Shown here: positions 1 to 42,670 of the stretch, piece after piece | Layout: each line of letters starts with the position of its first letter | How positions within the stretch are numbered: the stretch's first letter is position 1 | DNA from: Balneolaceae bacterium | GTDB lineage: Bacteria > Bacteroidota > Rhodothermia > Balneolales > Balneolaceae | Reading direction: 5' to 3' | Assembly (NCBI GenBank): GCA_020832415.1 | Contig: JAFIES010000133.1 | Coordinates: forward strand, 1 to 42,670 | Length of the DNA stretch: 42,670 nt | Program-made: the position numbers and the translations under genes | The notes under the pieces: model-generated | Told to the model about the DNA's origin: nothing | Seen by the model: the letters and a program-made list of their open reading frames with translations, nothing else | Databases searched by the model: none

Positions 1-129
1 ACCGGATACCAAAAGTGCGATAACCAGTCTCGGCAAAAATTTCAGGAAGAGTTCGAATTCAGCCAAAAAAGAGTCGGCCAGAACTTCGAGCATAGAAACA
101 GAAGAATTGGTGTAATCTGAAACAGACAT
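1..129 (-). CDS. N-terminus of a mechanosensitive (MscS-like) channel, cut by window edge
   Basis: Only the first 43 codons are in the window; the gene reads out of the left edge. It opens with ATG and gives a short polar N-terminus followed by an amphipathic to hydrophobic stretch (FLKFLPRLVIALLVSG). That pattern resembles the first membrane helix of small-conductance mechanosensitive channels with the TM_helix repeat, where LPRL before a hydrophobic run is common. Such channels sit in the inner membrane and release solutes on osmotic downshift. The call rests on one short motif and could be another membrane protein. Confidence 0.5.
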   Translation of the reverse strand, partial: MSVSDYTNSSVSMLEVLADSFLAEFELFLKFLPRLVIALLVSG

Positions 130-186
130 TTTATTTGCAAGATTGTAAGCCTTGCATAAAAATCCTAATCAGATTTTTAACCATCA

Positions 187-1119
187 CTACACATTAACAG
201 GCTGTAATCTCTTTTCAATCAGGTCTCTACGGGGCTCCAGCCAGGGTGGCAGAAAGAGCTTTTTGCCCATCTCTTCTTCGCTTTCTGCAACCGACTTATA
301 GCCGGGACCATCCGTAGCAATTTCAAACAAAACACCGCCGGGAGTCTGGAAATAGACCGACATAAATACGTGCCTGTCGATGAGTTGTGTGGGAGACAAT
401 CCCATATCAATAACTTTCTGGCGCATCTCTTTCAGATCGTCTTCATCCTTTGCACGAAATGCAATGTGGTGCACATAGCCCGTTCCGCTGGTTCCGGTTT
501 TTGGTTCTTCTGCTTTTTCAATGATGATTGAATGCCCCAGATTGCTTTCTGTGGTTAACAAGATCTCATGATCATTCTCTTCAGTTTGTTGGAAACCCAT
601 TACTTCCCGGAGAATGTCAACAGTTTCACTAAACCGGGTTAGTTGCAGATTTGAGCCCCAAAATCCTCTGATGGAAAACTCAGCCGGAACAGTACTTCCG
701 TCCCACGCAGGTATCGCTTCCGATTTTTTGTCCTCAATCAGCTCGAGTTTCAGTCCATCCGGATCGTAAAATGGCAACACCTTTTTTCCAAAACGGTTGA
801 TGGGTGAATCGAACCGAACATCTTTTCCTGCAAACCGATCGATCCAAAAGTCGCATGAGCCTTCCGGAACAGTGAATGATACAGTACTTACCCTGCCGGT
901 ACCCGGTTTTGCCGGCATTGCCATAGACCAGGGGAAAAAAGTAATACTCGACCCGGGTTGACCCTCGCCATTCGCATAAAATAAGTGATAGGTTCCCGGA
1001 TCGTCCTGATTTACGGTTTTAAGCACCATTCGCAGCCCCAGGGTTTTTACATAAAAATCTGCATTCACCTGCGGGTCGCCGGATATAATGGATATATGAT
1101 GAATTCCTTTGTCTTTCAT
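187..1119 (-). CDS. Ring-cleaving dioxygenase, VOC/glyoxalase superfamily (MhqO-like)
   Basis: Two-module VOC protein of about 310 residues, the usual size for the MhqO/MhqA-type ring-cleaving dioxygenases that open hydroquinone- or catechol-like rings. Near the N-terminus is GIHHIS and in the second half GYVHHIAFR, followed by GGVLFEIATDGPG near the end. The His of each HH pair and the late Glu fit the His-His-Glu iron ligand set of the family. The reading frame is open to an upstream TTG at 1128, but the ATG at 1119 is the better start, with a weak GAAG just before it. A 16-bp palindrome lies 22 bp upstream and could bind a repressor. Members in Bacillus answer to quinone or thiol stress; substrate here is unknown. 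Confidence 0.88.
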   Translation of the reverse strand: MKDKGIHHISIISGDPQVNADFYVKTLGLRMVLKTVNQDDPGTYHLFYANGEGQPGSSITFFPWSMAMPAKPGTGRVSTVSFTVPEGSCDFWIDRFAGKDVRFDSPINRFGKKVLPFYDPDGLKLELIEDKKSEAIPAWDGSTVPAEFSIRGFWGSNLQLTRFSETVDILREVMGFQQTEENDHEILLTTESNLGHSIIIEKAEEPKTGTSGTGYVHHIAFRAKDEDDLKEMRQKVIDMGLSPTQLIDRHVFMSVYFQTPGGVLFEIATDGPGYKSVAESEEEMGKKLFLPPWLEPRRDLIEKRLQPVNV

Positions 1120-1140
1120 TTTCTTCAATTTAATTTAATT

Positions 1141-1156
1141 AGTTTAATGTTAAACT
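1141..1156 (-). promoter_or_regulatory. Palindrome upstream of the dioxygenase, candidate operator
   Basis: The sequence AGTTTAATGTTAAACT has 7-bp perfect arms (AGTTTAA and TTAAACT) and a 2-bp spacer. It lies in the 5' region of the minus-strand dioxygenase, where a promoter would be. Size and symmetry suit a MarR- or TetR-type dimer. No such regulator is encoded next to it, and AT-rich DNA can give such palindromes by chance. Confidence 0.4.
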
Positions 1157-1202
1157 ATTTTAAACAACGAATCATTTCCGATTGATTCTGATCTAACCTC
1201 AT

Positions 1203-2348
1203 TTACTCTATATCCCAATAATAAGTTCTGTGGGTTTTGTGATGATAGCACCCAAGTGCCTCAAGGCTGCGCTGCATCAGCCAGTTTTTTTCGCTTACCC
1301 AGGTGCCTTCAAGATATTCAAGTGTGGGTGCAGCCTCTTTTGTCATCTGGATACCACGGACAAAGGTCAATGCTTCCAGGCCGAGTTTACGATATTTAGG
1401 CAGCGTACCATATACAGTGGTACGAAGATGTTTTGCCCGTTTTTTGAATCGCAGCACTTTTGGCAAATGCCACCATCTCAGTTTCCCTCCTGTTTCAGCT
1501 GAGATTTCATTCAGATCGGGTACGCAGACAATAAAGGATGCCGGTTCATCACCCACAAAGGCAATCAGTACACTTTCTGGAATCATTATCGGTTTTAGCT
1601 GCTTTACCATCTCCTGCACATCTTCCCTGCTCAGCTCGGTAAATTCGTGTTCCCGCTCTTCAATGTCCTGCTTTCGCCATGCCTCGTTATAAATCCCCCT
1701 GATAAATTCACCATCTCTTTCGAGGTTATTCATATCAATGGGGCGCAGTGTAACATCCGGCCGGCTCTCAATTCTGTCGGTAATGCGAACCAGGCGTTCG
1801 GGCAGGGGCATATCAAACTCACGCTTATAGCTCCAGTGATCATCCAGTTTAACTGCACCGGTTTTTTCAAAAAGTTCTCTGTAGTATGGTGCATGGTAAT
1901 GCATACCGTAGATTGGTGGTTCATCGTAGTTTTCAACCAGAAGTCCCCAATAGTTCATATTCTCGCCGAAGTTTACCGGTCCCCGAAACTTTTTATACCC
2001 TCTTTTTTTGTGCCACGCTTTTGCGAATTCAATCATGGCGTTGGCCACATTTTGATCATTTATAAGTTCTGTAAAACCAAATCCACCCATTGGTGGATCA
2101 AAAACGGCATCGCGTGCAGAGTGGTTCATCAATGCAAAACGGCCCACCGGAGAGTTATCTTCATACATCAGATAACGTTCGCATTCGCCTTGTTCAAAAA
2201 GCGGATTTTTTTGGGGATCAAAAATATTTTCGATTTCAAATTGAAGAGGTGGAATCCAATTGGGAAAATCTTTGTAGAGCTCCGCCGGAAATTCGTGAAA
2301 CTTCGATATCTGTTTTCGGTTCTCTACCTTTTCGAATCTGAATGCCAT
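1203..2348 (-). CDS. GNAT-like N-acetyltransferase family protein, large conserved form
   Basis: A 381-residue soluble protein. The N-terminus (FEKVENRKQISKFHEFP) and the internal block with RGPVNFGENMNYWGLLVENYD match a family common in Bacteroidota that is usually filed as GNAT-like acetyltransferase. The C-terminal half carries VYGTLPKYRKLGLEA and ends with EGTWVSEKNWLMQRSLEALG, which reads like the acetyl-CoA binding and C-terminal portion of a GNAT fold. No substrate can be inferred. It follows the same strand as the dioxygenase but is separated from it by 83 bp with its own ATG start. I am confident that it is a real gene and less sure of enzymatic activity. Confidence 0.75.
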   Translation of the reverse strand: MAFRFEKVENRKQISKFHEFPAELYKDFPNWIPPLQFEIENIFDPQKNPLFEQGECERYLMYEDNSPVGRFALMNHSARDAVFDPPMGGFGFTELINDQNVANAMIEFAKAWHKKRGYKKFRGPVNFGENMNYWGLLVENYDEPPIYGMHYHAPYYRELFEKTGAVKLDDHWSYKREFDMPLPERLVRITDRIESRPDVTLRPIDMNNLERDGEFIRGIYNEAWRKQDIEEREHEFTELSREDVQEMVKQLKPIMIPESVLIAFVGDEPASFIVCVPDLNEISAETGGKLRWWHLPKVLRFKKRAKHLRTTVYGTLPKYRKLGLEALTFVRGIQMTKEAAPTLEYLEGTWVSEKNWLMQRSLEALGCYHHKTHRTYYWDIE

Positions 2349-2504
2349 GGATACTATCAGGCTACTTGTTATTTTTTATTACTGATAAGACCACTTTTGC
2401 ACGGATGCAATTTTTAAAATTTTAATCCGCAAAGATCTTATCATTACGCTATCAAACTGAAAGTACAAGCCACCTGCGTTTGGTACAAACTAAATTCACT
2501 CTAC

Positions 2505-2954
2505 TTGAATTCTGACGAAGAGACAAAAGACACATCAGGCAAAAGAAAGTGGATTGCACTGCTTTTGTTATTTAGCTGTATTGCAGCCATTGTGTTGCTC
2601 TGGAATGCTGAGCCCGTGGATCATAAACGCCTTACTGACTCCGCCCAGATAGATTCACTAATTACACTTGTTTTGCAGGATTACAGAATTCCGGATTCAC
2701 AGGTTCGGGTTCAAACCGTTCAGATTGACTCCGTTTTTTCGAGAAATGTGTACAATGTGCGAGTACCATCCCAATTTTCTAAAACCTCCTTTCATCTGAG
2801 TTTACATGAACACGCCTGGCCATTTTCCATTCAGACTGCCGGCACGGTTCAGTTTCCGGAAAGAAATCTGCGCATCCATCTGTTATACAATGATAAAGTG
2901 ATGCGTTCTGTACATCTGAGTACGGATACACGGTTGAATCTCACAGCAGATTAG
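2505..2954 (+). CDS. Hypothetical small protein with one N-terminal membrane anchor
   Basis: 149 residues, starting with TTG because no in-frame ATG lies close upstream. Residues 1-15 are charged and cytoplasmic-like (DEETKDTSGKRK). Residues 16-32 form a single hydrophobic helix (WIALLLLFSCIAAIVLLW), and the remaining roughly 115 residues should lie in the periplasm. The soluble part has no motif that I recognise and contains two stretches of predicted beta character. The gene is followed after 89 bp by the lipase-like gene on the same strand, so the two may be co-transcribed. The start is uncertain; the protein may begin at an unrecognised codon nearby. Confidence 0.6.
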   Translation: MNSDEETKDTSGKRKWIALLLLFSCIAAIVLLWNAEPVDHKRLTDSAQIDSLITLVLQDYRIPDSQVRVQTVQIDSVFSRNVYNVRVPSQFSKTSFHLSLHEHAWPFSIQTAGTVQFPERNLRIHLLYNDKVMRSVHLSTDTRLNLTAD

Positions 2955-3043
2955 CCCCGCAAGACCAGCCAACTTTATGAGGCTATTAAGTGTTGGTTTA
3001 ACTAATTTAGAAATACACAATTCAACAAGATTTACTCTCGGCT

Positions 3044-3901
3044 ATGAAATGGATTGAGCCTCAAAAATATCTTAAAAAACTTCAGTTAACTGAATATCCT
3101 CAGCCCGATCTGATTCGACTGAAATATCCTGTGTTGATGTGCCATGGATATGGCGGATTTTCTATGCTTGTAAGTCCCTCGCCGCTTCACAACTCCTGCA
3201 TGCGATTACGCGGGTACGGAATTGAGGCTTTTGCTCCGAATATTGTACCCTACGCAACCATCGAAATACGGGCGCAGCAGTGGGCTGATGTAATTAAACA
3301 GCTTCAAAAAAATTATGGTTATGAAAAACTGAATGTAGTTGCCCACAGTATGGGCGGGCTCGATATGCGCTATGCCATTTCGAAGCTGGGAATTGCCGAT
3401 TCGGTTTCTTCACTTACAACGATAGCTGCACCACACCGGGGTACCAGCCTTGCAGAACTTGTTCTCACTGCACCTGATACCATCAAAGAGAAACTGGCTG
3501 AATTGGTTGACTGGTTTGGTGAGAGTATGTTTCCATCACAAAAAAGTGATGCTGTTGCCGCTGTTGAACAGCTTACAAGGGAGTATGTAAATAATGAATT
3601 CAACCCAAATGTACCTGATGTAGAAGGGTTGCCTTACTTTTCATACAGTGCTGCTGTGGGTAAGGGTACCAAGCATCCGCTCAACACAATTTACAGAGTT
3701 CAAAATCAGTTGATCTATCAGCAGGAAGGTGAAAACGACTCGTTTGTAACGGTAGATAGTGCAAAATGGGGGAAACACCTCAGGACTCTGGATATCAGCC
3801 ATTTAGAACAGATCGAAATTCAGGTAAGCAAAGAGCGTAAGCCCAAAATTGAAAAATTCTGGAAGGATTTGGCTATGAACCTGAAAACCGAAGGTTTGTA
3901 A
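3044..3901 (+). CDS. Alpha/beta hydrolase resembling triacylglycerol lipase
   Basis: 285 residues with a lipase-like alpha/beta hydrolase fold. HGYGG at residues 34-38 would form the oxyanion-hole loop. VVAHSMGGLD places the nucleophile Ser at 102 in an AHSMGG elbow. A late NDSFVTVDSAKWG supplies a candidate acidic residue, and the His in LDISHLEQIE fits the third catalytic member, as in family I bacterial lipases and PGAP1-like proteins. There is no signal peptide, so it is either cytoplasmic or exported by an unseen route; the family's usual lipases are secreted. It ends one base before the converging surE gene. Substrate could be a lipid ester or another acyl ester. Confidence 0.8.
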   Translation: MKWIEPQKYLKKLQLTEYPQPDLIRLKYPVLMCHGYGGFSMLVSPSPLHNSCMRLRGYGIEAFAPNIVPYATIEIRAQQWADVIKQLQKNYGYEKLNVVAHSMGGLDMRYAISKLGIADSVSSLTTIAAPHRGTSLAELVLTAPDTIKEKLAELVDWFGESMFPSQKSDAVAAVEQLTREYVNNEFNPNVPDVEGLPYFSYSAAVGKGTKHPLNTIYRVQNQLIYQQEGENDSFVTVDSAKWGKHLRTLDISHLEQIEIQVSKERKPKIEKFWKDLAMNLKTEGL

Positions 3902-3902
3902 T

Positions 3903-4664
3903 TTACAGCTCGATATCTTTCAGGTCATTCAACAGCGCGTATGATGTCAAATCATACTGAATGGGTGTAAGTGACGCAAACCCTTTTTCGATTACTGAAA
4001 TATCGTTGTTGCCATCCTCATCAATCAGCTGAAATTTACCGGTCATCCAGTAGTAAGAGCGGTTGTGCGGATCTATCCTGCCTTCAAACTCTTCAATGTA
4101 TCGGCTGTCTGCCTGTCTTGCCCATTTTATTCCTTTCAGTGGCCCTGAAGGTGCATTTAAATTGAGCGTTACACCTCGTGGCAGGCCATGATTCAATACA
4201 TATCCAATCACTTTTCTCGCAGCATCTTGTGCGCCGGTAAGGTCGGCATCTTCATCAAAATCGGTACAGGAAACAGCAATGGATGGATAACCAAGTATGG
4301 TGCCCTCGGTAGCTGCACTTACCGTACCTGAGTATAAAATATTGATACCCGCATTACTTCCGTGGTTAATACCGCTCACTACAAGATCCGGCTTTCGGTT
4401 CAGTAGTTGATTGTGGGCCAGTTTTATCGAATCGGCCGGTGTGCCTGATACAGCCTGCCCGTTAAAGCGGTTATCAATCCGGAAAGCACGGGTTCGCAGA
4501 GGGGTTTGAATGGTGATTGCATGCCCTACAGCACTCTGCTGGCGATCCGGTGCAATGATTTCAACATCTCCAAATTCATCCGCTACTTCAGCAAGTGCTT
4601 TAATACCGGGAGAGAAGATACCATCGTCGTTACAAACTAATATCAGTGGTTTTTGATGAGACAT
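3903..4664 (-). CDS. surE: 5'/3'-nucleotidase SurE
   Basis: Metal-dependent phosphatase that removes phosphate from nucleoside monophosphates. The metal site is intact: CNDDGIFSPG gives Asp13 and Asp14, Ser44 lies in RQQSAVGHA, and SGINHGSNAG gives Asn100. The length of 253 residues is normal for the family. It starts with ATG and sits 28 bp after panB on the same strand, so fabZ-panB-surE probably form one transcript. Its 3' end meets the lipase gene tail to tail with a single base between. Confidence 0.96.
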   Translation of the reverse strand: MSHQKPLILVCNDDGIFSPGIKALAEVADEFGDVEIIAPDRQQSAVGHAITIQTPLRTRAFRIDNRFNGQAVSGTPADSIKLAHNQLLNRKPDLVVSGINHGSNAGINILYSGTVSAATEGTILGYPSIAVSCTDFDEDADLTGAQDAARKVIGYVLNHGLPRGVTLNLNAPSGPLKGIKWARQADSRYIEEFEGRIDPHNRSYYWMTGKFQLIDEDGNNDISVIEKGFASLTPIQYDLTSYALLNDLKDIEL

Positions 4665-4692
4665 GGATTGGTTTTAAATAATTTGTGAACTC

Positions 4693-5517
4693 TTAATACT
4701 GTTCATTTTCATTCGGAAAGTCACCGCTTTTCACATCTTTTATGTATTGATCTACGGCGGTAGTCATTGATGAATGCAGATCGGCGTAACGCCTGAGGAA
4801 GCGGGGTGAAAAATCTTTATTTAAGCCGAGCATATCGTGCGTTACGAGTACCTGGCCATCGCAGTGTGGGCCCGCCCCTATTCCGATGGTTGGTACCGAA
4901 ACTGAATCGGTAACTTTTTTTGCAAGTTCACTCGGTATTTTTTCCAGAACAATTGAGAAGACACCGGCATCTTCAAGGCGTTTGGCATCACTTAACAGCT
5001 GTTCTGCCTCTTTATCTTCTTTTGCCCGTACTTTGTAGGTGCCAAATTTGTAAATACTCTGTGGTGTAAGGCCAAGGTGTCCCATAACAGGGATACCAGC
5101 ATCAACAATTCGTCGAACGGTTGATGAGATTGACTTACCGCCTTCCATTTTGATGGCATGGGCTCCTGCTTCTTTCATCATTCTGCCGGCACTGATGAGG
5201 GCTTCTTTAGTAGTAACCTGGTAGCTCATAAAAGGCAGATCGGCAATTACCAGTGCTCTCTCAACACCACGCACCACGCATGATGTGTGGTAGATCATGT
5301 GATCGAGTGTCATCGGCACAGTCGTTTCAAAACCGGCCATAACGTTACTTGCTGAATCTCCAACAAGAATCACGTCAATTCCGGCAGCATCAATTATACC
5401 GGCCATTGTGAAGTCGTACGCAGTCAGCATACTGATTTTATCACCGCTCTGCTTCATGTCCACCACCGTTTGGGTGGTTACTTTGTCTGCTCTGCTTTTT
5501 TTGCCCTGAGTACTCAT
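4693..5517 (-). CDS. panB: 3-methyl-2-oxobutanoate hydroxymethyltransferase PanB
   Basis: First committed enzyme of pantothenate (and so coenzyme A) synthesis: it transfers a hydroxymethyl group from methylene-tetrahydrofolate to 2-oxoisovalerate. The conserved start of the barrel (ISMLTAYDF), the metal-binding VGDSASNVM with Asp54, the IKMEGGK segment and LEKIPSELA with the catalytic Glu are all visible. The length of 274 residues is typical. Its ATG overlaps the fabZ stop as ATGA, which suggests translational coupling. The other pan genes are not in the window. Confidence 0.97.
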
Positions 5518-5951
5518 GCGTTATCCTTTGGCACAATTGCAGCGGATGCTTCCAGCTCGCAAACTACCTTACCATCTACTGTAGCTTTGCCTTTCATCGT
5601 AACAAAATTGCGGCGCATATTCTCAAGCTTAACTTCCATGATAAGCTGATCGCCTGGAACAACCTGTGCCCGAAACTTTGCATTTTTAATTCCCGTGAAA
5701 ACCATCAAAGTCTCAGAAGGATTATCAACCTTTGATTTCATCAGCATTATACAGCCACTTTGTGCCATTGCCTCAACTTGAAGCACGCCCGGCATAATTG
5801 GTGCACCGGGAAAATGGCCGTTAAAAAACTCTTCATTCACTGTAACATTCTTCAGTGTAACAATTCGCTCTTCTTCGAGTTCAAGCACTCTGTCCACCAA
5901 TAGAAATGGATACCTGTGCGGCAGATAATTTTTAATTTCTTCGATTTTCAT
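5514..5951 (-). CDS. fabZ: 3-hydroxyacyl-ACP dehydratase FabZ
   Basis: Hot-dog fold dehydratase of type II fatty acid synthesis, 145 residues. [13 protein letters not shown] opens the fold, and [12 protein letters not shown] with His46, followed by Glu60, gives the catalytic pair. In many Bacteroidota the housekeeping FabZ is fused to LpxC; this one stands alone. It may therefore be the only FabZ of a lineage lacking the fusion, or a second copy. It overlaps panB by 4 nt. Confidence 0.95.
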
Positions 5952-6059
5952 AGTAATAATTTCAATATGTAATTCGGATTGGCATTCGATTAATCAAACA
6001 GTTTCCGGCCAAATAAACAGATGTCTGCCTGATGTTTACAGACTCAGAATATATAAATT

Positions 6060-6749
6060 TTAAGCTACCGTACCTACATAGACATAGGCAATTCCACCTG
6101 TGAGGCTTTCCGCTTTTCGTTCACTGAACACTTCGGCCTCATCCATTAGCTCCAGGAATTTTTCACCTGCCGGGAATTTTGCGCTTGTTTCAGGCAGATA
6201 GGTATAGGCTTCTCTGTTACCGCTGATAAGCCCGCCAATTGCAGGCATTACATGTTTGCTGTAGATCTGAAAAGGAACTCGCACTACACCCGTAGGCTGA
6301 CCAAATTCCAGTACAACCACACGGCCTCCAGGCTTTACAACCCTTGCCATCTCTTTGAGACAGACAAGTGGATCATCAACATTTCTGATGCCGAAGGCGA
6401 TACTTGCTATCGTAAAAGAATCATCTTCGTAAGGAAGATCCATGGCATCAGCCACTTCAAAATCCACAACCATTTGCTGTTTGTCTGCTTTCCCCGGGGC
6501 GTGTTCAATCATCTCTTTGCAAAAGTCTGTACCGAGAACGTACCCTTCATGGCCTACCGTTTTCTTAAACTCGAGGGCCAGATCGCCGGTTCCGGTTGCG
6601 CAGTCTAAAACGCGGTCGCCCGGTTTTGCCCCGCTCTCAAGCACCGTTTTCTTGCGCCACGCACTGTGTACACCGAACGATAAAATACCGTTGATCCGGT
6701 CGTAATCGTCTGCGATGTCGGCAAACATTGATCTTACTTTTTCACTCAT
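6060..6749 (-). CDS. ubiE: Demethylmenaquinone methyltransferase (MenG/UbiE)
   Basis: SAM-dependent C-methyltransferase that finishes menaquinone synthesis. Motif I is VLDCATGTGDL at residues 48-58. The family signatures are the N-terminal MFADIADDYDRIN with ILSFGVHSAWR, and the central FGIRNVDDP. At 229 residues the length is normal. The ATG overlaps the stop of the phosphatase gene by 4 nt. No ubiquinone-specific genes are nearby, so menaquinone is the likely substrate pool. Confidence 0.95.
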   Translation of the reverse strand: MSEKVRSMFADIADDYDRINGILSFGVHSAWRKKTVLESGAKPGDRVLDCATGTGDLALEFKKTVGHEGYVLGTDFCKEMIEHAPGKADKQQMVVDFEVADAMDLPYEDDSFTIASIAFGIRNVDDPLVCLKEMARVVKPGGRVVVLEFGQPTGVVRVPFQIYSKHVMPAIGGLISGNREAYTYLPETSAKFPAGEKFLELMDEAEVFSERKAESLTGGIAYVYVGTVA

Positions 6750-7381
6750 AAATTTCTTCCGTTTAATTCCAGTAAATGTTCTGTCTTGTTAAAATAGACA
6801 GGTTCAAAATCTCCTTTGTGATGAACAAGCTGGTTCACCGCTCCGTTTGCATGCTCAATCAGATGCATATTTTGCAGGCCATAACCCAGCCAGGCAGATA
6901 ATAAAATACGAATAAGGCGCCCATGAATTACCAAAACGATGGTTTCATCCTCTTTTTCATTCAAATAATCTCTAACAGCTGCATCAGCACGTTCAAATAC
7001 TTCCGCCGGGGATTCACCTCCGGGGATTTTCACGTCTACTTCTCCATTTCTCCATGCAGCGTCCAGCCTTTTTATCTCATCCATAACAGCAATAATGGGT
7101 TCGCCTTCAAAATCGCCGAAATCCATTTCGTCCAGATCTGAATTTTTATCAAGAATAAGGCCGGAGGCAGCGCTGTAAAATCCTGCAGTTTCTTCTGCTC
7201 TGATCAGTGAGCTGCTCACTAAAAAATTTGTTTCATAATTCTGCAGGTATTCTGACAGGCACTGAGCCTGCAACTTACCTGTTTCGTTAAGGGGAGCATT
7301 AATTCCCCTGCCCTGCAGCATCCCTTTCCGGTTAAACTCAGTTTCACCGTGCCGGGCAATGAAGAGACGGGTTTTGCTCAT
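6746..7381 (-). CDS. Histidine phosphatase family protein (phosphoglycerate mutase-like)
   Basis: 211 residues with the branch-2 histidine phosphatase core. RHGETEFN at 10-17 contains the phosphorylated His11; a Glu lies in DEMDFGDFEGE and the second His in LVIHGRLIR. Such enzymes range from cofactor-dependent phosphoglycerate mutases to alpha-ribazole or broad-specificity phosphatases. Its coupling by 4-nt overlaps to the menaquinone methyltransferase and to the upstream membrane protein gives no clear substrate. It is too short and divergent for a glycolytic GpmA. Confidence 0.88.
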   Translation of the reverse strand: MSKTRLFIARHGETEFNRKGMLQGRGINAPLNETGKLQAQCLSEYLQNYETNFLVSSSLIRAEETAGFYSAASGLILDKNSDLDEMDFGDFEGEPIIAVMDEIKRLDAAWRNGEVDVKIPGGESPAEVFERADAAVRDYLNEKEDETIVLVIHGRLIRILLSAWLGYGLQNMHLIEHANGAVNQLVHHKGDFEPVYFNKTEHLLELNGRNL

Positions 7382-8022
7382 TTCTTTTTTTTCTTCTTCT
7401 GATTGTATTCTATTACTGCTTTTTGCACATGCCGATCGAGTTTTTCGACCTCTTTGGGTGGCATGTTTTGGTACATAGCGTACCTGATCAAAACCATTTT
7501 AAGTGTTCTGTCATTCAGTGGCAGTTTATCCCCCTCTTTATCTGAATCGAGCTTATCCCACAATCTTCTTAAAAGGCCAATTTTATACAGAAAGAATGTA
7601 ATGATTCCCAGGGTTACAGCTGTATACATACCCCATATCCCCATAAAACTTAATACAACTGCTGCCAGCAAAAGTTGAAAAAAATCGTGATTTATCAATT
7701 TTAAAAAAGGAGTGGTTGGCAGATTTACAAAAGCACTTTTTTTCTGATACCACACAAAATGGAACAAAAGTGAAAGTCCTGCAGCCAGCCAGGGATTAAT
7801 CGCAAAAGCGAGTGCGAAGAAAAGTATCATCGCCAGTGAATCAGCACTGTCTATCCAGGTAACTGCTTTGCCAATAAGCTCTTCAAATGGATAAACCTTC
7901 ATCAAACCGGGCACATAGTCGTTGATCGATTTCCTTGTTGCGTGAAACCAGTGGCCGCTTGAAGTAACTGTTGAAAATGGAGTTTCGAGAATATTAAGTG
8001 AGTGAGAACGCTTTGATTCCAT
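7378..8022 (-). CDS. Conserved membrane protein of unknown function with Lys-rich tail
   Basis: About 214 residues counted from the ATG at 8022; the frame is open to a TTG at 8031, which I consider less likely. Two hydrophobic hairpins (around SLAMILFFALAFAINPWLAAGLSLLFH, in two parts, and the region of LLLAAVVLSFMGIWGMYTAVTLG) give three to four membrane helices. The C-terminal third is soluble and charged and ends in six lysines. I do not recognise a family. It overlaps the phosphatase gene by 4 nt and follows comF by about 40 bp, so it belongs to the comF to ubiE transcript. Confidence 0.7.
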   Translation of the reverse strand: MESKRSHSLNILETPFSTVTSSGHWFHATRKSINDYVPGLMKVYPFEELIGKAVTWIDSADSLAMILFFALAFAINPWLAAGLSLLFHFVWYQKKSAFVNLPTTPFLKLINHDFFQLLLAAVVLSFMGIWGMYTAVTLGIITFFLYKIGLLRRLWDKLDSDKEGDKLPLNDRTLKMVLIRYAMYQNMPPKEVEKLDRHVQKAVIEYNQKKKKKK

Positions 8023-8061
8023 AACGCACAAGATAGGCTCTATTCTGTAAAAATGGTACCG

Positions 8062-8760
8062 TTAAGCTTTGGCTACCGTCAGTATGCCTGCACCTGTAAT
8101 TCCTTCATCGAGAAGTGCCCCAGCAAGCTCAAAGGTTGTAGCGCCGGTTGTGTACACATCATCAACAATTACTACAAACCTGCCATCAAACAGGTTTTTA
8201 TGATTGATTTGAAAAGCACCTTGCAGGTTTTCGGACCTGTCGGACAGACTCAAGCCGGTCTGCGTTTTGGTTCGTTTCACTCTCGATACAACCCCGGGCT
8301 CTGCCAGCTCCCAGCGTGTAGCTCGATTTATACCATTTGCGATTGCCCGCGCCTGATTATAGCCCCGCATTCGTTCTTTTTTGTGATGAAGCGGAACCGG
8401 TACAACGATTGGATTGTGGACATCCAGAATCTCAAGCAGATCTTTATCTGCATTTTCCAGAAATGTTTTACCAGTCAAAAAACCGAGTTCTTCTCCCACA
8501 CCCATCATGAAGTTGTACTTCAGGTCATGCAGCAGTTTTTGCAAATATCCGCCTTTATCGAACTGCCACATCGAAAATTGAAAATGCACTCCTGCCGGAA
8601 GAATCTCACCAATCGTTAATTCTGCATTTGCAAAACGATCATAACAGCACCAATTACAGATACTCTTCCCTGTTGCTAAAGTTGATGCACCACAACATAT
8701 GCAAGTTTCAGGAAACACTATTCCCATAAATGGCTTAAACAGTTTGCTTACACTCTTCAT
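8062..8760 (-). CDS. comF: ComF family phosphoribosyltransferase-like protein
   Basis: 232 residues. The N-terminus has a Cys-rich zinc finger (ETCICCGA, then ICNWCCYDRF). The rest is a type I phosphoribosyltransferase fold whose PRPP loop is VIVDDVYTTGAT. A VPVPLHHKKERMRGYNQA segment matches the family signature. ComF proteins take part in DNA uptake during natural transformation, although the catalytic role of the PRT fold is not settled. It heads a minus-strand series reaching at least to ubiE and is divergent from the rodZ-like gene. Confidence 0.92.
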   Translation of the reverse strand: MKSVSKLFKPFMGIVFPETCICCGASTLATGKSICNWCCYDRFANAELTIGEILPAGVHFQFSMWQFDKGGYLQKLLHDLKYNFMMGVGEELGFLTGKTFLENADKDLLEILDVHNPIVVPVPLHHKKERMRGYNQARAIANGINRATRWELAEPGVVSRVKRTKTQTGLSLSDRSENLQGAFQINHKNLFDGRFVVIVDDVYTTGATTFELAGALLDEGITGAGILTVAKA

Positions 8761-8883
8761 ATTAGTATGAACCGTAAATCGAAAAAATCTTACACTATTT
8801 TCACATATTTTTTAATGTATCTTTAGGCTCGGATTTAGATTCATTAGATTTTAATTACTGCAACCCGAAAACAGACTTTTTTT

Positions 8884-10107
8884 ATGCCCTCAATTGGTAA
8901 AGATCTCCAGAAAATTCGAACTCACCTTGATTACACAATACAGGATATTCAGCAGTTCACTAAAATTCCTGTAAGCACTCTTCAAACAATTGAAAATGAC
9001 ACTATTTTTGAGCGTTCTGCAGAAGGCACAACCTATATACGAAGCTTTATCAGAAGTTATGGCCGCTCATTACAAATTGATGATGATACCCTGATCAAAG
9101 CGCTTGATCAGCAGGCAAACGGGAACTATAGCAATCTTCTGCTGCAAAGCTTTCCAGGGTTAAATCCATCAGCACCGGCTGATGATCCCATACCCGAAGT
9201 TGATAATAGAACAGAACAAGAGGTGGATGGTATTGAAGCAGAGTCTGAAACCGTGACGGAAAATCAGCCTCCAAGAGAGCTTTTCAATCAAGAATCAGAA
9301 CGTTCGTCATCTGAGAAACCGGAATCACAACCCGAAGAGAAGAAGCAAGTTTTATCTGAGGCTCCCAATATCAGTTCGAAAGCAAGTGAAGATGCTGGTG
9401 AAATTGTAACCACAGAAACACCGGCAAACGAACCCTCTCCGGCAAAAAACAGTGCTGAACCCTCAATTAAAAGTGTTAACTGGGCTGACCTTGGAAATAA
9501 AGCTCACACCCAAAAGAAAAAATCGTCCGTATGGATTTTCGGAATCATCATACTGCTTGCCATTGCTGCCGCAGCTGTTTATATGATGTACGATAATGAA
9601 ATGTTCAGTTTTGGAAATGTTCAGGAATCAGACCAATCTATCACCGAATATCAATCATCTCCGGGTGGTGTTTCTCTTGACCTGAGCAATAACGGGCAAT
9701 CAGCTGAAAACGAACCTATTGAGGAGCAACCTGCAGCACCCGTTTCATCCGATCTGGATGAGGTACTTTTCATTACAGTTTATGCTGCTTATGATGTTGC
9801 AGATCCCGTACGTGTGTGGAGTGATCTGAAACCACGCCTCGATCCTTACTGGCTTGAACAGGGAATGGCTCTCAATTTTGAGTTTCAGGATACCATTCGA
9901 ATCAGAGGCCCGTATTCAAATATGCTGCTATTTAAAAACGGGCACCGAATCAGCGACTTTCAAGAGTATTACATTGAAGAAGAAAACTACGTGGAACTTA
10001 CCCGCGATTATTTCAATTCTGATGCCAAATGGATTAATTCTGTACCGTTTGACTTGCCGGCCGGGGTATCTGCGCCGGAAAGTGTTGAAAACAGGCCTAC
10101 GTTTTAA
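8884..10107 (+). CDS. RodZ-like helix-turn-helix membrane protein with DUF4115 domain
   Basis: 407 residues in the RodZ order. A Cro/CI-type HTH spans residues 5-70 (GKDLQKIRTHLDYTIQDIQQ is its start). An acidic, low-complexity linker rich in Glu, Ser and Pro covers roughly 85-205. One membrane helix (VWIFGIIILLAIAAAAVYMM) follows at about 215-236. A periplasmic beta-rich DUF4115 domain covers about 290-400. RodZ connects the MreB cytoskeleton to the cell-wall elongation machinery. The gene is followed by ligA after 24 bp. The long linker is the least conserved part. A transcription-factor role is unlikely given the architecture. Confidence 0.85.
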   Translation: MPSIGKDLQKIRTHLDYTIQDIQQFTKIPVSTLQTIENDTIFERSAEGTTYIRSFIRSYGRSLQIDDDTLIKALDQQANGNYSNLLLQSFPGLNPSAPADDPIPEVDNRTEQEVDGIEAESETVTENQPPRELFNQESERSSSEKPESQPEEKKQVLSEAPNISSKASEDAGEIVTTETPANEPSPAKNSAEPSIKSVNWADLGNKAHTQKKKSSVWIFGIIILLAIAAAAVYMMYDNEMFSFGNVQESDQSITEYQSSPGGVSLDLSNNGQSAENEPIEEQPAAPVSSDLDEVLFITVYAAYDVADPVRVWSDLKPRLDPYWLEQGMALNFEFQDTIRIRGPYSNMLLFKNGHRISDFQEYYIEEENYVELTRDYFNSDAKWINSVPFDLPAGVSAPESVENRPTF

Positions 10108-12129
<2,022 letters not shown>

Positions 12130-12192
12130 CGATCTGAATTTCTACTTAAAAAGCATTGATATTATTCGATTAAACCAATTTCACGAGTGAAT

Positions 12193-12220
12193 TTGGTATC
12201 TACAGTTGTATCGATATAAA
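12193..12220 (+). promoter_or_regulatory. Candidate promoter for the pgpH-xerD unit
   Basis: TTGGTA and TATAAA are separated by 16 bp in the 181-bp gap between ligA and the PgpH-like gene. A second AT-rich hexamer, TATAAT at 12279-12284, is nearer the start but has no good upstream partner. Either could drive the gene. No terminator hairpin is visible after ligA, so read-through from ligA is also possible. Confidence 0.35.
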
Positions 12221-12310
12221 GTAACCTCTTTTATTTTGGCTTCACCCTCCTTATACTTTCAAATGTTTACACGCTCTCTATAATTGGCGTGGTGCATATA
12301 AATATATTTT

Positions 12311-14686
12311 ATGAGCATTTTAAAAAAACTTGGTTTAGCACAAAAGAAAAGCGAAAGTCCGCCCCCTATCGGTGCAAATAAAATTAAAGAGCAACAAGAA
12401 GCTGCAGAGAAGAAAAACAAGTACTTCAGAGTTATCACACTACTTGTTTTTTTAGGTGTAGTACTTGTTTCACTGCCTCAAACCACATTTCAGCCGGTTG
12501 CAAACTATTCCATAGGAGAACCCTGGCGAGCCGATGACCTTACCGCACCCTTTACATTCGCCATCAAAAAAACAGATAGTGAACTGCAGGAAGAGCGTGA
12601 TGAAATCAGGCAGCAAACAGCTCCAATCTTTCATGTAGACAACAATGCCAATGTAGTGATTGAAGCCCGTATCGACTCCATTTATCGTTCACTGCAGCCT
12701 GTTTTGGATAGTTACCTCCAATGGCAAGAATCACGCTCCGCCGGAGATGAGTCCGCTGCCGAAAGCGACAGTCTTCAATATTTACAGGATCGTGATAACG
12801 CAAATGTGCAGCTGAGTAACGATCACTGGAATACGATTTTAGAAAATTATGCCACTGTAATTCAAAATAATCAACCTGAACGGCGGGCTGTAATCTTTCA
12901 GATCAGAACACAAATTTTTGATCTGATTGATCAGTTAATAGCTGACGGAATTATTGACCGAAGTAAAGAAGACATCGATAACAACGAAATTATCATTCGA
13001 AATCTTCGTCAATTAACCGAAAGATCTGTCTCGCTCGCCAATATCCGTGATTTAAGTGAAACCTCCGATTATGTTCAGCTACAGTTAAACAGAGGGTTTG
13101 TACCTGCTGTAGCCAGGGTTGGATATGAAATTTTTTCACAGGTAATCCGGCCTAACCTCTACTATAGCGAAGCGGATACGGAAGCCTATCTTGAAGAGCA
13201 ACTATCCAACATTTCTACTACAAAGGGTGCTGTGGATCAGGGGCAAATTATTGTGCGAAGAGGCGATATTGTAACCTCAGAGACGGATAATATTCTTCGC
13301 AGCCTCGCAGAAGCACGTGCACTCACCGCTACCGAATTAGAACGCTGGCTACGATATCTTGGTGAAGCGATCGTGGTAATTATCGCTACGCTGATGTTCT
13401 TTATCTACATTTTCCTCTACAGAAAAAAGATCTACGATTTACCATCGATGTTCCTGCTGGTTTTTCTGGTGATGGGCATTGTGGCTCTGGCAAGTGCACT
13501 CATCTATCCATTCGATAATGTAAACAGCTACATAGTGCCCATTGCGGTAGCACCCATAATTCTCACCATTATTTTCGATTCGAGGGTGGGCCTGATGGCA
13601 ACCGTTACGCTTGCTATTATTACAGGTATCGTCCATGATTATAACTTTGAATATCTGGTAGCCACAATAGCCGCTTGTAGCCTGGGTGTATTTTCAGTGC
13701 GGGATATTAAGAAAAGATCTCAGTTCTTCTTCATTACTCCCGGTATTGTATTCATCTCTTACATGCTTGTAATTTCAGGATTTGGATTGGCCCGATTTAC
13801 AGGATGGGAGAAGTTTTTCGGCGACCTCTTTTTTGTTGGTGTCAATTCAGTTTTCATCTTGTTTACCTACCCGCTCATTCTTCTGTTTGAGAAGATGTTT
13901 AAGATCACTACCGATTTTACCCTGCTAGAACTTGCCGATACCAATTTGCCCCTGATGAAAGAGCTTATGAGCAAAGCACCGGGTACATTTCATCACAGTT
14001 TGCAGGTAGCGAACCTTGCAGAGTCGGCGGCCTCAGATATTGGCGCAAATGCACTTCTCTGCCGTGTTGGAGCAATGTATCATGATGTTGGCAAAATGGT
14101 TAAACCATCCTACTTCATTGAGAATCAAAATAAATCGAACGATCACGATAAGCTGAAACCGCGAATGAGTGCTTTGGTAATTAAAGCACACGTAAGCGAA
14201 GGTGTAAAAATCGCAAAAGAGCATAATCTGCCTGATGTAATCACAGATCTGATTAAAACTCACCATGGCACTTCACTTATACGGTATTTCCATCAGAAAG
14301 CAACTGAGGATTCGGATACCATCCAGGAAGAAGATTTCAGGTACGACGGACCGATTCCATTTACAAAAGAGCAGGGAATTTTAATGCTTGCTGATGGTGT
14401 GGAAGCATCGTGCAGGGCCATGAAAGATACGACATACAGCAAGCTTGAAAATCAGATTAACCGCATTGTTGATGGCAGTATAAATGATGGCCAGCTGAGC
14501 AACTGTCCGCTCACATTCCGGCAGATTCAAACCATAAAAGAGTCATTTCTGAGTATTCTGAAAGGTGTCTATCACAGCAGAATTGAATATCCTGATGAAA
14601 AAAAGGATACCAAAAGCGTGAAAGCTCCAGATAAACGTGCAGAAGAGGTAAAGCCGGATCCGGTTGAGAATAAAGAAGACGAATAG
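12311..14686 (+). CDS. 7TM-HD family phosphohydrolase, PgpH-type cyclic-di-AMP phosphodiesterase
   Basis: 791 residues. One membrane helix (VITLLVFLGVVLVSLPQ) lies near residues 41-57. A large extracytoplasmic 7TMR-HDED domain follows to about 345, and a block of seven hydrophobic helices runs to about 540. The cytoplasmic HD domain has its first His near 560 in TFHHSLQVANL, the HD pair in GAMYHDVGKM and the later IKTHHGTSL. This architecture is that of PgpH, which hydrolyses cyclic di-AMP and so affects osmotic and cell-wall balance. The C-terminal 40 residues are a charged tail. The stop codon abuts the xerD start with no gap. Confidence 0.92.
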   Translation: MSILKKLGLAQKKSESPPPIGANKIKEQQEAAEKKNKYFRVITLLVFLGVVLVSLPQTTFQPVANYSIGEPWRADDLTAPFTFAIKKTDSELQEERDEIRQQTAPIFHVDNNANVVIEARIDSIYRSLQPVLDSYLQWQESRSAGDESAAESDSLQYLQDRDNANVQLSNDHWNTILENYATVIQNNQPERRAVIFQIRTQIFDLIDQLIADGIIDRSKEDIDNNEIIIRNLRQLTERSVSLANIRDLSETSDYVQLQLNRGFVPAVARVGYEIFSQVIRPNLYYSEADTEAYLEEQLSNISTTKGAVDQGQIIVRRGDIVTSETDNILRSLAEARALTATELERWLRYLGEAIVVIIATLMFFIYIFLYRKKIYDLPSMFLLVFLVMGIVALASALIYPFDNVNSYIVPIAVAPIILTIIFDSRVGLMATVTLAIITGIVHDYNFEYLVATIAACSLGVFSVRDIKKRSQFFFITPGIVFISYMLVISGFGLARFTGWEKFFGDLFFVGVNSVFILFTYPLILLFEKMFKITTDFTLLELADTNLPLMKELMSKAPGTFHHSLQVANLAESAASDIGANALLCRVGAMYHDVGKMVKPSYFIENQNKSNDHDKLKPRMSALVIKAHVSEGVKIAKEHNLPDVITDLIKTHHGTSLIRYFHQKATEDSDTIQEEDFRYDGPIPFTKEQGILMLADGVEASCRAMKDTTYSKLENQINRIVDGSINDGQLSNCPLTFRQIQTIKESFLSILKGVYHSRIEYPDEKKDTKSVKAPDKRAEEVKPDPVENKEDE

Positions 14687-15598
14687 ATGGCTTACTTTGA
14701 AGCAGAGCTGAAACGTTATCTGCAGTTCATTAAGCTTGAAAAGGGACTCTCTGAAAATTCCATACTCTCCTATCGAAATGATCTTGAACGATACCTCAAA
14801 TTTGTTGCAAGAGATCTTCAGCTCAACAAGCTTGGGGGAATTACACTTTCGCATATCGAAAATTACCTGGTTGAACTCACGGAGCTTAGCCTTTCCGTAA
14901 GTACCATTGCACGAAACATTTCCAGTATTCGCAGCTTTCACGAATTTGCAATGGTGGAAGGAATGGCAGAAGCAAATCCCGCTGAGCTTGTAGAATTACC
15001 AAGAAAAGCTGCAAAACTACCCGAAGTGCTCGATGCCAATGAAGTGGAAAGAATTATCGACGCTGCCGACAGAACTGAGCATGCCGGAATTCGAGATGCA
15101 GCCATCCTGGAAACTCTCTATGCAAGCGGAATGCGGGTAAGTGAACTCACGGATCTTGAAATGGACCGGCTTTTTTTTGAGATCGGATTCATCCGGGTAA
15201 TCGGCAAAGGCAATAAAGAGCGGCTGGTTCCAATCGGCGGACTTGCCCAACAGGCAATAGAACACTATCTGGAGACCTCACGGCCTCTGTTTATGAGCGA
15301 TAAAAATCCGCAAAAAAGTGAAAATAAACTTTTCCTGAACCAGAGAGGTGGTCCGTTAACCCGTATGAGCATTTGGAATATTGTGAATAAGTATGCCAAA
15401 AAAGCCGGCATCAAAAAGAATGTATATCCTCATATTTTTCGACACTCCTTTGCAACACATCTGCTGGAAGGCGGCGCTGATCTTCGGGCCGTGCAAGAGA
15501 TGCTGGGGCACACTTCCATCACCACTACTGAGATATATACCCACGTTGACCGATCACTCCTCCATCAGGTTCATAAAGAATTTCACCCAAGGGCATAG
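14687..15598 (+). CDS. xerD: Tyrosine recombinase XerC/XerD family
   Basis: 303 residues, the normal length for Xer recombinases that resolve chromosome dimers at dif. The N-terminal SAM-like core-binding domain covers about 1-95. The catalytic domain keeps every active-site residue: Arg150 in ASGMRVSEL, Lys174 in GKGNKER, His249 and Arg252 in HIFRHSF, His275 in MLGHTSI and nucleophile Tyr284 in TEIYTH. The ATG directly follows the pgpH stop. Choice between XerC and XerD is by overall feel, and no dif-like site is seen here. It is not linked to an integron or phage. Confidence 0.9.
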   Translation: MAYFEAELKRYLQFIKLEKGLSENSILSYRNDLERYLKFVARDLQLNKLGGITLSHIENYLVELTELSLSVSTIARNISSIRSFHEFAMVEGMAEANPAELVELPRKAAKLPEVLDANEVERIIDAADRTEHAGIRDAAILETLYASGMRVSELTDLEMDRLFFEIGFIRVIGKGNKERLVPIGGLAQQAIEHYLETSRPLFMSDKNPQKSENKLFLNQRGGPLTRMSIWNIVNKYAKKAGIKKNVYPHIFRHSFATHLLEGGADLRAVQEMLGHTSITTTEIYTHVDRSLLHQVHKEFHPRA

Positions 15599-15620
15599 TT
15601 TTTAATAGAAAAATTCTTCA

Positions 15621-15649
15621 TTGACAGGGAGTAATCCAATCCGTAAATT
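15621..15649 (+). promoter_or_regulatory. arsR promoter (TTGACA-17 bp-TAAATT)
   Basis: A full-consensus TTGACA is spaced 17 bp from TAAATT, only 16 bp ahead of the arsR ATG. Transcription would begin around 15656, inside the palindromic operator, leaving a leader of about ten bases and no room for a Shine-Dalgarno sequence. The arrangement is what repression by ArsR requires: the bound repressor would cover the -10 element and the start site. Confidence 0.7.
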
Positions 15650-15669
15650 CATCGTAAAATTACGATGAA
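15648..15669 (+). promoter_or_regulatory. ArsR operator 1 (palindrome before arsR)
   Basis: Inverted repeat TTCATCGTAA-AA-TTACGATGAA with perfect 10-bp arms, extendable to 11 bp. It overlaps the -10 element, the expected transcription start and the arsR ATG at 15665. The identical arms occur once more before arsD. Reuse before two arsenic units and absence elsewhere in the window make this the likely ArsR binding site. Confidence 0.85.
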
Positions 15670-16012
15670 TACCATGATTACAATCACACCCATAGACATC
15701 AGTCAATCAAACATTAAACGTACTGCAGAACTTGCGAAAGCTCTTGGCCACCCTGCAAGAATCGCAATTCTCAAGCTACTGTCAGAGCGGGATAGCTGTG
15801 TGTGCGGAGATATCACCGATCAGCTGCCACTTGCACAATCAACCGTTTCGCAACATTTAAAAGCACTGAAATCAGCCGGGCTGATTCAGGGAAATGTTGA
15901 AGGTGTAAGGACCTGCTACTGCCTTGATCCAAAAGGAATAAATGAATTGACCGAGCTACTTGCAGGGTTTTCACAAAACCTGGTTACAAACTATCAAAAC
16001 AATTGCTGCTGA
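15665..16012 (+). CDS. arsR: ArsR/SmtB family arsenic-responsive repressor
   Basis: 115 residues with a winged-helix domain; LAQSTVSQHLKALKSAGLI is the recognition region. Thiols are Cys45 and Cys47 in DSCVCGD, Cys84 and Cys86 in TCYC, and a terminal Cys114-Cys115. The CVC pair sits where E. coli ArsR binds As(III), but the third Cys of that CVCxxC site is missing here; the terminal pair may supply it. Arsenite binding would release the operator. An ATG at 15674 is an alternative start, since the first one lies within the operator. It is followed after 4 bp by arsM. Confidence 0.92.
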   Translation: MNTMITITPIDISQSNIKRTAELAKALGHPARIAILKLLSERDSCVCGDITDQLPLAQSTVSQHLKALKSAGLIQGNVEGVRTCYCLDPKGINELTELLAGFSQNLVTNYQNNCC

Positions 16013-16016
16013 ATAT

Positions 16017-16832
16017 ATGAAACAAGAAGAGCCCCGGGTTCACCTGAAAAAACTGGTTTTAGAAAAGTACGATCAGATTGGTAAAAGCTCGCTTACTGAT
16101 GATGAAACTTATGGTTGCTGTGGGCCCACTAACTGCTGCACCGTTGATTATGAGGTTTTTGCAGATGATTACACCCAGATAAAAGGCTACAACAAAGATG
16201 CGGATCTCGGCCTCGGTTGCGGCATGCCCACTGAGTTTGCACAGATCAAAACGGGAGATACCGTTGTTGATTTGGGCTCAGGTGCCGGTAACGACTGTTT
16301 TGTTGCCCGCCAGCTTACCGGAAATAACGGACGGGTGATTGGTGTAGACTTCTCTCCTTCGATGATTCAAAAAGCCCGTGAAAATACCACGAAATTAGAA
16401 TTCACGAATGTGCAATTTATTCATGGAGATATCGAAGAGCTGCCGCTTGAGGATGAAATTGCCGATGTAGTGGTTAGTAATTGTGTACTCAATCTTGTAC
16501 CCGACAAAGAGAAGGCTTTTTCAGAAACATACAGGGTTTTAAAAAAAGGTGGCCATTTCAGTATTTCTGATGTTGTTACCGTTGGAGATATGCCGGAAAC
16601 ATTAAAAAAACATGCTGAAATGTATGCAGGATGTGTTTCCGGAGCGGTTGATCAAAAAGATTATTTAAACATTGTGAAAGGTACAGGATTTAAAAATCTA
16701 TCCATCCGCAAAAGCAAAGAGATTCATCTGCCTGATGAACTGCTGAAAGAGACCTTATCAGACAACGAATACGAGCAATTTATCTCATCTAACGTAGGTA
16801 TTTACAGCATAACCCTTTATGGAGAAAAATAG
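16017..16832 (+). CDS. arsM: Arsenite S-adenosylmethionine methyltransferase ArsM
   Basis: 271 residues from the ATG at 16017; a longer frame back to 15960 would overlap arsR and is unlikely. It methylates As(III) to methylarsenicals with SAM. Motif I is DLGSGAGNDCF at 85-95. The As(III)-binding cysteines of the family can be placed at Cys68 (GLGCGMP), Cys156 (VSNCVLNL) and Cys206 (YAGCVSG). The N-terminal segment also has two vicinal pairs, Cys34-35 and Cys40-41 (GCCGPTNCC). It lies 4 bp after arsR in the same transcript and so should be arsenite-inducible. Confidence 0.95.
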   Translation: MKQEEPRVHLKKLVLEKYDQIGKSSLTDDETYGCCGPTNCCTVDYEVFADDYTQIKGYNKDADLGLGCGMPTEFAQIKTGDTVVDLGSGAGNDCFVARQLTGNNGRVIGVDFSPSMIQKARENTTKLEFTNVQFIHGDIEELPLEDEIADVVVSNCVLNLVPDKEKAFSETYRVLKKGGHFSISDVVTVGDMPETLKKHAEMYAGCVSGAVDQKDYLNIVKGTGFKNLSIRKSKEIHLPDELLKETLSDNEYEQFISSNVGIYSITLYGEK

Positions 16833-16835
16833 AGA

Positions 16836-17603
16836 ATGAAAATTGCACTTTTCAGTGATATCCATGCAAATATTGACGCGCTAAAACCAGTTCTCAACGA
16901 CATTTACAACAGAAACCCTGATGCAGTTTACTGCCTGGGCGATCTTGTGGGTTATGCTCCTTACCCGAATGAAGTAATCAATGAGATTCGGTCGAGGGGA
17001 ATTCCGGTAATTGCAGGAAACTACGATCAGGGTGTGGGGCTCTACAGTGGTGACTGCGGATGCGCCTATAAAACTGAGAAAGATCAAACCAATGGGGAAA
17101 AATCGATCGCTTTTACAAATGATGTAATCGATGAAGAAAACAGAGCATATTTAAAATCACTGCCGGCACATTTAAGGCTGGAATTTGGCGTAAATGGCAA
17201 TCCATGGAACATGCTGCTTGTTCACGGCAGTCCTCGCAAAATCAACGAATATCTCTTCGAAGAGAGGGAAGACAAAAGCCTTCTTCGCATGATGAAAAAA
17301 GCTGGTACACATCTGATGGCCTTTGGCCACACGCACAAACCGTATCATAAAATTATCGAAGATGATGATGGAAAAGTACGACATGCCATTAACATTGGCT
17401 CAGTCGGCAAACCGAAAGACGGAGATCCGCGTGCCTGTTATGTGATGCTTGATTGGGATGGAGATTTAGATTTAACAAATCCTGAATCACTTAAAGCAGA
17501 TTTCATACGAATAGAGTACGATGTTGAAAAAGCTGCGCAGGCAGTTGAAGACAGTCCGCTGCCAAACGCCTTTGCAGATATGCTTCGAAATGGAGGAAGT
17601 TAA
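16836..17603 (+). CDS. Calcineurin-like metallophosphoesterase in the ars operon
   Basis: 255 residues with every metal-binding block of the family: FSDIHANID, LGDLVGY, AGNYDQG, LVHGSPR and FGHTHKP. The sequence is closest to the MJ0936/YfcE-like group of small phosphodiesterases, whose physiological substrates are mostly unknown. It starts 3 bp after arsM, so it is co-transcribed with arsR and arsM, which suggests a role under arsenic stress. It contains a CGCAYK segment near residue 72 that could bind thiophilic metal, but this is speculative. Confidence 0.85.
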   Translation: MKIALFSDIHANIDALKPVLNDIYNRNPDAVYCLGDLVGYAPYPNEVINEIRSRGIPVIAGNYDQGVGLYSGDCGCAYKTEKDQTNGEKSIAFTNDVIDEENRAYLKSLPAHLRLEFGVNGNPWNMLLVHGSPRKINEYLFEEREDKSLLRMMKKAGTHLMAFGHTHKPYHKIIEDDDGKVRHAINIGSVGKPKDGDPRACYVMLDWDGDLDLTNPESLKADFIRIEYDVEKAAQAVEDSPLPNAFADMLRNGGS

Positions 17604-17612
17604 CCGGAATAA

Positions 17613-17909
17613 TTATCCCTGTGTAAGCAGAATCATACTTTCCTTAAGGGCACCTACTGAATGAACTACATTAGCCGGAATCTCAACTTCGTCGAACTGT
17701 TTCATCCGGATATCTTTTTTCTCTTGATGATAAATAACATCACCTTCCAGCACGAGTAATTTTGTTGGATGTTTGGCTGTATGCTCTTCCAGTTTCATTC
17801 CCTTATTGAAACCAAATATCAACACTTTAAAGGAATCACCAATATGAAATGATTTTGCAACAGGTTTATCTGATGTCTTAAGTTGTTCTTTAATCTCTTT
17901 GATCGTCAT
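17613..17909 (-). CDS. Small cupin-domain protein
   Basis: 98 residues, a single cupin barrel. The first motif region (LEEHTAKHPTKLLVLEGD) has two His and a Glu. The second (FDEVEIPANVVHSVGA) supplies one His. A metal could be held by these, but the motifs are incomplete compared with enzymatic cupins. The gene is on the minus strand inside the arsenic island and is 95 bp downstream of the FmdB-type gene. A role in arsenic or thiol metabolism is an inference from position. Its 3' end converges with the metallophosphoesterase at 9 bp. Confidence 0.8.
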   Translation of the reverse strand: MTIKEIKEQLKTSDKPVAKSFHIGDSFKVLIFGFNKGMKLEEHTAKHPTKLLVLEGDVIYHQEKKDIRMKQFDEVEIPANVVHSVGALKESMILLTQG

Positions 17910-18004
17910 TTTGCAGGATTTGATTCGTATTGATTTATACTCTCTTTAACGCAAAAGATAATTAAAATTACACTAACAAAAGTGAGGGCACACTCTCAGC
18001 GAAT

Positions 18005-18229
18005 TTATATCCCGCACATTCCACCGGCACAGCAACCACCCGTTGGAGGAGCTTCTTGCTTTGTGGATGAACTTCCCGTGAGGGCAATACCGCTGAATAC
18101 CTGGGCAAAATTCTTAGATTCGCAGGAATCACAAACAAGAGATGCAGCCATCTCCTCTTTTTTATCCATGGATGATCTGAACTCAATTATATTTCCGCAA
18201 TCTTCACAACGATATTCGTAAAATGGCAT
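18005..18229 (-). CDS. FmdB-type zinc ribbon protein with Cys-rich tail
   Basis: 74 residues. The N-terminal zinc ribbon (MPFYEYRCEDCG ... CDSC) uses Cys8, Cys11, Cys33 and Cys36 and matches the FmdB/CxxC_CXXC_SSSS family of putative regulators. The C-terminus is a Gly-rich tail with Cys66, Cys67 and Cys72 (GGCCAGGMCGI). Such tails occur in the family, but the resemblance to arsenic-binding CC-x4-C sites, in this locus, is notable. The gene is divergent from arsD and its start is 99 bp from the second ArsR operator. Confidence 0.85.
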   Translation of the reverse strand: MPFYEYRCEDCGNIIEFRSSMDKKEEMAASLVCDSCESKNFAQVFSGIALTGSSSTKQEAPPTGGCCAGGMCGI

Positions 18230-18321
18230 AATGAACGTGGGTTGATTTACATTTTATCATAAAAAATACAAAAGATTCTGCTGCCGAATACAAATTTAAT
18301 CCAAATCAAAGTTGGAGAATC

Positions 18322-18349
18322 TATACTTTCATCGTAATTTTACGATGAA
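18322..18349 (+). promoter_or_regulatory. ArsR operator 2 with -10 element, before arsD
   Basis: The arms TTCATCGTAA (18328-18337) and TTACGATGAA (18340-18349), with spacer TT, repeat operator 1. A TATACT hexamer at 18322-18327 abuts the palindrome, so the geometry relative to the promoter is the same as at arsR, although no good -35 is visible. The arsD ATG follows 29 bp later. Position in the divergent gap means it may also influence the FmdB-type gene. Confidence 0.82.
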
Positions 18350-18377
18350 TTAAAAATATTATTAAACCTCAGCTTAA

Positions 18378-18959
18378 ATGATGGAAACCAAGACAAAAAC
18401 TATTCTCGAAGTTTATGATCCCGTAATGTGTTGCAGTACCGGCGTGTGCGGACCCGATGTGGATGATGAACTTGCTGATTTTGCTAACGATGTAAAATGG
18501 CTAAAGGCCCAAGGTGTAGATGTAAACCGCTTTAACCTCGGCCAGGAACCGGAAGCATTCAAAAAAAATCCCGCTGTGTTGGAACGGCTTAAAAAAGCGG
18601 GAACAGAAGCACTTCCTATCCTGCTAATCAATGGTGAGATCGTTTCAGAAGGGGGCTATCCCGATCGCAGCAAACTCTCAGCATGGCTTCAATTATCTCC
18701 CGAAAAAATGAATGGCGTATCAAATCAGGCAGCACTACTAAGTAACCTGGAAAAAGCCGTATCTGACGGAAATGAAGCCGGTATGAGAACCCTGTTTCAA
18801 AAAGGAAAAGAGAACGGTTTATCCATCGAAGCTCTTGTGGGTGCTATGCAAAGCGGAATAGACAATCGCCAGCAAATAACCCAAAGTACACTTCAAACGG
18901 CTAACGAACTTCTCGGTGTTCAGCCGGGCAGCTGTGCGCCCGGCAGCGGATGCTGTTAA
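18378..18959 (+). CDS. arsD: Arsenic metallochaperone ArsD with C-terminal extension
   Basis: ArsD carries As(III) to the ArsA ATPase. The required site is present: Cys18, Cys19 and Cys24 in VMCCSTGVCG. Residues 1-110 align by eye with E. coli ArsD, which is about 120 residues; this protein is 193. Between the core and a terminal Cys cluster (Cys186, Cys192, Cys193) lies a roughly 70-residue, helix-rich segment that I do not recognise. It is preceded by the second ArsR operator and followed by arsA after 42 bp. A second ATG at 18381 is equally possible. Confidence 0.93.
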   Translation: MMETKTKTILEVYDPVMCCSTGVCGPDVDDELADFANDVKWLKAQGVDVNRFNLGQEPEAFKKNPAVLERLKKAGTEALPILLINGEIVSEGGYPDRSKLSAWLQLSPEKMNGVSNQAALLSNLEKAVSDGNEAGMRTLFQKGKENGLSIEALVGAMQSGIDNRQQITQSTLQTANELLGVQPGSCAPGSGCC

Positions 18960-19001
18960 TCATCAGAGAGAATAATAATTATCATTAATCAAAGAGAAAA
19001 A

Positions 19002-20786
19002 ATGTTAAGAGAAATCACACCCTATATCTTCTTCACCGGCAAAGGCGGCGTTGGTAAAACATCCCTTGCCAGCGCAACAGCTGTAAAACTTTCAGACGAA
19101 GGAAAAAAAGTTTTACTGATCAGCACCGATCCTGCTTCGAACCTTAAAGAAGTGCTCGAAACAAATATCACGGAAAAAATTTCACCGGTTAATGGGCTTC
19201 CTAATCTGCATGCCGTTAATATTGATCCGGAGATGTCGGCCGAGGAGTATCGTAACCGGGTGATCTCTCCCCTGCAGGATATTCTGCCGGATCATGAACT
19301 AAAAAAAATTCGCGAGGAGCTTTCCGGTGCATGCACAACAGAAATTGCCGCTTTTGATGAATTTGCGCGTTATGTTGCCGGCGATGGTGAAGAGCAGCCT
19401 TATGATGTAATCATCTTTGATACCGCACCTACCGGCCACACTCTCCGCCTGCTGGAACTCCCTGCAGCTTGGAGCGAATTTATTGAATCAAATCCGGATG
19501 GAGCTTCTTGTATCGGTCCCTCATCTGCACTGAAAACGAGTCAGGCACGCTATCAAAAAGTAGTAGAACGCCTGCGGGATAAAGACGCAACTACCGTTTA
19601 CCTGGTAACCCGACCTGACCGGTCTGCACTCAATGAAGCCGAACGATCCAGTAAGGAGCTGATGGAGCTGGGTTTAAACAACCAGTTGCTGCTTATCAAC
19701 GGATATTTTGAACCGATTGATGAAACGGATCCCCTTGCCGGAAAGATGAAAGAAATTGCAGATGCTACGTTGGAACATATGCCAGAACATCTGAAATCCA
19801 TGACCCAGCATCTGTTTCCATTGAGGCCATACAATCTATTAGGCATTGAACGGCTCAGAAAAGTTTTTGAACCACTCGATAAAGATGAGATCACATCGGG
19901 AAGTAAACATCTTCTTGATGAACATCATGAAAGTAATCTCCCTGATTTAAATCAGCTTGTTGCTGATCTAACTGCTGAAAAAGAGAATGGACTGGTGATG
20001 ACGATGGGTAAAGGCGGCGTTGGAAAAACGGCTATTGCTGCGGCAATTGCACTCAAGCTGGCTCGTGAGGGGTATCCTGTTCACCTCACCACAACCGATC
20101 CGGCAGCACATCTGCTTGATCACATTGGAGAGATGAAAATACCGGAAAATCTGACCATTGACCGAATTGATCCGCGTGCCGAAAAAGCCGCTTATATCAA
20201 AAAAGTACTCAAAAATAAGGGGAGTAAATTAAATGAGGATGAGCTGAAACTTCTCCGTGAAGATCTGGAATCTCCATGTACAGAAGAAGTGGCCGTTTTT
20301 CAGGCGTTTTCGAAAGCCATACAGCAAGCAAAACGAAAGTTTGTAGTGGTAGATACGGCACCAACAGGGCACACACTTCTTCTGCTGGATACTACCGGAA
20401 GTTACCATCGCGAAGTGCTGCGAAATACATCCATGGATGCCAATAAATTAAAAACGCCCTATATGTATCTTCAGGATGCCGATTTTGCAAAACTGTTGAT
20501 TGTAGCCCTGCCGGAAACCACACCAATTACAGAAGCGGCAAAATTGCAGGATGATCTGAGGCGCTCGGGAATTGAACCATACGGATGGATTGCCAATCAG
20601 AGCTTATCGGCAACATCTGTTTCAGATCCGTTGCTAAAACAGCGTGCAGCTGAAGAAATTCCTCTGCTAAAGCTGATGGAAAAAGAGCATACCAACAAAC
20701 TTTACGCCATACCCTGGATAGCTGAAGACCGTATATTGGAAACACTAGTTTACTCAGATAAAAAAGAGATGGAGAACATTTTATGA
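19002..20786 (+). CDS. arsA: Arsenical pump-driving ATPase ArsA
   Basis: 594 residues made of two homologous ATPase halves. The P-loops are GKGGVGKT at 13-20 and again at 336-343, and each half has DTAPTGHTL. Cysteines match the metal site of E. coli ArsA: Cys111 in SGACTTE, Cys170 in GASCIGP and Cys426 in ESPCTEE. It receives arsenite from ArsD and drives ArsB in the membrane. Its end overlaps the universal stress protein start as ATGA, so the two are translationally coupled. Confidence 0.97.
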   Translation: MLREITPYIFFTGKGGVGKTSLASATAVKLSDEGKKVLLISTDPASNLKEVLETNITEKISPVNGLPNLHAVNIDPEMSAEEYRNRVISPLQDILPDHELKKIREELSGACTTEIAAFDEFARYVAGDGEEQPYDVIIFDTAPTGHTLRLLELPAAWSEFIESNPDGASCIGPSSALKTSQARYQKVVERLRDKDATTVYLVTRPDRSALNEAERSSKELMELGLNNQLLLINGYFEPIDETDPLAGKMKEIADATLEHMPEHLKSMTQHLFPLRPYNLLGIERLRKVFEPLDKDEITSGSKHLLDEHHESNLPDLNQLVADLTAEKENGLVMTMGKGGVGKTAIAAAIALKLAREGYPVHLTTTDPAAHLLDHIGEMKIPENLTIDRIDPRAEKAAYIKKVLKNKGSKLNEDELKLLREDLESPCTEEVAVFQAFSKAIQQAKRKFVVVDTAPTGHTLLLLDTTGSYHREVLRNTSMDANKLKTPYMYLQDADFAKLLIVALPETTPITEAAKLQDDLRRSGIEPYGWIANQSLSATSVSDPLLKQRAAEEIPLLKLMEKEHTNKLYAIPWIAEDRILETLVYSDKKEMENIL

Positions 20787-21697
20787 GCCTGAAATTTAAA
20801 CATGCTCTTGTAGCACTCGACCAATCGGAAGCCAGTGAGATCATTGTTGACAGCCTTGCAAGCTTCAAAAAATTTGGTACTGAAAAGTTTACTCTCTTTA
20901 CGTCCGCAAATGTGCCCTACCCCGGAGGTCTCGATTCAACTGAGCTTGAAAATTACAGGCATAAACTCGATATCTACAAATTGCACCTGGAAACTAATGG
21001 CTTTGATGTAGTTACCGAAGTAAGAGAAAAAATCAATTCGTATACACCGGTTGAAATTCTCAATGCTGCCCATGATGCAGAAGCTGATTACATCATCATC
21101 GCAAACAGGGGGCATAACAAGCTCAAAGAACTGTTACTGGGAAGCACGGCAACTGAACTGCTTCAACGCTGTGATTTGCCGGTGTTTCTGATAAAACTGG
21201 ATGTATCGGATCAGTCGGAAATGAGCGACAGAAAGTTATATGGTATGATTTCCATTCAGAAATCGCAGGATAGAATTCTGTTTCCGACAGATTTTTCAAC
21301 CACATCCGACAGAGCGTTTGAAACTCTGAAGATGCTGGCCGGCAATGCCAAAAATGTTGACATTTTGCATGTTCAGGCTACCGGACGGCCCGGCATGAAC
21401 GATCCAAAACGAGTGGAAGAATTTGACCGCACAGACACCGAGAGGCTAAAAGAACTGAAAGCAGAACTTGAAGATGTATCAGATGCAGAAATCTCCGTCA
21501 AAGTCCGATACGGCTCAGCAATCACACAAATCATTGATTTTGCTGAATCCGTGGATTCTACCATGATTGTAATGGGCAGCCAGGGGCGTGGTTATGTGAG
21601 TGATCTTTTTCTTGGGGGAGTGAGTCACCAGGTAATCAGAAAAGCAAAAGTTCCGGTGCTTACCATACCCGCTATCAGGTTTGATGATACCGACTAA
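20783..21697 (+). CDS. Tandem universal stress protein (Usp) coupled to arsA
   Basis: 304 residues comprising two Usp folds. The first ends in GSTATELLQRCDLPVFLIK near residue 130. The second begins near 160 (RILFPTDFS) and ends with GSQGRGYVSDLFLGG, a good match to the ATP-binding G-x2-G-x9-G motif. The first half has the related NRGHNKLKELLLG. ATP binding is therefore likely in at least the second domain. The 4-nt overlap with arsA and the position before arsB place it in the arsenite efflux unit, a role not required by known systems. Confidence 0.88.
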   Translation: MSLKFKHALVALDQSEASEIIVDSLASFKKFGTEKFTLFTSANVPYPGGLDSTELENYRHKLDIYKLHLETNGFDVVTEVREKINSYTPVEILNAAHDAEADYIIIANRGHNKLKELLLGSTATELLQRCDLPVFLIKLDVSDQSEMSDRKLYGMISIQKSQDRILFPTDFSTTSDRAFETLKMLAGNAKNVDILHVQATGRPGMNDPKRVEEFDRTDTERLKELKAELEDVSDAEISVKVRYGSAITQIIDFAESVDSTMIVMGSQGRGYVSDLFLGGVSHQVIRKAKVPVLTIPAIRFDDTD

Positions 21698-21788
21698 TTA
21701 TTGAACGATCAATTTCTACTCTTTCACTTACTAACCAAAAACCAATCGCTCTCTGATTGAGATCAAAATATAGCTAACGAACTTCTAC

Positions 21789-23105
21789 ATGGCCTTAACA
21801 ATTATTGCAACGCTCATCTTTCTCTTTACACTGATACTGGTTATCTGGCAACCAAGAGGATTATCCATAGGCTGGTCAGCCACGATAGGTGCAACTCTGG
21901 CTCTTACAGCCGGAGTGGTTAGCTTTCAGGATGTGGTTATCGTAACGGAAATTGTATGGAATGCCACTCTCACTTTCGTTGCTATCATTATCATTTCATT
22001 AATACTCGATGAAATTGGATTTTTTGAATGGTCGGCACTTCACATGGCCCGCTTTGCCAATGGCAACGGACTGAAAATGTTTATTTTCATAACACTTCTG
22101 GGAGCCATTGTGGCCGCATTTTTTGCAAATGATGGAGCCGCACTTATCCTCACCCCGATTGTTCTTGCCATGGTTCGGGCACTAAAATTTAAAGAACGTA
22201 TGATTCTGCCGTTTGTAATGGCCAGCGGTTTTATTGCAGATACTGCCTCTTCCCCACTGATCGTCAGTAATTTGGTAAATATTGTATCGGCCGATTTTTT
22301 TGGGATCGGATTTATTGAATATGCCAGCCGTATGATTGTACCCAACTTTTTTGCGGTGCTCTCAAGTCTCGTTGTTCTCTACATGGTTTACAGAAAGGAT
22401 ATTCCGCGTGAATATTCACTGGATGATGTAAAAGAACCACGATCGGCCATTCGGGATGAGAAAATGTTTAATATGTCGTGGATTATCCTGAGCGTTCTTT
22501 TAATCGGTTATTTTGTGGCAGAATTTGTGCACATTCCGGTATCATTTGTAGCGGGAACTATTGCCATTTTCTTCAGCATCATGGGAATGAACAGTAAAGC
22601 TGTTGACACCCGAAAAGTTTTGAAAACTGCCCCCTGGGCCATTGTTGTATTCTCCATTGGGATGTATGTAGTAGTCTACGGCCTTCAGAATGTAGGGCTC
22701 ACAGATCTTCTGGCACAGGTAATACAATCGGGAGCTGACCAGGGATTGTTTGCAGGGACCATGCTGATGGGTTTTCTTGCAGCGTTTTTATCATCCGTGA
22801 TGAATAATATGCCAACGGTAATGATCGATGCACTTGCAATCCAGGCCACAGATACCGAAGGGTTGATGAGAGAAGCTTTGATTTACGCCAATGTTATTGG
22901 CTCTGACCTGGGGCCAAAAATCACACCAATTGGTTCACTTGCCACACTGCTTTGGCTGCATGTACTGGCAACCAAGGGCGTAAAAATTACATGGGGTTAC
23001 TACTTCAAAGTGGGAATAGTCCTCACAATCCCAACCTTGTTTTTTACACTTCTGGGACTCTATCTGTGGTTACTGCTTCTGAGCCATTTTGGAATCACAC
23101 ACTGA
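21789..23105 (+). CDS. arsB: Arsenite efflux permease ArsB
   Basis: 438-residue polytopic inner-membrane transporter, the usual ArsB length. Typical blocks are [32 protein letters not shown] and [15 protein letters not shown], which belong to the ArsB/NhaD ion-transporter superfamily rather than to Acr3. About 11-12 membrane helices can be drawn. With ArsA it would form the ATP-driven arsenite pump; alone it would act as an antiporter. A 91-bp gap after the usp gene holds no clear promoter or hairpin. It meets the serine hydrolase gene tail to tail with one base between. Confidence 0.94.
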
Positions 23106-23106
23106 T

Positions 23107-24210
23107 CTAAAGCTCAGCCGAATCTATTGCGGATGAAAATCCCGGTAAGGTATCCATAATTGCAAAATAGAGCCTGGATGCACATTGCTGTGTATTGTCC
23201 AGTATGATTACCGAGTAACCATTTTCAGGAAAATAGGAAACCTGTGCTGTGTAACCGTGCAACTCTCCCATGTGCAAGTAGGTGGTATGTCTTGATCCAT
23301 TTATCACCTGATAACCAACAAAAACACCATATCCATAATCTGCCATTCGCTGCGTTGTCATCGTTTTGAGAACATCTTCTCCAAGAATCAGATTATCTCT
23401 GTAAAGTGCCTTAATAAATCGGTGTAGATCGTTTGCTGATGAGTACATCATACCGGCTGAGTAACAGACTGAGGGATGAATTGTCGGTGCGGTTTCAATT
23501 TCACCTGAGTTCATTATATATCCACCTGAAAACCCGGGAATAACTGCTCCAGGAGTTATAAAACCTGTTTGGTCGAGTTTCAGAGGGTCCAAAATATAGG
23601 TTTGCATGGCATCGGGATAACTCATACCCGTAACTTTTTCAATAATCAACCCGAGCAGATAGTATTCTGAATTTCCATAATCCCAGTCGCTTCCCGGCTC
23701 AAACTTTAAATCCAGATGCTTAAAACATTCGGGAAATCTGTTCACATCATGCTGAAGATAAGCCTCCGTTTCGAGGAAGCCCGGCAGGCTGATGTAATCG
23801 GGAATACCTGATGATTGCACCAACAAGTGTTCTATCGTAATTCTGCTTCCGGTTTCCGGAGGGTAGTCTGTCAGATAATCTGTAATTACATTATCAAAAC
23901 TGATTCTGCCCTCTTCTATCAGCTTCAGAACAAGTGTTGCCGTAAACGTTTTGGTGATGGATGCAATCCTGAATTTTGAATTCGTAGTGTGGGGTATATT
24001 CCACTCAAAATTTGCATTTCCATATGCACCGCTGTAAATGATGGAATCTCCTCTTGCGAGCAGAACAACTCCGTTAAATCTTCCGTCTTCGTAAAATTCC
24101 CGGACAATTGAATCTAACTCTTTGGCTTGATCCGTTTTCTCTTGAAAAAAAGTAGTTCCGGATAGTGCGATTAACAGCATAAAATAAAGCTGTACAAAGT
24201 AACCTATCAT
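23107..24210 (-). CDS. Exported serine hydrolase, class C beta-lactamase family
   Basis: 367 residues with a likely signal peptide (MIGYFVQLYFMLLIALSG). The penicillin-binding fold motifs are complete: SxxK as SITK in IASITKTF, YxN as YGN in DWDYGNSEYY and the third motif as HMG in YLHMGELHG. The family includes esterases, D-aminopeptidases and beta-lactamases. Resistance function cannot be assumed, since the third motif differs from the KTG of true lactamases. It stands alone on its strand, with the gltA terminator just upstream. Confidence 0.88.
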   Translation of the reverse strand: MIGYFVQLYFMLLIALSGTTFFQEKTDQAKELDSIVREFYEDGRFNGVVLLARGDSIIYSGAYGNANFEWNIPHTTNSKFRIASITKTFTATLVLKLIEEGRISFDNVITDYLTDYPPETGSRITIEHLLVQSSGIPDYISLPGFLETEAYLQHDVNRFPECFKHLDLKFEPGSDWDYGNSEYYLLGLIIEKVTGMSYPDAMQTYILDPLKLDQTGFITPGAVIPGFSGGYIMNSGEIETAPTIHPSVCYSAGMMYSSANDLHRFIKALYRDNLILGEDVLKTMTTQRMADYGYGVFVGYQVINGSRHTTYLHMGELHGYTAQVSYFPENGYSVIILDNTQQCASRLYFAIMDTLPGFSSAIDSAEL

Positions 24211-24337
24211 AATGGACGCCTTAAATGATTATCAAATCTGTACCATTTCTCTTCTTGATTTATGTGATACTGTGTATCTCTAAATTTACGATTATCTCTA
24301 TCTATACTCAATAAATACGCATTAAATCATATAGCCC

Positions 24338-24377
24338 AAAAAAAGAAAAGCTGCCGAATTTTTCCGGCAGCTTTTCT
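24338..24377 (-). terminator. Intrinsic terminator of gltA
   Basis: A 13-bp perfect stem (AGAAAAGCTGCCG and its complement, 24344-24356 with 24365-24377) and an 8-nt loop. Read on the minus strand, the stem is followed by a run of seven T. It lies 27 bp past the gltA stop and is the clearest terminator in the window. Confidence 0.93.
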
Positions 24378-24403
24378 ATCACCATGTGAAATTAATCATA
24401 AAT

Positions 24404-25699
24404 CTACCGGCCTTCTATAGGCATATAATCACGCTTATTCTCTCCGATGTAGATTTGCCGCGGACGTGTAATTGGCTGTTTATCTTCAACCATTTCCTTC
24501 CAATTTGCAATCCAGCCGGGCAGGCGTCCCAATGCAAACATCACAGTAAACATATCTGTTGGTATACCCATCGCTCTGTAGAGCAGCCCTGAATAGTAAT
24601 CCACATTGGGGTACAGTTTCTTGTCGATGAAATAAGAGTCATTCAATGCAGCAAATTCGAGCTCTTTTGCAATATCCAGAAGCGGATCATCCACATTGAG
24701 GTCGTCCAGAACTTCATCAGCAGCTTTTTTGATGATGGTTGCCCTTGGATCGAAATTCTTATAGACACGATGGCCAAAGCCCATCAGCCGCTGCCCGGAT
24801 TCTTTATCCTTAAATCGTGCAATCCATTTATTGATATTTTCCTTGCTTGCGCCTCCGTCATCATAGATCTTCTGCAGCATTTCAACCACCGCCTGGTTTG
24901 CCCCGCCATGAAGCGGTCCCCATAGTGCCATAATTCCAGCTGAAACCGCAGCATATAAACTTGCCTGGGACGAACCTACTACACGGGTTGTATAGGTTGA
25001 ACAGTTCTGTTCATGATCGGCATGCAGGATGAGCAGCTTGTTTAGTGCACTTACTACTTTATTGTTAATTTCATACGGTTCGGTAGGTTTGGCGAACATC
25101 ATATAGAGCAGATTCGCACTGTAGTCAAGCCTGTTTTGCGGATACATAACCGGATGGCCCACACTGTTTTTATACGACCATGCCGCAATAGTAGCGGTCT
25201 TTGCTATGAGCCGAAGAATCGTTTGGTCTATTGCTTTTTCTTCCTGATTCGGATCAAGTGATTCCGGATAAAATGATGAAAGTGCGCACGTCATGGATGC
25301 AAGAACACCCATTGGATGAGCATGTTGTGGATACCCTTCAAAAAACTTCTTCATGTTTTCATGAATCAGAGTGTGATTGGTAACGCCTGATGTAAATTTA
25401 TCGAGCTCATCAAGGGTTGGCAGTTCGCCATAAATCAACAGGTAGGCAACTTCAAGAAAGCTTGCCTTCTCTGCGAGCTGCTCTATTGGGTATCCTCTGT
25501 ACCGAAGAATGCCCTCTTCACCATTTAAAAAGGTGATACTGCTCTTGGTTACCGCGGTGTTTTTGAGGCCATAATCCAGTGTTACATACCCGGTTTCGGC
25601 TCTTAAATTACTTATATCAAGAGCTTTTTTACTTTCACTGCCCGTAATTGAGGGGAATTCGATTGTTTTACCCTCTACATTCATCTTTACTGTACTCAT
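24404..25699 (-). CDS. gltA: Citrate synthase GltA
   Basis: Type II hexameric-type citrate synthase, 431 residues, condensing acetyl-CoA and oxaloacetate at the entry of the citric acid cycle. The catalytic blocks are GPLHGGANQAVVEML with an active-site His, GHRVYKNFDPRA with the oxaloacetate-binding His and Arg, and a late Asp in the C-terminal region. The N-terminus MNVEGKTIEFPSITGS fits GltA enzymes with the small beta domain. AGGAA 7 bp upstream is one of few Shine-Dalgarno-like sequences in the window. A strong terminator follows. Confidence 0.97.
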   Translation of the reverse strand: MSTVKMNVEGKTIEFPSITGSESKKALDISNLRAETGYVTLDYGLKNTAVTKSSITFLNGEEGILRYRGYPIEQLAEKASFLEVAYLLIYGELPTLDELDKFTSGVTNHTLIHENMKKFFEGYPQHAHPMGVLASMTCALSSFYPESLDPNQEEKAIDQTILRLIAKTATIAAWSYKNSVGHPVMYPQNRLDYSANLLYMMFAKPTEPYEINNKVVSALNKLLILHADHEQNCSTYTTRVVGSSQASLYAAVSAGIMALWGPLHGGANQAVVEMLQKIYDDGGASKENINKWIARFKDKESGQRLMGFGHRVYKNFDPRATIIKKAADEVLDDLNVDDPLLDIAKELEFAALNDSYFIDKKLYPNVDYYSGLLYRAMGIPTDMFTVMFALGRLPGWIANWKEMVEDKQPITRPRQIYIGENKRDYMPIEGR

Positions 25700-25922
25700 A
25701 ATTAAATTCCTATTTGATTCTCTTTTTATTTTTGATCTGTTTATGATAACACATTTTTTAGATAAAAAGGTGTAAATAACGGTTTAATGATCAGAAAACC
25801 GCTTACAGAGGTATTTTAAATGAAAAGACAAAATGAATTTTCAGCTTTCACTGAATGAGCCATTTCTTTATCAGAATTACCCATTCATCATTAAAATTTA
25901 GATCAGAAAAGAAAATAAATTC

Positions 25923-26687
25923 CTAAAAAAGGAGATATAAGCCTGCAGCCAATGCGGCTCCAACCAACGGAGCAGCTACGGGAACCCAAGAGTACCCCCA
26001 GTCACTGCTGCCTTTGTGAGGAAATGGAAGAACAGCGTGTGCAATTCGCGGCCCGAGATCCCGTGCAGGATTGATGGCATACCCTGTAGGTCCGCCCAAA
26101 GCAAGGCCTATACCAAGTACCAAAAGAGCTACAGGCAACGCAGACAATGCCCCTAATCCAAAACCAACCTCTTGTCCGTTTATTACGATTGCGCTTAGCA
26201 TCTCGCCATCCACACTCATAAATCCGGGATCAGCAATGTAGAGCACACCATAAATAAGTATGAAAGTGCCAATCACCTCCGTCATGAAGTTCGAAGGGTA
26301 ATTTCGTATTTCAGGTGCGGTTGAAAAAACAGCCAGTTTTGTTCCGGGATCTTTTGTCTCCTTAAAATGCTCTTTATATGCCAGCCACACCAGCGATGAC
26401 CCTAAAAATGCTCCCAATATCTGAGCTACGATATATGGAAATACCATCCCCCATTCAAAAAGCCCGGCAACGGCAAGTCCAACGGTTACAGCGGGGTTAA
26501 TATGAGCTCCGCTAAACTGCCCCATGGCAAATACGGCTACAAAAACTCCCATAGCCCACCCCCATGTTATAACAATCCAGCCGCTACCGTTACCTTTTGT
26601 TTTATTCAGGATTACATTGGCAACCACCCCAGAACCAAATAACATTAGAATAGCCGTACCGATAATTTCTGCAATAATGGGAGACAT
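25923..26687 (-). CDS. MIP family aquaglyceroporin (glycerol facilitator type)
   Basis: 254 residues and six membrane helices with two half-helices. The pore motifs are HINPAVTVG and AINPARDLGPR. The Asp after the second NPA-R is the residue that marks glycerol-conducting GlpF types rather than water-only aquaporins. No glycerol kinase or dehydrogenase gene is near. It is possible that it also passes arsenite, since GlpF channels do so, but it is 3 kb from the arsenic island and has no copy of the ArsR operator. Confidence 0.92.
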   Translation of the reverse strand: MSPIIAEIIGTAILMLFGSGVVANVILNKTKGNGSGWIVITWGWAMGVFVAVFAMGQFSGAHINPAVTVGLAVAGLFEWGMVFPYIVAQILGAFLGSSLVWLAYKEHFKETKDPGTKLAVFSTAPEIRNYPSNFMTEVIGTFILIYGVLYIADPGFMSVDGEMLSAIVINGQEVGFGLGALSALPVALLVLGIGLALGGPTGYAINPARDLGPRIAHAVLPFPHKGSSDWGYSWVPVAAPLVGAALAAGLYLLF

Positions 26688-26801
26688 ACGTTTCGCTCAG
26701 ATTTAGGTTTGTTTCTTATTGGATTGAGACTAATAAATGATTTTTTACGAAATAAAAAAAATCGGTTCAGCAAATAACCATGGATTTTGATTTTGTTGAA
26801 A

Positions 26802-27743
26802 TCAATCTTGAAGCTTTACCATCATATCATCCAGTTCATATTGAGGTATGATATTCTCTCCGGATCTGTAAAACTGGTCCCTGATTTTTCGATGCTTATC
26901 TAGTGTATGTTGATAGAATTGTTGCAAAATCTCCAGTCTGTCACGAATAAAATCTTGCGTAAATCGCTGGTATTGCCTGCTCTGTAAACCCTCAAAAATG
27001 TCCAACAGATAATCCGATTCACCCAGAAACCATTTAACAACGACATCCCTCAACTCTGATGAAGTAATTTCACCATCTGAAAGTGGAAAGAAAAATGAGT
27101 ATGGAGCTAAATTTCTTGTAAGCTTTACGGGCAGATGTTGAACCGGATCAGCGCATTTATAACGCATCCATAGTAAATGCAGCAGGGCTCCAAAAGATCT
27201 TCTCACTGTCAGGTGACCTTTAAAACAGCCAAAAAGATACTCCTCATTGCCAGCTGCTCGTTCAGGCTGCAAATCTTTATCTATGCAATCAGAGGCAAAC
27301 AGGTTTTTATGTACTGAGTGTGCTCGAAACTCTCTGTCCGGATTCATAGAGAGAAGGAATATTACTCCATCAGGACAGATTTTCAGGCGGATGTAGTAGT
27401 ACGTTTCTATCGATTTATTGGCATGATTATAAAGAGGCCTGAATTTTCTTATGAGTCGATTTTCTTCTAAAATTGCCTCTCTTTCTGATTCAAAAACGGC
27501 TATCTCCCAGGAAGTGATCATTCGGATAAGCCGGGACTCTTTTCTGCTGCAAAACCCGACTCTTTTTGTGCGATAGGAAAAGAGCCGATTCCTCAGATTT
27601 TTTGATTTTCCAACATAAATCAGCTCATTGTTACTGTTATAAAACCTATAAATGCCCGGACTGTTAGGAACATCAGAAAAGAGATCACTACCAAATTTCG
27701 CTTTTAAAAATGGCTCAGCCGGGAAAAGTGTCTGTTGTAACAT
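26802..27743 (-). CDS. Stand-alone GIY-YIG nuclease domain protein
   Basis: 313 residues. The N-terminal third is a GIY-YIG domain as in UvrC: SPGIYRFY at 28-35, IYVGKSKNLRNRL at 42-54 with the catalytic Arg, and EREAILEENRLIRKFRP with the metal-binding Glu at 93 or 94. The remaining roughly 200 residues have no UvrC UVR, RNase H or HhH motif that I can see. This is closer in plan to Cho or DnaQ-fused homologues lacking the DnaQ domain. A role in DNA repair is likely from the fold only. Confidence 0.82.
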   Translation of the reverse strand: MLQQTLFPAEPFLKAKFGSDLFSDVPNSPGIYRFYNSNNELIYVGKSKNLRNRLFSYRTKRVGFCSRKESRLIRMITSWEIAVFESEREAILEENRLIRKFRPLYNHANKSIETYYYIRLKICPDGVIFLLSMNPDREFRAHSVHKNLFASDCIDKDLQPERAAGNEEYLFGCFKGHLTVRRSFGALLHLLWMRYKCADPVQHLPVKLTRNLAPYSFFFPLSDGEITSSELRDVVVKWFLGESDYLLDIFEGLQSRQYQRFTQDFIRDRLEILQQFYQHTLDKHRKIRDQFYRSGENIIPQYELDDMMVKLQD

Positions 27744-27836
27744 GAGTGAGATTTTTGATTCCGTAAATCAAAAATCTAAAAAAGACCTATGACAACCTGT
27801 TGTCATCTCCTACTCATAAATCCAGAATATCATATG

Positions 27837-28391
27837 CTAATTACCGCTAAACACGCCGATAAGAAACGAAATGTGGTCAGAAAGCTCTGTTTGGATTAAT
27901 TCAGCCCCTTTTTGAATATCTTCTCTCGGCACATTCGCAGCGAATCGTTTGTCTTTCAGCTTTTTTCGAACGGACTTTACCTTCATATCATCAAACCCAT
28001 TAGGGCGCATCAGGGCTACGGCATTCATAAATCCGGAAATTTCATCACAAGCAAAAAGATATCTCTCCAATTCGCTTTCGGGCTCTTTTCCGGTTCGTTC
28101 CGGAGCATGGGCATTGATTGCAGCTATCAATTCGGTGGGATAGCCGAGTGGTGGCAGGATTTCATGAACTGCTTTTTTAGGATGCTCATCCGGATATTTT
28201 TCCCAGTCTAAGTCATGCAGCAGACCGGCAGACCACCAAATATCGATCTCTTTTTCTGATTTATTCAATGATTCTGCATACGCTTCCATTGCAGTAGCAA
28301 CCATTTCAGAGTGCTGTAGAAGGCTATCCGATTCTATATATGAATAGAGCAGTTTCTTGGATGAATCTCGTGTGGGGATCTGCTGTATCAT
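27837..28391 (-). CDS. HD domain phosphohydrolase-like protein
   Basis: 184 residues with one HD domain: His27 in LLQHSEMV, His59-Asp60 in GLLHDLDW, and a later Asp116 in FACDEISG. The core looks like the small YedJ-like HDIG family hydrolases acting on nucleotides or phosphate esters; the substrate is not predictable. Its start overlaps the stop of the TM2 gene by 4 nt, so DUF2752-TM2-HD form a coupled unit. Confidence 0.85.
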   Translation of the reverse strand: MIQQIPTRDSSKKLLYSYIESDSLLQHSEMVATAMEAYAESLNKSEKEIDIWWSAGLLHDLDWEKYPDEHPKKAVHEILPPLGYPTELIAAINAHAPERTGKEPESELERYLFACDEISGFMNAVALMRPNGFDDMKVKSVRKKLKDKRFAANVPREDIQKGAELIQTELSDHISFLIGVFSGN

Positions 28392-28735
28392 ACTTTGAAC
28401 TCTTTAAGCACTTCCTGTGCTACCTTTCGATTGTACTCAAATGCAAAGTTTTTGTAATTAATCATATCCACAATCGTACCGATAAAACACAATCCTGCAG
28501 TAAATACAAACAGGATTCCCATTCCAATCTGCCCTATAAAAAACCGGTGAATACCGGCAACACCAAACAAACCAATTAAAGCAAGAACCAGCAGCAGAAC
28601 AGGATCTCTCCTTCGTGATCTGTATATATTTGCAAACATTTTTGCCTCATCATCGGCCATGTCTTCAATAATTATGCTAATGTATTGCGATTCGTCTCCC
28701 TCGAGTTCAGGCAGCAGTTCAAATATTTTTTTCAT
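28388..28735 (-). CDS. TM2 domain membrane protein
   Basis: 115 residues. A cytoplasmic N-terminal half ends in a basic RSRRRDP. Two membrane helices follow with the TM2 signature: LIGLFGVAGIHRFFIGQ, then ILFVFTAGLCFIGTIVDMI. Function of the family is unknown. The N-terminal acidic segment (PELEGDESQY) is common in Bacteroidota versions that sit beside DUF2752 genes, as here. The start overlaps the end of the DUF2752 gene by 17 bp. Confidence 0.88.
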   Translation of the reverse strand: MKKIFELLPELEGDESQYISIIIEDMADDEAKMFANIYRSRRRDPVLLLVLALIGLFGVAGIHRFFIGQIGMGILFVFTAGLCFIGTIVDMINYKNFAFEYNRKVAQEVLKEFKV

Positions 28736-29042
28736 GATTCATCTCCTTATTAACGTTTTTATTTCTTTTCAATATCGAACCGATTCGTCCCAAAAGTATC
28801 AGTACAGCTAAAATTCCTGCCGGGTGCATCGTTAGTGATGCCATCAAATCACCCCGAAACAGATATGCCACGGATCGTCCCAATCCGCAGCCCGGGCAAA
28901 ATGTAAAACCAAATCTATCGATAATGCAAAAAGATGCACGTTCGGCTGTCGGATCTATTGCAGCCATGAGAATAAGAGCGGCCGCTAAAACAAGCCATTC
29001 AAAATGCAAAAAAAAGTAATATTTGTATGAACGTGACCGCAA
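28719..29042 (-). CDS. DUF2752 membrane protein
   Basis: The DUF2752 signature is FCPGCGLGRSVAYLFRGD, between a first helix (FEWLVLAAALILMAA) and a second (HPAGILAVLILLGRI). The start is uncertain. The frame is open to an ATG at 29123, but that would overlap the oppositely oriented TonB receptor gene by about 30 bp and add a segment unlike the family. I give the TTG at 29042, which puts the start just before the first helix. Role unknown; the conserved CPxCG motif hints at a metal or thiol function. Confidence 0.72.
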   Translation of the reverse strand: MRSRSYKYYFFLHFEWLVLAAALILMAAIDPTAERASFCIIDRFGFTFCPGCGLGRSVAYLFRGDLMASLTMHPAGILAVLILLGRIGSILKRNKNVNKEMNHEKNI

Positions 29043-29094
29043 TTTACCGATGTTTGTGTTGTAGGCATTAAGACATATAAAAAAAGAACTCTTT

Positions 29095-31134
29095 ATGAAA
29101 TCAACAATACGTAAGTTCTCCATCAAAGTTTACCTGTTGCCACTGCTTTTTTTCTCACTAACTGCTGAACTGTACTCGCAAGAATCTGCATCAGATACCC
29201 TAACGGTTATCCTCGATCAGATTCAGGTTGAAGCTGCTCACTCCTCGATCACGATTGGAAGATCACCGGTTTCAGTCAGTTACCTCAACAGGACAGATGC
29301 CGATGTAACCGCGCGCCCTGCTGCAACCATGGATGAGCTTACGTTTACCCTGCCTGGTATCTGGATAAGCAATCGGGAAAATGCAGCATTGGGCGAGAGA
29401 ATGACCATTCGCGGCATGAGTTGGAGAAGCCCGTTTGGGTTGCGCGGTGTTATGGTGGTTCTGGATGACATACCCCTTACCGTTGCCGACGGACAAACCA
29501 TCATGAATATGGTAGACCCTGCTATGGTACAATCCATTGAGCTTCTGAGGGGGCCTTCTGCCACGTATTGGGGGAACAGCAGTGGAGGTGTAATCTATAT
29601 GCGAACCCGCCCCCCGGCAGATTCTCCCAGATTGATGCTGAGAAGTTATGGCGGTGCGTACAATACCATGAAATACGAAGCTCGATGGCATGACACCATT
29701 GGTGGTGTGCGATGGAATGCCTACGGGTCCTATTATGAATCAGAAGGGTTTCGGGATCACAGTGCTTCAGAACTGATAAGAGCGGGTGTCTCTGCCGGTT
29801 TTGATCTGTCTCAAAATTCATCCCTCGAAACCAGAATTGCTTTCTCCGGAATGCCCAAGGCTGAGCACCCTGGCTCACTGCCTGCAGATTTAGCATCTGA
29901 AAGTCCATCAATGGCATGGCCTGCTTTTGTTGATGCGGGCGCCGGCAAAGACTTTATGCAGTGGATGGCTTCAACAAGATATCTCTATGATACGGGTTCC
30001 GGTCTGCTGACTGTCTCTGCACATGGTACACTACGCGACTTTAACAATCCGCTACTACCCAATGTTGGCTACATCATTGTAGATCGTGTTGCCGGTGGTT
30101 CGAGAGCAACCTACGATTTCGACACCCTGCCATTCAACCTTCAGATCGGGGGCGAACTTAAATTTCAGCGAGATGAACGCGAACAGCGTAACAATGTAAA
30201 TGGCAGTCCCGGCGATCAACTCAGTATCGATCAAATTGATAATGTATCCAGCCAGGCACTGTTTGCCCAAACATCATTTGAAATAGACAGGCTCACATTA
30301 AACGTTGGGCTGCGGGCAGACCGAATGGTTTTTGGAGTTGATGATTTTATTGAAAACGAAAACTCAAGCCGCTCATTCTTTACAATCAATCCAAGTGTAG
30401 GCCTCAATTACAACCTGAATAATGCTCGCTTATTTGCAAGTTTAAGTTCCTCATTTGATGCACCCACAACCACAGAATTTAAAAACAGGCCCGGTGGTGG
30501 CACCGGATTTAATCCCGATCTGCTGCCGGAACGTACCGTTGGCATTGAAACCGGAATCCGCGGTACTGCAAACAGCACCCGGATAGAGTATGATTTTACA
30601 CTTTTCGGCCTGAACATCACCGATTTGATCGTGCCATTTGAAGAGATAGATGGCGGTCCTACGCTCTTTCGGAATGAAGGCAACACGGTTCATTATGGGC
30701 TTGAATCTCACGTACGGTTTTATCCTTCCCAAAGATACTCTGTTGATTTTATGTACACTTGGATTAACGCAGAGTTTGCAGACGGCGATTTTGAAGGCAA
30801 CGAAATTCCCGGTGTGGCACCACACAGAATAGGGACAATGATTTCTGCCCGATTCGGAGAACACACAATTGGTACAGATGTTGAATGGATAGGAGAATAT
30901 TACGCCGATAGCGCCAATAGCACAAAAAACGATTCCTACCTTCTTGTAAACGGACGATGGTCTTTCTCAGGGCTGAATTTTGAAACCTGGAGACTTCAGC
31001 CATTCGTGTCGGTTCATAATATTCTGAACCAGCGCTACAATACCTCTGTATCGGTAAATGCTTTTGGCGGCAGATTTTTTGAGCCGGGTAGTGGCAGAAA
31101 TGTACGAGCAGGCTTAAGATTAGATATACTCTGA
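29095..31134 (+). CDS. TonB-dependent outer-membrane receptor
   Basis: 679 residues with a signal peptide (VYLLPLLFFSLTAELYSQ). The plug domain covers about 35-160 (MTIRGMSWRS, VVLDDIPLTVADGQT, SIELLRGPSATYWGNSSGG). A beta barrel extends to the end, with alternating polar and aromatic strands and PGVAPHRIGTMISARFG. It lacks the SusC-type carboxypeptidase-like N-terminal domain, so it is more like siderophore, cobalamin or metal receptors. No partner lipoprotein, TonB or heme/siderophore gene is adjacent, and the ligand cannot be deduced. Its start faces the DUF2752 gene. Confidence 0.92.
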   Translation: MKSTIRKFSIKVYLLPLLFFSLTAELYSQESASDTLTVILDQIQVEAAHSSITIGRSPVSVSYLNRTDADVTARPAATMDELTFTLPGIWISNRENAALGERMTIRGMSWRSPFGLRGVMVVLDDIPLTVADGQTIMNMVDPAMVQSIELLRGPSATYWGNSSGGVIYMRTRPPADSPRLMLRSYGGAYNTMKYEARWHDTIGGVRWNAYGSYYESEGFRDHSASELIRAGVSAGFDLSQNSSLETRIAFSGMPKAEHPGSLPADLASESPSMAWPAFVDAGAGKDFMQWMASTRYLYDTGSGLLTVSAHGTLRDFNNPLLPNVGYIIVDRVAGGSRATYDFDTLPFNLQIGGELKFQRDEREQRNNVNGSPGDQLSIDQIDNVSSQALFAQTSFEIDRLTLNVGLRADRMVFGVDDFIENENSSRSFFTINPSVGLNYNLNNARLFASLSSSFDAPTTTEFKNRPGGGTGFNPDLLPERTVGIETGIRGTANSTRIEYDFTLFGLNITDLIVPFEEIDGGPTLFRNEGNTVHYGLESHVRFYPSQRYSVDFMYTWINAEFADGDFEGNEIPGVAPHRIGTMISARFGEHTIGTDVEWIGEYYADSANSTKNDSYLLVNGRWSFSGLNFETWRLQPFVSVHNILNQRYNTSVSVNAFGGRFFEPGSGRNVRAGLRLDIL

Positions 31135-31216
31135 GTTTAACACGAGAAATTGAGCTGATTACGCACAAGTTTATCCTTAAAAATATCAAGGGGTTTTACA
31201 CATTTTATAAACTTTA

Positions 31217-31245
31217 TTGCTAAAAACAATCCTCTGAATTATCTT
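31217..31245 (+). promoter_or_regulatory. Promoter of the cold-shock gene (TTGCTA-17 bp-TATCTT)
   Basis: TTGCTA (31217-31222) and TATCTT (31240-31245) are 17 bp apart. Transcription starting near 31252 would leave an untranslated leader of about 73 bases before the ATG at 31325, consistent with the long structured leaders of cold-shock messages. Confidence 0.5.
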
Positions 31246-31324
31246 AGCCGATGATGGTTATGATTTTTACTCATTAAATCATGCTGTTGTTAACTATCAA
31301 TGGGAACTTAGTTGGGAATTAATT

Positions 31325-31537
31325 ATGGAAAACCGTGAAGTTGGAACTGTTAAATGGTTTCATAATGGCAAAGGCTACGGATTTATCACCAGAGAAGGTG
31401 GCGAGGATGTATTTGTGCACTATTCAGAAATACAGAGTGACGGCTTTAGAAAGCTGACTGAAGGGGAAAAAGTGGAGTTTACACTTGCTGATGGAGACAA
31501 AGGGCTCCAGGCAAAGGAAGTGATTCCATTACAATAA
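31325..31537 (+). CDS. Cold-shock domain protein (CspA family)
   Basis: 70 residues, one OB-fold cold-shock domain that binds single-stranded RNA or [18 protein letters not shown] carries RNP1 and [11 protein letters not shown]2. It is full length. The [20 protein letters not shown] end is standard. It is a single gene with its own promoter. Confidence 0.96.
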
Positions 31538-31592
31538 TTATCGGGCATCACACAGATTGTATCAATTCTATTAGCACATCTTTCTCATTGTA

Positions 31593-31919
31593 ATGCAATG
31601 GCTTAAGCATGTTACTGTTGATCTGATTGCAACCATTGTTATTGCGCTTGTAGTGTTTTTTGAAGAAACCGTAGTGCTGGAGTATGTTCTATACACATAC
31701 ACAGTGCTCATGGTTTTAGCCAGATCTTTTACACTATTCAGCAGTGATTTCAGGCAAATTACCAGAAAAAAAGTATCCCAGGCACCTGACTGGATGTACC
31801 ACTTGCTGTATGCACTGAACGTGATTTTTCTTGCCTATGGTACCTATTTCATCACTGCAGCAGCATGGGTATTTATTTGGGGGGTAGCTGCATATATATC
31901 CCATCGAAAGCAGCTTTAG
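31593..31919 (+). CDS. Small hypothetical membrane protein
   Basis: 108 residues with four likely helices: LIATIVIALVVFF, VLEYVLYTYTVLMVLA, MYHLLYALNVIFLAYG and AAAWVFIWGVAAYI. No family motif is recognised. It starts 55 bp after the cold-shock gene and could be co-transcribed with it. Confidence 0.65.
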   Translation: MQWLKHVTVDLIATIVIALVVFFEETVVLEYVLYTYTVLMVLARSFTLFSSDFRQITRKKVSQAPDWMYHLLYALNVIFLAYGTYFITAAAWVFIWGVAAYISHRKQL

Positions 31920-32015
31920 TCAGGTAATTCATAGCAGAAATCATTCAAGAATATTCTCCTCTCTATAATGAATGCCACTGCGTTCCGTTTTGTTCTCAGA
32001 ATTAAACAGAATTCT

Positions 32016-32576
32016 ATGAATATGAAAAAATTGTATCTACTATCTTTTGCAATCATATTATTTGCAGCATGTCAATCTCAGGGACAGAATCCCGTTGTAA
32101 ATGAGGAAGATCACTTACATTTTTTAAACCAAATCACATATCAATCCGCCATGGCTGATTCAGTAAATAACGAAAAAGTAGAACGCAGTGAAGAAGAATG
32201 GAGGCAGAGATTGTCTTCCGAAGAGTATCGTGTCCTGAGAAATAATGGCACTGAAATACCTTTCATGAACAAATACAACAGCCATTACGAAGATGGTATT
32301 TACATATGTAAAGGTTGCGGACAGCCACTGTTTCACTCAGAAACGAAATATAACAGCCGCTCGGGATGGCCCAGCTACTGGGCACCCATCAGAGAGGACG
32401 CCGTAGATGAAAAAGAGGACAGAAGCTTTTTCATGGTTCGAACCGAAATTGTTTGCAGCAGGTGCGACTCTCATTTGGGCCATGTTTTTGATGACGGCCC
32501 GGATCCAACAGGTCTTCGCTACTGCATGAACTCAGCCGCATTACACTTTGTACCAAAAGGAGATAGCGAAGAGTAA
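32016..32576 (+). CDS. msrB: Peptide-methionine (R)-S-oxide reductase MsrB, predicted lipoprotein
   Basis: Reduces methionine-R-sulfoxide in proteins. I start at the ATG at 32016 (or 32022), because a lipoprotein signal follows at once (KKLYLLSFAIILFAAC, lipobox FAAC); the frame upstream to 31968 adds a poor leader. The MsrB core has zinc pairs CKGCG and CSRCD, SGWPSYW, and HVFDDGPDPTG with the catalytic Cys in RYCMNSAAL. An anchored periplasmic location means it protects envelope proteins; the electron donor is not encoded here. Confidence 0.92.
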   Translation: MNMKKLYLLSFAIILFAACQSQGQNPVVNEEDHLHFLNQITYQSAMADSVNNEKVERSEEEWRQRLSSEEYRVLRNNGTEIPFMNKYNSHYEDGIYICKGCGQPLFHSETKYNSRSGWPSYWAPIREDAVDEKEDRSFFMVRTEIVCSRCDSHLGHVFDDGPDPTGLRYCMNSAALHFVPKGDSEE

Positions 32577-32654
32577 ATTGCAAAATAGACTGTTGTCAAT
32601 TCATCTTGAATTGTTATTATTGACTCTCAATCAATAATAACTCAATCCGGCCTG

Positions 32655-33203
32655 ATGAACGACCAACATTCGCGAAGAGCACGCCAGCTTGTTGAAGCAA
32701 AATTCGATCCACGTTTAAAAACGTACAGCTACGTTGGCGGTATCATTCTTTTCATAGTCACTATTTTTGGAATTGTACTGTTACCATTTTGGCTGATTTT
32801 CGGAAAAATCTACATCGACAAACACTTTAACAGCCTGTACTGTGAGCTTACAACGCGGGCTCTCCATTTCAAGAAAGGTGTTTGGTTTCAGACTGAACGC
32901 ACCGTACCGCTCGATAAAATTCAGGATCTCACATTTAAAGAAGGACCTATTTTACGCTACTTCGGCCTCAGCTATCTTAAAATTGAAACGGCAGGGCAAA
33001 GCGTTCAGGGGGCCGCGGATATGTCTTTAACCGGAATAATTGATGCACGAAAGTTCAGAGAGATGGTGCTCGATCAAAGAGATGAAATTACGGATAAATC
33101 TCCCGATAGTGCCCAAACGCAATCAGCCGATGAGAATGATATTATCCCGCTTCTTAATGAGATTCATAAAACGCTAAAAAGCATCGAATCCAAAGTAGGC
33201 TAA
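32655..33203 (+). CDS. bPH2-type PH domain membrane protein
   Basis: 182 residues. One hydrophobic region (GGIILFIVTIFGIVLLPFWLIFG) is followed by a bacterial PH domain: LYCELTTRALHFKKG and VPLDKIQDLTFKEG, then YLKIETAG. The last 50 residues are a short acidic linker and a helix. Family function is poorly known and may relate to membrane stress. It ends 6 bp from the converging symporter gene. Confidence 0.8.
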   Translation: MNDQHSRRARQLVEAKFDPRLKTYSYVGGIILFIVTIFGIVLLPFWLIFGKIYIDKHFNSLYCELTTRALHFKKGVWFQTERTVPLDKIQDLTFKEGPILRYFGLSYLKIETAGQSVQGAADMSLTGIIDARKFREMVLDQRDEITDKSPDSAQTQSADENDIIPLLNEIHKTLKSIESKVG

Positions 33204-33209
33204 GCTGCT

Positions 33210-34709
33210 TTAGTGAAGAATGGTTTTCGATGCAATTTTTCTGTTATAGATTTTAAACAGAAACATCATCACTCCCCACTGAACAAGTACAGTTGCCACA
33301 GAAAACGGACTCAGTGGATTGTACCATGAATCGGGTGCAAAACTGGTTGCACTCAGATAAATCCACCAGCTGAGAAGAGTAATTACCTGTACCGGAATCA
33401 GATATTTGATCACAAATACCCACCATTTACCAAGCTTCACTCTGCTTTCTTCAGTATTAACGAGAGTTTTCCTGAATTTATCAGCCCCAAAACTGATCAC
33501 AGCAAACGAGATAAACCCACCGGACAGCATCAAACCCACACCCCAAACAAAATCCTGATTTGCGAAAATATCCAGTGAAATTGCGGAAGGAAGCCCGAAT
33601 ATAAATCCTGCAGTACATACACCAATAGTAGCTTTTTTACGGGTGATCCCCATGTCAACGAAAACCTTTGTGGCCAGCTCAATCATTGAAATGAGTGAGC
33701 TAAATGCCGCAAATGTCAATCCCAGGAAAAAGAGGATTGCAAAAAACTTCCCACCTGCCATATCACTGAAAAGCTGAGGCATCCACATAAATGTGAGGCC
33801 TGTGGATGCCGGTCCTGACTCTTTCATCACATCCAGAATCTCACTGTCGCTCATTTGTGCACCTAAAGTGCCAAAAACCGTGGAAAAAATAATCACTGCT
33901 GCAACAAGCGAAACCATATTATTTCCCAGGCCTGTCTGGAATGCACTAATGGTGATATCATCTTTTTTACGCATATATGCACCGTAAGTAAGGATCAGAC
34001 CCCAGGCAGCGCCGGTATCCCACGCATTTTGTGTAAGTGCTTCAAGCCATAAACCGGGTTGCTTCAGCGTGGCCCAGTCAGGCGTAAACAGATAGGCTAC
34101 ACCCGCACCGCTGTTTGGTAAAGAGAGTGCTTTGATAAGCGATATTACCAGCACCAGTAACAAAGAAGGTATCAAAATCATGTTAATACGCTCAATGCTT
34201 TTAACGCCTTTCAGGATAATCAGGCCGCCAAAGAAGATCATCATCGCATGAAAAATGGAAGGGAGAGTTGAGCCTTGAAATCCATTCCATACAACATTGG
34301 CCTCTTCAACATTTTGCGGCAGAGCGGATATAATCGATTCGATGAGGTAATATGCACACCAGCCCGCTACAACACTATAATAGAACATGATTGCCGTTGC
34401 CACAAAACCCACAAAAGATCCCATCCATGCGAACTTCTCTCCTGCCATCTTGATGTAAGATCCTATCACACCTTTACGGCCATTTCTCCCGATGCCATAT
34501 TCGGCAATAATCAACGGGATTGACCAGATAAAAAGAAATACAATCCAGGCTATTAAAAAGGCACCTGCTCCATCTTCGGTTCCATTTTGAGCTGCAATCC
34601 GCGGGAAGCGCCAGATGTTTCCCGTACCAACTGCAATACCAAGAACGCTTAGAATGAGTCCCCATTTAGTTGCAAAACGTTCACCCGTCTGTTTTGAGCC
34701 TGAATTCAT
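33210..34709 (-). CDS. Sodium-dependent NSS-family (LeuT-like) symporter
   Basis: About 499 residues from the ATG at 34709; the frame goes on to a TTG at 34751 that I reject as the start. The first helix has the NSS signature GTGNIWRFP, used for sodium and substrate binding. About 12 helices can be seen. Members carry amino acids or related amines with Na+; the substrate is not predictable. Na+ dependence suits a marine or saline habitat. It is divergent from the DUF2723 gene. Confidence 0.9.
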   Translation of the reverse strand: MNSGSKQTGERFATKWGLILSVLGIAVGTGNIWRFPRIAAQNGTEDGAGAFLIAWIVFLFIWSIPLIIAEYGIGRNGRKGVIGSYIKMAGEKFAWMGSFVGFVATAIMFYYSVVAGWCAYYLIESIISALPQNVEEANVVWNGFQGSTLPSIFHAMMIFFGGLIILKGVKSIERINMILIPSLLLVLVISLIKALSLPNSGAGVAYLFTPDWATLKQPGLWLEALTQNAWDTGAAWGLILTYGAYMRKKDDITISAFQTGLGNNMVSLVAAVIIFSTVFGTLGAQMSDSEILDVMKESGPASTGLTFMWMPQLFSDMAGGKFFAILFFLGLTFAAFSSLISMIELATKVFVDMGITRKKATIGVCTAGFIFGLPSAISLDIFANQDFVWGVGLMLSGGFISFAVISFGADKFRKTLVNTEESRVKLGKWWVFVIKYLIPVQVITLLSWWIYLSATSFAPDSWYNPLSPFSVATVLVQWGVMMFLFKIYNRKIASKTILH

Positions 34710-34977
34710 CTTTTCGAATTTTTTTAATTTGTTCGCTCCGTTGATAACCAATTTTCAACTTTTATACAACCACCTCTTACATCAATTTATATTTCGGTAA
34801 GTTTTTAAATCTTATGAAAACTGCACTATTTGAAGAATTATTGCGCTTTCAAAGACTGATTCGGTATCTTGTCACGTTCTGAACTTTTTCAGAAATAACT
34901 CATTCCGATTCATCGTTTACAACCATTTAAAGACGCTGTAATCACACAGATTTAATACGCAACTGTAAAAGCCGAGC

Positions 34978-37900
34978 ATGAATTTTTCGACTATTTTCGC
35001 ACAGCATAAAACGCGGAATATCTTTTTTGCTACAATCAGTTTCACTTATGCATTTATTATTTACAGCCTTACCGTTGCTCCAACGGCCTCCTTTTGGGAT
35101 CCGGCTGAATATATTGCCATCTCTCATACCCTTCAGATAGCTCATCCGCCGGGCTCGCCATTTTTCGCAATTGTGGGAAGGGTAGTTTCGATGTTTATGC
35201 CTACCGAATATGTAGCGCTAAGCATTAACATGATCAGTGTAGTAGCCTCTTCATTCACCATTATGCTGCTCTATCTGATAGTAGTTCAGCTGATTAGCGA
35301 ATGGCGCGGATCCCCCGATAAAATGGATTTCATGGACCTTGTAGGTCTGTATGGTGGCGGGTTGTTTGCTGCACTAACATTTACAGTTACCCACACTCAG
35401 TGGTTCAATGCCGTTGAAGCAGAAATGTATGCTTCATCCATGTTCTTTACGGCACTTGTTGTATGGATGGCTTTGCAATGGTCTGCCAACCACGACAAAC
35501 CCTACTCGGAGCGCTGGCTGGTTCTCATTGCCTATATGTTTGGGATTGGGATTGGTGTTCACCTGCTCAATCTGCTTGCCATCTTCTTTGTGGCGATGAT
35601 TTTTTACTTCAAAAAGTTTGAATTTTCGATTCTTACGTTTCTATATATGATGGGAATTTCCATCATTGGGTTTCTGTCGATCTATCCGGTTACTATTATA
35701 TTCCTTCCCAATTTTGCAGGGCAAATTGGCGGGGCTACCTATGGATTAGTTGGTCCGCTTTCATTCGTTATACTTTTCGGTTTAGCCGTAGCATTCGGAG
35801 TGTACTACACCCACAAAAAAGGGCACCGTATTGCCAATCTGGTTCTGCTCTCATATGCGATGATTATGATCGGGTACTCCAGCTATGCACTCGTAATGAT
35901 CCGTTCACAGGCCGAACCACCCATCGATGAAAATGATCCCTCAACAGTTGAAGCATTTGTTAGTTATCTGAGCCGTGATCAATACGGCACAGCCCCGCTC
36001 CTTACAGGGCCCACATTCGACAACAGAACCGGCACTATTGACCGCTCAACGGAGAAACTCTTTCCGCGCCGCCATTCATCACAGCCGCACCATCTCGAGT
36101 ATTACGCAAATTTCGATTCAGATCTGGATTATTTCCTTGGCTACCAGGTAAACCACATGTATATGCGCTACCTGTTCTGGAATTATATAGGTCGTGAAGC
36201 AGATATTCAGGATACTGGCTGGTACTCCGGATTTTCAGACACGAGGCATAAAGATAATCCGGCAAATTCGGGTTATTTCTATCTGCCATTTTTGTTTGGT
36301 TTGCTTGGTATGCTGTTTCACTTTAGGCATGATTGGCGCAGGGCACTATCTGTTTTGGCGCTTTTTATACTTACAGGACTGGCTATTATTTTCTATCTCA
36401 ATCAGACCCCATTTGAACCGAGAGAAAGGGATTACGCCTATGTAGGTTCGTTCTTTGCATACGCAATATGGGTAGGCTTAGGGGCAACCGGCCTCATCGA
36501 AATGCTCAGGAGTCCACTGAAAAATAGTAAACCGGCAGCTTTTGCTACACTTGGTGTTATATTTTTTGCCGTACCCGGCTGGATGCTGCACCAAAACTGG
36601 CCCAGCCACGATCGCAGTGAGCGATATGTAGCACGTGATTATGCTTACAACCTGCTAAACTCTGTTGAACAAAATGCCATACTCTTTACAAATGGCGATA
36701 ACGATACCTTCCCGTTATGGTATTTGCAAGAGGTTGAAAGAGTGCGGACAGACGTTAGAGTGGTAAACCTCAGTTTGCTGAACACCGATTGGTACATTAA
36801 ACAGATGCGGGACAGGCAAACGCACGAGTCTCTGCCCCTGCCAATAGATCTCACCGATGAAGAGATTGATGAGCTTACATCAACACTCGAATTACATATG
36901 CCGGGCGAAATATCCATACCTGTTCATAAAGATTTTCTCCGCTCTATTTTTGAAGCTGATCCTTCACAAATTGAGGATACAACAGGAACCTTCTTCCGTC
37001 AGGGACTTTTACCTGATGGCATTCAAATGTCGCAAATGTTGCACAACCAGATTTTAATGGCCACTCCATACTCTCTGCCGGTGGATGAGCTGGATGATGA
37101 AGTGCGATGGTATCTGCAAGGCAGGTCTGCCGGGCGTGATGGACAGGGTAATGAACGTTTCTACCTGCAAACACAGGATAAAATGGTTATCGAAATATTG
37201 AGCAACAATAAGTGGCTCAGGCCGGTCTATTTTGCCAACACTGTTGCCAGAAGCGGCCAGCTTGGTTTGGATGATTATTTCCAGTTCGAAGGAAAAGCGT
37301 TTCGCGTAGTACCGAAAAAACGGGAAGCCGGTCCTTTTGGGCATATTGATCCGGAAGTACACGCTGAAAGACTTGGCAGTTTCCGGTTTGAGCGCTGGAA
37401 CTCCCCTACTGTTTACTTTGATGAGAATATCAGGCGAATGCTTGGCAATTATCGCTACGGTTTTACACAACTTGCCGATGAATTCATCAGCCGGGGTGAC
37501 TACGAATCGGCAGCATACTGGCTGAAATATGGCGAAGATAATATTCCATTCAGAACCATAGAGCACGACTGGACTGTTGCCACGCTCTATGCATTCAGGT
37601 ATATGCGAGTGGGTGAAGAACTGAGAGCCAATAATCTTGCATTCTTTATCGCCGAACGGCTGAAACATGATCTTCGGTACGACATCAAAGACCTTGATGA
37701 GGTTGAAGATAAAATCAGCAAGTTAGAAGAAGATATTCGACAGGCACGCTCGCGGGCTCGAACAGATAGAGCTCAATCATTACGAAACCGGCAGGACAGA
37801 CATGCAAGAAAACGAGATTCCATCATACAAGATGTAAGTTTTTCTGTGAGCCGGTTAACCATTCTTCAGAATGTATTTTTTGAAAATGAAGATGAGGCCA

Positions 37901-38013
37901 CAGCAGAAATGCTTCGGTTTGATGTTGAAACCATCACAGGCGGAAGGCTCGGCTTACCTGAAACAATCGAAGAAAGCCGCCAGCAAATTCGCCAGTTTGG
38001 CCTCGGATTTTAA
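34978..38013 (+). CDS. DUF2723 large membrane protein, predicted glycosyltransferase-like
   Basis: 1011 residues. The N-terminal half has the DUF2723 start (SLTVAPTASFWDPAEYIAIS and HPPGSPFF) with about 12 membrane helices to about 560, as in the GT-C-like proteins thought to act in protein glycosylation. Acidic residues in WDPAEY correspond to the catalytic Asp region. A soluble domain follows (NGDNDTFPLWYLQEVE, then VYFANTV). Residues about 905-950 form an Arg-rich coiled coil. No other sugar gene is nearby. The overall length is normal for the Bacteroidota family. Confidence 0.88.
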   Translation: MNFSTIFAQHKTRNIFFATISFTYAFIIYSLTVAPTASFWDPAEYIAISHTLQIAHPPGSPFFAIVGRVVSMFMPTEYVALSINMISVVASSFTIMLLYLIVVQLISEWRGSPDKMDFMDLVGLYGGGLFAALTFTVTHTQWFNAVEAEMYASSMFFTALVVWMALQWSANHDKPYSERWLVLIAYMFGIGIGVHLLNLLAIFFVAMIFYFKKFEFSILTFLYMMGISIIGFLSIYPVTIIFLPNFAGQIGGATYGLVGPLSFVILFGLAVAFGVYYTHKKGHRIANLVLLSYAMIMIGYSSYALVMIRSQAEPPIDENDPSTVEAFVSYLSRDQYGTAPLLTGPTFDNRTGTIDRSTEKLFPRRHSSQPHHLEYYANFDSDLDYFLGYQVNHMYMRYLFWNYIGREADIQDTGWYSGFSDTRHKDNPANSGYFYLPFLFGLLGMLFHFRHDWRRALSVLALFILTGLAIIFYLNQTPFEPRERDYAYVGSFFAYAIWVGLGATGLIEMLRSPLKNSKPAAFATLGVIFFAVPGWMLHQNWPSHDRSERYVARDYAYNLLNSVEQNAILFTNGDNDTFPLWYLQEVERVRTDVRVVNLSLLNTDWYIKQMRDRQTHESLPLPIDLTDEEIDELTSTLELHMPGEISIPVHKDFLRSIFEADPSQIEDTTGTFFRQGLLPDGIQMSQMLHNQILMATPYSLPVDELDDEVRWYLQGRSAGRDGQGNERFYLQTQDKMVIEILSNNKWLRPVYFANTVARSGQLGLDDYFQFEGKAFRVVPKKREAGPFGHIDPEVHAERLGSFRFERWNSPTVYFDENIRRMLGNYRYGFTQLADEFISRGDYESAAYWLKYGEDNIPFRTIEHDWTVATLYAFRYMRVGEELRANNLAFFIAERLKHDLRYDIKDLDEVEDKISKLEEDIRQARSRARTDRAQSLRNRQDRHARKRDSIIQDVSFSVSRLTILQNVFFENEDEATAEMLRFDVETITGGRLGLPETIEESRQQIRQFGLGF

Positions 38014-38133
38014 ACAATTTATCAACCTGAATGCGAATACACTTTTTTTTGATAATTCAAATCAGGAATAAATTTAAAATCAATAAATCTGATTGTATAT
38101 TATAGTTCACCGCATTCTCCAAACCTGCAATTC

Positions 38134-38601
38134 ATGATACACGAATTTACTGAAGAGAATATCTTATCCATTGGAAAGGTACTTGGCTGTTCACCAAAAA
38201 AAATAGGGACAGAAATGTATCGCCTTGAAATGGTAAATGAAGAGGATAACCGAAAGCTTGCCCTGGAAATCCAGCTGGGTTTAGTAATTGATAATAAACC
38301 TATGAATATGGTTTCTGTCTACTCCGGCAGCACGTTTATCCAGCTGCACAACTGCACAGCATTTGTTGCCAGTGAGATGCTTCGTCAGGTAACGTTTTTC
38401 GGCAAACAGGGTGGCAATACCTCCGGTTTGATTGTTGAGCAGGGCGCCGGATGCAGTATTTATGCAAACGTTCATGATTCCGTGCTGTCCGGTGATTTTA
38501 CGAAGCTCCCCGAAGATGTAATGATGTGCGGAGTTGCCCTGTCTCTCACCGAGTCACTCGATACGGATGATTTTTCATTCGACGATGGCAACATTTCCTG
38601 A
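38134..38601 (+). CDS. Conserved hypothetical protein before ybeY
   Basis: 155 residues, soluble. There is no motif that I recognise. The middle has a hydrophobic-polar alternation (FIQLHNCTAFVASEMLRQVTFFG) and the C-terminus is acidic (DDFSFDDGN). It overlaps the ybeY start by 17 bp, so it is probably made with YbeY. Two Cys are present, without CxxC. Role unknown. Confidence 0.72.
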   Translation: MIHEFTEENILSIGKVLGCSPKKIGTEMYRLEMVNEEDNRKLALEIQLGLVIDNKPMNMVSVYSGSTFIQLHNCTAFVASEMLRQVTFFGKQGGNTSGLIVEQGAGCSIYANVHDSVLSGDFTKLPEDVMMCGVALSLTESLDTDDFSFDDGNIS

Positions 38602-39058
38602 CATACCTACCGGTAACGATCTCCCAAAACTCACACTATCGAACCCTTCCGGAGAGCCCCTCCCGATAAAGGAACCGGATCTTGAAACGCTCATCTCTCT
38701 CATCGAAAAAAACGAGAATGTTACATTTAGTGAGATTGAGCTGGTATATGTGGATGAGGAACACATCATAAACGTGAACAAAGAGTATCTTGGCCGGGAT
38801 TACGTTACTGATATCATCTCATTCCGGTATGATGAGAATGAATCCGGCAGTGCTATTGAAGGCACACTTTTTTGCTGTGCGCCTCGTATCATCGAACAAA
38901 GTGAAGAAGCCGGCTCATCACATGAAAGTGAATTTTACAGAATTTTTATTCACGGTCTGCTCCACCTTGCCGGGTATAATGATCAAGCCAACGATGAAAA
39001 AGAGACGATGACACGCCTGGAAAACAGCTACCTGAAACAGATAGGCATGGAACCGTGA
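38585..39058 (+). CDS. ybeY: Endoribonuclease YbeY
   Basis: About 157 residues from the ATG at 38585; the frame extends to 38534 but the extra N-terminus does not look like YbeY. YbeY matures 16S rRNA and helps ribosome quality control. The metal motif is HGLLHLAGYND, with His, His and Asp; the third ligand, His in E. coli, is Asp, as in Bacteroidota versions. YLGRDYVTDIISFRYDE precedes it. It is followed at once by the topoisomerase-like gene, whose GTG overlaps the stop. Confidence 0.92.
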   Translation: MATFPDIPTGNDLPKLTLSNPSGEPLPIKEPDLETLISLIEKNENVTFSEIELVYVDEEHIINVNKEYLGRDYVTDIISFRYDENESGSAIEGTLFCCAPRIIEQSEEAGSSHESEFYRIFIHGLLHLAGYNDQANDEKETMTRLENSYLKQIGMEP

Positions 39059-40419
39059 ATCAATCTGTATACACACTTCTTATCGTTGAATCGCCTGTTT
39101 TGGCATCCGTAATCCAGGAAGTGGCACCTCAGTCGATCTATGCCATTGCAACAGGAGGTTATTGCTGGCATCCGCAGTATAATGCAGAAAAAAACAGCCT
39201 CACACCCAAAGCTGACCCTGATAAAATCGACATTCGGCGCGAATTAAAGGAGCAGGCACAATGGGCCAATAACGTTATTATTGCTACCGACAGTGATCCA
39301 TCAGGTGATTTTATAGCATGGTCGGTGGCTAAATTTTTAAAAAGATCTGCAATCCGGCGGGGACAGATTCAGAGCCTGAGTAAAACCGGAATCATACAGA
39401 TGCTGGAGGATGTTCGGGAAGTTGATATATCGTTTCTTGAATCGAGACTGAAAAATCTTTTCCTCATACAATCCGAATGGAATAAAGAAAAAAGTTTACC
39501 TCAGAAAGAACTTGCAGGACTCGTTTCACTGTTTGGTGCATCCGGAAATTTCATCCATTTTCTTGATGAGAACAATCATCTTTATCGAAGCTCCTCACCG
39601 GTTTTTTGTGAACCTGATGAACTCATACCACTAAAACGGTCACCAGAAAAGCAGTTTCGTATTACTGAACCACTTTCCACGTTCGACCTTCTTGAAAAAA
39701 ATTCAGAAAAATCCATTACTGCAGGATACAATGAAGCGCAGGTTTTGCTCCAGCGTCTGTTCCAGACCATTCTGCCAAACTCCGGAAAATCGTTGATTAG
39801 TTACCCCAGAAGTTCTGCCAACTCTTTTTACGGCCAAACCTGGGAGAATTTCAGAGTTCAGTTTTTGAGTGCTTCGCTAACAGGAGAGCTGAAACCCAAC
39901 TTTTTACAGGAAACAGCGTCCATTGAAGAACCCCATGAAAGTATCTATCCGCTGAATTTGGGAGTTACACCTGAAATTGTCTCAGGAGAGTTGTTAAAGT
40001 CATTGGCTGACCTCTATAAGCTGATCTATTCTCACACCCTGGAAGCTATCAAAATCCCGGAAATGCTTAACAGTTCGTTTGAAAATGATCTGAAACCCGA
40101 GGTTTACTTTTACCCGGAAGGTGATGCTGAATCTGAATCCAATAACCGGACTCTGAGGCCATGTATTACGGTTGGAGATTTGGGCAGAAGACTGTTTGAT
40201 CTTGGAATTGCAAGGCCATCAAATTTTGGAGAAAAGCTGGACTCCTGGATAGAAAAAAAATGGATTTCATCTGATAAAAATGTTGTAACGGCACTTCAGC
40301 CTGTTAAAACTTTGGGGAACCGCTCTGCAGATCTACAGCGGATACTTGTTGATTTAAAAAGCCTTGAAGACAGAATTTCTCTTTCACCTGAAACTGTGCG
40401 TGGTATATTAACGTCATAA
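39055..40419 (+). CDS. Divergent topoisomerase IA-like protein (Toprim plus Tyr motif)
   Basis: 454 residues with a GTG start overlapping the ybeY stop by 4 nt. The N-terminus follows the Toprim domain of TopA: LIVESPV with Glu12, TGGYCWHP where TopA has GHIRDLP, and ATDSDPSGDFIAW with Asp79 and Asp81. The third acid of the D-x-D-x-E triad is Ser83 here, with Asp85 two places on. Tyr250 in LISYPRSS lines up with the catalytic Tyr of TopA (TYMRTDS), with Arg252. There are no C-terminal zinc ribbons, and it is much shorter than TopA. It could be a degenerate or specialised topoisomerase; activity is uncertain. Confidence 0.72.
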   Translation: MNQSVYTLLIVESPVLASVIQEVAPQSIYAIATGGYCWHPQYNAEKNSLTPKADPDKIDIRRELKEQAQWANNVIIATDSDPSGDFIAWSVAKFLKRSAIRRGQIQSLSKTGIIQMLEDVREVDISFLESRLKNLFLIQSEWNKEKSLPQKELAGLVSLFGASGNFIHFLDENNHLYRSSSPVFCEPDELIPLKRSPEKQFRITEPLSTFDLLEKNSEKSITAGYNEAQVLLQRLFQTILPNSGKSLISYPRSSANSFYGQTWENFRVQFLSASLTGELKPNFLQETASIEEPHESIYPLNLGVTPEIVSGELLKSLADLYKLIYSHTLEAIKIPEMLNSSFENDLKPEVYFYPEGDAESESNNRTLRPCITVGDLGRRLFDLGIARPSNFGEKLDSWIEKKWISSDKNVVTALQPVKTLGNRSADLQRILVDLKSLEDRISLSPETVRGILTS

Positions 40420-40456
40420 ATGTTCAGACACCAATCTACTTCTCATTGGCTATTAC

Positions 40457-41578
40457 ATGAACGATCTGCAAAAACCAGTAAATAATGATACCGGTAAAGA
40501 TGAAAATCACTTTTCCCGGCTGGGTACCATTCTGGCTTCCTATCTTGAGTTTGATAAAGATGATAAAGAGAAATCTTCTGTATTAAAGCCTGCACAAAAA
40601 CCCAAAGCGCCGGCCATACTCCGCTACCTCAAACCTGTTCCATGGCTTTTAGTTGGCCTCTTCCTCTTCTCTTTTTACTGGGATTTTCCCGGATATACGA
40701 CAACACTTTTTGGGTTTCCACTGCTTTTTGAGGGGTTATTGAGAATCATCTCAGTGAGCGGAATGATCGGTTTTCTTACAAACTGGATTGCAATAACTAT
40801 GCTCTTCAGGCCGCTAAATAAACGCCCGCTTCTTGGCCAGGGGCTGGTTCCGGCACATAAAGAACGTATTGCTTACAGGCTGGCAACTGCAGTATCAGAC
40901 GATCTGATTAACCCGGAGCTCATCAAGAAAAAAATTGGCGAGTCGAAAGCCATCAGCCGATATCGGAAAATGGCTATTCGTCATGTTGAAAGGGTTACCG
41001 CAAAACAAGAGTTCAGGGAAGATTTGAAATTGTGGCTTTTAGATTACATCAAGTCGATGATTGAGAATCCAGAGTTCAGGAAGAAAGTGAGCAGCCATCT
41101 GCTGAATGAACTGGATGATGCCCTTCAGGATAAAATTCTGGAACGTGCTGCACTCAAAACCTACACCTATTTCAGGGGACAGTCACTGCAAGAGTTTATC
41201 GAAGAGTTGCTGGAAAAAGTACCTGTATCGGCCGAGAAAAACATCGGATTTGTGGAGGAATATCTGGATGAACTCCCCAACTCCATCCATGCAAACAGTG
41301 AAAAAATAGATGAGCTGATTACAACAGCACTATTCAAACTAATCAATCAGCTGAATGTTCAGCACCTTGTTGAGGAAAATCTCAGAAAATATGATCAGCA
41401 GAAACTGGAATCGATGATCCGTAACGCAACGAACGAACAGTTGAAAACCATACAGTACCTTGGAGCAGTATTGGGCACCATTGGTGGATTTGTAATTTGG
41501 GAACCTATCCTCAGCCTATTTGTACTCGGTGTGCTTTTTGGCTCTGTCTATCTGCTTGACCAGTGGTTGTATCAATAA
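40457..41578 (+). CDS. DUF445 family membrane protein
   Basis: 373 residues. The first helix is at about 56-73 (LVGLFLFSFYWDFPGY). The DUF445 core ISVSGMIGFLTNWIAITMLFRP, with GLVPAHKERIA, follows. A long helical region at about 145-320 leads to a C-terminal helix (LFVLGVLFGSVYLLDQWLY). The family includes B. subtilis YheB, linked to spores, but its function elsewhere is unknown. It starts 37 bp after the topoisomerase-like gene and ends with a terminator candidate. Confidence 0.87.
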   Translation: MNDLQKPVNNDTGKDENHFSRLGTILASYLEFDKDDKEKSSVLKPAQKPKAPAILRYLKPVPWLLVGLFLFSFYWDFPGYTTTLFGFPLLFEGLLRIISVSGMIGFLTNWIAITMLFRPLNKRPLLGQGLVPAHKERIAYRLATAVSDDLINPELIKKKIGESKAISRYRKMAIRHVERVTAKQEFREDLKLWLLDYIKSMIENPEFRKKVSSHLLNELDDALQDKILERAALKTYTYFRGQSLQEFIEELLEKVPVSAEKNIGFVEEYLDELPNSIHANSEKIDELITTALFKLINQLNVQHLVEENLRKYDQQKLESMIRNATNEQLKTIQYLGAVLGTIGGFVIWEPILSLFVLGVLFGSVYLLDQWLYQ

Positions 41579-41581
41579 ACT

Positions 41582-41614
41582 AAAAAATGGGTGCAAGCAA
41601 CCTGCCTGTACCCA
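41582..41614 (-). terminator. Terminator between the DUF445 and cyclophilin genes
   Basis: TGGGT (41588-41592) and ACCCA (41610-41614), with further pairs inside, make an imperfect stem around a 5-nt loop. Six A directly before it become a T-run on the minus strand, so it ends the cyclophilin transcript. A T-run on the plus strand lies 11 bases away and is weaker. Confidence 0.55.
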
Positions 41615-41642
41615 CTTCTGTTCGTTTTTAGATACCAAATAT

Positions 41643-42083
41643 TTATTCAGCTTCCTGAATGTCGATTTTTTCGATCTTGTCACCCTGCCGAATATCATCA
41701 ATCACATCGAGGCCGCTCACAACTTTTCCAAATACGGTATGATTTCTGTCAAGATGGGCTGTGTTTTTTCTGCTGTGACAGATAAAAAACTGTGATCCAC
41801 CTGTATTTCGTCCGGCATGTGCCATAGAGAGAACACCTCTGTCGTGATACTGATTTTCTCCATCCAGTTCACAGTCAATTTTGTAGCCCGGGCCACCGGT
41901 ACCATCACCCTTTGGGCACCCGCCCTGGATCACAAAATCAGGTATTACCCGGTGGAAGGTCAGCCCGTCGTAAAAACCTTTTTTCGAAAGATTCACAAAA
42001 TTTTCTACTGTACCGGGTGCATCTTCGCTGAAAAACTCAACTTCCATGTCCCCTTTTTCTGTTCGTATTGTTGCTTTGGTCAT
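41643..42083 (-). CDS. Cyclophilin-type peptidyl-prolyl isomerase
   Basis: 146 residues, cytoplasmic (no signal). It has [13 protein letters not shown] with the catalytic Arg, GGSQFFI and the later [14 protein letters not shown]. The length is that of PpiB-like enzymes that catalyse cis-trans isomerisation of X-Pro bonds. It is a single gene, with its ATG at 42083. Confidence 0.95.
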
Positions 42084-42276
42084 ATTTTTAGATTGTGTTT
42101 AATAGCCTTTGAATCGGCAATAAAGATAGCAGTACTTTTTGCAACTTTCCCGACAAAAACGGCAATATCATCTCATCCACTCTATTTCATTTATTTTGAG
42201 AAATATCATGATATTGCAGGCGGAACATCAACCGGTTTCGTTAGTACATATATGCTGATTGGAATTCAATAAAACT

Positions 42277-42670
42277 ATGAGCAAGAAAAAGGTACAATCA
42301 AACAAAAAGTGGTTTCTGAAGATTGTGGCAGGTATTTCAGCTGCAGTACTTCTGTTTGGCACCATCTATCTTATTTTAATCTGGAATGGGTTCTTCGGGC
42401 CGGTTCCTGATACAGCAGAACTCACAGAGATCAGAAATCAGCAGGCATCTCAAATCTACTCGGCTGATGGACGCCTAATTGGGACGTACTATCTGCAAAA
42501 TCGAGCTGAAGTAAATCTTGAATCTGTAAACCCTGTGGTTATTGATGCACTTCTTGCCATCGAAGATGTTCGCTTCTACAGCCATAACGGTATCGATAAC
42601 CGGGCACTTGCGCGAGTTGCTGTACGATCTCTCCTGTTGAGACAAAATGCCGGAGGGGGCAGCACCATAA
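42277..42670 (+). CDS. Class A penicillin-binding protein, N-terminal part (cut by window edge)
   Basis: 131 codons are present before the right edge. A basic N-terminus leads to one helix (ILKIVAG-like, then AAVLLFGTIYLILIWNG). The transglycosylase (GT51) domain starts afterwards: AIEDVRFYSHNGID holds the catalytic Glu-Asp, and GGGSTI is the next block. It would polymerise and cross-link peptidoglycan as PBP1A-like proteins do. The transpeptidase part is outside the window. Confidence 0.92.
   Translation, partial: MSKKKVQSNKKWFLKIVAGISAAVLLFGTIYLILIWNGFFGPVPDTAELTEIRNQQASQIYSADGRLIGTYYLQNRAEVNLESVNPVVIDALLAIEDVRFYSHNGIDNRALARVAVRSLLLRQNAGGGSTI

Follow-up and report, generated by a model that had tools for sequence, protein, structure and literature searches.

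A short type IA topoisomerase-like protein encoded behind ybeY in Balneolales, with core catalytic residues kept and TopA-invariant residues lost

The locus in Balneolales

The window analysed here is the whole stretch of 42,670 nt of contig JAFIES010000133.1 from a Balneolaceae bacterium. On its forward strand, at 39055..40419, lies the coding sequence of a short type IA topoisomerase-like protein of 454 amino acids, called protein X in the following, with a GTG start and a TAA stop. The GTG overlaps by 4 nt (GTGA) the stop of ybeY, which is directly upstream (38534..39058, forward strand). The true start of ybeY may be further downstream, since the domain starts only near codon 58 of the mechanically derived open reading frame. 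Before ybeY is the gene of a 155-residue protein with no Pfam family (38134..38601, forward strand) and, directly behind the protein X gene, that of a DUF445 protein (40457..41578, forward strand). All three are conserved neighbors, the 155-residue protein in all families read. An upstream protein of about 150 residues, with no Pfam family above cut-off, is also encoded at L068:7272-7724 and L060:3754-4212. A gene for a TMEM260-like protein O-mannosyl-transferase (34978-38013 in the window) is another conserved neighbor in the f1, f2, and f56 loci.

The protein X gene occurs in 42 of the 128 Balneolales genomes, in eight of 39 genera belonging to three families (f1, f2, and f56). Profile searches of 244 genomes of the class and 395 of the phylum gave no protein X outside Balneolales, and the sole match in a near-exact peptide scan of genome contigs was one Balneolaceae MAG (SLGA01000139). 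In 41 of the 42 genomes, the gene is on the same contig and strand as ybeY, directly behind ybeY or ybeY–DUF494; the coupling to ybeY proposed in a previous sequence-only reading of this DNA holds as gene order across Balneolales. In f1, the gap between the ybeY and protein X matches is 12–27 bases. The deeper families, f2 and f56, have a gap of 488–564 bases occupied by a DUF494/Smg gene (for example, at L068:8164-8613 and L060:2829-3299), which is absent from nearly all Balneolaceae. In every genome with a DUF445 gene found on that contig, this gene follows the one for protein X. In relatives without protein X, ybeY (or ybeY–DUF494) and the DUF445 gene are mostly adjacent, with nothing between them. 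Because one locus is common to three families, we infer an ancestral gene with repeated loss; transfers into the same spot appear less likely.

A mobile or viral origin was ruled out by searches of viral contigs, phages, and plasmids. No member of the protein X family was found in viral contigs, and phages and plasmids gave only matches at the level of ordinary topoisomerases, covering 27%–71%. There is no PADLOC family for protein X, PHROG matches with a meaningful E-value were absent, and the only structures returned by a viral-structure search at E ≤ 1e-3 were viral topoisomerases.

The YbeY motif in the window reads HGLLHLAGYND (about 38957-38990), and every YbeY-type motif found in the loci read is HGxLHLxxYxD or a close form (the search pattern left the position of the third ligand free). 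The third zinc-ligand His of the canonical motif, HGxLHLxGYDH, is an Asp in these motifs. One MAG (G426) contains two ybeY loci (L063 and L080), the first kind with protein X and the other, with DUF494, of the f56 type; because both are present, the assembly, listed with 4% contamination, may be mixed.

Fold and ancestry

Protein X contains a Toprim domain at residues 8-100 (39076..39354, forward strand; PF01751, E = 1.8e-7), with a Pfam score of 31.6 bits for a curated cut-off of 23.1. The region of the catalytic domain III, residues 198-332 (39646..40050, forward strand), matches Topoisom_bac (PF01131, E = 2.8e-6) with 27.1 bits, under the curated cut-off of 35.1; 35 of the 39 family members match this model at E ≤ 0.01. 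The sequence ends with the core: neither a C-terminal zinc motif, a CxxC, a C-terminal Pfam match, nor an extension was found in protein X, which agrees with the missing zinc domains noted before.

The AlphaFold2 model (17 input sequences) has a pLDDT of 90.9 and a pTM of 0.88. In Foldseek, its top matches are type IA enzymes only, the best being the TopA of Thermotoga maritima (2gai, E 2.6e-22). A second structural aligner superposes it over its whole span on the 65-kDa TopA core of Streptococcus mutans (Z 26.2, 396 of 454 residues, rmsd 4.8), and residues 201-336 superpose on residues 278-406 of E. coli TopA (1cyy; Z 13.1, rmsd 2.4). The topoisomerase IA fold read previously from motifs is thus borne out by the predicted structure. 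The same fold results for a family member that is 26% identical to protein X and was modeled with a separate alignment of its own (pLDDT 89.5; Z 22–23, best 23.3). Since both models span the type IA core, protein X is, as modeled, a complete but reduced type IA toroid and not a fragment of TopA; a TopA that has lost its second half was ruled out on the same ground. The core has about 450 residues compared with about 540–590 in the solved cores, and the missing stretches, judged from the profile alignment, would lie in the insertion after the first half of Toprim, in the surroundings of the SxGRxQ helix, and in the second segment of domain II. Protein X has the four-domain toroid core and the Toprim domain that define the type IA superfamily fold. 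Several of the positions described in reviews as strictly conserved throughout the type IA enzymes are changed, however, so that "type IA topoisomerase" is here a name of fold and ancestry, and the activity is putative.

In the phylogeny, the protein X family forms a separate clade, with a support of 0.96 and a branch of about two substitutions per site. When the root is placed on the TopB side, this clade is the sister of TopA, with an attachment that is not safe in its exact position because the branch is so long. The profile scores against the PDB agree with the affinity for TopA (TopA 105 bits, reverse gyrase 62, and no TopB listed). Pairwise dN/dS values of 0.07–0.18 indicate purifying selection; dS approaches saturation for most of the pairs, and the values for the two pairs with the least divergence are 0.16 and 0.07. 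With such values and a frame open in about 40 genomes, a sequencing artefact or a pseudogene was ruled out.

Residues kept and lost

The motifs on which the TopA resemblance had been based are all present: VESP (with Glu12), GGYCWHP (34-40), D79-S-D81, and SYPRSS (with Tyr250 and Arg252). In an alignment of 39 family members (24%–74% identical to protein X), 17 of the 454 columns are invariant. Among them are Glu12 (39088..39090), equivalent to the acid/base and metal-binding Glu9 of E. coli TopA; Asp79 and Asp81 of the DSDPS stretch, residues 79-83 (39289..39303), equivalent to Asp111 and Asp113; Tyr250 and Arg252 of Tyr-Pro-Arg (39802..39810), equivalent to the nucleophile Tyr319 and to Arg321; and His294 (39934..39936), equivalent to His365 (all on the forward strand). 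If all columns are taken as equal, the chance that six preset positions fall within the 17 invariant ones is about 1e-9. All 39 members therefore have the residues that characterize type IA enzymes: the catalytic Tyr with an Arg two positions on, the His of the HEAIRP motif, the Toprim Glu, and the DxD. Further family-wide invariants are Trp38, Pro40, and Arg61.

The losses are as regular. The comparison with 16 TopA proteins, in all of which K13, R114, E115, E117, H33, R168, D172, S192/G194/R195/Q197, D323, and R507 are invariant, shows that the altered Lys and third acid mentioned in the sequence-only reading are real and family-wide. At the position of TopA Lys13 (Leu16 in protein X, 39100..39102, forward strand), the 39 members have I, L, M, V, or T, never Lys; at the position of TopB Lys8, all 39 have Ser, so that neither active-site lysine is present. 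The third acid, Glu115 in 16/16 TopA and Ser83 in protein X, is Ser in 35 members and Ala in four. Within the DDE set, the change is confined to the third acid, as the two DxD aspartates are intact, like the Toprim Glu9. Arg114 is replaced by P or A, and the position of R507 is variable.

Other changes had not been noted before. His33 is Tyr or Phe. In a diverged region where the profile alignment is weaker than it is near the motifs, Asp172 is gone in 39/39 (mostly Ile) and Arg168 is mostly Asn, retained in at most six members. The strand-binding motif SxGRxQ of domain IV (G194, R195, Q197) is absent from all 39 members; it is present in 16/16 TopA and in 9/9 Bacteroidota TopB checked.

Possible activity

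In type IA enzymes, E9 and the DxD are needed for the metal, R321 for holding the phosphate, and Y319 for the nucleophilic attack (PMC7587558, PMC6101483). In E. coli TopA, Lys13 is required for DNA cleavage, and its equivalent is >6.8 Å from the scissile phosphate in a crystal structure (PMC6101483). Changes in the triad D111/D113/E115 lead to deficient re-joining of DNA and are dominant lethal (PMC7823277). Human TOP3B deprived of its Lys (K10M) cleaves DNA and RNA with metal and re-joins RNA only (PMC9363430). R168, D172, G194, R195, and Q197 are strictly conserved for binding of the G-strand, and mutation of residues of the strand groove in E. coli TopA reduces relaxation (PMC7587558). Protein X combines the losses of the lysine and of the triad acid with the absence of the strand-groove residues and of the C-terminal domains for the T-strand. 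Because of the published lysine and acid-triad mutants, ordinary DNA relaxation is unlikely and, given all these losses, protein X most likely has no TopA-like relaxing activity on DNA.

Because the six catalytic residues are kept and the TopA invariants lost, we lean, at somewhat better than even, toward an active but altered enzyme: a tyrosine transesterase in which the binding of metal and strand is altered, acting on a changed substrate for which RNA is the leading candidate. Protein X would be a minimal paralogue of the type IA core, encoded on the chromosome and inherited vertically, that still performs tyrosine transesterification. Tyr250 would attack a single strand, assisted by Glu12 and Asp79/Asp81 with a metal, and by Arg252 and His294. 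The lysine, the third acid, and much of the strand-binding groove would have been lost, together with the C-terminal domains that serve the processive relaxation of DNA. The enzyme would cut and re-join a special single-stranded substrate, RNA in the first place, with structured single-stranded DNA as the alternative. A specialized nucleic-acid enzyme, one of the functions suggested previously, is in this sense the best reading as a candidate function. We infer the activity, the impaired re-joining of DNA, and the RNA substrate alike.

A bolder form, which we consider rather improbable, is a dedicated bacterial RNA-directed type IA enzyme beside ybeY, able to cut and re-join RNA and unable to re-seal DNA. 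YbeY is an RNase in other bacteria; as a neighbor, it is only a hint of an RNA role, the link between ybeY and protein X being one of gene order only. Such an enzyme would be a natural counterpart of the TOP3B mutant without its Lys, and an RNA topoisomerase, as suggested in the sequence-only reading, would be compatible with that mutant (PMC9363430). For the preferred reading as well, the carry-over from TOP3B is indirect because its Lys, at the E-K-P position, differs in place from Lys13 of TopA; the distance of the Lys13 equivalent from the scissile phosphate is a further point against it. The group to which the window's protein belongs has an acidic pI (5.3), which is unusual for nucleic-acid binding and also counts against the preferred reading; the pI reaches 9.7 in some f2 proteins, and this wide span within the family possibly tracks the salinity of the host.

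Protein X could also be an ordinary single-strand DNA topoisomerase, weakly relaxing or decatenating like TopB, with a divergent active site where other residues replace the lysine and the third acid. The complete toroid and the intact Tyr/Arg/His and E-DxD would suit such an enzyme; TopA, too, has no Lys at the TopB position (PMC6101483), and the invariant Trp38, Pro40, and Arg61 could compensate. The Balneolales genomes sampled have no TopB, which may leave room for a decatenase. On the other hand, the majority of genera in the order do without the gene, which excludes an essential TopB role, and positions invariant in 16/16 TopA, groove residues included (PMC7587558), are lost. We regard this reading as unlikely, with enough in its favor to be kept in view. 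A catalytically dead clamp or scaffold on single-stranded nucleic acid, the inactive alternative of the sequence-only reading, would fit with the missing strand-binding motif and the replaced Lys13 and Glu115. That alternative is disfavored, and we give it little credit: the six core catalytic residues are invariant across very divergent sequences, where a loss of the Tyr or the Arg would be expected somewhere among 39, and dN/dS is low. The D-x-D-P-x-G motif of protein X recalls, in our view, Spo11/Top6A and gives a lead to a one-way cutter that would leave a stable 5′-phosphotyrosyl break without re-joining, for defense or in a Spo11-like use. The re-joining deficiency of the TopA triad mutants (PMC7823277) goes in that direction, but the family is missing from PADLOC and from phages, plasmids, and viral contigs and occupies a fixed chromosomal locus beside housekeeping genes, apparently with vertical inheritance, and this reading is very improbable.

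The protein X family provides natural "mutants" that can be informative on the functions of the strand groove, the lysine, and the third acid. Should its substrate be RNA, protein X would be a bacterial enzyme dedicated to the topology of RNA.

Comparison with known enzymes

We found no published description of the family in the open-access literature, the part of the literature that was searched. The same genome has, on another contig, one complete TopA of about 850 amino acids with the normal motifs ESPTK and DEDREGE; no further Topoisom_bac gene was reported there. With TopA (TIGR01051), protein X shares the Toprim domain and the type IA toroid, E9, D111, D113, Y319, R321, and H365, and VESP, and TopA gives both the best PDB profile score and the best structural Z. 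In contrast to TopA, protein X is short (454 residues), without the C-terminal zinc or Toprim_C_rpt domains; K13, E115, D172, and SxGRxQ are absent and R168 is mostly gone. Its score with the TIGR01051 equivalog is 52.9 bits, below the cut-off of 456.4.

With topoisomerase III (TopB/TOP3A/TOP3B), the fold (Z 15–22) and the short tail are shared, and the Tyr-Pro-Arg at the active site of protein X is the TopB motif. Protein X, however, has E-S-P instead of E-K-P, and thus not the TopB lysine, and is without the SxGRxQ that all nine Bacteroidota TopB checked possess. TopB models match it weakly (E 0.01–0.03), and TIGR01056 (topoisomerase III) gives 12.7 bits versus a cut-off of 515.75. The topoisomerase half of reverse gyrase has the same core (Z 14–23), but protein X is without the helicase half, and the profile score is lower than for TopA (62 vs. 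105 bits).

In many proteobacteria, the gene order dprA-smg-topA occurs. In E. coli, the topoisomerase-related yrdD is directly behind smg (DUF494), as protein X is behind DUF494 in f2 and f56. YrdD consists of zinc fingers of the C-terminal type, the very part that protein X lacks, and no homology is claimed. The protein X family is a variant of the type IA enzymes and not a new kind.
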